A stretch of DNA of 64,000 nucleotides. It comes from Gordonia humi (GTDB lineage: Bacteria; Actinomycetota; Actinomycetes; Mycobacteriales; Mycobacteriaceae). The stretch is taken from NCBI RefSeq assembly GCF_014197435.1, contig NZ_JACIFP010000001.1, forward strand, positions 3,410,001 through 3,474,000, written 5' to 3'. Below, piece by piece: positions 1 through 64,000 of this stretch. Made by a program: the position numbers and the translations under genes. The notes under the pieces were generated by a model, which had not been told where the DNA came from, ran no database searches, and saw only the letters and a list, made by a program, of their open reading frames with translations. Positions within the stretch are counted from its first letter, which is position 1. Each line of letters starts with the position of its first letter.

Positions 1-511
1 TGTGTCCGGCCTTGCGGTCCGCGTTGTTGACGAGGGCGTCGAAGACCGCCATCCGCCACAGCTGCGGAGAGTCGGCGTGCACCAGGGCGACGAGGTGCCC
101 CTCCTCGTCGTAGGCGCGCAGGATCGCGAGGCGATCGTCGGTCAGCTCGTCGACGGGAACGAGTTCGACGGGATCGGCGCCGGTCGGTTCGTCCGGCTCG
201 TGGATCCACCGCTGCACCATCCCGGGACCGAGGTCGGCGTCGGGTGGACCGTCGTCGCGCAACACCGTCTCGGGCACCAGGTCCCAACCCAGCGCGTCGC
301 TGACGAGGTAGGCGGCCACCTCGCGGCCGGCCAGGTCGCCGTCCGGGAAGTCCCAGAGCGGGGCCTCTCCGCGAATCGGCTTGTAGACGCACACGAACTC
401 GTCGTCGCCGTCGCGCACACGGCAGGCCAGTGTCAGGTTGCTCGCGGTCGGGACGCGCCCCAGAAGCGTCAGGTCCCCGCCGGCGAGGACCTTCAGAACA
501 GTCGAGTTCAC
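1..511 (-). CDS. SCO1664-family protein, PI3/4-kinase-like fold (3' end outside window)
   Basis: About 170 residues of the N-terminal part are present; the C-terminus lies beyond the window edge. The GTG start overlaps the stop of the upstream DUF3090 gene in a GTGA arrangement, so the two are translationally coupled. Visible landmarks are a VYKPIRGE stretch (residues ~45-52), which resembles the nucleotide-binding lysine strand of phosphatidylinositol-kinase-like folds, and DALVNNADRKAGH near the cut end, which resembles the NxDR catalytic motif of that fold. Family members are about 260 residues and sit next to DUF3090 genes throughout Actinobacteria. Kinase activity is a fold-based inference; the biochemical role is not known to me. 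Confidence 0.85.
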   Translation of the reverse strand, partial: MNSTVLKVLAGGDLTLLGRVPTASNLTLACRVRDGDDEFVCVYKPIRGEAPLWDFPDGDLAGREVAAYLVSDALGWDLVPETVLRDDGPPDADLGPGMVQRWIHEPDEPTGADPVELVPVDELTDDRLAILRAYDEEGHLVALVHADSPQLWRMAVFDALVNNADRKAGH

Positions 512-1209
512 TCGCGCGAATCGTCGTCGGGATCGGTCGGATCCTCGGCGTCGAAGTCCTCGTCGACCTCGAAGGCGGTATCGAATCCGGGCACGATGCG
601 ACCGAGAGCGGCCAGGACGTCGGGATCGATGAACTCGACCGACCGCGAGAACTCGGCGTCGCGCTTGTACCCGTTGCTGCGCGCGCAGATGTGACCGGCG
701 GCGTCGAGCGGCTGGTTGCACAGCGGGCACAGCGGCCGACCCGCGGAGATGACCCGCATCGACCGCGCGCTGAACTCGCGGGCGGCGTCGGCGGTCAGGA
801 AGATCCGGACGGTGTCGGGCCCCTCCTCGGTGTCGTCGAGGATCACGCTCTCGTCGAGCGGCTGTTCGGTGATCGCGAGCAGTTCGACGACCACCGCGGC
901 AGCCTCGGCGTCCCAGCCCAGGCCCATGGATCCGACGCGGAACTCGGCGTCTATCGGCATCGCGAGCGGTGCGGCGTCGACCACCCGGTCGGTCTCCGGC
1001 GGCACGTCCGCGCCGAAACGCCGAGCCACCTCGTCCAGGAGGTAGCCGAGACGGTCGGCGAGGATCAGCACCTGCTGCTTCTCGAGCTCGACGCTCATCA
1101 ACCGCTGTTCCTGGACCACTTGGAGAAAGAACGTGCGATCGCCGGGCTCGCCGACGGTCCCCGCCACGAAACGGCTCGGCGTGCGGAATTCATGAATGGT
1201 GCGCGACAC
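508..1209 (-). CDS. DUF3090 family protein
   Basis: A 233-residue protein of the conserved actinobacterial DUF3090 family (Rv2134c-like), function unknown. I chose the GTG at 1209 (VSRTIHEF) because this is where family similarity begins and because it starts 3 bases after the stop of the phosphatase gene. The C-terminal half contains a small zinc-ribbon-like element, CPLCNQPLDAAGHIC, and the last ~20 residues are strongly acidic (DEDFDAEDPTDPDDD). It sits between a histidine phosphatase and an SCO1664-family kinase-fold protein, an arrangement kept in M. tuberculosis, which suggests a joint role. A much longer in-frame reading upstream overlaps the phosphatase gene and looks non-coding. Confidence 0.88.
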   Translation of the reverse strand: MSRTIHEFRTPSRFVAGTVGEPGDRTFFLQVVQEQRLMSVELEKQQVLILADRLGYLLDEVARRFGADVPPETDRVVDAAPLAMPIDAEFRVGSMGLGWDAEAAAVVVELLAITEQPLDESVILDDTEEGPDTVRIFLTADAAREFSARSMRVISAGRPLCPLCNQPLDAAGHICARSNGYKRDAEFSRSVEFIDPDVLAALGRIVPGFDTAFEVDEDFDAEDPTDPDDDSRE

Positions 1210-1211
1210 GT

Positions 1212-1934
1212 CTACTTCGCCTCCCTGCTCATCGTCTTCACGGTACCCGGGTCCTGGGCTCCCGCGCCGCCGCCGACCTCGGCGTCGGTGGAGTGGCGCG
1301 GCGGCGGCAGCGCGAGCGCTCCATTGTTGTTCAGGGTGAGCACGTACGGTCGGTCCCTGGTGTAGCGGATCACGGTGATCGACGCCGGATCGACGACGAT
1401 GCGCTGGAACCCGTCCAGGTGCATGCCGAGGGCGTCGGCGACGATCGACTTGATGACGTCGCCGTGCGAGCACGCCAGCCACAGGCCCTCACCGTCGTCG
1501 CCCCCGTGCTCGCGGTCGAGTTCGCGGACCGCGGCGCTCGCGCGGCGGGACACGTCGGCCAGCCCTTCGCCGCCGGGGAACACGGCGTGCGACGGATGCC
1601 GCTGCACGGTCTTCCACAACGGTTCGCCGACGAGTTCGGTGAGCTTGCGACCGCTCCAATCGCCGTAGTCCACCTCGGCGAGATCGTCCGCGGTGATCTC
1701 CCGGCAGCCGTCCAGACCCGCGACGAGCGGTGCGACGGTCTCGGCGCAGCGCTGCAACGGCGACCGGACGACGGCCCGCAGCCGGCCGGCCGCGTCGCCG
1801 AGACGGTCGACGAGCCCGTCGGCCTGACTGCGTCCGAGGTCGTCGAGCCCGACGCCCGGGGTGCGCCCGGCGAGGACTCCGGAGGTGTTGGCCGTCGATC
1901 GTCCGTGGCGGACCAGGATCACCGTCATGGGCAT
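1212..1934 (-). CDS. histidine phosphatase superfamily protein
   Basis: Phosphoglycerate-mutase-like phosphatase of 240 residues (Rv2135c-like). The signature LVRHGRST near the N-terminus supplies the phospho-accepting histidine; a second conserved histidine is in ACSHGDVIK (residue ~160), and the acidic proton donor is probably in the DYGDWSGRK segment, with the family arginine in VVRSPLQRC. Two in-frame ATGs (1934 and 1928) both fit; neither has a clear ribosome site. It follows uppP by 33 bases and runs into DUF3090, so it is probably transcribed with both. Substrate unknown; MSMEG-type members are annotated as generic phosphomutase-like enzymes. Confidence 0.9.
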   Translation of the reverse strand: MPMTVILVRHGRSTANTSGVLAGRTPGVGLDDLGRSQADGLVDRLGDAAGRLRAVVRSPLQRCAETVAPLVAGLDGCREITADDLAEVDYGDWSGRKLTELVGEPLWKTVQRHPSHAVFPGGEGLADVSRRASAAVRELDREHGGDDGEGLWLACSHGDVIKSIVADALGMHLDGFQRIVVDPASITVIRYTRDRPYVLTLNNNGALALPPPRHSTDAEVGGGAGAQDPGTVKTMSREAK

Positions 1935-1967
1935 CAGATTACGGCGTGCCGGGCGCACGCGCGCCGA

Positions 1968-2801
1968 TCAGGTGGTGATGACGCCCGCGGTCAGCAGGAT
2001 CAGGACGAGCAGGCCCAGGGCGATGCGGTACCCGGCGAACCAACCGAGTGAATGGTGCGAGACGAATTTGAGGAGCCACGCGATGGAGGCGTAGCCGAGG
2101 ACGAAGGCGATGAACGTGGCGACGAGGATCTGCGCACCCGAGGCGCTGACGCCTTCCCCGTCGGGGTGGAAGGCGTCCGGCAGGCTGAACAGACCGGAGG
2201 CGAGGACCGCGGGAATCGCGATGAGGAAGGAGAATCGGAACGCGGCCTCACGCTTCATGCCGAAGAACAGTCCGGCACTGGCGGTGCCGCCCGATCGCGA
2301 GACGCCCGGGATCAACGCGAGGCACTGGGCCACGCCCATGGCGAGGGCGTCCCTCGGTCGCATCTCCTCGAGCGATTTGCCGGGCCGCTGGGCGGCCGTC
2401 ATCTCGGCTGCGATGAACACGAACGAGAAGGCGATCAACATGATCGCCACCAGCCAGAGGTTGCGCCCCGCCGTGCGGATCTCGTCTTTCAGGAGGTAAC
2501 CGAGCAGCCCGATCGGAATGGTGGCGAGAATCACGTACCAACCGATCCGGTAGTCGAGGTTCCGCCGGTCCGGGTTCCGCAGTCCGCCGAACCACGCGAG
2601 GACGATCCGCCAGATGTCTTTGGCGAAGAAGATCAACACCGCGAGCTCGGTGCCCAGCTGCGTGACCGCGGTGAACGAGGCCCCCGCGTCCTGACCGAAC
2701 CAGATCTGCGAGACGATCCGCAGATGGCCGGACGAGGAGATGGGCAGGAATTCGGTCAGTCCCTGGACTGCTCCGAGCACTATGGCCTGCAGCCAGTTCA
2801 T
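1968..2801 (-). CDS. uppP: undecaprenyl-diphosphatase UppP (BacA)
   Basis: Integral membrane phosphatase of 277 residues that recycles the cell-wall lipid carrier by removing a phosphate from undecaprenyl (or decaprenyl) diphosphate on the outer face of the membrane. The N-terminal motif [14 protein letters not shown] and the second motif [10 protein letters not shown] are the two conserved UppP active-site regions, with the catalytic glutamates and arginine. Length matches Rv2136c (276). The start ATG 2801 (MNWLQ) was chosen by family alignment; a GTG at 2813 is an alternative. First gene of a four-gene minus-strand run and divergent from the lipoprotein gene at 2862 with only 60 bases between them. 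Confidence 0.95.
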
Positions 2802-2861
2802 CGAATCGATCACGAGCGACGATGCTACCCATCGATTCTTGAGTTTCGCTGATCGCGCAAG

Positions 2862-3908
2862 ATGGAGGGCATGCGTGTGCGAACCAGATTGGCGGCCGGA
2901 CTGCTCGTCGCGGCGACTGCCGTGTCCTTGACGGCGTGCGGCGACTCCGGTGACGGAGGCGCCGACGGAGTCGAGACCCTTCCGCCCGCCACCGCCGCGG
3001 TGTCGCCGACCGGTACCGCGCAGCCCGCGGGCACGGTCGTCCCGCAGGGTGCGGGCACGGCGGTCGCGGTCTCCGGATCGACCGCCGCGGTGCTCGGTGC
3101 GGACGGACGCACCGTGACTCTCCACGTCGAGCCGGGCGCGACGGGCGCCCCCGCACCGAAGACCGTCGTCTCGCCGTCGGACGGTCTGGTCGATCTGATC
3201 GCCGTCGACGATCACTTCCTGGCGGTCGGACCGAACGGACTGGTGCGCATCGAGACCGACGGCCGCACGTCGGTGACCGACGAGAAGATCGACTCACCGT
3301 TGACGCTCGCCGCGTACAAGGACCAGACGCTCGTCGGCACCGGAAAGGGCCAGATCGTGGTCCTCGACCACGACGGCAGACGGGACAAGGTGATCGGCGG
3401 CTTCGTCCGCGTCGACGACATCCTCGTGGCGCCGCCGACCGCGACCGAGGTCGAAGGCCAGGTCAGCGTGCTCGACCAGGCGCAGTCGGCCATCCTGCCG
3501 GTCGACATCGAGACCGGGGAGCACAAGGCCGCGCTGCGGGCGGGCAACGGCGCCACGAACGCCGTGGTCGACAAGGTGGGGCGCATCCTGGTGACCGGCA
3601 CCCGCGACGACCAGTTCTACGCGTTCTTCGGTTCGCCGATCGTCATGCGGATGCGCGCGCCCGCCCCGGCGAGCCCGTTCGCTCTCGCCTACGACGATCA
3701 GCGCGATCTGCTCTGGGTGAGTTCGACCACCGAGAACGAGGCGGTCGCCTATGACATCTCCCACGGCGACGCCCGTGAACGCGACCGGGTGCCGACCGTC
3801 GGTCAGGTGACCGCGATGACCGTCGATCGCACGAGCGGCCGTCTGCTGATGGTGTCCGGTCGCGGCGACGGACTCCAGGCCGTCCCGCCGCTCGACGCCA
3901 AGCCCTGA
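2862..3908 (+). CDS. LppL-like lipoprotein
   Basis: Exported lipoprotein of about 348 residues at the same place as lppL (Rv2138) in M. tuberculosis. The N-terminus has a basic stretch, a hydrophobic core and a lipobox LTAC with the acylated cysteine at residue ~26. The mature part begins with a Gly/Asp-rich and Pro/Thr-rich linker, then a region rich in short beta-strand-like segments ([31 protein letters not shown]) reminiscent of a beta-propeller. An ATG at 2871 is an alternative start, but the Shine-Dalgarno-like GGAGGG lies too close to it to decide. Function unknown; it reads toward pyrD 26 bases downstream and may share its transcript. Confidence 0.85.
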
Positions 3909-3934
3909 CCCTCTGCGACACCCGAAAGCACCCC

Positions 3935-5035
3935 ATGCTGAGCACTCTGAATCGACTGGCCTATCCCCTGCTGCTCAAGGCGATGTTCCTCGTGCCGCCC
4001 GAGCGCATCCACCGGCTGATCGCGACGCTGATCAGACTCGCCGGGCGCACCCCGGTGGTGCGTTCGCTGCTGGCGCGGTTGTTCGCACAGCCCGATCCGG
4101 TGGTGGCGAGCACGGTCTTCGGCGTCGACTTCCCCGCCCCGATCGGGCTGGCCGCGGGCTTCGACAAGTCGGCCGAGTGCGTCAACGCGTGGGGGCAGCT
4201 CGGGTTCGGCTACGCCGAGATCGGGACGATCACCGGTCAGGGGCAGCCGGGCAACCCCGGACCGCGACTGTTCCGTCTACCCGCCGACCGCGCGTTGATC
4301 AACCGGATGGGCTTCAACAATCCGGGCGCGGCCGCGGCCGCGAAGAAGCTGCGGGAGCCGCGCCCGGGACCGGTGCGGACACCGATCGGCGCCAACATCG
4401 GCAAGACCAAGGCGGTCCCGCTCGACGGCGCCGTCGACGACTACCGTCTCTCGGCAGGTCTACTCGGGCCGCTCGCCGACTTCGTGGTGGTGAACGTCAG
4501 CTCGCCGAACACCCCGGGGCTGCGGGACCTGCAGGCGGTCGAGTCGCTGCGCCCCGTGCTGGCCGCCGTCATGGACGTCGCGGCGGCGCCCGTGCTGGTG
4601 AAGATCGCTCCGGACCTGTCCGACGAGGACGTCGACGCCGTCGCCGATCTCGCCGTGGAGCTGGGTCTGGCGGGCATCGTCGCCACGAACACGACCATCG
4701 GCCGCGACGGGCTGTCGACTCCGGCGGCGCGCGTCGAGGAGATGGGGGCGGGCGGCCTGTCCGGCCCACCGGTGGCCGATCGATCGTTGGAGGTGCTGCG
4801 GCGCCTGTACGCGCGCGTCGGCGGCCGGATCGCCCTGGTGAGCGTCGGCGGCATCGAGACCGTCGATCAGGCGTGGGAGCGCATCCGGGCGGGCGCCGAC
4901 CTCCTGCAGGTCTACACCGGATTCATCTACGGCGGCCCGGTCTGGCTGCGCGGACTCAACGACGGCATCGCCGGACGCCTCCGAGCCCACGGCTTCGCCT
5001 CGCTGAGCGAGGCCGTGGGCTCGGAGAACGGGTAG
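3935..5035 (+). CDS. pyrD: dihydroorotate dehydrogenase (quinone), class 2
   Basis: Membrane-associated flavoenzyme of 366 residues that oxidises dihydroorotate to orotate, step four of UMP synthesis, passing electrons to menaquinone. Seen in order: an N-terminal amphipathic quinone-tunnel extension typical of class 2 enzymes, the FMN-binding [11 protein letters not shown] segment, GANIGKTK, and [12 protein letters not shown], whose serine is the class 2 catalytic base region, then the C-terminal phosphate-binding [15 protein letters not shown]. Length and position match Rv2139. It is followed directly by a 15-bp hairpin. Confidence 0.97.
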
Positions 5036-5040
5036 GCGAG

Positions 5041-5079
5041 GAGGTGTCGACTCCGCTCGACCGGCGGAGTCGACACCTC
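5041..5079. terminator. bidirectional hairpin terminator between pyrD and the PEBP gene
   Basis: Perfect 15-bp inverted repeat (arms 5041-5055 and 5065-5079, nine-base loop) just after the pyrD stop and touching the stop of the convergent gene at 5080. There is no long T-run, which is normal for actinobacterial terminators. Confidence 0.75.
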
Positions 5080-5619
5080 TTACTCCCCCGGCAGCTCGAA
5101 TACGGCGGTCAGCGTGCCGCGTGCGATGGCGTGGGAGTAGAGGTTGAAACCGAGGAACGCGGGCGTCGCGCCCTCGGGCAGTTCCAGCGACTCCACGTCG
5201 ACGGCGTGCACGACGAAGATGTACCGGTGCGGGCCGTGGCCGGGAGGCGGTCCCGCACCGACGAACTGCGCCAGGCCCGCATCGTTGCCGAGGGTCACGG
5301 CGCCGGCGGGCAGATCGGCCGAGTCGGGCGAGCCCGCGCCCGCGGGCAGCGAGGTGACCGACGCCGGGATGTCGGCGACGGCCCAGTGCCAGAAGCCCGA
5401 CGCGGTCGGGGCGTCCGGGTCGAAGCAGGTCACCGCGAAGCTCTTGGTGCCGGACGGGGAGCCGGACCAGCTCAACTGCGGGGAGACGTCCTCGCCGCCC
5501 GCGCCGAAGATCGCCGACACCTGCGGCATGGGGAGCGTCTGTCCCTCACTGAAATCGGTCGACGTCACGGTGAGGTCGGGCAGTCTCGGCAGGACCGAGT
5601 ACGGATCGAATGCGGTCAC
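5080..5619 (-). CDS. YbhB/YbcL-type phosphatidylethanolamine-binding protein (PEBP) homologue
   Basis: Cytosolic 179-residue PEBP-fold protein, equivalent to Rv2140c (TB18.6). Typical features are [10 protein letters not shown] near residue 50, [15 protein letters not shown] with the conserved DPDAP and W-HW ligand-pocket residues, and [15 protein letters not shown], the second conserved ligand-site strand. Such proteins bind anionic ligands; M. tuberculosis members have been studied as possible kinase inhibitors, but the bacterial role is uncertain. The GTG start has an AAGGA ribosome site eight bases upstream. It follows the M20 peptidase gene by 43 bases and is probably cotranscribed. Confidence 0.92.
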
Positions 5620-5662
5620 GATCTGTTCCTTTCACCCTCTGGCGGCGACGCCGCCGTCCGGG

Positions 5663-6994
5663 TCAGCAGTGGTGGAGGAAATGCTCAAGAACCTTGGTAC
5701 CGAACAGGATCGACTCTACCGGGACGCGCTCGTCGACTCCGTGGAACAGAGCGGCGAAGTCCAGATCCGGCGGCAGTTGCAGCGGCGCGAACCCGAAACA
5801 GCGGATGCCGAGCTTGGCGAACGCCTTCGCATCGGTGCCGCCGGACAGCATGTACGGCACGGTGCGCCCGTTCTCGTCGTGAGCGACGACCGCGTCGTTC
5901 ATCGCATCGACGAGGTGACCGTCGAACGTCGTCTCGTAGGCGTCGAGGTGGGTGATCCACTCGCGCGTGATGTTCGGGCCGATGAGTTCGTCGATCGTCG
6001 CCTCGAACTCCTTCTGGCGGCCGGGCAGCACCCGGCAGTCGATGACCGCCTCGGCCTGCTGTGGAATGACGTTGGCCTTGTACCCGGCCGACAGCATCGT
6101 CGGATTGGCGGTGTCGCGCAGCGTGGCTCCGACGATGCGCGCCAGGTTGCCGATCTTGAACAGCGCGGTCTCCAGGTCCGGTGTCTCCGGGCTGAAGTCG
6201 AGACCCGTCTCCTCCGACAGCGCCGCGAGGAACTCGCGGACCGACTCGGTCATCACGAGCGGGAACGTGTGGGCGCCGATCCGGGCGACGGCGGCCGCGA
6301 TCTCGGTGACCGCGTTGTCGGCGTGCAGGAACGAACCGTGCCCGGCGGTGGCGTCGCAGGTGAGCTTCATCCACGACAGGCCCTTCTCGGCCGTCTCCAC
6401 CAGGTACAGACGGCGGGTGGTGCCGTCCGGGCGGTCGACGGTCAACGAGAAGCCGCCGACCTCGCCCACGGCCTCGGTGATCCCGTCGAACAGCTCCGGG
6501 CGGTTCGCGACGAGCCACTGTGATCCCCAGGCGCCGCCCGCCTCCTCGTCGGCGAGGAACGCGAACACGATGTCGCGCGGGGGCACCGTGCCGTCGCGTT
6601 TGAACTGGCGGGCCAATGCCAGGACCATGCCCGCCATGTCCTTCATGTCGACGGCTCCGCGGCCCCACACGTATCCGTCGCGGACGGCGCCGGAGAACGG
6701 ATGCACGCTCCAGTCCTCGGCCTGTGCGGGCACCACGTCGAGGTGCACGTGGACCAGCAGCGCGCCGCGCTCGCGGTCGGCGCCCTCGAGACGGGTGAAC
6801 ACGTTGGCCCGTCCGGGCATCCCGGATTCGACGTACTCGGTCTGGTAGCCCACCTCTTCCAGCTGCTGCTGGACCCAGCGGGCGCATTCGGCTTCGCCGA
6901 CCGTGGTCTCCGGCGCTCCGGTGTTCGACGTGTCGAACTGGATCAGACGGCTGACGAGGTCGACTACTTCTTCGGTTGCTCTAGAGGACGTCAC
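5663..6994 (-). CDS. M20/M25/M40 family metallopeptidase
   Basis: Zinc-dependent aminoacylase/dipeptidase-type hydrolase of about 443 residues (Rv2141c-like, 448). Visible motifs: VHVHLDVVPAQ (first metal histidine and aspartate), WGRGAVDMKDM (bridging aspartate), FLADEEAGGAWGSQW (catalytic Glu and metal Glu), and a late LSGGTDAKAF segment with the C-terminal metal-site region. The dimerisation lid domain lies between residues ~195 and 330. Start choice: GTG 6994 (VTSSRATEE) fits family length; the longer reading to 7054 adds a sequence unlike the family. Natural substrate unknown. The gene diverges from tRNA-Leu. Confidence 0.92.
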   Translation of the reverse strand: MTSSRATEEVVDLVSRLIQFDTSNTGAPETTVGEAECARWVQQQLEEVGYQTEYVESGMPGRANVFTRLEGADRERGALLVHVHLDVVPAQAEDWSVHPFSGAVRDGYVWGRGAVDMKDMAGMVLALARQFKRDGTVPPRDIVFAFLADEEAGGAWGSQWLVANRPELFDGITEAVGEVGGFSLTVDRPDGTTRRLYLVETAEKGLSWMKLTCDATAGHGSFLHADNAVTEIAAAVARIGAHTFPLVMTESVREFLAALSEETGLDFSPETPDLETALFKIGNLARIVGATLRDTANPTMLSAGYKANVIPQQAEAVIDCRVLPGRQKEFEATIDELIGPNITREWITHLDAYETTFDGHLVDAMNDAVVAHDENGRTVPYMLSGGTDAKAFAKLGIRCFGFAPLQLPPDLDFAALFHGVDERVPVESILFGTKVLEHFLHHC

Positions 6995-7092
6995 ACCCTC
7001 AATTACTAGGCGATTTGGGATACCGGGGCAAGCATGGTTATTGTTTACGGGCACGAGCGAAACGGCCCGCGCGGCAACTGAATACTGATCGA

Positions 7093-7178
7093 GTCCGAGT
7101 GGCGGAATGGCAGACGCGCTAGCTTGAGGTGCTAGTGTCCTATTAACGGACGTGGGGGTTCAAGTCCCCCCTCGGACA
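7093..7178 (+). tRNA. tRNA-Leu (anticodon GAG)
   Basis: 86-nt class II tRNA. Acceptor arms GTCCGAG and CTCGGAC pair perfectly (7093-7099 with 7171-7177) with discriminator A at 7178. The anticodon stem CTAGC/GCTAG encloses loop TTGAGGT, giving anticodon GAG. A long variable arm (GTCC...GGAC) and a T-arm with GTTCAAG are present. CCA is not encoded. The GAG anticodon reads CUC and CUU leucine codons. The gene marks the boundary between the Rv2133c-Rv2141c-like block and the phosphonate locus. Confidence 0.97.
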
Positions 7179-7186
7179 CTCGAGAG

Positions 7187-7212
7187 ATCCCCGGAGCGAG
7201 CGCTTCGGGGAT
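7187..7212 (+). terminator. terminator of tRNA-Leu
   Basis: Hairpin with an 11-bp stem (7187-7197 with 7202-7212, one G-U pair) and a four-base loop, followed by the T-rich TCTTCATCT, nine bases after the tRNA. Confidence 0.8.
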
Positions 7213-7237
7213 TCTTCATCTGTCCAGGTCGTAGACG

Positions 7238-7271
7238 CGGAGGCATCCGCGCCCGGCGGCGGATGCCTCCG
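7238..7271. terminator. hairpin terminator downstream of the phosphonatase-like gene
   Basis: Perfect 13-bp inverted repeat (7238-7250 with 7259-7271, eight-base loop) ending five bases before the minus-strand stop codon at 7276. It probably ends the minus-strand gntR-hydrolase transcript and may back up the tRNA terminator. Confidence 0.75.
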
Positions 7272-7275
7272 TCCG

Positions 7276-7971
7276 TCAGTCGAGGACGCCCGGCAGGGAG
7301 GCGATCTCGACGACCGATGCGAGCACGTGGTCGGCGCCGTTGTCCGCCAGCGTCGACGCGGGCGTCTGGCCGGTCAGCACACCGACCGAGACGGCCCCCG
7401 CGTTGCGGGCGGCCCGGACGTCGACCGCGGTGTCGCCCGCGGCGAGAACGGCCGCGGTGTCGACGACGCCCGTCGCCTCCATCGCGCGGAAGATCATGTA
7501 CGGAGCGGGTCGGCCGGCGGGCACGTCGTCCGTGGTGATCACCGCGTCGAGCACCACGCCCGCCCCCTCCCGCTCGCTCCAGCCGAGAGAGCGAAGGAGC
7601 GGGTCGACGACGGTTCGGTCGAACCCGGTCGTCAACGCCACTTCGACGCCCGCGGCACGGAGTCGGGCGAAGAGCTCCTCGGTGCCCGGGATCGGCCGCG
7701 GCGGCCGGCTGCGGTACTCGTCGGCGAGGATCTCCTGGAAGCGCGCGAACGCGGTGAGCGCCGCGGCGCGGTCGACGTCGACGCCGCCCAGCCGCGCGAG
7801 GTTCTCGATCGCGGTCACCTTGTCGGTGCCCATCCACTGCGCCAGGTCGGCGTCGGCGACGCCCGCCCCCAGCTCCTCGACGCAACGCCGTAGCGCGTCG
7901 TACACGGCGCCGCCGTCGTCGACGGTGGTGCCCGCGATGTCGAAGGCTGCCAGTCTTATCATTCCGGTCAC
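7276..7971 (-). CDS. phosphonatase-like HAD hydrolase (PhnX-like, phosphonoacetaldehyde hydrolase candidate)
   Basis: HAD-superfamily hydrolase of 231 residues. The N-terminal AAFDIAGTTVDD carries the nucleophile aspartate in the DxAGTT form typical of phosphonatases rather than the usual DxDGT. MGTDKVTAIENL in the cap (residue ~50) supplies a lysine at the place where phosphonatases form a Schiff base with phosphonoacetaldehyde. LTTGFDR and AGDTAVDVRAA are HAD motifs II and IV. Together with the neighbouring AEP importer and amine oxidase this points to cleavage of phosphonoacetaldehyde to acetaldehyde and phosphate in the cytosol. It belongs to the PhnX-like subgroup, so the exact substrate is inferred. 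GTG start at 7971, 22 bases after the gntR stop. Confidence 0.85.
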   Translation of the reverse strand: MTGMIRLAAFDIAGTTVDDGGAVYDALRRCVEELGAGVADADLAQWMGTDKVTAIENLARLGGVDVDRAAALTAFARFQEILADEYRSRPPRPIPGTEELFARLRAAGVEVALTTGFDRTVVDPLLRSLGWSEREGAGVVLDAVITTDDVPAGRPAPYMIFRAMEATGVVDTAAVLAAGDTAVDVRAARNAGAVSVGVLTGQTPASTLADNGADHVLASVVEIASLPGVLD

Positions 7972-7993
7972 TGCTCTCCCTGTGGTGAACGAC

Positions 7994-8737
7994 TCATGCG
8001 AGCCGGATCTGAGACCGACCGCCGGCGGCGGTCAGACGGTTCGTGATGCTGATCGCGCACTGTCCCGGCACGTACCGGTCTGTCGCGCATTCGATGACGC
8101 GACCAGTCGAGTCCTCGGTGGTCCGTCGCACCCGCATCATCGGGGTCCCCTCGTCGACCCCGAGATGCTCGCGGTCCTGCACGGTCGCGGCGACCGCGTC
8201 GACGTGATGGGTCGAGCTGTACAGGTCGATGCCCTGATCGAGCATGAAACGGTTGATCGACCCCGAGTCGGGGTCGAACTCCATCAGGACACGTCCGACA
8301 TCCCAGACGAACGACATCGTCTCCAGCAGGGCGGGCTCGCCGTCGAGGGTGCGGGCGCGAACGATGGTCAGCACCGGGTCGCCGACCTCGACGTCGAGCC
8401 GATCGGCGAGATCGGCGTCGGCGGCATGCCTCGACTGCAGAACGGTGCGCTGCCCGGGCGTGCGTCCCTGAGCGACGGCCCACGCGGTCAGCGATCCGAG
8501 GACACTCGCCTCGTGGATCGGCGCGGATCTGCGGACCAGCGAAGGCCGTCCCTGACCGCCGACGAGCAGTCCGTCGGCGCGCAGCGCCGCGATCGCCTGT
8601 CGAACAGGGCCGCGGGAGACGCTGAACTCTTTGCACAGTTCGGCCTCGCTCGGTGCACGGGACCCCTCGGGCCACCGTCCGGAGGCGATCCGGGATCGGA
8701 ACTCGTCGGTGAGACGTCGATGTATGGGCACGGTCAC
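7994..8737 (-). CDS. GntR-family regulator with UTRA ligand domain (HutC/PhnF type)
   Basis: Transcription factor of 247 residues. Residues ~1-75 form the winged HTH (PIHRRLTDEFRSRIASGRW, SEAELCKEFSVSRGPVRQAIAALRADG). Residues ~85-240 form a UTRA/chorismate-lyase-like effector domain (GDPVLTIVRARTLDGEPALLE, CATDRYVPGQCAISI). It sits between the phosphonatase-like gene and the divergent oxidase/importer operon, so it most likely controls both arms in response to AEP or a catabolite; that role is inference. GTG 8737 was chosen, with GTG 8731 an alternative; the track of reading frame further upstream overlaps the oxidase gene and is not coding. Two matching candidate operators lie in its upstream region. 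Confidence 0.9.
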   Translation of the reverse strand: MTVPIHRRLTDEFRSRIASGRWPEGSRAPSEAELCKEFSVSRGPVRQAIAALRADGLLVGGQGRPSLVRRSAPIHEASVLGSLTAWAVAQGRTPGQRTVLQSRHAADADLADRLDVEVGDPVLTIVRARTLDGEPALLETMSFVWDVGRVLMEFDPDSGSINRFMLDQGIDLYSSTHHVDAVAATVQDREHLGVDEGTPMMRVRRTTEDSTGRVIECATDRYVPGQCAISITNRLTAAGGRSQIRLA

Positions 8738-8739
8738 AG

Positions 8740-8753
8740 ACTTGAGTATACAA
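8740..8753. promoter_or_regulatory. candidate GntR operator, copy 1
   Basis: ACTTGAGTATACAA, immediately before the gntR start. It matches copy 2 (8828-8841) as ACTTG-NNN-ATACAA, with TTG/CAA dyad ends, the style of site bound by UTRA-type GntR proteins. Confidence 0.55.
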
Positions 8754-8827
8754 ATGAATCGGCATATCGAGCGCTTCCCGAGCGAACCGTAGATGAACAA
8801 CGATCTACCTGGTTTAACAAGAATCCA

Positions 8828-8841
8828 ACTTGTACATACAA
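8828..8841. promoter_or_regulatory. candidate GntR operator, copy 2
   Basis: ACTTGTACATACAA, containing the perfect dyad TTGTA-CA-TACAA (8830-8841), about 50 bases before the oxidase start. A separate six-base inverted repeat GTAGAT/ATCTAC (8789-8794 and 8803-8808) lies between the two copies. Confidence 0.55.
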
Positions 8842-8891
8842 CTATCGATCTCGTGTTGCCACGGGGATCCGCCCCGAGTGAACTGTCCACC

Positions 8892-10016
8892 ATGAGCACC
8901 ACAGAATGCGACGTCCTCGTCGTCGGCGCCGGGATCGTCGGTCTCGGCCACGCCCTCGCCGCCGCCGACGCGGGCCTGTCCGTCACGATCATCGACCGCG
9001 ATCGGCGACCGGTCGGCGCGTCGATCCGCAACTTCGGCCACGTCTGCGCGACCGCGCAGACCGGGACGCTCCGCGACCTCGCGCTCGGCAGCCGACAGCG
9101 CTGGCTCGACGTCGCATCGCGCTCCGGGATCGGCGTGCGGACCGGCGCGGGCCTCGCCGTGGCGCGGCACATCGACGAACTCGCCGTTCTCGACGAACTC
9201 GCGCAGACCCGCGGCTCGGTGCGCCCGCTGACCGCCCTGGACGTTCGCGACGAGATCGGCGGCGCGGCCGACGGCGTCGTCGGCGGAGCGCGTCTGCTCG
9301 ACGATCTGCGGATCGATCCGCGGACGGCCGTGCCGACGCTGGCCGCGTGGCTCGCCGAGCGCGACCGCGTCGAGATCCGATGGAACACCGCCTACCACGG
9401 AGTCGACGAGACGCAGACCCCCGACGTCGTGGTCCGCACCTCACGCGGCGCCGTCCGCGCCGGACGCGTCTACGTCTGCGTCGGCCACGACCTCGACACC
9501 GTGGCGCCGTCGGTGACCGACGAGGCCCGCGTCGCCCGCTGCGCGCTGTCGATGATGCTCACCGCCGATCCCGGAATACGCATCGATCCGGCCGTGCTGA
9601 CCGGCACCTCGCTGCTGCGCTACGAGGCCTTCGCGCAGACCGCCGCCGCGACCGCGCTCGGCGAGCGGCTGCGCGCCCGCCGACCGGAGCTGATGGCCGC
9701 CGACACGAACATCATGTTCACCCAGCGACCCGACGGCGGTCTGCTCATCGGCGACTCCCACCACGTGGAGCCGACCGTCGATCCGTTCCTCGACGAAGAC
9801 GTCGCCGACCTGATCCGCCGGGAGGTCTCGTCGGTCCTCGGCGTGGACCTCACCGTCGTCCAACGGTGGCAGGGCGTGTACGCGTCACGGCCGGACGGCC
9901 CCTACCTCACCGCCGAACTCGCGCCCGGCGTACGCGCCTGTTCGGTCACCACCGGAGTCGGCATGACCGTCGGCCTCGAACTCGGCGCCCGTCACGTCGC
10001 CGACGACCTCCCCTGA
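8892..10016 (+). CDS. FAD-dependent oxidoreductase of the phosphonate-associated (TIGR03364-like) family
   Basis: DAO-type flavoprotein of 374 residues. The N-terminal VLVVGAGIVGLGHALAAADAG is a Rossmann FAD-binding motif, and GVYASRPDGPYLT plus TTGVGMTVGLELG near the C-terminus are the second FAD-contacting segment. Enzymes of this type occur in phosphonate clusters; members are reported to oxidise AEP or N-methyl-AEP to phosphonoacetaldehyde, but I cannot tell which from sequence. That product would feed the hydrolase at 7276. No PhnW transaminase is present in the window, so this enzyme probably supplies the deamination step. The start ATG 8892 was chosen at the beginning of the flavin fold; an in-frame ATG at 8793 lies inside the promoter region. 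Confidence 0.88.
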   Translation: MSTTECDVLVVGAGIVGLGHALAAADAGLSVTIIDRDRRPVGASIRNFGHVCATAQTGTLRDLALGSRQRWLDVASRSGIGVRTGAGLAVARHIDELAVLDELAQTRGSVRPLTALDVRDEIGGAADGVVGGARLLDDLRIDPRTAVPTLAAWLAERDRVEIRWNTAYHGVDETQTPDVVVRTSRGAVRAGRVYVCVGHDLDTVAPSVTDEARVARCALSMMLTADPGIRIDPAVLTGTSLLRYEAFAQTAAATALGERLRARRPELMAADTNIMFTQRPDGGLLIGDSHHVEPTVDPFLDEDVADLIRREVSSVLGVDLTVVQRWQGVYASRPDGPYLTAELAPGVRACSVTTGVGMTVGLELGARHVADDLP

Positions 10017-10064
10017 CTCATCCACCCCTCCGCTCACTCCATGCCCAGAAAGGCCCCATCAGCC

Positions 10065-11123
10065 ATGCGCAAGCGCACTCTGCCCGTCCGTCCCCTCCGC
10101 ATCGCGGCCGCGACCGCCGCGGCGTTGTCCCTGACCGCCGTCGCCGCATGCGGCGGCACCGGCGGCGGATCGTCGTCCGCCGACTCCGTCACCGTCTACA
10201 GCGCCGACGGCCTCGGCGACTGGTTCACGACCCAGTTCAAAGCGTTCGAGGACGAGACCGGCATCTCGGTGGACTACGTCGAGGGCGGATCCGGCGAGGT
10301 GGTCTCCCGCGCCGACAAGGAGAAGTCCAACCCGCAGATGGACGTCCTGGTGACGCTCCCCCCGTTCATCCAGCAGGCCGATGAGAAGGGACTCATCGGC
10401 GACACCCGTCCCGCCGGGATCGACGCGCTGCCCGCCGAGGCGAAGGCCGACGACGGCCACTACGTCACTCTCGCCGACAACTACTTCACGATGATCCGCG
10501 GCACGCGAGTGTCCCCCGAACCGACCTCGTGGGACGATCTCCTCGCGCCGCGCTTCGCCCAGAGGATCCAGTACTCGACACCCGGTCAGGCCGGCGACGG
10601 CACCGCCCTGATGCTGCTCGTGCAGCATCTGTACGGCGAGCAGGGCGGCCTGGACTACCTGACCCGGCTGCAGGCGAACAACGTCGGACCGTCGGCGTCG
10701 ACGGGCAAGCTCGGCCCCAAGGTCGGCACCGGCGAGCTCTCGGTCGCCAACAGCGACGTCCAGATGGCGCTGGCCGCGATCAAGAACGACAAGGCCGCAT
10801 ACGAGACGTTCATCCCGACGGGACCGCACGGCGAGCGGGTGACGCTCTCGCTCCCCTACGCCATGGCCGAGGCCGCCGACGCGCCCCACGGCGCGAACGC
10901 GCAGAAACTCATCGACTTCCTGATGTCCGTCGACGTGCAGAAGACACTGGCCGACGACGCCTTCGGAGTCTCGGCGCGCACCGACGTCCACGCGACCGGT
11001 TCCAACGCCGACGCGATCACGGCGGCCGTCGACGGAGCCCAGATCTGGCAGCCCGACTGGAACGACGTGAACGAGCGGTTCGACGCCCTGGTCGAGGCGT
11101 ACGGGAAGGCGACGGGCCAGTGA
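10065..11123 (+). CDS. 2-aminoethylphosphonate ABC transporter, substrate-binding lipoprotein
   Basis: Extracytoplasmic solute-binding protein of 352 residues. The signal peptide ends in a lipobox (AVAACGG, cysteine at residue ~31), so it is membrane-anchored. The mature protein is of the iron/thiamine/AEP class: VTVYSADGLGDWFTTQFKAF at the start, GGSGEVVSRADKEKSNPQMD ligand-site region, and a late AYGKATGQ end. The permease and ATPase partners follow without gaps, and the oxidase and phosphonatase neighbours make AEP the likely ligand. Iron or another phosphonate are alternatives. ATG 10065 was preferred over ATG 10041 because it begins a proper signal peptide. Confidence 0.85.
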   Translation: MRKRTLPVRPLRIAAATAAALSLTAVAACGGTGGGSSSADSVTVYSADGLGDWFTTQFKAFEDETGISVDYVEGGSGEVVSRADKEKSNPQMDVLVTLPPFIQQADEKGLIGDTRPAGIDALPAEAKADDGHYVTLADNYFTMIRGTRVSPEPTSWDDLLAPRFAQRIQYSTPGQAGDGTALMLLVQHLYGEQGGLDYLTRLQANNVGPSASTGKLGPKVGTGELSVANSDVQMALAAIKNDKAAYETFIPTGPHGERVTLSLPYAMAEAADAPHGANAQKLIDFLMSVDVQKTLADDAFGVSARTDVHATGSNADAITAAVDGAQIWQPDWNDVNERFDALVEAYGKATGQ

Positions 11124-12271
11124 GCACCGGACTGCGTCGACTGCGTCGGACGACCGACTCCGCCCCCGCGCGCGACCGTGCCTCGACCGCTCCCGCCGTG
11201 CGACTGGCCGGTGTGTCGGTCGCGTACGGCTCCACGCTCGCGCTGGCGGACTGCTCGTTCGAGGTGGCCCGCGGCGAGACGCTCGCGCTTCTCGGACCGT
11301 CCGGATCCGGGAAGTCGACCGCGCTCAAAGCCGTCGCCGGATTCGAGAACGTGGTCGCCGGGACCGTCGAGATCAACGGCCGCGACGTCACCCGATTCCC
11401 GCCCGCCGCCCGGGGCATCGGTTTCGTCGTCCAGCAGTATGCGCTCTTCCCTCATATGACCGTGCGCAGGAACGTCGCGTTCGGGCTCACCGCCCGACGC
11501 ACTCCCCGATCGGAGGTCAAACCGCGCGTCGACGAGGTGCTCCGCATGGTCGGCATGTTCGGATTCGCCGACCGCCTCCCGCGCGAACTGTCCGGCGGAC
11601 AGCAGCAGCGGGTGGCGATCGCGCGGGCCCTCGCGAGTCGCCCCGATCTGCTCCTGCTCGACGAGCCGTTGTCGGCTCTGGACACCAGGCTCCGACAGGA
11701 GATGCTGGTCGAACTGCAACAGTTGCGGCGTGACCTCCCGGACATCGCGATCGTCCACGTCACCCACGATCAATCGGAGGCGCTCGCACTCGCCGACCGG
11801 ATCGCGCTGATGCGCAACGCACGCCTGGAGTCGATCGACACCGCCGACACCCTGTTCCATCGCCCGCCCAGCGAGTTCGCGGCGACCTTCCTCGGCGGCG
11901 CAGACATCCTCCCGGTCCGCGCCGTCGACGAGATCGCGCCCGGCGGCGTCGGCGTCCTCGATCACGGCGGCGTCCCGATCCGCGCGCGCAGCGTCGACGG
12001 TGTGCCGCGCGGCAGGCATCTGGCACTCGCGGTGCGGCCGTGGGCGTGGCGGTTCACCGGTGCGGAGCCGGCGAACGGGTTCGAGGTCGAGGTGCTCGAC
12101 GTCCAGTGGCGCGGATCGACGCGGCACGTCAGGGTACGAGTCGTCGCGACCGACCAGCGGCTCGGCGTGGACGTCCCGGTCCTGCAACACGCGCCGCCGC
12201 CCGGCGAGAGGCTCTTCGTCGACGTGGCGCCGCACGACGTCCACATGGTGCCCGCGGAGAAGAGCGCATGA
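11120..12271 (+). CDS. 2-aminoethylphosphonate ABC transporter, ATP-binding protein
   Basis: Cytoplasmic ATPase of 383 residues for the AEP importer. Walker A GPSGSGKST (~residue 62), Q-loop VVQQYALFPHM, ABC signature LSGGQQQRVAIARAL, Walker B LLLLDEPLSALD, and H-loop VTHDQSEA are all intact. A C-terminal TOBE/OB-like regulatory domain follows from residue ~260 (LALAVRPWAWRF). The GTG start overlaps the stop of the binding-protein gene (GTGA, 11120-11123), and its own stop overlaps the first permease (ATGA), so the importer genes are translationally coupled. Confidence 0.92.
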   Translation: MSTGLRRLRRTTDSAPARDRASTAPAVRLAGVSVAYGSTLALADCSFEVARGETLALLGPSGSGKSTALKAVAGFENVVAGTVEINGRDVTRFPPAARGIGFVVQQYALFPHMTVRRNVAFGLTARRTPRSEVKPRVDEVLRMVGMFGFADRLPRELSGGQQQRVAIARALASRPDLLLLDEPLSALDTRLRQEMLVELQQLRRDLPDIAIVHVTHDQSEALALADRIALMRNARLESIDTADTLFHRPPSEFAATFLGGADILPVRAVDEIAPGGVGVLDHGGVPIRARSVDGVPRGRHLALAVRPWAWRFTGAEPANGFEVEVLDVQWRGSTRHVRVRVVATDQRLGVDVPVLQHAPPPGERLFVDVAPHDVHMVPAEKSA

Positions 12272-13158
12272 CGCCCGTCGCCGCGCCACCGCGCACCGAA
12301 CGGGCGTCCCGGCCCGCTCCGCCGTCGCGGCGCACCGGGCTCCCCGGCCGCCTCGGAACCCTGGCCCTGCTCCTCGGTCCTCTCGTCGTACTGGCCGCCG
12401 CACTCGGCTACCCCCTCGTCGTCGCCGTGTCCCGATCGTTCACCGATCGCGACGACCGGTACGTCGGGACGCAGACCTGGGCGTCGGCGCTCGGCGACCC
12501 CGCCGTACGCCGAGCGATCGGGCAGACCGTCGAGATCGCGGTGGCGTCGACCATCGGCTGCGTGGTGGTCGGCACGTTCATCGCCTTCGTCCTGTCGTTC
12601 GTCCCGTTTCCGGGGGCCGGCGTGATCGTGCGCATCATCGAGGCCGTCGTCTCGCTGCCGTCGTTCCTGATCCCGCTCGCGCTCGGCGTGATGTTCGGCC
12701 CGGTCGGCGTCGTCTCCGCCGTCACCGGCCACCGTCTGGCGTTCATGAGTTCGGTGACCGGAGTCGTGCTCGCCGAGGTCGCCTTCTACACGCCGTTCGT
12801 CGTCCGACCGCTGCTGGCCGCGTTCAGCCAGTTCCCCACCGCTCAGATCGACGTCGCGTCCTCACTCGGCGCGGGCCCCCTGCGCATCGCGATGCGCGTG
12901 ATCGCCCCCGCCGTGTGGCCCGCGCTCGCCGCCGCGGCGTCGTTGACGTTCCTGCTCACCCTCAACGAGTTCGGCATCGTCCTGTTCACCGGTGCGAAGA
13001 GCGTGACGACGTTGCCGATCCTGATCTACACGAAGTCGATCGTGGGCTCCGACTTCGCGACCGCGGCCGTCCTGGCGACCGTTCAACTGTTCCTGTCCCT
13101 CGGCGCCTACCTGCTCTACCGCACGGTGGTCCGCCGCTTCGACACCACCGGAGGCTGA
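12268..13158 (+). CDS. 2-aminoethylphosphonate ABC transporter, permease 1
   Basis: Inner-membrane permease of 296 residues with about six transmembrane segments beginning near residue 28 (LALLLGPLVVLAAALGY). The EAA-like coupling loop is ASSLGAGPLRIAMRVIAPAVWPALAAA (the conserved G is in GAGP). The start ATG lies within ATGA shared with the ATPase stop; a longer upstream in-frame reading is inside the ATPase gene. Paired with the next permease as a heterodimer. Confidence 0.9.
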   Translation: MTPVAAPPRTERASRPAPPSRRTGLPGRLGTLALLLGPLVVLAAALGYPLVVAVSRSFTDRDDRYVGTQTWASALGDPAVRRAIGQTVEIAVASTIGCVVVGTFIAFVLSFVPFPGAGVIVRIIEAVVSLPSFLIPLALGVMFGPVGVVSAVTGHRLAFMSSVTGVVLAEVAFYTPFVVRPLLAAFSQFPTAQIDVASSLGAGPLRIAMRVIAPAVWPALAAAASLTFLLTLNEFGIVLFTGAKSVTTLPILIYTKSIVGSDFATAAVLATVQLFLSLGAYLLYRTVVRRFDTTGG

Positions 13159-13159
13159 C

Positions 13160-13957
13160 ATGCTGATTCGCGACCGAACCTCGCGCGTCGTCGTCTGGAC
13201 GGTGTTCGCCGTCGTCGTCGCCGTGCTGGTGATCGCGCCGATCCTCATCACCGCGATCACCGCGTTCGCCGGTTCGTGGACGTCGGTGTTGCCGTCCGAC
13301 TTCACTCTCGACCACGCGAACGCCGTGCTGTCCGCGGAGAACCTGCAGTCGGTGTCGGTGTCGGTGCAGACCGCGGTCGTCGCATCGGCGATCGCGGTCG
13401 CCGTCGGCACCTGGGCCGCGCTCGCCGTGCGGAAGGCCCCGCCGCGGCTGCGCGGTCTGCTCGACGCCGCCTATCACCTCCCCGTGGCGATACCGTCCGT
13501 CGTCATCGGTCTGGCCGTGCTGATCGCGTTCTCTCGTCCACCGGTGATCCTCAACGGCACCGCGAGCATCGTGATCCTCGTCCAGGCCCTGCTGGTGCTG
13601 TCGTTCGCGTTCTCGATGGTGTCGGCCGCGGCGAGATCGCTCGATCCCGATCTGGATCGGGTCGCCGGATCGCTGGGCGCATCGCGGCTTCGGATCCTGA
13701 CGACCGTCACACTGCCCTTGCTGGCGCCGTCGATCGCGGCGGCGGCCGGCCTGTCGATCGCGCTGTGCATGGGGGAGCTCGGTGCCACGATCATGGTCTA
13801 CCCGGGCTCATGGCGGACGCTCCCGGTCACGGTCTTCACCCAGTCCGACCGCGGCGACCTGTTCGGCGCCGCCGCCAACACGCTCCTGCTGGTGCTGGTC
13901 ACGGTCGTGATCCTCGGCGTCCTCGGCCGGGTGCGCTCGCGCGCCCAGGTCCGCTGA
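13160..13957 (+). CDS. 2-aminoethylphosphonate ABC transporter, permease 2
   Basis: Second permease, 265 residues, six predicted transmembrane segments (first at residues ~10-33). The cytoplasmic EAA loop is in AGSLGASRLRILTTVTLPLLAPSI. It begins one base after the stop of permease 1, with GGAGG a few bases before the start. Last gene of the plus-strand operon, followed by a 15-bp hairpin. Confidence 0.9.
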   Translation: MLIRDRTSRVVVWTVFAVVVAVLVIAPILITAITAFAGSWTSVLPSDFTLDHANAVLSAENLQSVSVSVQTAVVASAIAVAVGTWAALAVRKAPPRLRGLLDAAYHLPVAIPSVVIGLAVLIAFSRPPVILNGTASIVILVQALLVLSFAFSMVSAAARSLDPDLDRVAGSLGASRLRILTTVTLPLLAPSIAAAAGLSIALCMGELGATIMVYPGSWRTLPVTVFTQSDRGDLFGAAANTLLLVLVTVVILGVLGRVRSRAQVR

Positions 13958-13970
13958 GCACCGATCCGGA

Positions 13971-14004
13971 CCGCACGTCCCGGCCGTGTGGCCGGGACGT
14001 GCGG
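13971..14004. terminator. bidirectional hairpin terminator between the importer operon and meaB
   Basis: Perfect 15-bp stem (13971-13985 with 13990-14004) with a four-base GTGT loop, 13 bases after the permease stop and 20 before the convergent meaB stop. Confidence 0.8.
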
Positions 14005-14024
14005 CCGAGACGTGCGGCGACGCC

Positions 14025-15020
14025 CTAGAACCCGGCCTGCTCCACGATCTGATCGGCGGCGAGCGTCGGGGTCAGCGAGCCGTCCAGGACGGCCTGTTCG
14101 ACGTCGCGGCGGACCGCCCGCACGCCGGGGGCCTCCTCCAGACGGTTCAGGACGTTCTCGCGGACCATCGTCCACATCCAGTCCACCTGCTGCTGCGCAC
14201 GACGGCGAGCGAACTCCCCCGCCTCGGTCAACACGCTGCGATGTTCGGTCACCGACTCCCAGAAGCGGTCGACGCCGGACTTCTCCATCGCACTCATGGT
14301 GAGCACCGGCGGAGTCCACAGCGCATCGTGCGGATAGATGAAGCCCAGTGCGTTCCGCAGTTCCCGAGCCGCCGCCCGTGCCTCGTTGACATGCTTGCCG
14401 TCGGCCTTGTTGACCACGACGATCTCGGCGAGCTCGAGGACGCCCTTCTTGATGCCCTGGAGCGAGTCGCCGGTGCGGGCCAGGGTGAGGAAGGTGAACG
14501 TGTCGACCATGTTGGCCACGCTCACCTCCGATTGCCCGACGCCGACGGTCTCGACCAGGACCACGTCGTATCCGGCGGCCTCGACGAGCACGATGGTCTC
14601 GCACGTGGCCTTCGTGACGCCACCGAGGGTGCCCGACGTGGGCGACGGACGCACGTAGGCGTCGGCGGCGGCCGACAGCTCGCCCATCCGCGTCTTGTCG
14701 CCGAGGATCGAGCCGCGCGTGCGTGTCGACGACGGGTCGACGGCCAGCACGGCCACCCGGTGGCCCTGCGCGATCAGGTACATGCCGAGCGCCTCGATGG
14801 TCGTCGACTTGCCGACGCCCGGGACGCCGGTGATGCCGACGCGGAACGACTTCCCGGCATGCGGGGTCACCTGCAGGAGCAGCTTCTGCGCCGCTTCCCG
14901 GTGGTCCGGACGCGTCGATTCGACGAGGGTGATCGCCTTGGCCAGATCGGCGCGACGCCCCGCCAGCACTCCGGCTGCCAGGGCGTCGACGTCGATCGGG
15001 CGGCGGTTGGCCGCACTCAT
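14025..15020 (-). CDS. meaB: MeaB/ArgK-type GTPase, methylmalonyl-CoA mutase chaperone
   Basis: G3E-family P-loop GTPase of 331 residues that guards and reactivates adenosylcobalamin-dependent methylmalonyl-CoA mutase. Seen: Walker A GVPGVGKSTTIE (~residue 64), AVDPSSTRTRGSILGDKTRM (the conserved switch region), DVVLVETVGVGQSE (Walker B/G3), and VVNKADGK (G4 NKxD). The C-terminal dimerisation tail is present. It lies 13 bases after mutB in the same direction, so mutA-mutB-meaB form one operon. Confidence 0.95.
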   Translation of the reverse strand: MSAANRRPIDVDALAAGVLAGRRADLAKAITLVESTRPDHREAAQKLLLQVTPHAGKSFRVGITGVPGVGKSTTIEALGMYLIAQGHRVAVLAVDPSSTRTRGSILGDKTRMGELSAAADAYVRPSPTSGTLGGVTKATCETIVLVEAAGYDVVLVETVGVGQSEVSVANMVDTFTFLTLARTGDSLQGIKKGVLELAEIVVVNKADGKHVNEARAAARELRNALGFIYPHDALWTPPVLTMSAMEKSGVDRFWESVTEHRSVLTEAGEFARRRAQQQVDWMWTMVRENVLNRLEEAPGVRAVRRDVEQAVLDGSLTPTLAADQIVEQAGF

Positions 15021-15033
15021 AGGATCTCCAGAC

Positions 15034-17277
15034 TCACTTGTTGCGAGACGCCAGTTCCAGGTCCAGCTGATCGGCGAGCTTGCCGATCAACTCGACCGCC
15101 GAGTCGGCGATGACGGTGCCCGGCGGGAAGATCGCCGCCGCACCGGCCTCGTACAACTCGTCGAAGTCGCCCGGAGGAATCACACCGCCCACGACGATCA
15201 TGATGTCCTCGCGGCCGACGGCCGCCAGCGCCTCGCGGAGTGCGGGCACCAGCGTGAGGTGGCCCGCCGCCAGCGACGACACGCCCACCACGTGGACGTC
15301 GTTGTCGGCGGCCTGCGCCGCCACCTCTTCGGGCGTGGCGAACAGCGGGCCCACGTCGACGTCGAAGCCGAGGTCGGCGAACGCCGTGGCGATCACCTTC
15401 TGGCCTCGGTCGTGGCCGTCCTGACCCATCTTCGCGACCAGGACGCGGGGACGCCGGCCTTCGGCCTCGGCGAACTCGTCGACCACGGCCAGCGCGTCGT
15501 CGATGTTCGACACAGCCTCTCCCGCCTCGTTCTTGTAGACGCCGGTGATCGTCTTGATCTCGGCCTGGTGGCGGCCGAAGACCTTCTCCATAGCGTCGGA
15601 GATCTCACCGCCGGTCGCACCGGCGCGCGCGGCGTTGATCGCCAGCGCCATCAGGTTGTCGTCGAGGTCGCTGCCGCCCGGCGCGGCCGCCGCCCGGGTG
15701 AGGTCGGCCAGTGCGGCGTCGACCGCCGACTGGTCGCGCTCGGCGCGCAGCTTCTCGAGTTTGGCGATCTGCTCGGCGCGGACCTTAGAGTTCTCGACCT
15801 TGAGGACCTCGATCTCCTCGTCCTGCTCCGGCCGGTACTTGTTGACGCCGATCAGCGGCTGACGACCCGAGTCGATGCGCGCCTGGGTGCGTGCCGCGGC
15901 CTCCTCGATCCGGAGCTTGGGCAGCCCCTCCTCGATCGCCTTGGTCATGCCGCCCGCGGCCTCGACCTCTTCGATGTGGGCGCGTGCCTTCTCCGCCAGC
16001 TGGTGGGTGAGCCACTCGACGTAGTTCGAACCGGCCCACGGGTCGATCGGTCGCGTGGTGCCCGACTCCTGCTGTAGGAGCAGCTGGGTGTTGCGGGCGA
16101 TGCGCGCGGAGAAGTCGGTCGGCAGGGCGATCGCCTCGTCGAGCGCGTTGGTGTGCAGCGACTGGGTGTGCCCCTGGGTCGCCGCCATCGCCTCGACGCA
16201 GGTGCGTGCGACGTTGTTGTAGACGTCCTGTGCGGTCAGCGACCAGCCCGAGGTCTGCGAGTGGGTGCGCAGCGACAGGCTCTTGGCGTTGCGGGGCTCG
16301 AACTTCGCGACCAGTTCGCTCCACAGCAGACGCGCAGCGCGGAGCTTGGCGACCTCCATGAAGAAGTTCATGCCGATGCCCCAGAAGAACGACAGTCGCG
16401 GCGCGAACTTGTCGATGTCCAGTCCCGCCTCGAGACCGGCACGGATGTACTCGACGCCGTCGGCGAGCGTGTACGCCAGCTCCAGGTCGGCCGTCGCTCC
16501 GGCCTCCTGGATGTGGTAGCCGGAGATCGAGATGGAGTTGAACTTCGGCATCTTCTGGCTGGTGTAGGCGAAGATGTCCGAGATGATCCGCATCGACGGG
16601 GTCGGCGGATAGATGTAGGTGTTGCGGACCATGAACTCCTTCAGAATGTCGTTCTGAATCGTTCCGGCCAGCTTCTCCGGCGGCACGCCCTGCTCCTCGG
16701 CGGCCACGACGTACAGCGCCAGGATCGGCAGCACGGCGCCGTTCATGGTCATCGACACCGAGACGTTGCCCAGGTCGATGCCGTCGAACAGCTGACGCAT
16801 GTCCAGGATCGAGTCGATCGCCACACCGGCCATGCCGACGTCGCCCGCCACGCGCGGGTGATCGGAGTCGTAGCCGCGGTGGGTGGCGAGGTCGAAGGCC
16901 ACGGACAGTCCCTTCTGACCGGCCGCGAGGTTGCGACGGTAGAAGGCGTTCGACTCGGCCGCGGTGGAGAATCCGGCGTACTGGCGGATGGTCCACGGCT
17001 GGTTGACGTACATCGTCGGGTACGGGCCGCGGATGAACGGCGCCTCACCCGGGATCGAGTCGAGCGGGTAACCGCCGTCGGCGGCCGCGGCGTCGCGGTC
17101 GGCCCGGGTGTACACCGGGCGCACGTCGATCTGCTCGGGGGTGCTCCAGGTGATCTGTTCGGCGGTGTAGCCGTGGGCGCCGGCGAGCGCGTCGGTCAAC
17201 GCCTCCCCGCTGCCCGCGTCCGCGGCGGCCGCGGTCAGTTCGACGTCGGCGAAGTTCGGAATCGTCGTGTCTGTCAT
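15034..17277 (-). CDS. mutB: methylmalonyl-CoA mutase, large (catalytic) subunit
   Basis: Adenosylcobalamin enzyme of 747 residues that interconverts (R)-methylmalonyl-CoA and succinyl-CoA in propionate, odd-chain and branched-chain metabolism. The N-terminal TIM barrel contains [20 protein letters not shown] and the substrate-site [10 protein letters not shown]. The C-terminal cobalamin domain has the base-off/His-on motif [13 protein letters not shown] (Asp-x-His-x-x-Gly), ending with [11 protein letters not shown]. Length matches Rv1493 (750). The gap to mutA is one base. Confidence 0.97.
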
Positions 17278-17278
17278 G

Positions 17279-19174
17279 TCACACTCCCGTCGATGCGGTA
17301 GGGGCGGTGGCCTCGAGCAGGTCGGTCAGGACCGCGACGGCGTCGATGCCGACCTTCAGGTGTCCGTCGACGGGCTCGTCGGCCGTCCACTCGCGTTCGG
17401 GACCCGCGACGAGGAGTCGACCGACGCCTGCCTCGCGGGCGGCCGCCGCAGCGGCTCCGCCGTCGTCGGCGTACCGGGCCTTGGTGCCGCACAGCACGGC
17501 GACGACGTGCGGATTGTTCGCGACGGCGTCGGCGACGTCGGCCGGGCTCAGCGGACCGGGGTTGATCGCGTCGATGCCGCCGGCGGCGAGCAGGTTGGCG
17601 ATGAAGGTCGTCCGGCCGTTGTGTTCGGCGACCGGGCCGAGCGGCAGCATGAGGATCTGCGGACGGTTCTCGGCGGCGTCGGCGCGGTCGCGGAGTTCCT
17701 CGAAGCGGCGTGCCACACGAGCCAGTGCGGGCGAGGCGGTCGGCAGGTCGGTGGTCCGAGCCGATCCCTCGGAGCGGGTCGGCTCGCCCAGGTTCGGGAA
17801 CTCGCTGACGCCGGTCACCGGTGCGGTGCGGTGCGCGACGGCCTCGTCGCGTGCGGCCAACGACTCGGCGACGATCGAGGCGACGGCGCCCCCGTCCAGG
17901 GCCGCGGAGTATCCGCCCTGACGCTCGACGTCGGTGAACACCGTCCATGCGGCGGCCGCGAGATCACTGGTGAGCGACTCCACGTACCAGGAGCCGCCCG
18001 CCGGGTCGAGGACACGACCCAGGTTCGACTCCTCGAGCAGCAGCAGCTGGGTGTTGCGCGCGATGCGGCGAGTGAACGGCGAGCGCGAGGTCCGCTGGTC
18101 CACGGGGATCGCGGCGTCGAAGGTGTGCACGGTGACCTGATCCGCGCCGCCGACCCCGGCGCCGAAGGCGGCCACGGTGCTGCGGAGCATGTTGACCCAG
18201 GGGTCGCGCTGGCTGAACATCGCCAGATCGGTCACCGCGTGAGTGATCGCGGCGCCTGCCTCGGATGCACCGAGGACGTCGGCGACCCGGGACCACAGGG
18301 TGCGCAGCGCGCGCAGTTTGGCGATGCCCGCGAACTGGTCGTCGGCGATGGACACGGCGAACGTCACCTGGTTCAGGGCGGCCGCGGTGTCCAGTCCGGC
18401 GGCGACGGCGTCGCGCACATGAGCGAGGGCGACCGCCACGATCAGGCCGAGCTCTTGGGCGTTCGATGCGCCGGCCTGGGCGAAGTCGGTGCCGTCGACG
18501 CGGAAGGCGCGCACGCCCGCCGGTGCCGCGACGGCGAGCTCGGTGGCCTGCGCCGCCGATGCGCTCGCACGGCCGGAGAAGGCCGCGGTGTACGGGGAGA
18601 GTCCGAGACTGTGCGTGGTCGCCGCCGTCGTCGGAGCCTGCTCCGGCGCCGCGGGTGCGGCGGCCAGAACGTCCAGGAACGCTCGGGCCGCGGCGGCGCC
18701 GTCGGCCCCGCCGTCGATGGTGACGGGCATCAGATCGAGGTAGACGCCCCGCAGGACCACCGCGAGATCGTCGGCGGCGAGGTTCGCCCCCACCGCCAGC
18801 CACAGTCCGCTGGTGCCATTCGCGGCGGCTTCGAGGATCGACTCGTTGATCGCGACCGCATCGGCGTCGTCGGCGAGGTCGCCGAAGCGCTCGGTGACCC
18901 GCCATCCCTGGGTGACGTCGCGTGCCGGGTCGGCGCCGCGGACGAACGGAAACTCGCCGGGGACGCCCTGCTCGGCGACCTCGTCCTTCCGCGTGTACAG
19001 CGGGCGGACGGTCACACCGTCGCGGGTGGGCGTCGCGAGCATCGCCTCTGGGGGCTCTGGCAGCTCCTCCGGGGTGGTGCGCGCCGATTTGGCGAGCACC
19101 CCCGCAGCCGCCTTCGTCCACCGGTCGTATGCCTGTGCCAGGCTCGGGTCCACCGGATTCTCACCTGCCGTCAT
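17279..19174 (-). CDS. mutA: methylmalonyl-CoA mutase, small subunit
   Basis: Non-catalytic partner of MutB, 631 residues (Rv1492-like, 615). It keeps the barrel fold ([56 protein letters not shown]) but the C-terminal domain lacks the Asp-x-His-x-x-Gly cobalamin motif, as expected for this subunit. First gene of mutA-mutB-meaB and divergent from the TVP38 gene. It is Ala-rich throughout, in line with the base composition. Confidence 0.95.
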
Positions 19175-19270
19175 CGATCAGCAGCCTTCCGTCATACGCG
19201 AATAGAAACATGCATTCGAACCTTAACCGATCGATCGCTCGGCCGTAGCATCGCGCTGCGACCGCCCCCG

Positions 19271-19276
19271 TAAGAT
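19271..19276 (+). promoter_or_regulatory. candidate -10 element for the TVP38 gene
   Basis: TAAGAT ending eight bases before the ATG at 19285, which places the likely transcription start at or next to the start codon. No ribosome site is visible between them, so a leaderless message is likely. Confidence 0.45.
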
Positions 19277-19284
19277 AAGTCACG

Positions 19285-20025
19285 ATGCGCCGTGACACAC
19301 GAGACCGGAAGATCCTGGTCGAAGAAGCAGTCTCCCTCGACGGCGAGACCGCCGCCCCGATCGCGGCTCCCGAAGCGGAGGACCAGCGCTCGACGGCGGT
19401 GCGGCGGGCCCTCATCGGCCTCGTGGTCGTGGTGATCGTCGCCCTCGCCGCCTACCTCGTCCCGTTGCCGTCGGTGGCCTTGGCTCGTGAGTGGTCCGAC
19501 GATCTGGGCCCCTGGTTCGCCTGGGCGTTCTTCGCGGTCTACACGGTGGCGACGATCGCACCGATCCCCCGCACCCCGTTCACAGTGGCCTCCGGCGTGT
19601 TGTTCGGACCCGCTCTCGGATTCACCGGAGCGATCGTGGCGGCCACGATCGCGGCCGTCGTCGCCTTCGCGCTGGCGCGCGGACTGGGTCGGCGCCGCGT
19701 GGCGCCCCTGCTGGCCAAACCCGTCGTCGCCACGGTCGAGGCCCGACTCGCGCGGCGCGGCTGGCTCGCGGTCGGGTCGCTCCGACTGATTCCGGTCTGC
19801 CCGTTCTCCCTGGTGAACTACCTGTCCGGGCTGTCGTCGGTACGACCGGTCCCCTATCTGATCGCCTCCGTTGTGGGAACGGCCCCGGGCACCGCCGCCG
19901 TGGTGTTTCTCGCCGATGCGCTGACGGGCGAGACGCATCCGGCGATGATCTTCGTCTCCGGTGGACTCTTCGCGATCGGACTGATCGGACTGATCGTGGA
20001 CGCGCGAATGCCTGTCAATGATTGA
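19285..20025 (+). CDS. TVP38/TMEM64 (DedA-like VTT domain) membrane protein
   Basis: Polytopic membrane protein of 246 residues (Rv1491c-like). A ~40-residue cytoplasmic N-terminus precedes the first transmembrane helix (ALIGLVVVVIVALAAYLVPL). The VTT core follows: TIAPIPRTPFTVASGVLFG, then RRGWLAVGSLRLIPVCPFSLVNYLSGLS, with the conserved re-entrant-loop arginines and prolines of the family. Some relatives are lipid scramblases or flippases; the role here is unknown. Divergent from mutA with about 110 bases between them. Its 3' end overlaps a small dyad (20015-20025). Confidence 0.9.
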   Translation: MRRDTRDRKILVEEAVSLDGETAAPIAAPEAEDQRSTAVRRALIGLVVVVIVALAAYLVPLPSVALAREWSDDLGPWFAWAFFAVYTVATIAPIPRTPFTVASGVLFGPALGFTGAIVAATIAAVVAFALARGLGRRRVAPLLAKPVVATVEARLARRGWLAVGSLRLIPVCPFSLVNYLSGLSSVRPVPYLIASVVGTAPGTAAVVFLADALTGETHPAMIFVSGGLFAIGLIGLIVDARMPVND

Positions 20026-20027
20026 AC

Positions 20028-20077
20028 CTTGATTCCCACAGAATCAAGCCTTTAGACTTGATTTGAGATAAATCAAA
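20028..20077. promoter_or_regulatory. paired inverted repeats in front of the SatD-like operon
   Basis: Two dyads of the same design: CTTGATTC-N5-GAATCAAG (20028-20048, perfect) and CTTGATTT-N5-AAATCAAA (20057-20077, seven of eight). Their centres are 29 bases apart, close to three helical turns. They lie in the 76-base space before the SatD-like gene and look like a tandem operator; the cognate protein is unknown and may be the SatD-like HTH protein itself. Confidence 0.65.
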
Positions 20078-20101
20078 GTATTCCGCTTGACGAGGAGGGG
20101 C

Positions 20102-20686
20102 ATGTTCGTCGTCACCGTCGATCAACGCAGCAGCAGAACCGACCGCGACCGCGTTCCCGAGGTCCTGGCGCGCTATGCGTCCGCGCACACAGTCCGTCCG
20201 TTCGATCGGACGGCGGGCGACGAGGTGCAGGCCGTATTCGACTCCGCCGACGAGCTCGCCCCGATCGCCGTCGACCTCGCCGCCTCCGGCAACTGGAGTG
20301 TGGGCATCGGTGTCGGGCCCGTGGAGCTCCCCCTGCCGGCGACGACGCGGGCCGGGCGGGGCCGGGCGTTCGAGGCCGCCCGCGAGGCGGTCGAGGCCGC
20401 CAAGCTCGATCGCAGACGACTCCGCGTGGTCGGCGACTCTGCCGCCGCGACGCACGCCCAGACCGCCGCCGCCCTCCTGGTCGACGTCGTCGCCGGCCGA
20501 TCGGAGGCCGGTCACGACGCGGTGGCCCTCATGCGGACCGGTGTCACGCAGACGCAGGCCGCCCGCGAGCTCGGCATCTCCCCGCAGGCCATGTCCTCTC
20601 GCCTGCAGGCCGCGGGCTGGGACGTGCAGACGTCGGGTGAGGCTCTCGTCTCCTATCTGCTGGCCGAGGCCGGAGATCGATCATGA
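20102..20686 (+). CDS. SatD-like protein with C-terminal helix-turn-helix
   Basis: Protein of 194 residues resembling the SatD family, whose function is unknown. The start begins MFVVTVDQRSSR, typical of SatD proteins, and RPFDRTAGDEVQAVF is the conserved central segment. Residues ~145-175 (GVTQTQAARELGISPQAMSSR) form a sigma-70 region 4-like HTH, so DNA binding is plausible. The ATG at 20102 has a strong GAGGAGGGG ribosome site just upstream; a TTG at 20087 is less likely. The following membrane-protein gene overlaps by ATGA. Confidence 0.8.
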   Translation: MFVVTVDQRSSRTDRDRVPEVLARYASAHTVRPFDRTAGDEVQAVFDSADELAPIAVDLAASGNWSVGIGVGPVELPLPATTRAGRGRAFEAAREAVEAAKLDRRRLRVVGDSAAATHAQTAAALLVDVVAGRSEAGHDAVALMRTGVTQTQAARELGISPQAMSSRLQAAGWDVQTSGEALVSYLLAEAGDRS

Positions 20687-21243
20687 TCGCGACGATCCTC
20701 CTCGGCGTCTCCGTCCTCGCCGCGGCACTGGGCGCCTGGCGTCGGTCGCGGATGGCGGCCGATCCGGCCGTGTCCGACCGGTCCGTCCTCGTCGCCGATG
20801 CGACGACCGCGATCGGCATCGTCGTGCTGCTGGTCCCCGCGGCGGTCCTCGCCTGGCGCGCCGACCCGCTGACCGGCGGCGAGTATGCGACCGCGGCGGT
20901 GCTGGCCGTCGCCGTGGCCGCGTTCACCGGCAGCAGCGTGGTGCGGCTCGTGCTCACCGCGGGCGGGATCCCGACGCGCGCGGACAATCACGACGATCCC
21001 GGCGACGGTGAGACTCCACTGCGGGGCGGGCGCATCATCGGGGTGCTCGAGCGGGCGAGCGTCGCGGCGTGTCTGTTACTCGCCTGGCCGGCGGGACTCG
21101 CGGTGATCCTCGCGGTCAAGAGCCTGGCCCGCTTCTCCGAACTGCGCGCGCCCCGCGCCAGCGAACAGTTCATCCTCGGCACGTTCGCGTCGGTGATGTG
21201 GGCGTGTGCCGTCGCCGGAATCGGTTGGCTCCTGGGCGTCTGA
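20683..21243 (+). CDS. small polytopic membrane protein, partner of the SatD-like gene
   Basis: Unknown 186-residue protein with four or five hydrophobic helices (IATILLGVSVLAAALGAW at the start, ATAIGIVVLLVPAAVLAW, YATAAVLAVAVAAF, ASVAACLLLAWPAGLAVILAV, SVMWACAVAGIGWLLGV at the end). Its ATG overlaps the SatD-like stop (ATGA), indicating translational coupling and probably a functional pair. Not recognised beyond this. Confidence 0.75.
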   Translation: MIATILLGVSVLAAALGAWRRSRMAADPAVSDRSVLVADATTAIGIVVLLVPAAVLAWRADPLTGGEYATAAVLAVAVAAFTGSSVVRLVLTAGGIPTRADNHDDPGDGETPLRGGRIIGVLERASVAACLLLAWPAGLAVILAVKSLARFSELRAPRASEQFILGTFASVMWACAVAGIGWLLGV

Positions 21244-21269
21244 CGTCCCTCCGCGTACCCTCGTCGAAC

Positions 21270-21788
21270 GTGAGCAACCAGATCCAGATCATCGGCCATT
21301 GGACGGCGACGCTGCCCGGCGGCCTGCGTGCACAGCTGGCGGTGGCCGCCCAGGACGGCCGCTACGCGCTGATCTACACCGACGCCGACGAGTGGGACGC
21401 GGTCGCCTTCGCCTACGACGAGGAGTCGGCCCGCCGCACCGCCGACCTCATCGGTCACCTCGTCACCATGCCCGAACACCTGCGGATCGGCGGCGACAGC
21501 ATCGCGTCCACGCCGGACGGCGACCATCCCGGCGTGGAATGGGTGGTGCCGACCGAAGTGGTCGACGACCCCGATCCGGCCGTGCGCCTCACCGGCCCCG
21601 GAACCCGACGTCTGTGGGCGGTGCCCAGCACCGACGGCGAGGTCCTCGGACTGCTCAATCCGGACGGTGATCCGCGGGACATCGCCGAGTTCGTCTCCGT
21701 GGAGGCCGCCGACGCGTTCATCGCGTTCCTGGACGCGATGCTCGGCGATCGGGCGTACGGGGAGAGACAGGCTCGCGGGGAGAGATAG
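21270..21788 (+). CDS. hypothetical protein with tandem-repeat C-terminus
   Basis: 172-residue soluble protein, not recognised. It begins at GTG 21270 (VSNQIQIIGHWTATL) 26 bases after the membrane-protein gene. There are no membrane segments; strand-like stretches such as RYALIYTDADEWDAVAFAYD and regularly spaced Trp/Pro suggest a compact alpha/beta fold. The last 12 residues (AYGERQ then ARGER) are the coded part of an 18-bp tandem repeat array, and the stop codon lies inside the second unit. Longer reading frames upstream overlap the membrane-protein gene. Confidence 0.7.
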   Translation: MSNQIQIIGHWTATLPGGLRAQLAVAAQDGRYALIYTDADEWDAVAFAYDEESARRTADLIGHLVTMPEHLRIGGDSIASTPDGDHPGVEWVVPTEVVDDPDPAVRLTGPGTRRLWAVPSTDGEVLGLLNPDGDPRDIAEFVSVEAADAFIAFLDAMLGDRAYGERQARGER

Positions 21789-21824
21789 GCGCACGGGGAG
21801 CGACAGGAGTACGGGAAACAGGCT
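21753..21824. repeat. four 18-bp imperfect tandem repeats at a gene end
   Basis: Units begin at 21753, 21771, 21789 and 21807, core CGGGGAGAGACAG, the fourth more diverged. The first two encode AYGERQ/ARGER and contain the stop of the plus-strand gene; the last runs up to the stop of the convergent DUF3097 gene. Confidence 0.75.
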
Positions 21825-22656
21825 ACGGAGCACCCGGGCCGACGGTCACGAAGTCGATCAGTTCCTCGACGCTCCGGAGCAGCGGCACCTCGATGTCGCG
21901 GAAGCTCGAGACACCCGCGAGCACCCGTCGCCAGCCGTCGCGGGGCGCGCCCCACCCGAGTTCGGTGCAGATGCCGGTCTTCCAGTCGGTCCCCATCGGG
22001 ATCGTGGGCCACGCGGTGATGCCGACCGACGCCGGCTTCACCGCCTCCCACACGTCGATGTAGGGGTGGCCGCAGACCAGCACGTTCTCCCCGACCTCCG
22101 CGGTGAGCCTGGCCTCCTTCGTCCCAGCCACGAGATGGTCGACGAGCACGCCGGCACGACGGTGCGGTGCGGGCTGGAACTCGGCGAGGACGGCGTCCAG
22201 GTTGTCCAGTCCGTCGAGGCTCTCGACGACGACGCCCTCGGCGCGCAGATCGTCGCCCCAGACCCGCTCCAGCAGCGTCGCGTCGTGCACGCCTTCGACG
22301 AAGATCCGACTCGCCCGGGCGGTACGAGCACGCTGCTTCGGGGCGGCCCGCGAACCCGACGCCGTCCGGGCCTGTGCCTGCGCGACCGGTCCGCGGCCCT
22401 TCGGCCGGACGAGCGTCACGGGCCTGCCGTCGATGAGGAACGCCGCCGGATACATGTGGAACACCCGGACACGACCGCGTCGGTCCTCCAAACGCACCAT
22501 ATCGCCCGCGTAGCTGCGTTCCATGCCGACCACCGCACCGCAGAATCCGGTGGCCGCGTCCTCGACGACGAGGTCTTTCTCGGCCGCCACCTCGGGTGCC
22601 TTCGGCTTGGTCTTGCGGGGTGAGGCCAGCACGTCGCGGCCGTAACGATCGTCCAT
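21823..22656 (-). CDS. DUF3097 family protein
   Basis: 277-residue actinobacterial protein of unknown function. Conserved-looking parts are MDDRYGRDVLA at the start, a CGAVVGMERSYAGDMVRLEDRRG segment with SH3-like character (~residues 40-65), and the Toprim-like RIFVEGVHDATLLERVWGDDLR followed by VLVDHLVAGTKEARL and VLVCGHPYIDVWEAVKP. The VEGxxDA...DH pattern suggests a Toprim-type metal-binding domain, as in primases and RNase M5; this is inference. ATG 22656 begins the family-like sequence; a GTG three bases earlier is possible. Convergent with the plus-strand gene ending at 21788. Confidence 0.85.
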   Translation of the reverse strand: MDDRYGRDVLASPRKTKPKAPEVAAEKDLVVEDAATGFCGAVVGMERSYAGDMVRLEDRRGRVRVFHMYPAAFLIDGRPVTLVRPKGRGPVAQAQARTASGSRAAPKQRARTARASRIFVEGVHDATLLERVWGDDLRAEGVVVESLDGLDNLDAVLAEFQPAPHRRAGVLVDHLVAGTKEARLTAEVGENVLVCGHPYIDVWEAVKPASVGITAWPTIPMGTDWKTGICTELGWGAPRDGWRRVLAGVSSFRDIEVPLLRSVEELIDFVTVGPGAP

Positions 22657-22748
22657 CACGGTCGCCAACCCTATGGCACGCCGACGGCCCCGTCGCGCAG
22701 GCGCTCCGCGCACCCCCGCACGAGGTGTCCGAGTATCGTGGTCAGGCG

Positions 22749-23537
22749 ATGAGCACTCCCCCGATCACCACCATGCGCGCCTGGCCCGCCGCGTCGCTCG
22801 CCGTCTGGGCGGCGGCCCGCGACGCCGGACGCTGCGCTCCCGACGACGTCCTGCACACCCTCGGCGACTTCGCACAGGTCCACGAGGTCGACGCCGCCGA
22901 GACGAGCGGCGATGTGCTGTCGCTACTCGACATCGTCTCGCGGAACGCCCATCTCGCGGTGCGGATGCCCGCACCCGGCGACGCGCAGGGGCTGCCTCCC
23001 GGGGCGTTGACGCAGGCCGCGATGACGGCCGGAGAGGTGCTGCTGCTCGATCCGCGGCCGGTCGGCGCGGAGGGCGTCGTCGACGCGCTGGCGCTGATCC
23101 CGCGCGGCACGCCCGAACGCTGCCGCTGGACGGTGCTGCGGTCGGAGACGCCGATCGCCGTGGACCGTCTCTCGTCCGATCTGCCGCTCGGCGAACTCGA
23201 GTACGAGTTGCGCGACGCCGTCGGAGAGACCGCGCAGATCATCGCGGGCCTGTCCGGGGCGCGCGCGGCGTCGCCCGCCGACCTGCGGGACGCTCTCGGC
23301 GCACTCACCGAGGCTCGCCGGATCGATCTCCCCCCGCACGACAATCCGCGCGTCGACCGGGTCCTGGCCAGTGCCGCGCAGATCGATGCGATCGTGGCGC
23401 TGGCGGGGTCGGGAACGCTCGGGGTGACCGGTGCGCAGCACGACGTCGCCGACGAACGGCTGCGCGAGCTGGCGTCGCTGACCCGGGCGGCCCGCACCGC
23501 CGCGATCAACACGTGCATCGTCGACTATCGGCGGTGA
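22749..23537 (+). CDS. conserved hypothetical protein (Rv1486c-like position)
   Basis: 262-residue soluble protein with no recognised catalytic motif. It is alpha-helical and alanine-rich, with no signal peptide. It occupies the place of Rv1486c beside ferrochelatase in M. tuberculosis. ATG 22749 (MSTPPITTMRAWPAAS) is preceded by few bases after the divergent DUF3097 start, and longer upstream readings fall in that divergent region. Its last codons are duplicated just after the stop. Confidence 0.75.
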   Translation: MSTPPITTMRAWPAASLAVWAAARDAGRCAPDDVLHTLGDFAQVHEVDAAETSGDVLSLLDIVSRNAHLAVRMPAPGDAQGLPPGALTQAAMTAGEVLLLDPRPVGAEGVVDALALIPRGTPERCRWTVLRSETPIAVDRLSSDLPLGELEYELRDAVGETAQIIAGLSGARAASPADLRDALGALTEARRIDLPPHDNPRVDRVLASAAQIDAIVALAGSGTLGVTGAQHDVADERLRELASLTRAARTAAINTCIVDYRR

Positions 23538-23595
23538 AGGACTATCGGCGGTGTAGGCCGCCTACACGCGAGTGAACGCCGCCTACACGCGAGTG
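23524..23595. repeat. two pairs of short direct repeats between convergent gene ends
   Basis: ACTATCGGCGGTG occurs at 23524-23536 and 23541-23553, then GCCGCCTACACGCGAGTG at 23557-23574 and 23578-23595. The second pair is 21 bases apart and includes the ferrochelatase stop codon. The inner part can also fold as a small hairpin (GTGTAGG/CCTACAC, 23551-23567) that may help terminate both genes. Confidence 0.7.
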
Positions 23596-24644
23596 GAGGC
23601 CGGCCGCCGCACCGGGACACAGCAGTCCGGGCGGCAGATCCCGCCGTTGTCGCCGCAGCCCATCGCGGTGAGATCTCCCCCGCCGTCGACATAGCGTTCG
23701 ACGAGGTCGGCGACGAGCGCGACGAAACGCCGAGACGGACCGGCCGTGGCGACCCGGACGTAGTCCATGCCGAGTTCCTCGGCGAGGTCGGCGGCCTCCG
23801 AGTCGAGGTCCCACACCACTTCGAGGTGATCGGAGACGAAGCCGATCGGGCAGACCGCGACCCGCTGCACCCCGTCGGCGTGCAGAGCGCGCAGATGGTC
23901 GCAGATGTCGGGGTCGAGCCATGGCACCTGCGGCGGCCCCGACCGCGACTGCCAGACCACGTCGAACTCGTCGACGCCGACCAGTCCGGCGACCGCGGCC
24001 GATGCCGCCCGCACCTGGCGGGAGTAGAGCCGACCGCCGTCGGCGGCGGGTCCCGCCGCGCGATCGGCCGACTCGGGGATCGAGTGCGCGGTGAACACCA
24101 GACGCGGCACCGGGCCGTCGGCGAAACGCGCCAGGCCGACGCGGACCGCGTCGGCGACGGCACCTCGGAACTCAGTCTCCTCGCTGAACTGCGGCAGCTT
24201 GCGGAGCACCACGTCGGCCGGCAGACCGTCGACGGAGCCCAGCGCCTTCTCGATGTCCTCGTGGTATTGCCTGCAGCCCGAGTATCCGCCCCACGCGGAG
24301 GTCGGGAACACCAGGATCCGACGGTGTCCGTCGGCGATCATCTCGGCGAGGGTGTCGCCGGCCAGCGGATGCCAGTTGCGGTTGCCGAAGTAGATCGGCA
24401 GCCCGTCGCGGCCCCGACTGTCGAGTTCGGCGCGCAGGGCGTCGATCATGTCGAGGTTGAGTCGGTTGATCGGCGACACCCCGCCGAAGTGCAGGTAGTG
24501 TTGCGCGACGTCGTCGAGGCGTTCGGGCGGCACACCCCGGCCGCGCGTCACGTTCTCCAGGAACGGACGCACGTCGGCGGGCTTGTCGGGGCCGCCGAAC
24601 GAGAGGAACAGCACCGCGTCGAACGGTGCTCCAGCGGAAGCCAC
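23583..24644 (-). CDS. hemH: ferrochelatase (probably coproporphyrin III ferrochelatase, CpfC)
   Basis: 353-residue ferrochelatase (HemZ, Rv1485-like) that inserts Fe2+ into a porphyrin; Actinobacteria generally use the coproporphyrin-dependent route. Seen: FLSFGGPDKPADVRPFLENV, FVGNRNWHP-like IYFGNRNWHP, the metal-site FTAHSIPESAD histidine, and CPIGFVSDHLEVVWDLD. The cysteines of SAWGGYSGC and the C-terminal CGDNGGICRPDCC match the [2Fe-2S] cluster ligands known in actinobacterial enzymes. GTG 24644 is one base after the inhA stop, giving fabG1-inhA-hemH as one run. The longer upstream reading lies inside inhA. Confidence 0.95.
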   Translation of the reverse strand: MASAGAPFDAVLFLSFGGPDKPADVRPFLENVTRGRGVPPERLDDVAQHYLHFGGVSPINRLNLDMIDALRAELDSRGRDGLPIYFGNRNWHPLAGDTLAEMIADGHRRILVFPTSAWGGYSGCRQYHEDIEKALGSVDGLPADVVLRKLPQFSEETEFRGAVADAVRVGLARFADGPVPRLVFTAHSIPESADRAAGPAADGGRLYSRQVRAASAAVAGLVGVDEFDVVWQSRSGPPQVPWLDPDICDHLRALHADGVQRVAVCPIGFVSDHLEVVWDLDSEAADLAEELGMDYVRVATAGPSRRFVALVADLVERYVDGGGDLTAMGCGDNGGICRPDCCVPVRRPASTRV

Positions 24645-24645
24645 C

Positions 24646-25479
24646 TCAGGCCAGGAAGTCGTCCGGGAACCAGGTGTTGTGGCTCGCGCCGCCGTCGACG
24701 TAGACGATCGAGCCGGTGGTGGCGGGCAGGAAGTCCGACAGCAGGGTGCACACGCTGGTGCCGACCACACCGGGGTCGTCGACGTTCCAGCCGATCGGCG
24801 ACGCGCCGTCCCAGTACTCGTTGAGCATGTTCAGCTTCTTGGCGTCGTCGGTCGCGGTCCCCGAGATCGCCTTGGCGGCGAGTGTCTTGATCGGGCCCGC
24901 GGCCACGAGGTTGGAGCGGATGCGCTTGGCCTCGCCGACCTCGCGGGCCACGTAGCGGTTCACCGACTCGAGCGCGGCCTTGGCCACACCCATCCAGTTG
25001 TAGTCCGGCAGCGCGGTGCGGGGGTCGAAGTCCATGCCGACGATGGCGCCGCCCTCGTTCATGACCGGGAGTGCGGCCCGCGCGAGCGAGGCGTAGCTCC
25101 ACGCCGAGATCTCGAACGACTTCGCGACGTCGGGTCCCGGGCCCTCGAGGAACGGCACCGCGTCCGGCCCCATCAGGGTCTTCGGGGCGAAGGCGATCGA
25201 GTGCACCAGGCCGTCGATGCCCTGCGGTGCGAGTTCGCGGACCTTGTCGGCGAGCGCACCGAGGCTCTCCTCGTCGGTCACGTCGAGCGGAACGGCGGGC
25301 GGCACCTCCTGCGGCAGACGCTTGGCGATGCGGTCGATCAGGCGCAGGCGCTCGGGGATGCCGGTGATGATCACCGTCGCCCCCTGCTCCTGGGCGACCT
25401 TCGCGGTGTGGAATGCGATGGAGGCGTCGGTGATGATGCCGGTGACGAGGATCGTCTTGCCGTCGAGAATGCCGGTCAC
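24646..25479 (-). CDS. inhA: enoyl-ACP reductase InhA
   Basis: NADH-dependent FAS-II enoyl-ACP reductase of 277 residues, needed for mycolic acid chain elongation and the target of isoniazid in M. tuberculosis. Seen: [20 protein letters not shown] (NAD motif), [10 protein letters not shown] (the Ser94 region, with Ala where the M. tuberculosis enzyme has Gly96), [24 protein letters not shown] with the catalytic Tyr and Lys (Y-x6-K), and GPIKTLA. The C-terminus ends [12 protein letters not shown], about eight residues longer than the M. tuberculosis protein. GTG start at 25479 (VTGILDGK), 46 bases after fabG1. Confidence 0.96.
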
Positions 25480-25525
25480 TGCTGTGCTCCTAGCTCGAAG
25501 TGGGAAATGATCGTCGCGGGCAGGC

Positions 25526-26266
<741 letters not shown>

Positions 26267-26320
26267 TCAACCTATCTCAGCGGGACGGCGACCGCGAAAG
26301 CGCGTCGCACGATGTCGGTG

Positions 26321-27313
26321 TCAGGGAAGTCGTCGGTTGAGCAGGAGCGCGCCGGCCGCGCCGATCAGGACGATGAACGTGCCCGCCAACAGCCACGGCC
26401 GCGAGTTGTCGCCGCGCTGACGTTCGTACCCGATCTGCTTCTGCAGCGTCTCGTACACCTTGTTCAACTCGTCGAGGCTCGACGCGGTGAAGAAGTCGCC
26501 CTTGGACAGGTTCGCGATGGTGTGCAACGAGTCGTCGTCGACGGGCACCGGGACGCGTTCGGCCCCGCCGCTCGGCGACTCGATGTCGACGGTGCCGTGC
26601 ATGGTTCCGAACGAGATCGTCGACACCGGAACGTGCTTCTCGGCGGCCTTGCGCGCCGCGGTGAACGCGCCGCGCGGGTCGTCCGGATTCTCCGGGACCG
26701 TCTCCTTGCCGTCCGAGAGGAGCACGATGCGGGCGGGCGGTGCCGCGGCGTCGCCGCCGAGCGCCGCGTTGAGCGTCTGGATCAGTTGCAGCCCGGCGAA
26801 GATGCCCTCTCCGGTGGCGGTCTTCTCGGCCAGGCGGAGGTTGTCCATCGCCTTCTTCGTCGCATCGTGATCCGGCGTCGGCGAGACGAGGGTCGACGCG
26901 GTGCCCGCGAACGAGACCAGGCCGAGGTTGATGCCGTCGGTCAGATCGTCGGCGAACCGCTTGCCCGACGCCTGTGCGGCCTGCAGGCGCGACGGCTCGA
27001 CGTCGGTGGCCTTCATCGACTGCGAGACGTCGACCACCAGGACGACCGTCGCTCGGTTGCGGGCCACATCGCGTTCGGCGATCGGTCCCGCCGCCGCGAT
27101 CGTCAACAACAGGACGCCCACCGCGAGGATCGCGAACGGCACGTGCTTGAACCGGTCGGCCTTGGCCGGTGCCACCGATTTGAGGACATCCATGTTCGAG
27201 AACGCCAGCGCCCGCGCCTTCCGACGCCGCAGGACGTAGACGTACACGCCGACGAGGGCGACGACGAGCAGGATCGACAGCAGCCACCAGGGGTGGGCGA
27301 ACCAGTTGCTCAT
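26321..27313 (-). CDS. VWA-domain membrane protein (Rv1481-like, MoxR module)
   Basis: 330-residue membrane protein. Two N-terminal helices (LSILLVVALVGVYVYVL; FAILAVGVLLLTIAAAG) and a C-terminal helix (LLAGTFIVLIGAAGALLL) anchor a von Willebrand A domain with an intact MIDAS start, VVDVSQSMKATD (~residue 92), plus SFAGTAS and VLLSDGKETVP. Its ATG overlaps the stop of the DUF58 gene (ATGA). MoxR ATPase, DUF58 and VWA proteins act together as a chaperone-like module in other bacteria; the client here is unknown. Confidence 0.92.
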   Translation of the reverse strand: MSNWFAHPWWLLSILLVVALVGVYVYVLRRRKARALAFSNMDVLKSVAPAKADRFKHVPFAILAVGVLLLTIAAAGPIAERDVARNRATVVLVVDVSQSMKATDVEPSRLQAAQASGKRFADDLTDGINLGLVSFAGTASTLVSPTPDHDATKKAMDNLRLAEKTATGEGIFAGLQLIQTLNAALGGDAAAPPARIVLLSDGKETVPENPDDPRGAFTAARKAAEKHVPVSTISFGTMHGTVDIESPSGGAERVPVPVDDDSLHTIANLSKGDFFTASSLDELNKVYETLQKQIGYERQRGDNSRPWLLAGTFIVLIGAAGALLLNRRLP

Positions 27314-28251
27314 CGGCCGACTCCCGCCGACAGTCCGCGGCGGCGCCGTCCGACGAAGCGCACGGTGTCGGCGATCCAGTCGCGGTCGGTCCGCAGCGGC
27401 AGCACCGAGCCGCCGCTGCCGCGGAATGCCTTGTACACCTGCTCCCGGTGTGCCGCCGCGGCGGCGGCGAAGTCGGCGCGCAGGGCCGGGGTGGCGTCGA
27501 CGTCGAGCAGTTCACCCGATTCGGCGTCGCGCAGGGTGAGCGCGCCGACCTCGGGGATGTCGACGTCGCGTGGATCGAGCACCTCGACACCGAGCAGTTC
27601 GTGGTGGGCGCCGATGGCACGCAGTGATCGAGTCCAGTCGAGGGGACCGAGGAAGTCGCTGACGACGACGGCCAGCCCGCGTCGGCGCAACGGGCGACGC
27701 AGCGCCTCCAGGCCCGCGTCCAGGTCGCCGCGCACACCGGGCGCACTCCGCTGCGTGGTCGCGACCGCCTTGAGGAGGGCGCGGTCGTGTGCGGCGCCCG
27801 ATCGGGCGGGGATCCGGACGATGTTGTCGCCGGTCACGATGACCGCACCGTGCCTGTTGCCGCCGCCCGCGGTCAGGTGCACCACCGCCGCGCAGGCGGC
27901 GACGGCGAGGTCGCGCTTGGTGCGTCCGCCGGACCCGAAGTCGAGGCTCGCCGAGGCGTCGACGACGAACCACGTCTCGAGCTCGCGGTCGGCGATCATC
28001 TGGCGCACATGCGGGGTGCCGGTCCGCGCGGTGACCGACCATTCCATCCGACGCACGTCGTCGCCGGGTTGGTAGGGCCGCGCCTCGCCCGGTTCGGATC
28101 CCGGTCCCGGGATCAGACCGAGATGTTCGCCCTGGAGCACTCCGTCGAGCTTGCGACGGACCGTGAGTTCCAGAGTCTTGAGCGCTGCGGTCAGCTGCGG
28201 GTCGTTGAGGGTGCCGTCGTGGAACGACGGGAGGCCGCTATCGACCGGCAT
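27310..28251 (-). CDS. DUF58 domain protein (Rv1480-like)
   Basis: 313-residue soluble DUF58 protein. The family signature is EHLGLIPGPGSEPGEARPYQPGDDVRRMEWSVTAR (~residues 42-75), followed by a VWA-like half with TWFVVDASASLDFGSG and VVVSDFLGPLD. Its ATG overlaps the end of moxR1 by 14 bases, and its stop overlaps the next gene. Part of the moxR1-DUF58-VWA module. Confidence 0.92.
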   Translation of the reverse strand: MPVDSGLPSFHDGTLNDPQLTAALKTLELTVRRKLDGVLQGEHLGLIPGPGSEPGEARPYQPGDDVRRMEWSVTARTGTPHVRQMIADRELETWFVVDASASLDFGSGGRTKRDLAVAACAAVVHLTAGGGNRHGAVIVTGDNIVRIPARSGAAHDRALLKAVATTQRSAPGVRGDLDAGLEALRRPLRRRGLAVVVSDFLGPLDWTRSLRAIGAHHELLGVEVLDPRDVDIPEVGALTLRDAESGELLDVDATPALRADFAAAAAAHREQVYKAFRGSGGSVLPLRTDRDWIADTVRFVGRRRRGLSAGVGR

Positions 28252-29410
28252 GACCCTGCTGATCCGGCGATGCCGCCTGCGTCTGCTGCGGAGCCTGTTG
28301 CGGCGGCGTCTGCGGCGGTGCGGCGGGTGCCTGCTGCGGCATCTGCGGCTGGGCCTGCGCCTGCGGCTGTCCCGGCTGCGCGACCGGCGTCGCGCTGACC
28401 TGCGGAAGTCCGACGGTCTGCAGAATGCGGGTGATGATCGCGTCCGCGGTCACCTCGTCGGCCATGGCGTCGTAGCTGAGCACGAGGCGGTGGCGCAGTA
28501 CGTCGGGGATCACCTCGACCACGTCCTGCGGGATCACGTAGTCGCGTCCGTGGATGAGCGCGAGGGCGCGTGCGGCGGCGACGATGCCGAGGGTCGCGCG
28601 CGGCGAGGCTCCGTAGGCGAGCCACTGCTCGACCTCGTGGAGACCGGCCTCGGCCGGGCGACGCGTCGCGTTGATGACGCGGACCACGTAGTCGACGAGG
28701 GCGTGGTGGACGAAGACGTTCGCGGCCTTGGCCTGCAGGCGCATCGTCGTCTCGGGGTCGAGGATCTGCGACGCCGACGGCGGAATGTTGCCCATCCGGT
28801 AGACGATCTCACGCTCTTCTTCGACGCTCGGGTAGTCGACGACCACCTTGAACAGGAAGCGGTCGCGCTGCGCCTCGGGCAGCGGGTACACGCCTTCGTT
28901 CTCGATCGGGTTCTGGGTCGCCATGACCAGGAACGGCTCGGGCATCGGGTAGGTGGTGCCGCCGATGGACACGTGCCGTTCGGCCATCACCTCGAGCAGC
29001 GCGGACTGCACCTTGGCCGGCGCGCGGTTGATCTCGTCGGCGAGCAGGAAGTTCGCGACCACCGGGCCGAGCTCGGTGTCGAACTCTTCGCGGCCCTGAC
29101 GGTAGATGCGGGTGCCGATGAGGTCGGTCGGCACCAGGTCGGGGGTGAACTGCACGCGGGAGAAGCTCCCGCCGATCACCGTCGCGAACGTCTCGACGGC
29201 CAGCGTCTTCGCGACACCGGGGACGCCCTCCAGGAGGATGTGCCCCTTGGCGAGCAGTCCGACGAGGATGCGTTCGACGAGTTTGTCCTGTCCGACGATC
29301 ACGCGCTTGACCTCGTACATCGCGCGTTCGAGGATCTTGGTGTCCTCAGCGGTGAGTGCCAGGTCCGGACTGTCCGTTGAAGTCAAGCGTTCGCTCCTGA
29401 AGATCGACAT
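28238..29410 (-). CDS. moxR1: MoxR-family AAA+ ATPase
   Basis: AAA+ ATPase of 390 residues (Rv1479-like). Seen: VIVGQDKLVERIL, Walker A LEGVPGVAKT (~residue 65), Walker B LLADEINRAPAKVQ, VSIGGTTYPMPEPFLVMATQNPIENEG (sensor 1 region), and sensor 2 GASPRATLGI. The last ~50 residues form a Gln/Pro/Ala-rich tail that the core fold does not need. MoxR proteins assemble or activate VWA partner complexes. Downstream of ripA, which hints at a role in envelope biogenesis, as proposed for mycobacterial MoxR1. Confidence 0.95.
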   Translation of the reverse strand: MSIFRSERLTSTDSPDLALTAEDTKILERAMYEVKRVIVGQDKLVERILVGLLAKGHILLEGVPGVAKTLAVETFATVIGGSFSRVQFTPDLVPTDLIGTRIYRQGREEFDTELGPVVANFLLADEINRAPAKVQSALLEVMAERHVSIGGTTYPMPEPFLVMATQNPIENEGVYPLPEAQRDRFLFKVVVDYPSVEEEREIVYRMGNIPPSASQILDPETTMRLQAKAANVFVHHALVDYVVRVINATRRPAEAGLHEVEQWLAYGASPRATLGIVAAARALALIHGRDYVIPQDVVEVIPDVLRHRLVLSYDAMADEVTADAIITRILQTVGLPQVSATPVAQPGQPQAQAQPQMPQQAPAAPPQTPPQQAPQQTQAASPDQQGHAGR

Positions 29411-29541
29411 GGTCGTGCTACCTCAACCACCCTAGCGGTCCGGCCCCGATGCGCGCCGCCGCAGACACGCCGACGTCGTTCACCGCGCCGACGCGGCGGA
29501 TCGTCGCGGCGCCGCCCGCGGACGCATCCGCGGCACCCACC

Positions 29542-29575
29542 GACAGTCGCGGCCGTCGGGAGCGCCGCGGCTGTC
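29542..29575. terminator. candidate terminator of ripA
   Basis: Inverted repeat with 11 of 12 paired bases (29542-29553 with 29564-29575, ten-base loop) in the 223-base space after ripA and before moxR1. No T-run. The rest of this spacer shows no gene; it is the likely place for a moxR1 promoter. Confidence 0.5.
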
Positions 29576-29633
29576 GTCGGATGCCGCGAGTGTGCCGGGG
29601 AGGTGAGTGTGTCGGAGAGGTGAGATCCGCCGG

Positions 29634-31133
29634 CTAGAGCAGCCGCACCACGTTCGGCATCGCACCGGCGGTCCGGACCGGCGAGATCTTCACCACGTCG
29701 CCCGACTGCGGGGCTTCGATCATCGTGCCGTCGCCGAGGATCAGGGCGACGTGCTGGCTCGCGCTGGGCCCGTAGAAGATCATGTCCCCGCGGCGCATCT
29801 CCGACAGCGGGACCTGGGGACCGGACGTGTACTGATATCCGGTGTAGTGCGGCAGATCGATGCCGACGCCGGCGAAGCCGTAGATCATCAGTCCGGAGCA
29901 GTCGAAGCCGACCTTCTGGTAGTCGCCGTAGCTGTCGGCGACGCCGCCGTCGCGGATGCCGAGCGTGGGACCGTTCGCATCGCCGCCGCCCCACGCGTAG
30001 GTCACGCCGAGCTGCGACTTCATCCGGTTGACGACGAGTTCGATCGCCTGCGGTCCGCGCAGTCCCGGGTTGACCGGGCCGGACGGGCCCTGAGTGCCGC
30101 CGAACATGTCGCCGAGAGAGCCGTTGCCGATGCGGGTGAAGGTGTTGTCGTCGCCCGGCGAGAACGGATTGGTTCCGCCGATGCCGAGTTCGTCGAGCAG
30201 TTGCGAGTGCGGGATCTGCTGGTTGCCGATGAGACTCGCCAGCAGTGCCTGACCGGTGTCGGCGGCGAGCTTGGCCGCGGCCTCGGCGGCCTGGGCGACG
30301 AGGTCGTCGCCCGCGACCGGCTTCGACGGGATCGAGTCGACGGCCTTGCCGAGCGTGTCGGTCACCTCGGTGGGCAGTGCGGGCGCACCGGGTCGGGTGG
30401 ACGGCTGTGTCTCGGTGCTCTTCGCAGCGGGCTTACCGCGCAGTTTCGCGAGTCTCTCGGCGAGCGAATCGCGCTGGCGGATCAACTCGCCGCGCGCGGT
30501 CTGCTGTTCGGCGACGGCCTTCTGCGCGTCCTTGTAGGCGGTGACGGCGGCGTCGCGTCGGGAGGAGGCGTCCTCGGCGGCCGCCTGAGTCTGCCGTTTC
30601 GTGACCTCGGTGGCCGCGACACGGTTGGCCTGCTGGTTGCGCGCCACCTGCAGCTTACGGATGACCCCCTGCTGCTGGCGGGTCACCTGGTCGACGGCGG
30701 TCATCTGCTCGAGGACCTTCTCGGGGTCGTCGGAGGCGACGTACTTCGTCATCGCGCCACGATTGTCGCCCTGCCGATACACCGACCGGACGAACGCGTC
30801 GAAGTCGCGTTGCGCGCGTTCGACCTCGGCGCCGACCTTCTCCAACGAGGTCTTGGCTCCCTGGTTCGCCTGGACCGCGAGCTGCCGTGCCGCGACGGCG
30901 TTCTGGAAGTCGACGAGCGACTTGTTGACCGTCTCCTGCTTCGCGGCGACCGCGTCGGCCAGGTTCGAGAGGTTCTGATCGACGTCGGCGATCTGATTGA
31001 TCAGTGCCGCGACCGGATTCGCAGAGTTGGGCGCGGCCACCGCCGGACCCGCCGCGAGTAGGCCCGCGAGCGCGAACGCTCCGACGACGCTACCGCGCCG
31101 AGCCCAGCGCGCGCCTGTGTCAGCTCGCATCAA
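29634..31133 (-). CDS. ripA: NlpC/P60 peptidoglycan hydrolase (RipA-like)
   Basis: Secreted D,L-endopeptidase of 499 residues (Rv1477-like, 472). A signal peptide (VVGAFALAGLLAAGPAVAAPN) is followed by a long coiled-coil region (~residues 45-240, heptad-like Leu/Ala/Lys/Glu), a linker, and the catalytic NlpC/P60 domain: YAWGGGDANG, the cysteine in VGFDCSGLMIYGF, and the histidine in SQHVALILGDG. It cleaves stem peptides and is needed for daughter-cell separation in mycobacteria. M. tuberculosis has ripB next to ripA; here moxR1 follows directly, so there is only one hydrolase. Confidence 0.94.
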   Translation of the reverse strand: MMRADTGARWARRGSVVGAFALAGLLAAGPAVAAPNSANPVAALINQIADVDQNLSNLADAVAAKQETVNKSLVDFQNAVAARQLAVQANQGAKTSLEKVGAEVERAQRDFDAFVRSVYRQGDNRGAMTKYVASDDPEKVLEQMTAVDQVTRQQQGVIRKLQVARNQQANRVAATEVTKRQTQAAAEDASSRRDAAVTAYKDAQKAVAEQQTARGELIRQRDSLAERLAKLRGKPAAKSTETQPSTRPGAPALPTEVTDTLGKAVDSIPSKPVAGDDLVAQAAEAAAKLAADTGQALLASLIGNQQIPHSQLLDELGIGGTNPFSPGDDNTFTRIGNGSLGDMFGGTQGPSGPVNPGLRGPQAIELVVNRMKSQLGVTYAWGGGDANGPTLGIRDGGVADSYGDYQKVGFDCSGLMIYGFAGVGIDLPHYTGYQYTSGPQVPLSEMRRGDMIFYGPSASQHVALILGDGTMIEAPQSGDVVKISPVRTAGAMPNVVRLL

Positions 31134-31366
31134 CCGTGCACTCCCTCAACAATCGTCCCCCGCACACCACAAGTGTCCTCTGCACCGTACGTCACTCAGA
31201 CAACACACGAAACCGTAGTCACTGAATTACAAAGGGGTGATTACCTGCGTGAACGCGGCTGATCAGCAGAAAGGAGACGACAGTCGATGTCGTCACAGTT
31301 CGATAACATGAAACGCCGGCCCGCGGGAGTCCTTCATACGGACGCAAATGCGCCGGTCAGCGGGAC
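31134..31366. other. divergent intergenic region between ripA and the Rv1476-like gene's 3' end
   Basis: 233 bases, AT-richer than the surrounding genes, upstream of ripA. On the minus strand two GTAAT words lie 14 bases apart (31240-31244 and 31226-31230), a loose echo of the direct repeats bound by the envelope regulator MtrA in relatives. No ydaO-like (c-di-AMP) riboswitch core could be recognised, and no small gene is supported. Confidence 0.4.
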
Positions 31367-31948
31367 TCAGACCTCGTCGGGAGACGAGCCGGCGTCGCCC
31401 GCATCGGGCGGCGCGTCGTCCGATGCGGCGGCCTTCGGGCGGCGCGCGAGCATCCGTGCGACGACGGCGCCGATCACCACGACGACGATGAGCACGATGG
31501 TCGTGAGCGTCCAGTCGACGTTCGGCTGGGTGGCCTTGTCGTAGATCTCCCGCGCCTGCTGCGGTATCGAGACGCCCTTGTGCATCTCCGACGTCGCATC
31601 CTCGATCTGAACTCGAGAGAAGTCGGTCGAGCTGGTGCCCAACCCCGTCGGCCCGAAGACCAGCACCGTGCCGCCGGTCGAGGTCTGGATCTCGTGCGCG
31701 ATGTCGCGGTAGACGGTGAACGGACTGAACGACTCATCGATCACCACCAGGTACAAGTCGTGTCCGTCGGCCTCGGCGTCCTTGACCACCTTGGTCAGTT
31801 CGGGAACCTGATCCGCAGGCGCGGACACCCCCGTGGCCTTCAGATCCTTGATGATCGCGGGCATGTCGAGCTTGGACCACGCGTCCGCGGGTCGGCCGCC
31901 CACCGGATCGGGTGAGGCGACGGTGACCGTGACCGGTTCCGGACTCAT
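31367..31948 (-). CDS. Rv1476-like membrane protein (DUF6676-type)
   Basis: 193-residue protein. A soluble domain of about 135 residues (MPAIIKDLKATGVSAP; LYLVVIDESFSPFTVYRDIAHEI) is followed by one transmembrane helix (TTIVLIVVVVIGAVVARML, ~residues 148-166) and a short charged cytoplasmic tail. Conserved in position between ripA and acn in M. tuberculosis. The soluble part resembles the TPM-like or VTT-adjacent extracellular domains only loosely. Function unknown. Confidence 0.85.
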   Translation of the reverse strand: MSPEPVTVTVASPDPVGGRPADAWSKLDMPAIIKDLKATGVSAPADQVPELTKVVKDAEADGHDLYLVVIDESFSPFTVYRDIAHEIQTSTGGTVLVFGPTGLGTSSTDFSRVQIEDATSEMHKGVSIPQQAREIYDKATQPNVDWTLTTIVLIVVVVIGAVVARMLARRPKAAASDDAPPDAGDAGSSPDEV

Positions 31949-31986
31949 GCGCGATGACCTCGTCTCTTGGGTGCCGCATCGGTTGA

Positions 31987-34989
<3,003 letters not shown>

Positions 34990-34993
34990 CTCA

Positions 34994-35569
34994 GTGCCGA
35001 AGGTCAGCGATGACCGGCTCGCCGCGCGTCGTCGGGAGATTCTCGACGGCGCGCGGCACTGTTTCGCCGAGTTCGGCTACGAAGGCGCCACCGTGAAGCG
35101 GCTGGAGGAGACCACGGGCCTGTCCCGCGGTGCGATCTTCCACCACTTCAAAGACAAGGAGGCCTTGTTTCTGGCGCTCGCTCGGGAAGACGCCGAGCGG
35201 ATGGCCGACGTGGCGGCACAGGAGGGCCTGGTCCAAGTGATGCGGGACATCCTCGCGCGGCCGAAGGACTTCGACTGGCTGAGCACGCGTCTGGAGATCG
35301 TGCGGAAGATGCGGAGCGATCCGAACTTCCGTCGTGCGTGGGAGGAGCAGTCCGCCGATCGGGAGCGGGCGACGTTCGCCCGCCTCGAGCGCAAACGTCA
35401 GGCCGGCAGTCTGCGCAGCGACGTTCCGCCCGAGGTCCTGGTGACCTACCTCGACGTGATCCTCGACGGCATCGTCACCCGCCTGGCCTCCGGCCAGTCG
35501 ACCGACGATCTCCACGCCGTCCTCGACCTCGTCGAACAGTCCGTCCGGAAGCCGCGCGCCGAATCGTGA
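34994..35569 (+). CDS. acnR: TetR-family aconitase repressor AcnR
   Basis: 191-residue TetR regulator. N-terminal HTH: RREILDGARHCFAEFGYEGATVKRLEETTGLSRGAIFHHF, with YEGATV and SRGAIFHHF as recognition features. The C-terminal helical ligand domain matches the AcnR family, whose Corynebacterium member represses acn and responds to citrate/isocitrate with Mg2+. The GTG start lies four bases after the acn stop, so it is cotranscribed, and the AcnR-type operator at 32074 provides feedback on both genes. Confidence 0.94.
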   Translation: MPKVSDDRLAARRREILDGARHCFAEFGYEGATVKRLEETTGLSRGAIFHHFKDKEALFLALAREDAERMADVAAQEGLVQVMRDILARPKDFDWLSTRLEIVRKMRSDPNFRRAWEEQSADRERATFARLERKRQAGSLRSDVPPEVLVTYLDVILDGIVTRLASGQSTDDLHAVLDLVEQSVRKPRAES

Positions 35570-35572
35570 GGT

Positions 35573-35614
35573 CGTGTCGACGTCGTTCGCGCTCGCGCGG
35601 ACGACGTCGACACG
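35573..35614 (+). terminator. hairpin terminator of the acn-acnR operon
   Basis: Perfect 14-bp stem (35573-35586 with 35601-35614, 14-base loop) starting four bases after the acnR stop, followed by TCTCGTTCG. The remaining ~160 bases before the next start carry no supported gene. Confidence 0.8.
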
Positions 35615-35776
35615 TCTCGTTCGGGGGCGAGGGCCCGTCGGGTCGTCGCGATGACGCGGTCGGGACGCCGTCTCCGCGCCCGCGTCCGCCGATCTCCCGC
35701 CGGTCGCGAAGAACGTCGACGGATCTCGTGGTCGGACCGGTACCGTCGGAGGCGACACCGACATAAGGAGCGTTAC

Positions 35777-37321
35777 GTGTACCCAGGCACTCATGCGGCG
35801 ACCACTCCGGACAAGCCCGCCATCGTGCGGCCGGCGAGCGGCGAGACGGTCACCTTCGGACAGCTCGACGACAGTTCGACGCGGATCGCCCACCTGTTGC
35901 GCGACGAGTTGGGGCTGGTGCCGGGCGACACGGTCGCGATCGTCTCGGACAACGACCTGCGAGTGTTCGACGTGTACTGGGCGGCGATCCGCAGCGGCAT
36001 GTACGTGACGGCCGTCAACCACCATCTGACCCCGGCCGAGGTCAACTACATCCTCACCGACTGCGACGCCAAGGCGCTGTTCGCCGGGACCGCCGTCGCC
36101 GAGGCGGTGTCGAAGGCGGCCGAGATCCCGGCGCTGGCCGACGCGACGCGCCGGATCGCGTGGGGCGACGGCATCGACGGATTCAGCGACTACGAGACGG
36201 TGAAGGCCGCCGCATCGGCCGAGCCGCTGACCGATCAGCCGCGCGGCACCGACATGCTGTACTCGTCCGGTACGACGGGCCGTCCGAAGGGCATCAAGCC
36301 GCTTCTGCCGCAGGCCCAGGTCGACGAGGAGCCGGATCTGATGTCGCTGGTGTTCGGGCCCGTCTACGGATTCGACACCGACACCGTCTACCTGTCGCCC
36401 GCCCCGGTCTATCACGCCGCTCCCCTGCGATACTGCGCCATGGTCAACGCCCTCGGCGGCACCGTCGTCCTGATGGACCGCTTCGAACCGGAGGCCGCGC
36501 TCAAGCTCATCCAGGACTACCGGGTGACCCACAGCCAGTGGGTGCCGACGATGTTCGTCCGCATGCTCAAACTCGCCGACGAGGTCCGCGGCAAGTACGA
36601 CGTGTCGAGTATGAAGGTCGCCATCCACGCCGCGGCCCCGTGCCCGGCCGAGGTGAAGAAGGCGATGATCGACTGGTGGGGTCCGGTCATCAACGAGTAC
36701 TACGCGGCGACCGAGGCCGCCGGCGTCACCCTCATCGGCTCGCAGGACTCGCTCGACCGCCCCGGATCGGTGGGCCGGGCCGTGCTCGGCGTCGTCCACA
36801 TCTGCGACGACGAAGGCGCCGATCTCCCCGTCGGCGAGGTCGGCACCGTCTACTTCGAGCGCGATGAGATGCCGTTCGCCTATCACAACGACCCGGACAA
36901 GACCGCCGCCGCACAGCACCCGAAGCACGACAACTGGGCGACCACCGGCGACCTCGGGTACCTCGACGACGACGGATTCCTCTATCTGACGGACCGGAAG
37001 GCCTTCGTCATCATCTCCGGCGGCGTCAACATCTACCCGCAGGAGGCCGAGAACGTCCTGATCAACCATCCGGCGGTGTACGACGTCGGCGTCATCGGCC
37101 TGCCCGACGACGACCTCGGCGAGGTCGCCACCGGATTCGTCCAACTCGTCGACGGCGTCGACGCCACCGACGAGCTCGCGGCCGAACTGATCGAGTTCGC
37201 CAAGGCCGACCTCGCCGCGTACAAGGTGCCGCGGGACATCCGGTTCATCGAGGAGCTTCCGCGGACTCCCACCGGCAAGCTCGTCAAGGGCGATCTGCGC
37301 AAACAGATACTCGGCGGCTGA
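35777..37321 (+). CDS. fatty-acid/acyl-CoA synthetase (FadD-type AMP-forming ligase)
   Basis: ANL-superfamily ligase of 514 residues that activates a carboxylic acid through an acyl-AMP to acyl-CoA. Seen: P-loop YSSGTTGRPKG (~residue 163), YAATEAAGV (A5-like), TGDLGYLDDDGFLYLTDRK with the adenosine-binding Asp, and RTPTGKLVKGDLRK with the C-terminal catalytic Lys. GTG 35777 has an AAGGAG ribosome site six bases upstream. Substrate unknown; resembles long-chain or bulky-acid FadD proteins of Actinobacteria. Transcribed alone, between two hairpins. Confidence 0.92.
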   Translation: MYPGTHAATTPDKPAIVRPASGETVTFGQLDDSSTRIAHLLRDELGLVPGDTVAIVSDNDLRVFDVYWAAIRSGMYVTAVNHHLTPAEVNYILTDCDAKALFAGTAVAEAVSKAAEIPALADATRRIAWGDGIDGFSDYETVKAAASAEPLTDQPRGTDMLYSSGTTGRPKGIKPLLPQAQVDEEPDLMSLVFGPVYGFDTDTVYLSPAPVYHAAPLRYCAMVNALGGTVVLMDRFEPEAALKLIQDYRVTHSQWVPTMFVRMLKLADEVRGKYDVSSMKVAIHAAAPCPAEVKKAMIDWWGPVINEYYAATEAAGVTLIGSQDSLDRPGSVGRAVLGVVHICDDEGADLPVGEVGTVYFERDEMPFAYHNDPDKTAAAQHPKHDNWATTGDLGYLDDDGFLYLTDRKAFVIISGGVNIYPQEAENVLINHPAVYDVGVIGLPDDDLGEVATGFVQLVDGVDATDELAAELIEFAKADLAAYKVPRDIRFIEELPRTPTGKLVKGDLRKQILGG

Positions 37322-37327
37322 GTGCGA

Positions 37328-37354
37328 CGTCCCGCTCGGCCCGCGGGCGGGACG
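37328..37354 (+). terminator. hairpin terminator after the acyl-CoA synthetase gene
   Basis: Eight-base perfect stem CGTCCCGC/GCGGGACG (37328-37335 with 37347-37354, 11-base loop), seven bases after the stop. The rest of the 230-base spacer up to 37551 holds the promoter side of the next operon; no gene seen. Confidence 0.65.
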
Positions 37355-37551
37355 CGCCCCTCCTGTGCCGGACGCGTACCGCGCGGACGCACCCTCCCCG
37401 CGTCGACGGCTCCTACCGCTCGCCTCGTCATTCAATCGAACGACGACGTCGCGGGCGGTGCGTAACCGGCTGTCTCCACACCGCGACATACCCGGTGTCG
37501 GGAACCAACGCCGCGGTGCGTTCGTCACCCGGCTGTCCTCAGGAGACAGAC

Positions 37552-38400
37552 ATGATCAGAGCACATCGTCGAACGCTCGCCGTACTGGTCGCACTACTGG
37601 TCGCGACGGTCACCGCGATCGCCCTCGCGGCCCCTCCCGCATCGGCCGATCCCGACGGGGCGCCGCCGTCGAGCACCACCGAGCCCGCGGATACGACGAC
37701 CGACGGACCCCCGACGACCGACGGACCGACGACGAGCAGCACGCCCGAACCCGGCACACCGTCGAGTACGTCGCCGACGTCGACGCAGACTCCGCCGACC
37801 ACCGGTACGGTCACAGTGACCGCGATCGATTTGAAGACGCACATCCCGGTCACCGGTGTCGGTGTGGAGCTCAGATCGGGCGACGCCGTCGAGGCTGTGG
37901 GCTCCGGGTCGAGCGTCGAGATGCCCGCCGGAACGGTCGTCGCACACGTCACCTCGATTCCCGCGGGCTACAGCCGAGCATGGGTCGATCCGACGAGCAC
38001 GACGCTGACACCGGGCGGCACCGCCACGTTCATCGTCTCGCTGACCCGGATCGGGCAGGTCGGCGCCGTGTCGATCACGAAACGGGACGCGATCACCGGG
38101 GCTCTGCTGCCGGGTGCGCGGTATCGCATCACGGCCTCGCACAGTGATCAGAGCGTCGTGCTCGTCACCGGTGCGTCGGGCACCGGATCGGTCCAGCTCG
38201 CACCCGGCGGCTACGACGTCGAGGAGATCACCGCCCCCGCCGACCATCTGCTGGACCCGACCGTCCGCTTCGTCGAGGTGACGCCGTCGCAGACCCGGTA
38301 CCTGGAGCTGTACGACTCCCCGATCCAGCCGCCGGTCGTGGTCCGAGACCCGGGCGGACGCCATCCGTTGACGTCGATCCCCACCGGCCGGACGCACTGA
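37552..38400 (+). CDS. secreted protein with Cna-B/SpaA-like (prealbumin-like) domain
   Basis: 282-residue exported protein. Signal peptide: basic MIRAHRRT, hydrophobic core LAVLVALLVATVTAIALA, cleavage near PPASADP. Residues ~30-85 are a Ser/Thr/Pro/Asp-rich stalk. The rest contains two beta-rich repeats of Cna-B/SpaA character (TVTVTAIDLKTHIPVTGVGVEL; GAVSITKRDAITGALLPGARYR), the fold of pilus and adhesin modules. The C-terminus ends TSIPTGRTH without LPxTG, hydrophobic segment or basic tail, so sorting to the wall is not evident. ATG 37552 follows AGGAGA. The sortase-like gene overlaps its stop by one base. Confidence 0.8.
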   Translation: MIRAHRRTLAVLVALLVATVTAIALAAPPASADPDGAPPSSTTEPADTTTDGPPTTDGPTTSSTPEPGTPSSTSPTSTQTPPTTGTVTVTAIDLKTHIPVTGVGVELRSGDAVEAVGSGSSVEMPAGTVVAHVTSIPAGYSRAWVDPTSTTLTPGGTATFIVSLTRIGQVGAVSITKRDAITGALLPGARYRITASHSDQSVVLVTGASGTGSVQLAPGGYDVEEITAPADHLLDPTVRFVEVTPSQTRYLELYDSPIQPPVVVRDPGGRHPLTSIPTGRTH

Positions 38401-39023
38401 TGTCCCGCCTGCGTCGGGTGCTGATCGCGGCCGCCGCGGCAGCGCTGCTGGCCGCGAGCGCATGCGGCTCCCAGGACGCCACGTCGGCGCCGAGCGGTGC
38501 CCAGTCGGGTCTGCCGACGCCGGTCACCGCGGTGTCGCACGACGCCTCGGCGCCGCAGCGGCTGGTGATCGACGGCGCATCGGCGCCGATCGAACCGGTG
38601 GCGACCGACGCCCGGGGAACACTGCTGCCGCCCACCGACGTCGCGAAGCTCGGCTGGTGGGTCGACTCCGCGCTGCCCGGCTCCGGCGCGGGCACGATCG
38701 TCATCGCGGGCCACGTCGACGACGCCGACCAGGGCGTCGGATACGCCGCCGAGTTCGCCCACCTGGCGACGGGGGGCACCGTCACGGTCGAGACCGCTGA
38801 CGGTCACGATCTGCCGTACCGCGTCACCAGAATCGTCGACGCGCAGAAGGAGGGCACCGGCGCCGACGCCGTGCCGTTCGGCGAACTCAACAGGCTCGAC
38901 GGACCGGAGACGCTCGCACTGGTGACCTGCGGCGGCCCCTTCGTCGGGCCGCCGCTCGGTTACCGCGACAACATCGTCGTGTTCGCGGTGCCGACGGCCG
39001 ACGCCGCGCCGACGCCGTCGTGA
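38400..39023 (+). CDS. class F sortase-like lipoprotein
   Basis: 207-residue sortase-fold protein. Catalytic triad candidates are His in TIVIAGHVDDA (~residue 103), Cys in LALVTCGGPF (~residue 181) and Arg in GYRDNIVVF (~residue 193), in the usual H-C-R order. The N-terminus is a lipoprotein signal with lipobox LAASAC (cysteine ~residue 22) rather than a stop-transfer helix. Class F sortases are common in Actinobacteria and mostly of unknown substrate. Its start overlaps the stop of the Cna-B-like gene, which makes that protein the first candidate substrate. Confidence 0.88.
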   Translation: MSRLRRVLIAAAAAALLAASACGSQDATSAPSGAQSGLPTPVTAVSHDASAPQRLVIDGASAPIEPVATDARGTLLPPTDVAKLGWWVDSALPGSGAGTIVIAGHVDDADQGVGYAAEFAHLATGGTVTVETADGHDLPYRVTRIVDAQKEGTGADAVPFGELNRLDGPETLALVTCGGPFVGPPLGYRDNIVVFAVPTADAAPTPS

Positions 39024-39047
39024 TCGTCGCCGACCGGCACGGGGACG

Positions 39048-40676
<1,629 letters not shown>

Positions 40677-40773
40677 GAGGATCCATCGTACGGATCGCCC
40701 ACCCGGATCGGCTAATCGACATCGGGTGGAACCGCACACGTCGCCGTCGGTCGACCCGCGGCGGATCCGGTGG

Positions 40774-41829
40774 TCACCGTCGTCGACGCCGCGCCGGCCC
40801 TCGGACGCACAGCGCCGTCAGCGATCCGATCGCGACTCCGATCACCGTGTCGGCGCCGCGCTGGACCAGCATGTCCAACGGCGGCCCCGGGGCGGTCAGC
40901 TCGGTCATGAGCATGATCAGCGGGGTGAAGAACCCGATCGCGACGGCGTAATGCCTGCCCATGAACAGTTCGGTCGGCCACAGCAGCAGAGCGGCGACGA
41001 CGGCCGCGATCGCGGGCTCGGGGCCGAGCGCGAGGATTCCGGCGGCCAACAGGAGACCCGACAGCGTGCCGATCGTCCGGTGGGCGGCGCGCCGGAGCGT
41101 CGGCACCGCCGTGCGGACGGGCCGGTATCCGTCGGCCGCCGCCAACGGCACCGCCGCCGCGGCCATCGCCCAGTTCGCGTGGTCGAATCCGAGGAGCATG
41201 CCGATCGAGCCGCTGAGGAACACGGCGATGCCGTACCGGAGCGCGTGGACGCGCACGCCCGACGGCGGGGTCCGTAGAAGGACGCGCAGCCCCGTGGTCC
41301 ACGGCGGCCCGTCGAACGGCCGCGGCATGCCGACCGTCCCGACTGCGATCGCCAGAACGGCCGTCGCCGCGCAGACGACGATCGCGACGATCGGTGCGAC
41401 GACTCCCGCGGGCACGGTCGCCGCGGCTCCGAGCCCGAAGATGAAGAAGAACGGACCGACCGGGCGCAGCCGGGCGATGTCGGCGAGGACGGAGCCGACC
41501 ACGGCGTAGCCCGTCTCGACGAGGATGAGGACGGTGGTCGAGGCGCCGGTCGCCGCCAGTGCGACGCCGATCGCCACCCCGCCGACCAGCAGTCCCGCGG
41601 CCTGCACCTGGCGGACGATCCGCTGACGTCCGGCGACGCGTCGCCCGTACATGCCCGCGAAGGATCCGAACGCGGCGTAGACCAGCAGTTCGGGCCGACC
41701 GGTCGCGACCATGATCGAGACGGGGACCGCGAGAGCGACCAGCACCCGGAGCGCCTGTCCGTGATCGTCGCGGCCGGGAACGACGGCCCGCAGACTGCGG
41801 ACGAGCGCACCCCGGCCGTCTGTACTCAC
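40774..41829 (-). CDS. FUSC-like aromatic-acid-exporter-type membrane protein
   Basis: 351-residue membrane protein with about ten hydrophobic helices in two similar halves (first half RVLVALAVPVSIMVATG onward; second from residue ~190, LRYGIAVFLSGSIGMLLGFDHANWAMAAAAVPL). The pattern of two FUSC-like halves, with the NWAM-type segment before helix pairs, resembles fusaric-acid-resistance/YccS-like transporters. No soluble domain. GTG start at 41829. Divergent from the alcohol dehydrogenase gene across 97 bases, which include CGCAAC/GTTGCG ends (41832-41855). Substrate unknown. Confidence 0.75.
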   Translation of the reverse strand: MSTDGRGALVRSLRAVVPGRDDHGQALRVLVALAVPVSIMVATGRPELLVYAAFGSFAGMYGRRVAGRQRIVRQVQAAGLLVGGVAIGVALAATGASTTVLILVETGYAVVGSVLADIARLRPVGPFFFIFGLGAAATVPAGVVAPIVAIVVCAATAVLAIAVGTVGMPRPFDGPPWTTGLRVLLRTPPSGVRVHALRYGIAVFLSGSIGMLLGFDHANWAMAAAAVPLAAADGYRPVRTAVPTLRRAAHRTIGTLSGLLLAAGILALGPEPAIAAVVAALLLWPTELFMGRHYAVAIGFFTPLIMLMTELTAPGPPLDMLVQRGADTVIGVAIGSLTALCVRGPARRRRR

Positions 41830-41926
41830 CGCGCAACCGTAACCGATCCGTTGCGGGCGACTCCCGACCCAACAGCATAAGTCGAGATATGCTCAGCACG
41901 GATCCGCCGACGATGAGAGGCCATCG

Positions 41927-43027
41927 ATGCGCGCAGCTGTACTGGACGAGGTGGGCGGGACCCCGACGATCACCGAGGTCGGCACGAGCGACCTGCGCGC
42001 GGGCGAGGTCTTGATCGCCGTGCGCGGCGTCGGGATCTGCCACACCGACCTCACCGTGATCGACGGCGCTCTCCCCCAACGCACCCCGCTGGTCCTCGGC
42101 CACGAGGGTGCGGGCGTCGTCGAGGCGGTCGGCCCCGGAGTCACCGAGCGTGTCGTCGGCGATCACGTGATCTGCAGCTTCGACTCGTGCGGCGCGTGCG
42201 ATCGCTGCCTCACCGGAGAGCCCGCCTACTGCCGACGGTTCCAGGAGTACAACTACGCGGGCGCACGGCCGGACGGCTCCACCACCCTGTTCCGGGACGG
42301 ACGGCCGCTGCACGGCAGTTGGTTCGGCCAGTCGACGTGGGCGACACACGCCGTCGCGAGCGTACGCAACACGGTGTCCGTCGACCGGTCGTTGCCCATC
42401 GAGACCTTCGGTCCCCTGGGCTGCGGTCTGTTGACCGGCGCGGGCGCCGTGCTGAACGTGCACGCACCGTCGCCCGGTGAGAGCTACGGGGTGTGGGGGC
42501 TCGGTTCGGTGGGCCTGGCCGCGATCATGGCCGCGAAGGCGTCCGGGTGCACGACGATCGTCGGCGTCGACCCGAATCCGGCCCGCCGCGATCTCGCGCG
42601 GGAGCTGGGCGCCACCGCCGCGTACGAGCCTGCCGACGATCTCGCCAAGACTCTCGTCCGGGAGACCGGCGGCCTCGACTACACGCTCGACACGGTCGGC
42701 ACCGGTCCGGTGATCGGGGCCGCGATGATGTCGCTCGCCTCGCCCGGATCGTGTGTCACCGTCGGGTTCCGCGGGCCGCGCAATCGGATCGAAGTGGAGC
42801 AGGGCCACCTCCTGCAGGGGCGTACGCTGCGCGGGGTCATCGAGGGCGACGCCGATCCGCACGAGCTGATCCCCCGACTGGTGCGGATGTGGTCGGCGGG
42901 CGAGTTCCCGTTCGATCGACTCGTCACCACCTATCCCTTCGACGACATCGCGGCCGCGATCGCCGACTTCCGCGCGGGCGCGGTGATCAAACCGGTGCTC
43001 GTGCCTGCGGTAGCGTCGCACGAGTGA
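41927..43027 (+). CDS. zinc-containing alcohol dehydrogenase (MDR superfamily)
   Basis: 366-residue medium-chain dehydrogenase. Catalytic zinc ligands: Cys in VGICHTD and His in GHEGAGVVEAVG (~residues 38 and 60). Structural zinc: CGACDRCLTGEPAYC (C-x2-C-x2-C-x7-C). Rossmann motif GLGSVGLAA (~residue 190) followed by VGVDPNPARR, the aspartate pointing to NAD+. It is closest in look to the aryl/benzyl alcohol and S-mycothiol-type class III MDR enzymes; substrate not determined. GAGAGG ribosome site before the ATG. The downstream flavoprotein GTG overlaps its stop. Confidence 0.9.
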   Translation: MRAAVLDEVGGTPTITEVGTSDLRAGEVLIAVRGVGICHTDLTVIDGALPQRTPLVLGHEGAGVVEAVGPGVTERVVGDHVICSFDSCGACDRCLTGEPAYCRRFQEYNYAGARPDGSTTLFRDGRPLHGSWFGQSTWATHAVASVRNTVSVDRSLPIETFGPLGCGLLTGAGAVLNVHAPSPGESYGVWGLGSVGLAAIMAAKASGCTTIVGVDPNPARRDLARELGATAAYEPADDLAKTLVRETGGLDYTLDTVGTGPVIGAAMMSLASPGSCVTVGFRGPRNRIEVEQGHLLQGRTLRGVIEGDADPHELIPRLVRMWSAGEFPFDRLVTTYPFDDIAAAIADFRAGAVIKPVLVPAVASHE

Positions 43028-44115
43028 CCGCTCTCCCCGATCTCGCCGTGGTCGGAGCCGGCCCGGCGGGCCGCGCACTGGCGCACCGCGCCGTCGCCGC
43101 CGGACTGCGCGTGGTGATCGTCGACCCGGCTCCCGACCGGGTCTGGTCGGCGACGTACGGGCTGTACACCGCCGATCTTCCGGGCTGGTTCGATCCGGCG
43201 GTGATCGCCGCCTCCGCACCGTCGGTCACGGTGTTCACCCCGGACGAGCGGGTGTTGCCGCACGGGTACGCCGTCCTGGACACCCCGGCACTGCAGCGCT
43301 CGTTGACGGTCGACGGCGCCCGGGTCGTCGTCGACTCCGCGGTCGCACTCACCGCCACGACGGTGACCCGCTCGGACGGAGCGCTCATCCGCGCCCGCCA
43401 CGTGGTGGACGCCCGCGGCGCCCGTACCGCCGAGCACCGCGACCGGCCGCGCCAGACCGCGGCAGGCGCCGTCATCGACTCCCCGGATCCGACGATGGTC
43501 CTGATGGACTGGCGCCGCGCACCCGACCGGTCGGCCGAGCGCGCACCGTCGTTCAGCTACCGGGTGGCCCTCGGCGACGGCCGACGACTGGTCGAGGAGA
43601 CGTGCCTGGCGGGTGCGCCGCCCGTCGACGTCGATGAGCTCGCCGCCCGCAACCTGGCCCGCGGCGGGTCGGCCGACGTCGACGAGGCCGTCGACTTCCC
43701 GCTGCTGACCGGTGCCGCTCCGTGGCGGCGCGGCCACGACGAGGCTCTGCGTGTCGGCGCCGCCGGCGGCCTGATGAACCCGGCCACCGGGTACAGCGTC
43801 GGACAGTCCCTGACCGTCGCCGACACCGTGGCCGCCGCGATCGCGGCCGGACGCGATCCGCACGCGGCCGTCTGGCCGCGATCGGCGCGGACCGCGTTCG
43901 GTCTGCGCGCGACCGGGCTCGGCGTGCTCCTGCGTCTGGACCCCGACGACCTCGTCTGCTTCTTCGACGCGTTCTTCCGCATCGATCCGACTCTGCAGCG
44001 TCGATATCTCACCGCGCATGCCGACGCCCACGGCGTCGTACGGGCCATGGGCTCGGTGTTCGCGCGGCTGCCGATGCGCCTGCGCGCGACGGTGGCGGCG
44101 GCGACGGTCTACTGA
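43024..44115 (+). CDS. lycopene-cyclase-family flavoprotein (CrtL/CrtY-like)
   Basis: 363-residue protein. It begins with DLAVVGAGPAGRALAHRA, a dinucleotide-binding motif, and the conserved VWSATYGLYTADLPGWF region and PYGYAVLDTPALQRSL-like HGYAVLDTPALQRSL, typical of lycopene beta-cyclases. VLMDWRR and TGYSVGQSL also fit the family. It would cyclise lycopene ends to make beta-carotene-type pigments. No other carotenoid gene is in the window, so a stand-alone cyclase or a divergent oxidoreductase are both possible. GTG 43024 overlaps the dehydrogenase stop. Its last seven bases overlap the convergent lipoprotein gene. Confidence 0.78.
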   Translation: MTALPDLAVVGAGPAGRALAHRAVAAGLRVVIVDPAPDRVWSATYGLYTADLPGWFDPAVIAASAPSVTVFTPDERVLPHGYAVLDTPALQRSLTVDGARVVVDSAVALTATTVTRSDGALIRARHVVDARGARTAEHRDRPRQTAAGAVIDSPDPTMVLMDWRRAPDRSAERAPSFSYRVALGDGRRLVEETCLAGAPPVDVDELAARNLARGGSADVDEAVDFPLLTGAAPWRRGHDEALRVGAAGGLMNPATGYSVGQSLTVADTVAAAIAAGRDPHAAVWPRSARTAFGLRATGLGVLLRLDPDDLVCFFDAFFRIDPTLQRRYLTAHADAHGVVRAMGSVFARLPMRLRATVAAATVY

Positions 44116-45239
44116 TCGAGCTTCGTCAGGAATGTGTACTGGGCGGAGATCTTCTCCTGCGCGGTGGTGAGGTCCTCACCGTAGGCCTCGCCGACGTACG
44201 GTCCGACGGCGATGAAGCAGCCCGCGCCCTGGTCGACCGTGACGCAACGAGCGGTGCTCAAGTCCTGCGGGCTCGCCGCCGACCTCCCGGTCTGTCCCTT
44301 GGTGTCCTTCTCCAGGAAGTCGAGCCAGCCCTCGGCCTGCTCGTGACTTCCCGCCTTGTAGGCCTGTGTGTCGTTCCACGCGAACTGTTCGATACCGGCC
44401 TTCTTGAGCGCCTCGTAGGCGGCCGCCTGGTCGGAGTAGAACAGCGCGGCCGCGCGCTGGGAGTACACCGCGCCGTGCAGCGGCGCGGTCTGACCGTCGG
44501 GGTCGGCCACGGTCCCGGTGATGAGGTGGTCGGGGTCGGGGTCGCGGTCCTGCGACTCGGGGCCGGCCTCGTCGAGCAGCGCCTTCTGCTTCTCGTATGC
44601 GTCCTTGACGATCCGCTCGGCCCAGGAGCGGTCCGGGGACTGCGCCCACGTGTAGATCATCCGGGCGCCGACTGCGGTGAACGCGACCACGGTGTGCGTG
44701 CCGCGTTCCTCGTCGTGAATGACCACCGCGCCCGTCGGCATCCCCGGGACCGCGGCGAGACGATAGTGCGAGTACTCGGTCGGGCGGAGCATCAGATCGG
44801 AGAACTGCTTGGTGGCCGCGGTGGCCGCCGTCGGCGACGAGAACGCGTAGACCGCATGGTTGAAGCCGATGTCGGTGTCCGTCTCGTTACCGCTCGACAG
44901 CGTGAATCCGTACTGGAAGTCGCGCATCACCGGCAGATCGGCCGAATCCGGAACGATCACGGCGCTGTTGCGCGGGACGGCGAGCGCTTGAGTCGGCATC
45001 TTCCCGTCGTCGAGCTTCGGATCGAGGTCGTGCGCGAAAATCATGTGCTCGGCGAGCCGCACACCCCTGAGCTTCCCCCAACTGGCGTCGGTGGTGGCTT
45101 CGGGAAGAGGCGACGACTGCATCCGGCCGTATTCGCCGGTGAGCAGTTGCACGGGGCCGCGGGTCGCCGTGCCGTCGACGGTGCAGCCCGCCAGAACGCA
45201 CGCGAGTGCCGCCGCGACGGCGACGAATGACTTACGCAT
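44109..45239 (-). CDS. lipoprotein of unknown function (DUF7373-like)
   Basis: 376-residue lipoprotein. Signal MRKSFVAVAAALACVLAGC gives lipobox LAGC with the acylated cysteine at residue 19. The mature protein has two similar-looking halves with FNHAVYAFSSPTAATAATKQF and SQRAAALFYSDQAAAYEALK, suggesting an internal duplication, and two or three cysteines near the C-terminus (ARCVTVDQGAGCFIAVGPYVGEAY) that could form a disulfide. Proteins of this kind are common in Gordonia, Nocardia and relatives; role unknown. Longer upstream reading overlaps the thioredoxin gene region and was not used. Confidence 0.82.
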   Translation of the reverse strand: MRKSFVAVAAALACVLAGCTVDGTATRGPVQLLTGEYGRMQSSPLPEATTDASWGKLRGVRLAEHMIFAHDLDPKLDDGKMPTQALAVPRNSAVIVPDSADLPVMRDFQYGFTLSSGNETDTDIGFNHAVYAFSSPTAATAATKQFSDLMLRPTEYSHYRLAAVPGMPTGAVVIHDEERGTHTVVAFTAVGARMIYTWAQSPDRSWAERIVKDAYEKQKALLDEAGPESQDRDPDPDHLITGTVADPDGQTAPLHGAVYSQRAAALFYSDQAAAYEALKKAGIEQFAWNDTQAYKAGSHEQAEGWLDFLEKDTKGQTGRSAASPQDLSTARCVTVDQGAGCFIAVGPYVGEAYGEDLTTAQEKISAQYTFLTKLDQ

Positions 45240-45319
45240 GCACGTGATACTAGCCAGTCGGCGTCGATCTCCACTCGTCCGAATGACGCGTGTCCGCGGG
45301 CTCGCCGCCCGGCGCGGAA

Positions 45320-45679
45320 CTACTCGGCCTGGCCGCTCTCGCGCAGCGCCTTCTCGACGTCGAGTTCCTTGAGCTGCCCGATGAGGGAGTCGAGCGCCTG
45401 CGGTGGGAGCGCACCCGCCTCGTTGAACACCAGGTGACCGCCCTTGAACGCCATGATGGTCGGGATGGAGCGGATCTGCGCGGCGCCGGCGAGCTGCTGC
45501 TCGGCCTCGGTGTCGACCTTGCCGAAGACGACGTCGTCGTGCTTCTCCGATGCGGCCGAATAGGTGGGAGCGAACTGCTTGCAGGGTCCGCACCACTCGG
45601 CCCAGAAGTCGACGAGGACGATCTCGTTGTCGAGGACGGTCTGCTCGAAGTCGCTGCCGGTCAAATCAATGGTTGCCAT
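45320..45679 (-). CDS. thioredoxin
   Basis: 119-residue thioredoxin similar to TrxB1 (Rv1471). Active site FWAEWCGPCKQFAP (WCGPC) and the cis-proline region IRSIPTIMAFKGG are intact; the C-terminus has an acidic-basic helix. Dithiol-disulfide reductant in the cytosol. ATG 45679 overlaps the 3' end of the flavoprotein gene by 14 bases, so translation is probably coupled; a TTG at 45691 is a weaker alternative start. Confidence 0.93.
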   Translation of the reverse strand: MATIDLTGSDFEQTVLDNEIVLVDFWAEWCGPCKQFAPTYSAASEKHDDVVFGKVDTEAEQQLAGAAQIRSIPTIMAFKGGHLVFNEAGALPPQALDSLIGQLKELDVEKALRESGQAE

Positions 45680-46697
45680 GTGGGTATTCAACAGGACGTG
45701 ACGGGACCGTATTCCGCGGCGCCCGATCCGGCTCGGCGAGGCGGTCGCGGACGTCGTCGGCGAGCAGATCGGCGTTCACCGCCGCGCCGACGGCGACACC
45801 CGATCCGGCCGACGACGCCACCATGGCGGCGAGATCGACGGCGTTGCCGACCGCCCACACGCCCTCGATCGGGGTCGCACCGCCGGGACCGGACGGAACG
45901 AACCGGCCCATCGGGTGATCGGCCAGCTCGCCGCCGAGCCGTTCGTAGAGGTCGCCGCGGGCCACCATCCTTGGTCCGACGACCACGGCGTCCACATCGT
46001 GCGTGCGGTCGGTCAGCACCACCGATCGCACCTGGATCCCGTCCATCTGGAGCCGTAACACCCGACCGTCGACGATCGTCACACCCATCACGGCCAGTTC
46101 GGCGCGCTGAGCGTCGTCGACGTCGACGCCGTCGGTGAACAACGTGGTCTGGGGCGAGAGTCGGGAGAACAGAAGCGACTGGTGCACGGCCTGCGGCGCC
46201 ACCGATGCGATGACGCCGATCCGCTGTCCGCGCACTTCGTATCCGTGACAGTACGGGCAGTGCAGCACGCTGTGCCCCCATCCGTCGCGGACGCCGTCGA
46301 TCGCGGGCAGCTCGTCCGTCAGGCCGGTGGCCAGCACCAGTCGGCGCGCCCTGACGCTCGAGCCGTGTTCGAGGTCGACGACGAATCCGCCGCCGTCCCG
46401 TCGCGCGTCGACCGCGCGGGTGTCGGCGAACGCGACGCCGTATCCGGCCGCCTCGCGCCGCCCGTCGGCGAGCAGTGCGGCGGGCGCGATCCCCTCGCGC
46501 CCCAGCACGTTGTGCGCGGCGTCGGACGGCAGGTTCCGTTGCTGCCCGGCGTCGACGAGGAGGACCGAGCGCAGGGATCGTCCGAGGGCCACGGCGGCGG
46601 CGAGTCCGCCCGGACCGCCGCCGACGATGACGACGTCGTAGTCGGTCGCGGTGTCGTAGTCGGTCGCGGTGATGTCTGCTGATGTGCTCATGGTCAT
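45666..46697 (-). CDS. thioredoxin-reductase-like FAD/NAD(P) oxidoreductase
   Basis: 343-residue pyridine-nucleotide flavoprotein. Residues ~18-40 contain VVIVGGGPGGLAAAVALGR (FAD). A CxxC is present in VLHCPYCHGYEVRG (~residue 143), at the redox-active site of thioredoxin reductases, but the NADP motif after it is weakly conserved (IGVIASVAP) and lacks a typical GxGxxA. Late GVWAVGNAVD is the second FAD motif. Overlaps the thioredoxin gene, so it may reduce it or a related thiol. A perfect 18-bp tandem duplication (46635-46670) encodes ATDYDT/ATDYDV at residues ~10-20. ATG 46691 is an alternative start; no ribosome site is seen, suggesting a leaderless message. Confidence 0.85.
   Translation of the reverse strand: MTMSTSADITATDYDTATDYDVVIVGGGPGGLAAAVALGRSLRSVLLVDAGQQRNLPSDAAHNVLGREGIAPAALLADGRREAAGYGVAFADTRAVDARRDGGGFVVDLEHGSSVRARRLVLATGLTDELPAIDGVRDGWGHSVLHCPYCHGYEVRGQRIGVIASVAPQAVHQSLLFSRLSPQTTLFTDGVDVDDAQRAELAVMGVTIVDGRVLRLQMDGIQVRSVVLTDRTHDVDAVVVGPRMVARGDLYERLGGELADHPMGRFVPSGPGGATPIEGVWAVGNAVDLAAMVASSAGSGVAVGAAVNADLLADDVRDRLAEPDRAPRNTVPSRPVEYPHGNH
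46635..46670. repeat. perfect 18-bp tandem duplication within the reductase gene
   Basis: GTCGTAGTCGGTCGCGGT repeated exactly at 46635-46652 and 46653-46670, in frame, doubling six residues before the flavin motif. Confidence 0.9.
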
Positions 46698-46732
46698 CGA
46701 CGCTAATCGCATATTGCGCCGACGGCATACAC

Positions 46733-46751
46733 TCTTGCCTATGACGCAAGA
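46733..46751. promoter_or_regulatory. inverted repeat over the regulator start codon
   Basis: TCTTGC-N7-GCAAGA, perfect six-base arms centred on the ATG at 46741. A -10-like TACACT (46728-46733) lies just upstream. It is a plausible operator for the HTH-cupin protein, covering its own start and within 40 bases of the divergent reductase start. Confidence 0.5.
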
Positions 46752-47316
46752 ACCTGTGGATTCAGACGTGGACGCTCTGGTCCGGCACCGGATTCGCGGC
46801 CTTCGGGTGGCGCAGGGGTGGACGCTCGACGCGTTGGCCAAGCGCTGCCATATGAGTCCGTCGACGCTGTCGAGGATAGAGACGGGGCACCGTCGGGTGG
46901 CCCTGGATCAGTTGGTGCCGATCGCGAAGGTGCTCGGCACCACACTCGATCAGCTGGTGGAGCCCGTCGGCGACGACGACGTCGTGATCCGTCCCGAGCC
47001 CGATCAGCGACCGGGCACCACGACGTGGTTGCTCTCGCGCGATCGCGCGGAGAACGGCCAGGTGGTGGCCAAGATGCGGCTGACGCCGACGCCCGGCGCC
47101 CCGGTCGAGCAGCGAGTGCATCCCGGCCACGACTGGTTCACCGTCCTGTCCGGCACGGTGCGCCTGCATCTCGGTGACCGCGTGATCGACGTCCAGGCCG
47201 GCGAGGCCGCCGAGTTCGACACCATGACGCCGCACTACTTCACCGCCTACCGCAGGGTCGCCGAGATCCTGACCATCTTCGACCGCGACGGCCAGAAGGC
47301 GCACCTGCACGAGTGA
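46741..47316 (+). CDS. HTH (XRE-type) regulator with cupin domain
   Basis: 191-residue transcription factor. Residues ~18-70 are an XRE-type HTH (IRGLRVAQGWTLDALAKRCHMSPSTLSRIETGHRRVALDQLVPIAKVLG). Residues ~85-185 are a single-domain cupin (GHDWFTVLSGTVRLHLGDRVIDVQAGEAAEFDTMTPH) with the conserved histidines and glutamate arrangement for a small ligand or metal. Divergent from the thioredoxin-reductase-like gene with 43 bases between starts, so it most likely regulates that gene and itself. Upstream in-frame codons to 46669 overlap the divergent gene. Confidence 0.9.
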   Translation: MTQEPVDSDVDALVRHRIRGLRVAQGWTLDALAKRCHMSPSTLSRIETGHRRVALDQLVPIAKVLGTTLDQLVEPVGDDDVVIRPEPDQRPGTTTWLLSRDRAENGQVVAKMRLTPTPGAPVEQRVHPGHDWFTVLSGTVRLHLGDRVIDVQAGEAAEFDTMTPHYFTAYRRVAEILTIFDRDGQKAHLHE

Positions 47317-47329
47317 CGGCGGGGACGGG

Positions 47330-47664
47330 CTAGACCGTGAATCCCAGCGCCCGCAGCTGCTCGCGGCCGTCGTCGGTGATCTTCTCCGGTCCCCACGCCG
47401 GGATCCAGACCCAATTGATCTCCATATCGGTGCAGAGTCCGCTGTTGACGAGGACGCCGCGGGTCTGATCTTCGATGACGTCGGTCAGCGGGCAGGCCGG
47501 CGAGGTCAGCGTCATGTCGATCTTGACGGCGGCGTCCTCGTTGACCTCCAGTCCGTAGACGAGGCCGAGGTCGACGACGTTGATGCCGAGCTCCGGGTCG
47601 ACGACGTCGCGCATGGCCTCTTCGACGTCGTCGACGGAGGGCAGCGAGGTGGATACGGGTTCGG

Positions 47665-47668
<4 letters not shown>
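47330..47668 (-). CDS. sufT: MIP18-family Fe-S assembly protein SufT
   Basis: 112-residue DUF59/MIP18-domain protein (Rv1466-like), last gene of the SUF operon. Conserved motif DPELGINVVDLGLVYGLEV near residues 22-40 and the reactive cysteine in TSPACPLTD (~residue 64). Helps insert or mature Fe-S clusters in client proteins. ATG 47668 overlaps the SufU stop (ATGA). Confidence 0.94.
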
Positions 47669-50176
<2,508 letters not shown>

Positions 50177-50209
50177 CGGAAGTGTTGTTCCTTCGTATCG
50201 GTGAGAGTG

Positions 50210-51415
50210 TCAGGCGCCCGCGGTCTCGAGTTCGGCCTCGATGGCCGCCTCGAGTCGTTCACGGAGCTCGGGCACGGAGATCTTGGCCAGGACCTCGCCG
50301 AAGAAGCCGCGGATCACCAGGCGGCGGGCGACGTCCTCGGGGATGCCGCGCGAGCACAGGTAGAACAGCTGCTCGTCGTCGAAGCGACCGGTGGCGCTGG
50401 CGTGGCCCGCTCCGACGATCTCGCCGGTCTCGATCTCCAGGTTCGGCACCGAGTCGGCGCGCGCGTTGTCGGTGAGCACCAGGTTGCGGTTGAGCTCGTA
50501 GGTGTCGGTGCCCTCGGCCTCCGGACGGATCAGCACGTCGCCGATCCACACCGTGTGCGCCTCGCCGCGCTTGTCACCGGAGGTGTCGCCCTGCAGGGCG
50601 CCCTTGTAGGTGACGTGCGAACGGCAGTGCGGCGCCGAGTGGTCGACGAGCAGACGCTGCTCCAGGTGCTGACCCGCGTCGGCGAAGTACAGACCCCACA
50701 TCTCGGCGTCTCCGCCGGGCCCCCGGTACTGCACGTGCGGGGACAGGCGGACCAGGTCGCCGCCGAGGCTCACCGCGAAGTGGCGGATCGCCGCATCGCG
50801 TCCCACGGACACGTGGTGCGCGGTGACGTGGACGGCGTCGTCGGCCCAGTCGTGGACGTTGACGACGGTCAGGTGCGAGCGGTCGCCGACGACGAACTCC
50901 ACGTTCTCGCCGATCGTGCCGCTGCCGCGCTGGTCGAGGACCACGACGGCCTTGCTGAACGGCTCAGTGCGGATCTGCAGGTGCGTGTAGGCGACCTCGC
51001 CCTCGCCGGGACCGTCGAGGGTCACGGTGATCGGGTCGGCGATCTGCGCGTCGCGGGCGACGGTCAGGATCCGGGCCTTGTCGAACGACGAGAAGGCCTG
51101 GGCCGCGATGCGGTCGAACGGCACACCGCCCTGTCCCAGTCGTTCGTCGCCGCGCTCGACCAGTTCGACGCTCACACCGTCGGTGACACCGTCGAACTCG
51201 TAGTCGACGACCGCAGTGGACGGAGCGGTCCCGTTGTGCAGGCCGCGAAGACGACGGAACGGGGTGAACCGCCACGCCTCCTCGCGCGAGCCGGGCACCT
51301 CGAACGCCTCGACGTCGAACGCACTGAACAGCTCGCCCTTGTTGACTGTCACGCCGGACCCGCTCGCGGGGCTCCCCGCGTCGACGACGTCCTTGGCAGC
51401 GGTGGTGTCCGCCAT
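50210..51415 (-). CDS. sufD: SufD Fe-S assembly protein
   Basis: 401-residue beta-helix protein (Rv1462-like). Typical segments: EEAWRFTPFRRLRG near the start, a central strand-rich core (HYVTYKGAL-like SHVTYKGALQGDTSG), and the SufC-binding C-terminus with GHASATGRFDDEQLFYLCSRGIPEDVARRLVIRGFF. Forms the SufBCD scaffold. ATG 51415 shares one base with the SufB stop. Confidence 0.96.
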   Translation of the reverse strand: MADTTAAKDVVDAGSPASGSGVTVNKGELFSAFDVEAFEVPGSREEAWRFTPFRRLRGLHNGTAPSTAVVDYEFDGVTDGVSVELVERGDERLGQGGVPFDRIAAQAFSSFDKARILTVARDAQIADPITVTLDGPGEGEVAYTHLQIRTEPFSKAVVVLDQRGSGTIGENVEFVVGDRSHLTVVNVHDWADDAVHVTAHHVSVGRDAAIRHFAVSLGGDLVRLSPHVQYRGPGGDAEMWGLYFADAGQHLEQRLLVDHSAPHCRSHVTYKGALQGDTSGDKRGEAHTVWIGDVLIRPEAEGTDTYELNRNLVLTDNARADSVPNLEIETGEIVGAGHASATGRFDDEQLFYLCSRGIPEDVARRLVIRGFFGEVLAKISVPELRERLEAAIEAELETAGA

Positions 51416-52851
51416 CAGCCGACCGATCCTTCCATCTGCAGTTCGATGAGCCGGTTGAGTTCGAGCGCGTACTCCATCGGCAGCTCCTTGGCGATCGGCT
51501 CGACGAAGCCGCGCACCACCATGGCCATGGCCTCCTCTTCGGTGAGGCCGCGGCTCATCAGGTAGAACAACTGGTCGTCGCTGACCTTGGAGACCGTCGC
51601 CTCGTGGCCCATCGTGACGTCGTCCTCGCGGATGTCGACGTACGGATAGGTGTCGCTGCGGCTGATCTGGTCGACGAGCAGCGCATCGCACTGCACCGTC
51701 GAACGGCTGCCGTGCGCGCCCGGGTTGACCTTGATCAGACCGCGATACGACGAGCGGCCGCCGCCGCGCGCCACCGACTTGGAGACGATGTTGCTCGAGG
51801 TGTGCGGCGCCAGGTGCACCATCTTGGAGCCGGTGTCCTGGTGCTGGCCCTCGCCCGCGAACGCGACCGAGAGGACCTCGCCCTTGGCGTGCTCTCCGGT
51901 GAGCCACACGGCCGGGTACTTCATGGTGACCTTGGAGCCGATGTTGCCGTCGACCCACTCCATGGTGGCGCCCGCTTCGGCCTTGGCACGCTTGGTGACC
52001 AGGTTGTAGACGTTGTTCGACCAGTTCTGAATGGTCGTGTAGCGGCAGCGGCCGCCCTTCTTCACGATGATCTCGACCACCGCGGAGTGCAGCGAGTCGG
52101 ACTTGTAGATCGGTGCGGTGCAGCCCTCGACGTAGTGGACGTACGCGTCCTCGTCGACGATGATCAGGGTCCGCTCGAACTGCCCCATGTTCTCGGTGTT
52201 GATGCGGAAGTACGCCTGCAGCGGGATGTCGACGTGCACGCCCGGCGGGACGTAGATGAACGAACCGCCCGACCAGACGGCCGAGTTCAGCGACGAGAAC
52301 TTGTTGTCGCCCGCGGGGATGACGCTGCCGAAGTACTCCTCGAAGATCTCCGGGTGCTCGCGCAGACCGCTGTCGGTGTCGAGGAAGATGACGCCCTTCT
52401 CCTCCAGGTCCTCACGGATCTGGTGGTAGACGACCTCCGACTCGTACTGCGCGGCGACACCGGCGACGAGACGCTGCTTCTCCGCCTCGGGGATGCCGAG
52501 CTTGTCGTAGGTGTTCTTGATGTCCTCGGGAAGCTCTTCCCAGCTCTCGGCCTGCTTCTCGGTGGAGCGCACGAAGTACTTGATGTTGTCGAAGTCGATG
52601 CCCGACAGGTCGCCGCCCCAACTCGGCATCGGCTGCCGATCGAAGATGCGCAGTGCCTTGAGCCGCTGTTCGAGCATCCACTCGGGCTCGTTCTTCTTGG
52701 CCGAGATGTCGCGGACGACATCCTCGGACAGGCCGCGCTTGGCGGACGCGCCTGCATCGTCGCTGTCGGACCAGCCGTAGCCGTAGCGGTCGAAGGAAGC
52801 GATGGTCTCTTCCTGGGACAGCTGCGGAGTGGCGGGATCGGTGACCGTCAT
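51415..52851 (-). CDS. sufB: SufB Fe-S assembly scaffold protein
   Basis: 478-residue cluster-assembly core (Rv1461-like). Seen: SIDFDN-like [35 protein letters not shown] (conserved cysteine), [17 protein letters not shown], and the C-terminal [28 protein letters not shown] that contacts SufC. The M. tuberculosis gene is split by an intein; this one is continuous, with no intein. ATG 52851 overlaps the SufR stop (ATGA). Confidence 0.97.
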
Positions 52852-53621
52852 CGGGGGACCTTTCCATCGGGGGTGTCGGCGACGGCGGGCTGCGGCGTCG
52901 CCTTCTTCTCGAGCTCGGTGCCTGATTCGTGCGACGCGGGACGCGCCGAAACGACCGGGACATGGGTGCTGCACACGCAGTCGCCGTTGGCGATCGTGGC
53001 GAGCCGTTGCACATGCGTGCCGAGGAGTTCGGTGAACACCGCGGTCTCGGCTTCGCACAGTTCGGGGAACTCGGCGGCGACGTGAGCCACCGGGCAGTGG
53101 TGCTGGCACATCTGGACGCCCGCACCGACTTCGCGGATGTCGGCCGAGTAGCCGGCACCGGTGAGCGCGTTCGCGATCTGCTCCACGGTCGCGATGACCG
53201 ATCCGGACTGCGCGACCGGTTCCACGTCGGCGACGAGTCCGGAGACGCGCTCACGAGCGAACTTCTCGACAGCGGCCTGTCCGGCGACGTCGCGCAGCGA
53301 CCGGATCGCCGCACCGGCGAGATCGTCGTACGCGTGTCGGAGCTTGCCGCGGCCGGCCGGAGTCAACTGGAACCATTTGGCGGGGCGGCCGCGGCCGCCC
53401 TTGTGGAAACCGGCGGGAGCCAGTTCGACGTCGCCGCCGTCGGTGAGGTTGTCGAGGTGACGTCGGACGCCCGCCGGGCTGATGCCCAGCCGTTCGGCGA
53501 TGTCGCTCGCCGTCATCGGCCCCTCGTCGACCAGCAACGACACGACGGCGGCCCGAGTCTGGCCGTCGGGGCCAGACCCTTCCGCATGCTGTTGCCACAG
53601 CAGCCGTTTCGAATCGGTCAT
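52848..53621 (-). CDS. sufR: SufR, Fe-S-sensing repressor of the suf operon
   Basis: 257-residue regulator (Rv1460-like), first gene of the suf operon. Winged [35 protein letters not shown] (~residues 24-60), then a wing [10 protein letters not shown]. Cysteines likely to bind the [4Fe-4S] cluster: [19 protein letters not shown] and CVCSTH. In M. tuberculosis and cyanobacteria SufR represses suf when the cluster is present. ATG 53621 was chosen; a GTG at 53630 falls inside the dyad upstream. Confidence 0.94.
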
Positions 53622-53626
53622 GCTTT

Positions 53627-53643
53627 TCACAACACAAGTGTGA
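53627..53643. promoter_or_regulatory. candidate SufR operator
   Basis: TCACA-N7-TGTGA (53627-53643), also containing ACAC-AA-GTGT, directly before the sufR start and between it and the divergent mptB gene. Position and symmetry fit autoregulation by SufR; the exact consensus was not checked. Confidence 0.6.
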
Positions 53644-53751
53644 CGTAATTGATTCCACGGTTCCAGCAAGGGTGACCTAAGCGGCAGTCGCCCGCGGGCC
53701 CCTCCCGCGCGGGGTGCGCCCGCGGGCTGCCGGGACCGCTAGAGTGCTCGT

Positions 53752-55524
53752 GTGCCCGAACTCCCGCTGATGCGCCGCGGACTCGACTACCTCGGCGTGG
53801 CTCGCCCCACCGTCGATCGTGACATCGACCGCACCGGCGAATACGGCAGTTCCCTGGCCCGGATGCACGACGACGAGCCGGAGGTCGGCCCGCTCAACGC
53901 GCTCGAGACCGCGAGGCTGCGTCGTATCCAGCTGTTCGGAACCACCGGATCGGTCCTGATCCTGATCGGCTCGCTGGGCACCGGCATGCTCCCCGTCCTG
54001 CAGAATCCGATCGTCGGCACCCGGATCCTGTCGCTGCCCTCGCGGATGTACTCGACCGCGCTGACGGTCTCCATCGGCGGGATGATGACGCTGGTCCTCG
54101 CGTGGCTCCTGCTGGCCAGGTTCACCATCGGCCGCTTCGGCGTCGAGGTGGCGGAGGGACGCAGTCCGGCGCGCCGGATGTCGCGGAGCCAGCTCTATCA
54201 GACGATGGTCATGTGGACGGTTCCGCTGATCATCGCCCCGCCGATCCTGAGCAAGGACGTCTACTCGTACCTCGCCCAGAGCGCCATCGCCTATCGCGGG
54301 ATGGACCCGTACACCTACAGCCCGATGCGCGGACTCGGCGTCGACCATCCGCTGACCCTGTCGGTACCGAACCTGTGGAAGGACACGCCGGCGCCGTACG
54401 GCCCGCTGTTCCTGTGGCTCGGCGAGCACATCACGGCGATCACCGGGGACAACATCACCGTCGCCGTGCTGCTGCACCGGGTGATCGCACTCTGCGGTGT
54501 CGCGATGATCGTCTGGGCGCTCCCCCGCCTCGCGCGCCGGTGCGGCGTGTCGAGCGTGGCCGCACTCTGGCTCGGTGCCCTCAACCCGCTGGTGATCCTG
54601 CATCTGATCGGCGGCGTCCACAACGAGGCCCTCATGCTCGGCATGATGCTGGTCGGCATGGAGTGGTGCTTCCACGCGATCGACTCGGCCGACCCGCTGC
54701 GCAGTCGCGATCGGCCGCTGCCGTCCAGAACCGGCTGGATCCTGCTCGCGGGCGTCGCGATCATCGCGGCGTCGTCGATGGTCAAGGTGTCCTCGATTCT
54801 GGCTCTCGGCTTCATCGGCATCCATCTCGCTCGACGGTGGGGCGCCACGCTTCCCGCCTTGCGCAACGCGCCGATACGACGGTGGTGGGAGCGGTCGAAG
54901 ACCTCGTTCGTGGCCGTGGTGAAGTCGGCCGCGCTCATGTCGGCCGTGACGATCGTGGTGATCGTCGGCGTCTGCGCCGGAACGGGCCTCGGATTCGGAT
55001 GGACGGGCACCCTGACTACCGGCGGCATCGTCCGCTCGTGGATGTCGATGCCGACCCTGCTCGGCGTCGTCTCGGGCCGGATCGGACTGTGGCTCGGTCT
55101 CGGCGAACAGACGCAGGCGATCCTCGACGTCGCACGACCCATCGGCCAACTGGTCGCGGCCGTGCTCGTGGTGCGCTGGCTGCTGGCCTGCCTGTCCGGG
55201 CGGGTGCACCCGCTCGGCGCGCTGGGCATCGCCATGACGACGTTCGTCGTCTTCTTCCCCTTCGTTCAGGCCTGGTATCTGCTGTGGGCGATCATCCCGC
55301 TCGCGGCCTGGGCCACCACCCGCTGGTTCCGCGTCGGCACCGTCGTGATCTCGGCCGTCATGTCGGTGGTCGTGATGCCGACCAGTTCGGACACTCCGCC
55401 GCTCGTCGTCGCCCAAGGCCTGGCGACCGGGATCGTCATGGTCGCGGTGATGGCGATGGTCTTCTTCTCGGGCAGCCCGCTGCGGCTGCGGATCGCGCGT
55501 CGACATCGTTCCCGGACCCGGTGA
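53752..55524 (+). CDS. mptB: MptB-like alpha-(1->6)-mannopyranosyltransferase
   Basis: Polytopic GT-C glycosyltransferase of 590 residues (Rv1459c-like, 591) that uses polyprenyl-phosphomannose to build the proximal alpha-1,6-mannan of lipomannan/lipoarabinomannan. About 13 hydrophobic helices from residue ~60. The first extracellular loop has LSKDVYSYLAQSAIAYRGMDPY, with the acidic residue expected of GT-C catalytic loops, and DTPAPYGPLFLW. GTG start; divergent from sufR with 130 bases between them. M. tuberculosis keeps the same neighbour order. Confidence 0.93.
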   Translation: MPELPLMRRGLDYLGVARPTVDRDIDRTGEYGSSLARMHDDEPEVGPLNALETARLRRIQLFGTTGSVLILIGSLGTGMLPVLQNPIVGTRILSLPSRMYSTALTVSIGGMMTLVLAWLLLARFTIGRFGVEVAEGRSPARRMSRSQLYQTMVMWTVPLIIAPPILSKDVYSYLAQSAIAYRGMDPYTYSPMRGLGVDHPLTLSVPNLWKDTPAPYGPLFLWLGEHITAITGDNITVAVLLHRVIALCGVAMIVWALPRLARRCGVSSVAALWLGALNPLVILHLIGGVHNEALMLGMMLVGMEWCFHAIDSADPLRSRDRPLPSRTGWILLAGVAIIAASSMVKVSSILALGFIGIHLARRWGATLPALRNAPIRRWWERSKTSFVAVVKSAALMSAVTIVVIVGVCAGTGLGFGWTGTLTTGGIVRSWMSMPTLLGVVSGRIGLWLGLGEQTQAILDVARPIGQLVAAVLVVRWLLACLSGRVHPLGALGIAMTTFVVFFPFVQAWYLLWAIIPLAAWATTRWFRVGTVVISAVMSVVVMPTSSDTPPLVVAQGLATGIVMVAVMAMVFFSGSPLRLRIARRHRSRTR

Positions 55525-55623
55525 CGCACCGGCCGATCCTCGGCGACGCCGCGGATGTGCGCCCCGGCACATCGGTCTCACCCGATGGCCGTTCACCGGC
55601 CGTCCTCGCCTAGGCTGATCATC

Positions 55624-56589
55624 GTGCACGACGCCTCAACCTCCCCGAACGGTTCGGCCGACCGCGCCGCGGGCGAGACCACGCTGAGCATTCAGGGTCT
55701 GATCAAGCGGTACGGCGACGTCGTCGCGGTCGACGGCCTCGACCTGCGGATGCGACGCGGCGAGGTCGTGGCCCTCCTCGGTCCCAACGGCGCCGGTAAA
55801 ACGACGACCGTCGAGATCTGTGAGGGGTTCGCCGGACCCGACGCCGGGAGCGTCCGCGTCCTCGGTCTCGATCCGGTGGCCGACAACGACGAACTCCGCA
55901 GCCGCATCGGGGTGATGCTGCAGGGCGGCGGAGCCTATCCGGGCGCCAAGGCCGCCGAGATGCTTCGGCTGTGCGCCGCGTACAGCGCCGACCCGCTCGA
56001 CCCGGACTGGTTGATGGACATCCTCGGGATCACCGACATCGCCAAGACTCCTTTCCGGCGACTGTCCGGCGGACAGCAGCAGCGACTGTCGCTGGCGTGC
56101 GCACTGGTCGGCAGGCCCGAACTCGTGTTCCTGGACGAGCCGACGGCCGGACTCGACGCTCACGCCCGGATCATGGTGTGGGAGCTCATCGCACGCCTCA
56201 AGTCCGACGGCGTCTCGGTGCTGTTGACCACGCACCACCTCGACGAGGCCGAAGAGCTCGCCGACCACATCGTCATCATCGACGCCGGACGCGCGGTCGC
56301 GTCGGGCACACCGGCCGACCTCGTCCGCAACGACGCCGAGGGGCAGCTCCGGCTCACCGCCGACGACGTCGACGACGCGGCGCTGTCCGCCGCGCTCCCC
56401 GACGGCTACACGAGCAGCCGGACGCCCGCGGGCGACCATGTGGTCCGCGGCGACATCGATCCGCGCATCGTCGCCGCCGTCGCCTCGTGGTGCGCCGACA
56501 ACGACGTGCTCGTCACCTCGATGACCGTCGACACGAACTCGCTGCAGGACGTGTTCCTGGAACTGACCGGACGCGAGGTACGCGCATGA
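55624..56589 (+). CDS. ABC transporter ATP-binding protein (Rv1458c-like)
   Basis: 321-residue ATPase of an export-type ABC system. Walker A GPNGAGKTTTVE (~residue 62), Q-loop MLQGGGAYPGAKA, signature LSGGQQQRLSLACAL, Walker B LVFLDEPTAGLD, H-loop LTTHHLDEAEEL. The C-terminal part (~230 onward) is a small DUF4162-like regulatory tail. GTG 55624 follows the hydrophobic-free start; a reading that begins at 55555 is longer but unsupported. Overlaps the permease (ATGA). Confidence 0.93.
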   Translation: MHDASTSPNGSADRAAGETTLSIQGLIKRYGDVVAVDGLDLRMRRGEVVALLGPNGAGKTTTVEICEGFAGPDAGSVRVLGLDPVADNDELRSRIGVMLQGGGAYPGAKAAEMLRLCAAYSADPLDPDWLMDILGITDIAKTPFRRLSGGQQQRLSLACALVGRPELVFLDEPTAGLDAHARIMVWELIARLKSDGVSVLLTTHHLDEAEELADHIVIIDAGRAVASGTPADLVRNDAEGQLRLTADDVDDAALSAALPDGYTSSRTPAGDHVVRGDIDPRIVAAVASWCADNDVLVTSMTVDTNSLQDVFLELTGREVRA

Positions 56590-57395
56590 CCGAATCCAGC
56601 GGCGCCGCCGTGCCGAACCGCTTCCCCGCGGGCACGTTCACCCCGCGGCCGTCCCCCGCTCCGCTGGTCAGGATGCTGGCCGCGCAGACCCGGATGGAAC
56701 TGACCCTGCTCCTGCGCAACGGCGAGCAGCTCCTGCTGACCCTGTTCATTCCGATCACCCTGCTCATCGGACTCAGCGTGCTGCCGATCGACACCGGCTC
56801 CGGCGACACCGCGGCCGCCCGCGCGACGACCTTCGTCCCGGCGATCCTCGCCGTCGCCATCATGTCGACCGCGTTCACCGGCCAGGCCATCGCCGTCGGC
56901 TTCGACCGCCGGTACGGGGCGTTGAAGAGACTCGGCGCGACGCCGATCCCCCGGTGGGGGGTCATCGCGGGCAAATCCGGCGCCGTCGTCATCGTGGTGA
57001 TCCTGCAGTCGCTGATCATCGGCGTCATCGGCTTGGCGCTCGGCTGGCGACCGTCGATCGTCGGACTGGCGCTCGGCGCGATCGTCATCGCCCTCGGAAC
57101 CGTCGCCTTCGCGACCCTCGGCCTGCTCCTCGGCGGGACCATGAAGGCCGAGGTGGTCCTGGCGCTGGGCAATCTCATCTGGTTCGTCCTCCTCGGGCTC
57201 GCCGGCCTGGTGGTCTTCGACGAGCACGTCCCCGACGCCGTGCACTGGGCGGCGCGCTGCAGTCCGTCCGGTGCTCTCACCGAAGCGCTCGTCCGGGCAC
57301 TCGACTCCTCGGTGGACTTTTTCGGTATCGGCGTCCTGGCGGCCTGGGCCGTCGTCGGCGGCGCCCTCGCAGTGAGGTGGTTCCGTTTCCAATGA
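56586..57395 (+). CDS. ABC transporter permease (Rv1457c-like)
   Basis: 269-residue ABC-2 type permease with six predicted helices (LLLTLFIPITLLIGLSVLP; VPAILAVAIMSTAFTGQAIAVG; VVIVVILQSLIIGVIGLALG; and three more), of the drug/antibiotic exporter family. Starts in ATGA shared with the ATPase and ends in ATGA shared with ctaA, so all three are translationally coupled. The substrate is unknown; its permanent place beside ctaA suggests a role connected with haem or cytochrome maturation, as inference. Confidence 0.9.
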   Translation: MTESSGAAVPNRFPAGTFTPRPSPAPLVRMLAAQTRMELTLLLRNGEQLLLTLFIPITLLIGLSVLPIDTGSGDTAAARATTFVPAILAVAIMSTAFTGQAIAVGFDRRYGALKRLGATPIPRWGVIAGKSGAVVIVVILQSLIIGVIGLALGWRPSIVGLALGAIVIALGTVAFATLGLLLGGTMKAEVVLALGNLIWFVLLGLAGLVVFDEHVPDAVHWAARCSPSGALTEALVRALDSSVDFFGIGVLAAWAVVGGALAVRWFRFQ

Positions 57396-58351
57396 CCGAC
57401 GCAGCAACGAGACCGTCCGTGCTCGGCTCGTGGGCCGGGTTCAAGAACCCGACCCAGCGGTTCCTGTACGGCTGGGCCGTCGCCGACCTCGCCGTCAACA
57501 TCCTGCTCGTCGTGACCGGCGGCGCGGTGCGTGTCACCGATTCCGGGCTCGGTTGTCCCACCTGGCCGCAGTGCACGTCCGGCTCCCTCACCCCCCACGC
57601 CGCGATGGGCGTTCACGGAGTGATCGAGTTCGGCAACAGGATGCTGACGTGGGTCCTCGTGATCGTCGCAATCGCAGCGTTCGTCGCGGCCTGGCGGCGT
57701 CGACCGGTCGACCGGCTCTCTCGCCGACTCACCCTCGGCATCGGACTCGGCGTCCCCCTGCAGGCCGTGGTGGGCGGCGTCACCGTGCTCACGAGTCTGA
57801 ACCCGTGGGTCGTCTCGTTCCACTTCCTGGCGACGATGCTGATCATCTCGCTGGCCTCGTGGCTGGTGGTCCACACACGTCCGGTTCTGCGGACGGACAC
57901 CCCGGCACCGGCTCCCGAGCTCATCTCGCGAATCGTCGTCGTGGCGGCGTGGGTGGTGTACGCCGTCACCTGGGTCACCGTGTATCTCGGCACCGTGGTC
58001 ACCGGCTCCGGTCCGCACGCCGGTGACATCGATTCCAAACGCAACGGTCTGCAGCCCACTCAGGCCACCCAGCTGCACGTCGACGCGGTGTGGACCCTCG
58101 TCGGCATCACTGCGGGCCTGATCCTCGTCGCCGTGGTCGCGAAGCTCGCGATGCGCCGCGCAGCGGTCGTCTTCGGCGGGATCATCGTGCTCCAGGGCCT
58201 GATCGGCTACATCCAGTACGCGACGAACCTGCCCGAGTGGATGGTGGTCCTGCACATGTTCGGCAGCGCGCTCCTCATGGTCGGCGCCACGTACCTGCTG
58301 GTGTCGGCGACGCGCGCCCACCGCGCCGCGAGCGTGAGCGGCGTCATCTGA
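57392..58351 (+). CDS. ctaA: haem A synthase CtaA
   Basis: 319-residue membrane enzyme (COX15/CtaA, Rv1456c-like) that oxidises haem O to haem A for cytochrome aa3 oxidase. Eight helices; haem-ligand histidines in GVHGVIEFGNRMLT, VVSFHFLATML, ATQLHVDAVWTL and VVLHMFGSALL. The first loop has the cysteine pair GLGCPTWPQC typical of actinobacterial and Bacillus enzymes. ATG 57392 overlaps the permease stop. Its end overlaps the convergent membrane-protein gene by eight bases. Confidence 0.95.
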   Translation: MTDAATRPSVLGSWAGFKNPTQRFLYGWAVADLAVNILLVVTGGAVRVTDSGLGCPTWPQCTSGSLTPHAAMGVHGVIEFGNRMLTWVLVIVAIAAFVAAWRRRPVDRLSRRLTLGIGLGVPLQAVVGGVTVLTSLNPWVVSFHFLATMLIISLASWLVVHTRPVLRTDTPAPAPELISRIVVVAAWVVYAVTWVTVYLGTVVTGSGPHAGDIDSKRNGLQPTQATQLHVDAVWTLVGITAGLILVAVVAKLAMRRAAVVFGGIIVLQGLIGYIQYATNLPEWMVVLHMFGSALLMVGATYLLVSATRAHRAASVSGVI

Positions 58352-59378
58352 TCCCGAACACTCCGACGAACATCGGGGTGTCGACCAGTGTGTGCGGGGC
58401 TATCGCGTGGTAGGCCCACACATGCGTCCACGCGTTCGCCGTCCGCACGGTGATGAACGTCTTGAACATGCCGGGACCGGTGTAGAAGAGCAGGACGTAC
58501 GCCACGGACAGCACCGCGTCCGACGGCGACGTGAAATCCGTCCATCCGTCCACCACGTGCAGGAGCGCGTACGTCACCCCGCCGAGGACCACGGTGGCGG
58601 GCACCGATCCGGTGACTCGGAGGAACCGGGGCACCAGGATGCAGTAGATGAACACCATCGCGGGCAGCACCGTGCCGGCGAACGAGAGCACGAAGGTCAC
58701 CGGCGCCCCGATCAGCGCCTGCCGTGCGGTCAGGTCCAGAATCGTCGAATCGGACACCGCGAGCTGCACCGCCGACTCGACGACCAGCACGGCGACGATC
58801 AGCATCAGGTCCGCGCGCCGGTCGCTCGAGCGCAGGTTCAGCTGCTCGGCGCTGTAGCGGCGACCGAACACCACCAAGGGAATCACCGCGTAGGCGACCA
58901 CGTTGTACGCCGCCCAGCAGATCGCCTCCGCGGGAGTCACCGGATCGCCGGACCGGATCACCATGTTGTCCAGGTGCAGCCCGAACGCGTGCCATCCGCA
59001 GAGGGCGCCGATGATCGACCCGACGACGAGTACCGCCGCCCCGTAGGCGACGACGGCGACGATCTCCCGTCCGGCCCGTGATCGGTCCGGTGCGCGCTCG
59101 GCGATGTCGGGGACCTCGCGTCGCCGGGTGAACAGGTACACCATCACCGCGAGGGCCGCGACCTCCAGATACATCAGATCCGCTCGGACGATCGCGTCCC
59201 CCGTCGGTGGGTCGACCAACGACGACGCGTGGAACGGCAGATGTCCGCCGGCGAATCCGTACAGGACGGCGTTGACGGCGATCAGGCCGACGACGGTGCC
59301 GACGACCACTGCTCGTGCGCTGATGCGAGCCGTCGACGGGCGATGCCGAGGTCGTGTGATTCTGCTCATACTCGGCAC
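58344..59378 (-). CDS. polytopic membrane protein of unknown function, under TetR control
   Basis: 344-residue membrane protein with eight or nine hydrophobic helices (first at ~25-43, AVVVGTVVGLIAVNAVLYGFAG). A short charged cytoplasmic loop lies near residue 87 (RRREVPDIAERAPDRSRAG). Late segment YALLHVVDGWTDF recalls the H-x2-D/E of CPBP-type proteins, but the family glutamate pair (EExxxR) is absent, so I do not assign it. GTG 59378 is preferred to ATG 59369 because an AGAGGGG ribosome site lies four bases upstream. Divergent from a TetR gene across a large palindrome, so it is probably the regulator's target. Confidence 0.8.
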   Translation of the reverse strand: MPSMSRITRPRHRPSTARISARAVVVGTVVGLIAVNAVLYGFAGGHLPFHASSLVDPPTGDAIVRADLMYLEVAALAVMVYLFTRRREVPDIAERAPDRSRAGREIVAVVAYGAAVLVVGSIIGALCGWHAFGLHLDNMVIRSGDPVTPAEAICWAAYNVVAYAVIPLVVFGRRYSAEQLNLRSSDRRADLMLIVAVLVVESAVQLAVSDSTILDLTARQALIGAPVTFVLSFAGTVLPAMVFIYCILVPRFLRVTGSVPATVVLGGVTYALLHVVDGWTDFTSPSDAVLSVAYVLLFYTGPGMFKTFITVRTANAWTHVWAYHAIAPHTLVDTPMFVGVFGIR

Positions 59379-59386
59379 GCTACCCC

Positions 59387-59423
59387 TCTTTCATACGTTC
59401 GTATAGTACGAACGTATGAAAGA
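59387..59423. promoter_or_regulatory. 37-bp perfect palindrome, TetR operator in a divergent promoter
   Basis: Arms TCTTTCATACGTTCGTA (59387-59403) and its exact reverse complement (59407-59423), separated by TAG. Each arm is itself built around ATACGTTCGTA, so the element can hold two dimers. It lies between the divergent membrane-protein and TetR genes, starting eight bases from the former's start codon and ending 18 bases before the latter's. Confidence 0.85.
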
Positions 59424-59441
59424 AGTCGGTAGTATGCGGTC

Positions 59442-60023
59442 ATGCCCGATCCGTCGTCACGCGCCGCGGTACTGACCGCGATCCTCGAGATCGTCGACGA
59501 CCGCGGCCTCGACTCGGTCAGCTTCCGCGAGGTGGCCGCGGCGGCGGGGGTGTCGATCGGAACCGTGCAGTACTACTGCCGCTCCAAGGACGAGATGCTG
59601 CGAGCCGCCTACGAGCACATCGCCGAACGGTTGGCCGCGCGTGTCGTCGCCGTCGCCGCGCCGACCGTCCGCGAGCACATCGACCTCGTCGCCCGCGAGT
59701 TGCTCCCCCTCGATCCGGAGCGGACCGCCGAGTCCCGCGTGTATCTCGCGTTCGCCGCGCGCGCCGCGACGTCGCCCTCGCTGCGCGCGGTGCAGCATCG
59801 GATCCTCGGCTCGTTACGAGACGGGCTCGTCGACGCGTTCGCCCACGCCGTGGCGGAGGGCTCGGCTCGGCCGGACCTCGACCCACGGGTGGCCGCCGTC
59901 ACGACTGCGGCGCTCGTCGACGGTCTGCTGTTGCACCGACTCACCGACCCCGACGAGGTGACACCCGCGACGGTCACCGACGCGCTCGACGCGCACCTGT
60001 CCGGACTGCTGCCGATCGAGTGA
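59442..60023 (+). CDS. TetR-family regulator
   Basis: 193-residue TetR regulator. HTH in residues ~8-50: VLTAILEIVDDRGLDSVSFREVAAAAGVSIGTVQYYCRSKDEML. C-terminal ligand domain resembles the BetI-like/TetR_C_6 group. It sits 18 bases downstream of the large palindrome, so it most likely represses itself and the divergent membrane protein. Ligand unknown. Confidence 0.92.
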   Translation: MPDPSSRAAVLTAILEIVDDRGLDSVSFREVAAAAGVSIGTVQYYCRSKDEMLRAAYEHIAERLAARVVAVAAPTVREHIDLVARELLPLDPERTAESRVYLAFAARAATSPSLRAVQHRILGSLRDGLVDAFAHAVAEGSARPDLDPRVAAVTTAALVDGLLLHRLTDPDEVTPATVTDALDAHLSGLLPIE

Positions 60024-60038
60024 GGCGGCGCCGTCGGG

Positions 60039-60398
60039 TCAGTCGACGATCTTGCGGTTGCGGGCCCGCGGGAAGTGCTTCTGTCCGGCCACCCAGCCGG
60101 CCATCCGGCGCCAGTGGCTCGGGGCCACCGTCGCGACCGAGGTGAGGTCGCGATCCCATTCGGCCGTCTCCAGGCCTTCGACGGCGTCGACGACGGCTTC
60201 GGCCGTGGCCATATCGGTGACGACGCGGTCGCCGAGGATGCCGTTCTCACCGACGAGGGTCACCCGGACACCCGCCTGACCGGCCGGCTGGAGCACGGCC
60301 TTGGCCGAACCGCCCTCGGCGGCGACGAAGCGACGGATGGAGGAGACCACGTCGGACGGTGCGGTCGCGGGCGTGCGCACTGCGGCATCTTCAGTCAT
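60039..60398 (-). CDS. small conserved hypothetical protein
   Basis: 119-residue soluble protein, convergent with the TetR gene. It has a LVGENGILGDRVVTDMATAEAVVDAVEGL core and a basic C-terminus (HWRRMAGWVAGQKHFPRARNRKIVD). No recognised domain. ATG 60398 was chosen; ATGs at 60407 and 60410 are possible. Divergent from the quinone oxidoreductase with about 34 bases between starts, the place of Rv1455 in M. tuberculosis. Confidence 0.7.
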   Translation of the reverse strand: MTEDAAVRTPATAPSDVVSSIRRFVAAEGGSAKAVLQPAGQAGVRVTLVGENGILGDRVVTDMATAEAVVDAVEGLETAEWDRDLTSVATVAPSHWRRMAGWVAGQKHFPRARNRKIVD

Positions 60399-60432
60399 GC
60401 GGGTCATCATACCGGCGTGCGAGAATGGATAC

Positions 60433-61398
60433 GTGCGCGCGATACACGTCACCCGCCACGGCGGGCCCGAAGTCCTGGCCACCGTCGAGGTCGACGACCC
60501 CGTACCCGGTCCGGACGATCTGTCGGTCCGGGTCCGAGCGGCCGGCGTCAACTTCATCGACACCTACCTCCGCGAGGGACGGTATGCGTCGTCTCCCCCG
60601 TACATCCCCGGTGCAGAGGGTGCGGGCGAGGTGATCGGCGTCGGCGCGAATGTGACCGGATTCGCGGTCGGCGACCGGGTCGCCTGGCCGGACGCACCCG
60701 GCTCGTACGCCGAGCTGGTGACGCTTCCCGCGGCCAAGGCCCTGCACATCCCCGACGGCGTGAGCGACGAGGTGGCCGGCGGCGCCGTCCTGCGCGGGCT
60801 GACCGTGCACTACCTCCTCGACGGCAGCGCGCACCCGACGGCCGGCGACACGATCCTCGTCCACGCCGGGGCGGGCGGAATCGGCTCGATCCTCACCCAA
60901 TGGGCGACGGCACGCGACATCACCGTGATCGCCACCGTGTCCTCCGATGAGAAGGAGTCCCTCGCGCGCGCGGCGGGCGCCGCTCACGTCCTGCGCTACG
61001 ACGAGGACATCGCGGGCCGAGTCCGTGAGATCACCGGCGGCGCGGGCGTCGCCGTGGCCTACGACGGTGTCGGTGCCGCGACGTTCGACGCGTCGATCGC
61101 CGCCACCGCGGTCCGAGGCACCGTCGTCCTGTTCGGCGCGGCGAGCGGCCCGGTGCCGCCGTTCGACCTCCAGCGACTCAACGCGGCGGGATCGCTGTCG
61201 GTGACGCGGCCGACGCTCGCGCACTTCATCGCCGATCCGGACGAGTTCGCCCGGCGCGCCGCCGACTACTTCGGGGCCATCGCCGACGGCACCCTCCGCG
61301 TGACTGTCGGCCAGACGTTCCCGCTCGCCCGGGCCGCCGACGCGCACCGTGCACTCGAGGCGCGGGCGACCACCGGTGCGACGGCGTTGATCCCGTGA
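60433..61398 (+). CDS. qor: quinone oxidoreductase (zeta-crystallin type)
   Basis: 321-residue MDR-superfamily NADPH:quinone reductase (Rv1454c-like, 328). N-terminal GVNFIDTYLREGRY, then GAEGAGEVIGVG, and the nucleotide motif VHAGAGGIGSILTQWA (~residue 143). No zinc-ligand cysteines, as expected. VAYDGVGAATFDASI is the late cofactor strand. GTG 60433; its stop overlaps the next gene in GTGA. Confidence 0.92.
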   Translation: MRAIHVTRHGGPEVLATVEVDDPVPGPDDLSVRVRAAGVNFIDTYLREGRYASSPPYIPGAEGAGEVIGVGANVTGFAVGDRVAWPDAPGSYAELVTLPAAKALHIPDGVSDEVAGGAVLRGLTVHYLLDGSAHPTAGDTILVHAGAGGIGSILTQWATARDITVIATVSSDEKESLARAAGAAHVLRYDEDIAGRVREITGGAGVAVAYDGVGAATFDASIAATAVRGTVVLFGAASGPVPPFDLQRLNAAGSLSVTRPTLAHFIADPDEFARRAADYFGAIADGTLRVTVGQTFPLARAADAHRALEARATTGATALIP

Positions 61399-62201
61399 GC
61401 CGCGAGCTCCAGATCCGCGCGGGTGCCGGAGTCGCCGCCTCTGCAGGCGTCCTCGCCCTCGCCGTCGCACGCCCGATGCCGGCCGCGCCACTGCTCGTCT
61501 GCTTCGCTCTGCTGCTCGGCATCGTCTTACTCGCCGCGGTGTGGCCGCGGACCGAGGACATCGCCGTCGAAGCCGCCCAGATCAAACGCGACATCGATGC
61601 GAAGAGCACCGCGAGCGCCAACGCCTTCGACACCGGCGCGACCGGCGCTGGCGCGCACCGAGCTCCGCCTCGTACGCCGCCGACCGCATCGACCGGTCCG
61701 TCGCCGGAGACTCGGCGCCAGCAGTGGGTCCGTGCCACCGAGCATCACGACGCCGTGCTGGGCGCATACGGCTCGTACGAGCTCGATCCGGCGATGCTGC
61801 TGAGGTATCCGGCGATGTGGGATCTCAGCGCGCAGCCGGTCATGGACTTCCACGACGCCCTCGATCTCGCGGGCAGTCTGCGGACCGAGCAGTTCACCGA
61901 CGGCCCCATCGCGTCCGACTACGTCGACGCCGTCTCGATTCTCCGCAGCGAGTGGCACAAGGTCGATCGCTTCGCCCGCAGCACCGGCACCGATCATCTG
62001 ACCGACGACGACGCCCGCGACTGCCGCCGCGCGCTGAAACTCCTCGACCACGCGAACGGCACGGCGGGCGCCGAACGCGCGACCTACCTGCAGCAGGTCA
62101 TGACGACCGTCGGGCGCCTCACCGACCGCGGGGTCGTCGCCGACGTTCCACGGATCCGCCTGGCGTTGGAGGCACAGGTCCGCCTGGCGCTGGAGGCGTG
62201 A
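61395..62201 (+). CDS. membrane protein of unknown function, coupled to qor
   Basis: 268-residue protein. Two adjacent N-terminal helices (AGAGVAASAGVLALAVAR; PLLVCFALLLGIVLLAAVW, ~residues 10-50) are followed by a ~215-residue cytoplasmic helical part with ETRRQQWVRATEHHDAVLGAYGSYELDPAMLLRYPAMWDL. Not recognised. The C-terminus ends in a repeat RLALEAQVRLALEA coded by a 24-base-spaced tandem duplication. GTG start overlaps the qor stop. Confidence 0.72.
   Translation: MSRELQIRAGAGVAASAGVLALAVARPMPAAPLLVCFALLLGIVLLAAVWPRTEDIAVEAAQIKRDIDAKSTASANAFDTGATGAGAHRAPPRTPPTASTGPSPETRRQQWVRATEHHDAVLGAYGSYELDPAMLLRYPAMWDLSAQPVMDFHDALDLAGSLRTEQFTDGPIASDYVDAVSILRSEWHKVDRFARSTGTDHLTDDDARDCRRALKLLDHANGTAGAERATYLQQVMTTVGRLTDRGVVADVPRIRLALEAQVRLALEA
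62155..62197. repeat. 19-bp direct repeat at the 3' end of the qor-coupled gene
   Basis: TCCGCCTGGCGTTGGAGGC at 62155-62173 and the same with one change at 62179-62197, in frame (24-base spacing), doubling RLALEA just before the stop. Confidence 0.8.
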
Positions 62202-62291
62202 GCCCCGCCCGGTGTCCCGTCCGACGCTCGTTGCCAGGCCGGCGGGCGCCCGACGACGAGCAGGAGCCGCTCGGTGAAGCGATCAGCCGTC

Positions 62292-63545
62292 TCAACTGGT
62301 CCCGTCGCGGACGAAGCGCCCGGCGAGAGTGTAGACGCCGCCCTCGACGTCTCTGACGGCGCCGACGTTCATCCGGATCGCAGTCACCCGATCGCCGTCG
62401 TCGTTCGAGACCGCCTCCACCTGGAAGCCGACGACCTCCTTGTCGTAGGCCGCCAGACCGCGGCGCCGGATCAGGTCGTCGCGGGCGCGTGACACCGCCC
62501 GCTGGGGCACGTCCTTCACAGTGAACGAATTCTCCTGCGGAGACGGCTCGGTGGTGCGCTCGCTGAGTTCTGGGAACTCCCCGGGCACGGCGACGATCTC
62601 CGAGAGGGGGCCGTCGTCGAACTCCATCGCGATGCCTCCACTGCTCTGGACCGCCGACGCTCCGGGGACGTCGGATCCCACCTCGATGGACTGGAAGTCG
62701 AATGTGTTCAGCTTCGTCGTCGCAGCGTCGAGTCCGGCCGCTTCCATGATCCGCGTCGCCGACGCCATCACCGTGTCGACCGACCCCGCGTCGAGAGTGT
62801 CGGGGAGTCTGCCGCGCGTATCCACCTGGATGTCGCGCATGATGTCGTCGCTGTCGAATGTCAGAAGGAGCTTCTTGTCGGAGTCGCGACGTTCGATCTG
62901 GATCGTGTCTGCCGTCTTCTCGGCCGTGTCTCCGAGCTTGCGCGCCCCGGCGACGGCGGTCTTCGCCGCCTCCGACAGCGACAGACCCGTCAGGTCGGCC
63001 CGTCGGTACACGTCGCGGCTCGTGGCTCGCGACGACGACGGGTCGCTCCACGTGTCGCCGGACCGGCTCGACGAGAGCCGATCGCCCGTCCGCCGATCGA
63101 GCACGTCGACACTGGTCGACGTCCCGAACTGCATGCTCAAGATCGACGACGACCCGTTCGCCGCGAGACGGTCGGCGTGGTCGAGCGCTTCGGCGAGCTG
63201 TGCGTCGAGATCCAGGTCGTCGATCGACGCGGCCGGGTCGTCCGAGGAGCCTCCCCCGGACTCCGACGCGAACGGCCCGGGCCCCTCAGACGCGATGACC
63301 GCGGCCACCGGCGTCCCGACTGCCAGGACGAGCGCCGGAAGCACCACGGCACCGACCAGCGCCGCTGTCCGTGAACGCCCGGTCGCCGCGCGTACGCCGA
63401 CGACCGCGGCACCCAGACCGACGATCGCCGCGATCACCCGAAGCGCGACACCATCGAGTGTTCCGGCCGCGACGAACGCGGCCACGGCGACCGTCGCAGA
63501 CCCGACGAGTGCGACCACCGGCGTCGGTTTGGATGACTCTGTCAC
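62292..63545 (-). CDS. membrane-anchored protein of unknown function, paralogue A
   Basis: 417-residue protein. Residues ~8-95 hold three or four hydrophobic helices (VVALVGSATVAVAAFVAAG; VIAAIVGLGAAVVGV; ALVGAVVLPALVLAVGTPVAAVIA), then a Gly/Ser/Asp-rich linker and a ~300-residue extracytoplasmic domain rich in Asp, Ser and Thr. The domain ends with conserved strands FTVKDVPQRAVSRARDDLIRRRGLAAYDKEVVGFQ and YTLAGRFVRDGTS. The C-terminal ~140 residues align with the protein at 63580 (RARDDLIRRRGL and RAREDQIRRHSL; DKEVVGFQ and DRDLVGFQ). No known domain recognised. Confidence 0.75.
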   Translation of the reverse strand: MTESSKPTPVVALVGSATVAVAAFVAAGTLDGVALRVIAAIVGLGAAVVGVRAATGRSRTAALVGAVVLPALVLAVGTPVAAVIASEGPGPFASESGGGSSDDPAASIDDLDLDAQLAEALDHADRLAANGSSSILSMQFGTSTSVDVLDRRTGDRLSSSRSGDTWSDPSSSRATSRDVYRRADLTGLSLSEAAKTAVAGARKLGDTAEKTADTIQIERRDSDKKLLLTFDSDDIMRDIQVDTRGRLPDTLDAGSVDTVMASATRIMEAAGLDAATTKLNTFDFQSIEVGSDVPGASAVQSSGGIAMEFDDGPLSEIVAVPGEFPELSERTTEPSPQENSFTVKDVPQRAVSRARDDLIRRRGLAAYDKEVVGFQVEAVSNDDGDRVTAIRMNVGAVRDVEGGVYTLAGRFVRDGTS

Positions 63546-63579
63546 CCGTTCAGTTTAGGCGGGAGCGGTCGGCGCCGCC

Positions 63580-64000
63580 TCACCCGACGTATCGTCCGCC
63601 GAAGGTGTACCGCCCTTCGACGTCCATGGGTCCGACGGACATCCGCATCTGTCGCGGCTCGCCGAACGGACCTCCCGCTTGGAAGCCGACGAGATCCCGA
63701 TCTGCGTCCGACAACGAGTGTCTGCGGATCTGGTCCTCGCGCGCCCTGGTCAGGCCCGCTCGGGTGAGGTCGGTCAGCGTGAACGACCGGCCGCTCGAAT
63801 ACGTCGGACCCGTTCCAGCGATCGGGAACTCTCCCGGCCGGACCAGGATCTCATCGATCGGGCCGTCGTCGAACGCCATGATCACCCCGCCGCTGTTCAT
63901 GATCTGCGACGCACCGGGGAAGTTCGCGCCGTCGCGCGTGGTACGGAAGTCGAACTCACTCATCGGAGTGGTCCGCGGATCGAGCCCGACGGCCCGCATG
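63580..64000 (-). CDS. C-terminal part of paralogue B (5' end outside window)
   Basis: The last ~140 residues of a protein like the neighbour at 62292. GLDPRTTPMSEFDFRTTRDGANFPGAS aligns with GLDAATTKLNTFDFQSIEVGSDVPGAS, MAFDDGPIDEIL with MEFDDGPLSEIV, and the ends GRYTFGGRYVG and GVYTLAGRFVRD also match. The ATG at 63999 falls within the aligned domain rather than at its start, so the true start lies upstream, outside the window. Function unknown. Confidence 0.75.
   Translation of the reverse strand, partial: MRAVGLDPRTTPMSEFDFRTTRDGANFPGASQIMNSGGVIMAFDDGPIDEILVRPGEFPIAGTGPTYSSGRSFTLTDLTRAGLTRAREDQIRRHSLSDADRDLVGFQAGGPFGEPRQMRMSVGPMDVEGRYTFGGRYVG

Follow-up and report, generated by a model that had tools for sequence, protein, structure and literature searches.

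Organization of the locus

The analysed window, a stretch of 64,000 nucleotides from Gordonia humi, contains a block of seven genes (7276-13957) in which a hydrolase and a regulator are encoded on the minus strand and an oxidase and an importer on the plus strand. The features of the block and its flanks are as follows.

7093-7179, plus strand: tRNA-Leu (GAG), found with ARAGORN, left neighbour of the block
7276-7962, minus strand: phosphonatase-like HAD hydrolase, TIGR03351 240.4 bits (cut-off 218.9), predicted phosphonoacetaldehyde hydrolase
7994-8737, minus strand: GntR/UTRA (HutC-like) transcription regulator, Pfam GntR 49.5 bits, UTRA 98.8 bits
8742-8753, minus strand: operator-like box TTGTATACTCAA, 4 bases upstream of the GntR start
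8830-8841, plus strand: operator-like box TTGTACATACAA, 50 bases upstream of the oxidase start
8892-10016, plus strand: putative PbfD-type FAD-dependent amine oxidase, TIGR03364 371.2 bits (cut-off 285.1), Pfam DAO
10065-11123, plus strand: AEP-type binding protein (PhnS-like), NF011620 448.8 bits (cut-off 310)
11120-12271, plus strand: importer ATPase (PhnT-like), best model PhnT, 331 bits, below the cut-off of 499.15
12268-13158, plus strand: importer permease (PhnU-like), NF011624 323.9 bits (cut-off 247)
13160-13957, plus strand: importer permease (PhnV-like), best model PhnV, 198.5 bits, below the cut-off of 358.7
14025-15020, minus strand: meaB, right neighbour of the block

The seven genes were confirmed at the positions and on the strands given by the original prediction. 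Gene content, families, adjacency, residue conservation, the boxes, the over-cut-off absence of the searched routes and the presence or absence of the block at meaB were computed directly; the substrates and activities of the encoded proteins are predicted from sequence. The meaB gene was matched in all 59 Gordonia genomes and adjoins the block in all five other genomes with the same arrangement. In three genomes lacking the block (G273, G239 and G272) the same tRNA-Leu lies approximately 130-210 bases from meaB and directly adjoins it. A mobile element at the tRNA-Leu was considered but is not supported: no direct repeat of at least 9 bases was found between 7051-7300 and 13901-14060, and none of the seven genes encodes an integrase.

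PhnSTUV is an importer linked to Salmonella. All four components of the predicted importer (binding protein, ATPase and two permeases) are present, and they fit models for the natural phosphonate 2-aminoethylphosphonate (AEP) best, not all of them over the cut-off. The binding protein exceeded one AEP cut-off (NF011620) but stayed under that of TIGR03227 PhnS (331.8 vs 395.3 bits), and it matched a putative AEP-binding protein (PDB 4r6y) with an E value of 3e-75. The first permease exceeded the NF011624 cut-off and scored 233.6 bits, under 283.45, with TIGR03226 PhnU, whereas the ATPase and the second permease remained below the cut-offs of their best models, PhnT and PhnV.

Regulator and operator-like boxes

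The regulator contains GntR and UTRA domains, and its best models, HutC (96.3 of 220 bits) and PhnF (95.0 of 156.8 bits), were both below cut-off. It is probably the local regulator. The divergent promoter region holds the two operator-like boxes listed above, and boxes similar to TTGTATACTCAA were seen by eye at the same place in homologous intergenic regions. The pattern TTGTAYAYWCAA, which was built from these two sites, has exactly two matches in the genome, namely the two boxes. Seven further matches to the 12-base pattern carry one mismatch, one of them being the opposite strand of the second box. A wider GntR regulon was rejected, as the genome has no third exact match; the total of 9 matches, compared with 15 for a reversed-pattern control, gave no sign of more than chance matches apart from the two boxes that defined the pattern.

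The oxidase probably takes the place of PhnW

The oxidase contains a GxGxxG motif and exceeded the TIGR03364 cut-off, and its AF2 model (pLDDT 92) gave glycine oxidase (4ysh) as the top Foldseek match. This score supports the earlier suggestion of a flavoprotein acting on AEP or N-methyl-AEP and makes the protein a putative member of the PbfD kind. TIGR03364, like the hydrolase family TIGR03351, is a hypoth_equivalog in NCBIfam, both being listed only as proposed phosphonate enzymes. PbfD flavoenzymes convert N-methyl-AEP and AEP to phosphonoacetaldehyde (PAA), and PbfD1 of Acinetobacter baumannii belongs to the same NCBIfam family TIGR03364 (PMC10590968). The A. baumannii oxidase is about 26% identical to that of G. 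humi. In a quick-method tree the window oxidase fell within a 95-row actinobacterial clade (SH-aLRT 99) and did not group with the Acinetobacter oxidases clustered with PhnW and PhnX (L150 and L151), which formed a separate branch with long branches.

PhnW was absent from the locus, as predicted, and a profile search of the genome found none over cut-off elsewhere (best 39.6 vs 360.8 bits). PhnX, PhnA, PhnJ, HpnZ and PEP mutase, the other enzymes searched for, were likewise not found over cut-off in the genome. Self-recycling of AEP was rejected, the best match to PEP mutase reaching 129.2 vs 319.55 bits. Among 219 genomes of the order, only two contain PhnW over cut-off and none, the G. humi genome included, contains PhnX, whereas 24 contain the oxidase-hydrolase pair.

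The strong preference of PbfC and PbfD1 for N-methyl-AEP (PMC10590968) would fit an oxidase that is ancillary to the same chemistry and serves mainly N-methyl-AEP, plain AEP being left undegraded or processed by an unrelated transaminase encoded elsewhere, which the PhnW model would not exclude. This reading partly overlaps the one that we prefer, and we consider it unlikely: the genome lacks PhnW over cut-off, the importer fits AEP models, and PbfD2, whose source genome has no PhnW, is only 4-fold poorer at oxidising AEP than at oxidising N-methyl-AEP (PMC10590968).

The hydrolase retains a lysine at the Schiff-base position but differs from PhnX

The hydrolase exceeded the cut-off of TIGR03351 but not that of TIGR01422 PhnX (119.5 vs 220 bits), which places it, in agreement with the original prediction, in a PhnX-like subgroup outside PhnX itself. 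Comparison with PhnX from B. cereus revealed eight shared residues, D8, A10, M44, G45, K48, R151, D177 and D181 (corresponding to D12, A14, M49, G50, K53, R160, D186 and D190 in PhnX, respectively). These include the nucleophile, the DxA motif and the position of the cap-loop Schiff-base lysine (D8, A10 and K48), a lysine occupying the latter position in every complete hydrolase from the named loci (72 of 72). In contrast, the window hydrolase is unlike PhnX at His56, Cys22 and Tyr128. The position of His56, which has a functional role in PhnX, is occupied by Ala, Val or Ser in 73/73 named-locus hydrolases (that of L127 being incomplete there) and by His in all four annotated PhnX.

The AF2 model of the hydrolase (pLDDT 95) gave PhnX (1swv) as the first Foldseek match. 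Many generic HAD phosphatases are also among its structural matches, with the same or higher Z, and comparing folds is by itself not enough to tell the substrate. These matches would be expected of an ordinary phosphate-ester phosphatase standing beside the oxidase by coincidence. The phosphatase motif is DxD. Every complete sequence inspected has DxA instead, together with a GxxK loop carrying the invariant lysine, and the TIGR03351 hydrolase neighbours the oxidase in all 24 oxidase-bearing genomes among the 219 of the order (Fisher p 3e-28, uncorrected for kinship), which makes such a phosphatase highly improbable. The pairing is not due to chance because the two genes are neighbours in every one of these 24 genomes; in 73 of 80 named loci they lie within 2.8 kb of each other, centre to centre. 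Gordonia malaquae and G. spumicola encode proteins 71-81% identical to the two window enzymes. A search of open-licence PMC papers found no assay of a TIGR03351 hydrolase.

Partner enzymes are exchanged in relatives

Three of the 80 named loci (L107, L131 and L132), whose oxidases belong to the same clade as that of the window, have an aldehyde dehydrogenase and a phosphonoacetate hydrolase of the PhnA type where the TIGR03351 hydrolase would stand, the PhnA of L107 being a phosphonoacetate hydrolase by model. In plasmid records of Novosphingobium, Rhizobium tumorigenes and Bartonella sp. an annotated PhnX adjoins the oxidase, and no PhnW was seen within 13 kb. Finally, one genome (G043) encodes the TIGR03351 hydrolase beside the alcohol dehydrogenase HpnZ and has no TIGR03364 match. 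The metabolite that these arrangements share fits PAA, and the swaps in relatives favour PAA as the likely intermediate of the pathway.

The family description of TIGR03364, quoted in PMC10590968, guesses another aminophosphonate, such as 1-hydroxy-2-aminoethylphosphonate (HAEP). The locus would then handle a compound of this kind and the hydrolase would cleave the matching aldehyde instead of PAA, with which its departures from PhnX at His56, Cys22 and Tyr128 would be consistent. However, the published PbfD enzymes yield PAA from N-methyl-AEP and AEP (PMC10590968), the alphaproteobacterial oxidases are partnered by PhnX, and the binding protein exceeds an AEP model cut-off. Moreover, PhnA in place of the hydrolase fits a route in which phosphonoacetate is made from PAA, and does not fit an aldehyde that is hydroxylated. 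Taken together, we regard HAEP or a similar substrate as quite improbable.

Discussion

We consider it likely that the locus encodes a self-contained, substrate-induced system for scavenging AEP, and probably N-methyl-AEP, in which import is followed by oxidation in place of transamination and by C-P cleavage for phosphate. The PhnSTUV-like ABC importer, judged by its families, would take up AEP. The PbfD-type oxidase, standing in for PhnW, would use O2 to convert AEP or N-methyl-AEP to PAA, ammonia or methylamine, and H2O2, as others have demonstrated with PbfD1 and PbfD2. The TIGR03351 hydrolase would then cleave PAA to acetaldehyde and phosphate, with Lys48 (Lys53 in PhnX) forming the Schiff base and Asp8 acting as the nucleophile, as its residues, its fold and the gene swaps suggest. 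The GntR protein, bound to the two TTGTAYAYWCAA boxes, would repress both divergent units until a pathway compound binds.

The replacement of PhnW by an oxidase is already known, since a PhnW-free oxidative pathway has been published for other bacteria (PMC10590968); its actinobacterial form, with the sister family of PhnX, is less familiar. The PbfD2-PhnX pathway of Mariniblastus fucicola (Zangelmi et al. 2023, PMC10590968) similarly combines a flavin oxidase yielding PAA, the lack of PhnW and hydrolytic C-P cleavage to acetaldehyde and phosphate. The Gordonia locus differs in being actinobacterial and in having TIGR03351 instead of PhnX, a PhnSTUV-like importer and a GntR/UTRA regulator, as judged from the published description of the PbfD2 pathway. 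With the classical PhnWX pathway it shares the predicted PAA intermediate, a HAD hydrolase and a PhnSTUV-like importer, whereas the genome lacks PhnW over cut-off and the hydrolase, below the PhnX cut-off, has no His56. The PbfD-PhnY-PhnA route, the fourth pathway in PMC10590968, has the same oxidase step and is represented by the three PhnA-containing clusters; there PAA would become phosphonoacetate, which PhnA would cut, whereas direct hydrolysis is predicted for the Gordonia locus. The cluster was not found in titles or abstract openings of the papers retrieved on aminoethylphosphonate in Actinobacteria or Gordonia and on phosphonatase in Arthrobacter or Streptomyces.

A broader proposal, to which we give somewhat less than an even chance, is that phosphonatases comprise a second class, TIGR03351, with a mechanism of its own, in which the Schiff-base lysine and the DxA nucleophile motif are kept, His56 and Cys22 are dropped, and mostly Asp or Ser stands beside the lysine (MG[T/A]DK or MGxSK). 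This class would take the place of PhnX in Mycobacteriales and in many further Actinomycetota and, with a flavin oxidase for PhnW, would form the usual hydrolytic aminophosphonate route there, an amine oxidase and the alcohol dehydrogenase HpnZ serving interchangeably as entry enzymes. Enzyme assays have meanwhile settled the type of the oxidase (PMC10590968), and the hydrolase family recurs in many Actinomycetota. If the predicted activities hold, surveys of phosphonate use that are keyed on phnW and phnX would overlook the TIGR03364-TIGR03351 route.

A seven-gene probable aminophosphonate locus between tRNA-Leu(GAG) and meaB

The 5.09 Mb genome holding the window (G000:C1:3410001-3474000) carries seven genes between tRNA-Leu(GAG) and meaB, confirmed at 7276-13957 by family scores and Pfam domains.

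Genes of the block and its neighbours (scores as bits/curated cut-off)
7093-7179, tRNA-Leu(GAG), left neighbour
7276-7962, minus, hydrolase, TIGR03351 240.4/218.9 (over cut-off), PhnX (TIGR01422) 119.5/220 (well under)
7994-8737, minus, GntR/UTRA regulator, by Pfam domains
8892-10016, plus, FAD oxidase, TIGR03364 371.2/285.1 (over)
10065-11123, plus, binding protein, AEP binding-protein model NF011620 448.8/310 (over), PhnS TIGR03227 331.8/395.3 (under)
11120-12271, plus, importer ATPase, best-fitting model PhnT (under)
12268-13158, plus, first permease
13160-13957, plus, second permease, best-fitting model PhnV (under)
14025-15020, meaB, right neighbour

The original prediction of an import, oxidation and cleavage locus for 2-aminoethylphosphonate (AEP), with an oxidase in place of PhnW, is correct where testable. 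By family, the flavoprotein is an oxidase of the AEP/N-methyl-AEP type and the hydrolase belongs to the PhnX-like subgroup. The best named relatives are Gordonia proteins (at best 74% identity for the oxidase and 81% for the hydrolase), so that the host is presumably a Gordonia species. Among solved structures the binding protein matches 4r6y (E 3e-75), itself annotated as a putative AEP-binding protein. As anticipated, no PhnW gene was present in the locus, and the best match in the genome reached 39.6/360.8. The genome search revealed no match to PhnJ of C-P lyase or to the phosphonoacetate hydrolase PhnA (TIGR02335), and the best matches to the alcohol dehydrogenase HpnZ (TIGR03366; 165.7/328.1) and PEP mutase (129.2/319.55) stayed under the cut-offs; with the PhnX model at E 1e-20 the window hydrolase was the sole match. 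The search covered these six families, and a further AEP route (PhnZ, PalA or an unrelated transaminase) may be present in the genome.

Pairing of oxidase and hydrolase in the order

Among 219 genomes of the order, evenly drawn from a larger group, with scores only for the top candidates of an initial pass, the oxidase family TIGR03364 was detected in 24 (E 1e-30; 23 over the cut-off) and the hydrolase family TIGR03351 in 28 (E 1e-30; 25 over). All 24 oxidase genomes carried the hydrolase on the same contig, about 3 kb or less from the oxidase (Fisher p 3e-28 on genome counts, kinship ignored). PhnX exceeded its cut-off in 0 of the 219 genomes and PhnW in two (G150, G200), neither of which has TIGR03364 or TIGR03351. 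One paired genome, G033, showed an oxidase match in two pieces and a partial hydrolase match (G033:C26:61121-62884), by decay or sequencing error.

Four genomes with TIGR03351 and without the oxidase speak against strict pairing. In G043, HpnZ over its cut-off (426.6/328.1) adjoins the hydrolase (pair at L043 4517-6951), and a GntR gene accompanies them. The hydrolase of G021 accompanies a phosphonate/phosphite-type binding protein scoring over TIGR01098 and under PhnD; an aldehyde-forming enzyme was looked for in this neighbourhood and none was seen. The hydrolases of G104 (205.1) and G196 (218.4) miss the cut-off of 218.9, and phosphonate context was absent by eye.

TIGR03351-like hydrolases under the cut-off, with a GGSK loop and with phosphonate genes absent around them by eye, were seen at loci L044 (5220-5882) and L045 (5168-5830); these perhaps have a different function. 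At L052 (2792-7438, genome G018) C-P lyase genes, PhnL-like under the cut-off and PhnM-like over an NCBIfam cut-off, precede the oxidase and the TIGR03351 hydrolase.

Composition of the closest named loci

A genome scan with the oxidase alignment gave at least 594 stretches, 497 of those encoding a relative; the best 80 of at least 497, which are the closer relatives, are actinobacterial in 78 cases, the other two being MAGs that carry the label Acidobacteria. With a profile built from the hydrolase alignment, the hydrolase was found in 73/80, its centre no more than 2.73 kb from that of the oxidase. In L139 and L143, which lack it, a contig edge lies near the oxidase, and in L097 and L145 both hydrolase and PhnA were looked for and neither was seen. 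Three loci (L107, L131, L132) have PhnA in the hydrolase's stead (L107 453.8/407.55; the others 76-78% identical to it), together with an aldehyde dehydrogenase. Against the model for phosphonoacetaldehyde dehydrogenase, L107 scored 259 and L131 274 of 635.65, and for L132 this model was absent from the 25 listed. The L107 and L131 clusters hold a GlpT-like transporter, and the published AEP permease AepP is of this class (PMC8316502). These three loci (L107 2587-9092) are a PhnW-free PhnY/PhnA-type cluster in actinobacteria. A LysR-like gene was noted by eye in each.

Importers vary: by BLAST (>100 bits within 7.5 kb), a PhnS-type binding protein occurs near the oxidase in 5/80 loci, a PhnD-like one in 37/80 and neither in 38/80. 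Three inspected among these 38 (L071 9256-13233, L091, L129) show a further importer type adjoining the pair, with a distantly PhnS-like binding protein (37 to 72 bits). The window-type GntR gene was found in 55/80 loci and HpnZ in 12/80.

Exchange of partners around a probable phosphonoacetaldehyde intermediate

On plasmid records of Novosphingobium, Rhizobium tumorigenes and Bartonella sp. the oxidase family adjoins annotated PhnX (344.1/220 in Novosphingobium), and PhnW is absent from the 13 kb inspected. Acinetobacter sp. has the oxidase together with PhnW and PhnX, as does, by similarity, an A. baumannii stretch; Gloeocapsa and Hymenobacter have TIGR03351-like hydrolases under the cut-off (169.6 and 165.2 of 218.9). 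The oxidase thus partners with TIGR03351, PhnX, or PhnA plus aldehyde dehydrogenase, and TIGR03351 with the amine oxidase or HpnZ. Judged from context, these exchangeable partners point to phosphonoacetaldehyde as the compound they can share. HpnZ-like genes also adjoin the oxidase at L164, L166, L167 and L175; these and the HpnZ gene of L043 may supply the same aldehyde from 2-hydroxyethylphosphonate or a related alcohol.

In a quick-method tree of 119 oxidases (the window and 118 of 120 chosen loci), the window oxidase clusters with those of five other Gordonia genomes, one of which is represented twice, and next with Granulicoccus and Tsukamurella. All of these fall within a 95-row clade (SH-aLRT 99) that is actinobacterial except for the two Acidobacteria MAGs. 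The sister of this clade (87, not starred) consists of the three alphaproteobacterial oxidases paired with PhnX; Acinetobacter rows lie elsewhere on long branches. Since the PhnA-linked oxidases (L107, L131, L132), plus L097, are nested inside the 95-row clade, the exchange of the downstream enzyme took place among its members. A divergent 17-row group accompanies a second hydrolase subtype wherever a hydrolase was seen; L055 and L156-L159, which belong to the 95-row clade, have this subtype too. The MAG oxidases (L069, L105) are nested among Microbacteriaceae, likely through mis-binning.

Regulation and spread in Gordonia

The divergent region of 154 bases contains two related boxes (8742-8753 and 8830-8841). 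By eye and without a statistic, 12 further homologous regions (10 distinct) show similar boxes close to each end, weaker in several (e.g. L165, L126, L076). The genome holds no third exact copy, and one-mismatch copies were not above control. Local autoregulation by the GntR protein through these putative boxes would be the simplest reading.

The oxidase was found in 22/59 Gordonia genomes (21 over the cut-off). Besides the window, five share its arrangement. The second hydrolase subtype is combined with a PhnS-like binding protein in seven genomes; in four others it accompanies the oxidase, and the 4 kb inspected contains no binding protein. Four more have the oxidase adjoining HpnZ. In G258 the oxidase match is split in two pieces (G258:C1:2061740-2062845), by decay or sequencing error.

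The block adjoins meaB in 5/5 other genomes of the window's arrangement. The tRNA-Leu adjoins the block in G252, lies 1.4 kb away in G240 and was not found within the 1-3 kb inspected for G267, G261 and G220, so the left border is not uniform. Three genomes without the block (G273, G239, G272) offer a clean empty site, with tRNA-Leu(GAG) about 130-210 bases from meaB; the other scanned block-less loci (e.g. G246, G233) showed no tRNA close to meaB. The block is therefore present or absent as a unit beside meaB (window 7093-7179 and 14025-15020; L219, L220, L222). Neither direct repeats at its borders nor an integrase among its genes were found. A Tsukamurella tyrosinosolvens record labelled plasmid has the same seven genes near meaB and mutase genes, in different order.

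Relation to the known oxidative pathway

According to PMC10590968, PbfC, PbfD1 (TIGR03364) and PbfD2 convert N-methyl-AEP to phosphonoacetaldehyde, and AEP too is a good substrate of PbfD2. That paper proposes pathways that dispense with PhnW and use either PhnX or PhnY plus PhnA, and an NCBIfam description quoted in it already records the two families as neighbours. The oxidative step without PhnW predicted here is the same, whereas the hydrolase is distinct from those of the PbfD-PhnX and PbfD-PhnY-PhnA pathways. Neither an assay of a TIGR03351 hydrolase nor a description of its coupling to the oxidative route in Actinomycetota was found in the open-licence PMC literature. The oxidative route is thus already known, and the locus, apart from its distinct hydrolase, largely exemplifies a pathway type that has been published. 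Its main interest is that the function of the TIGR03351 hydrolase family is now directly testable.
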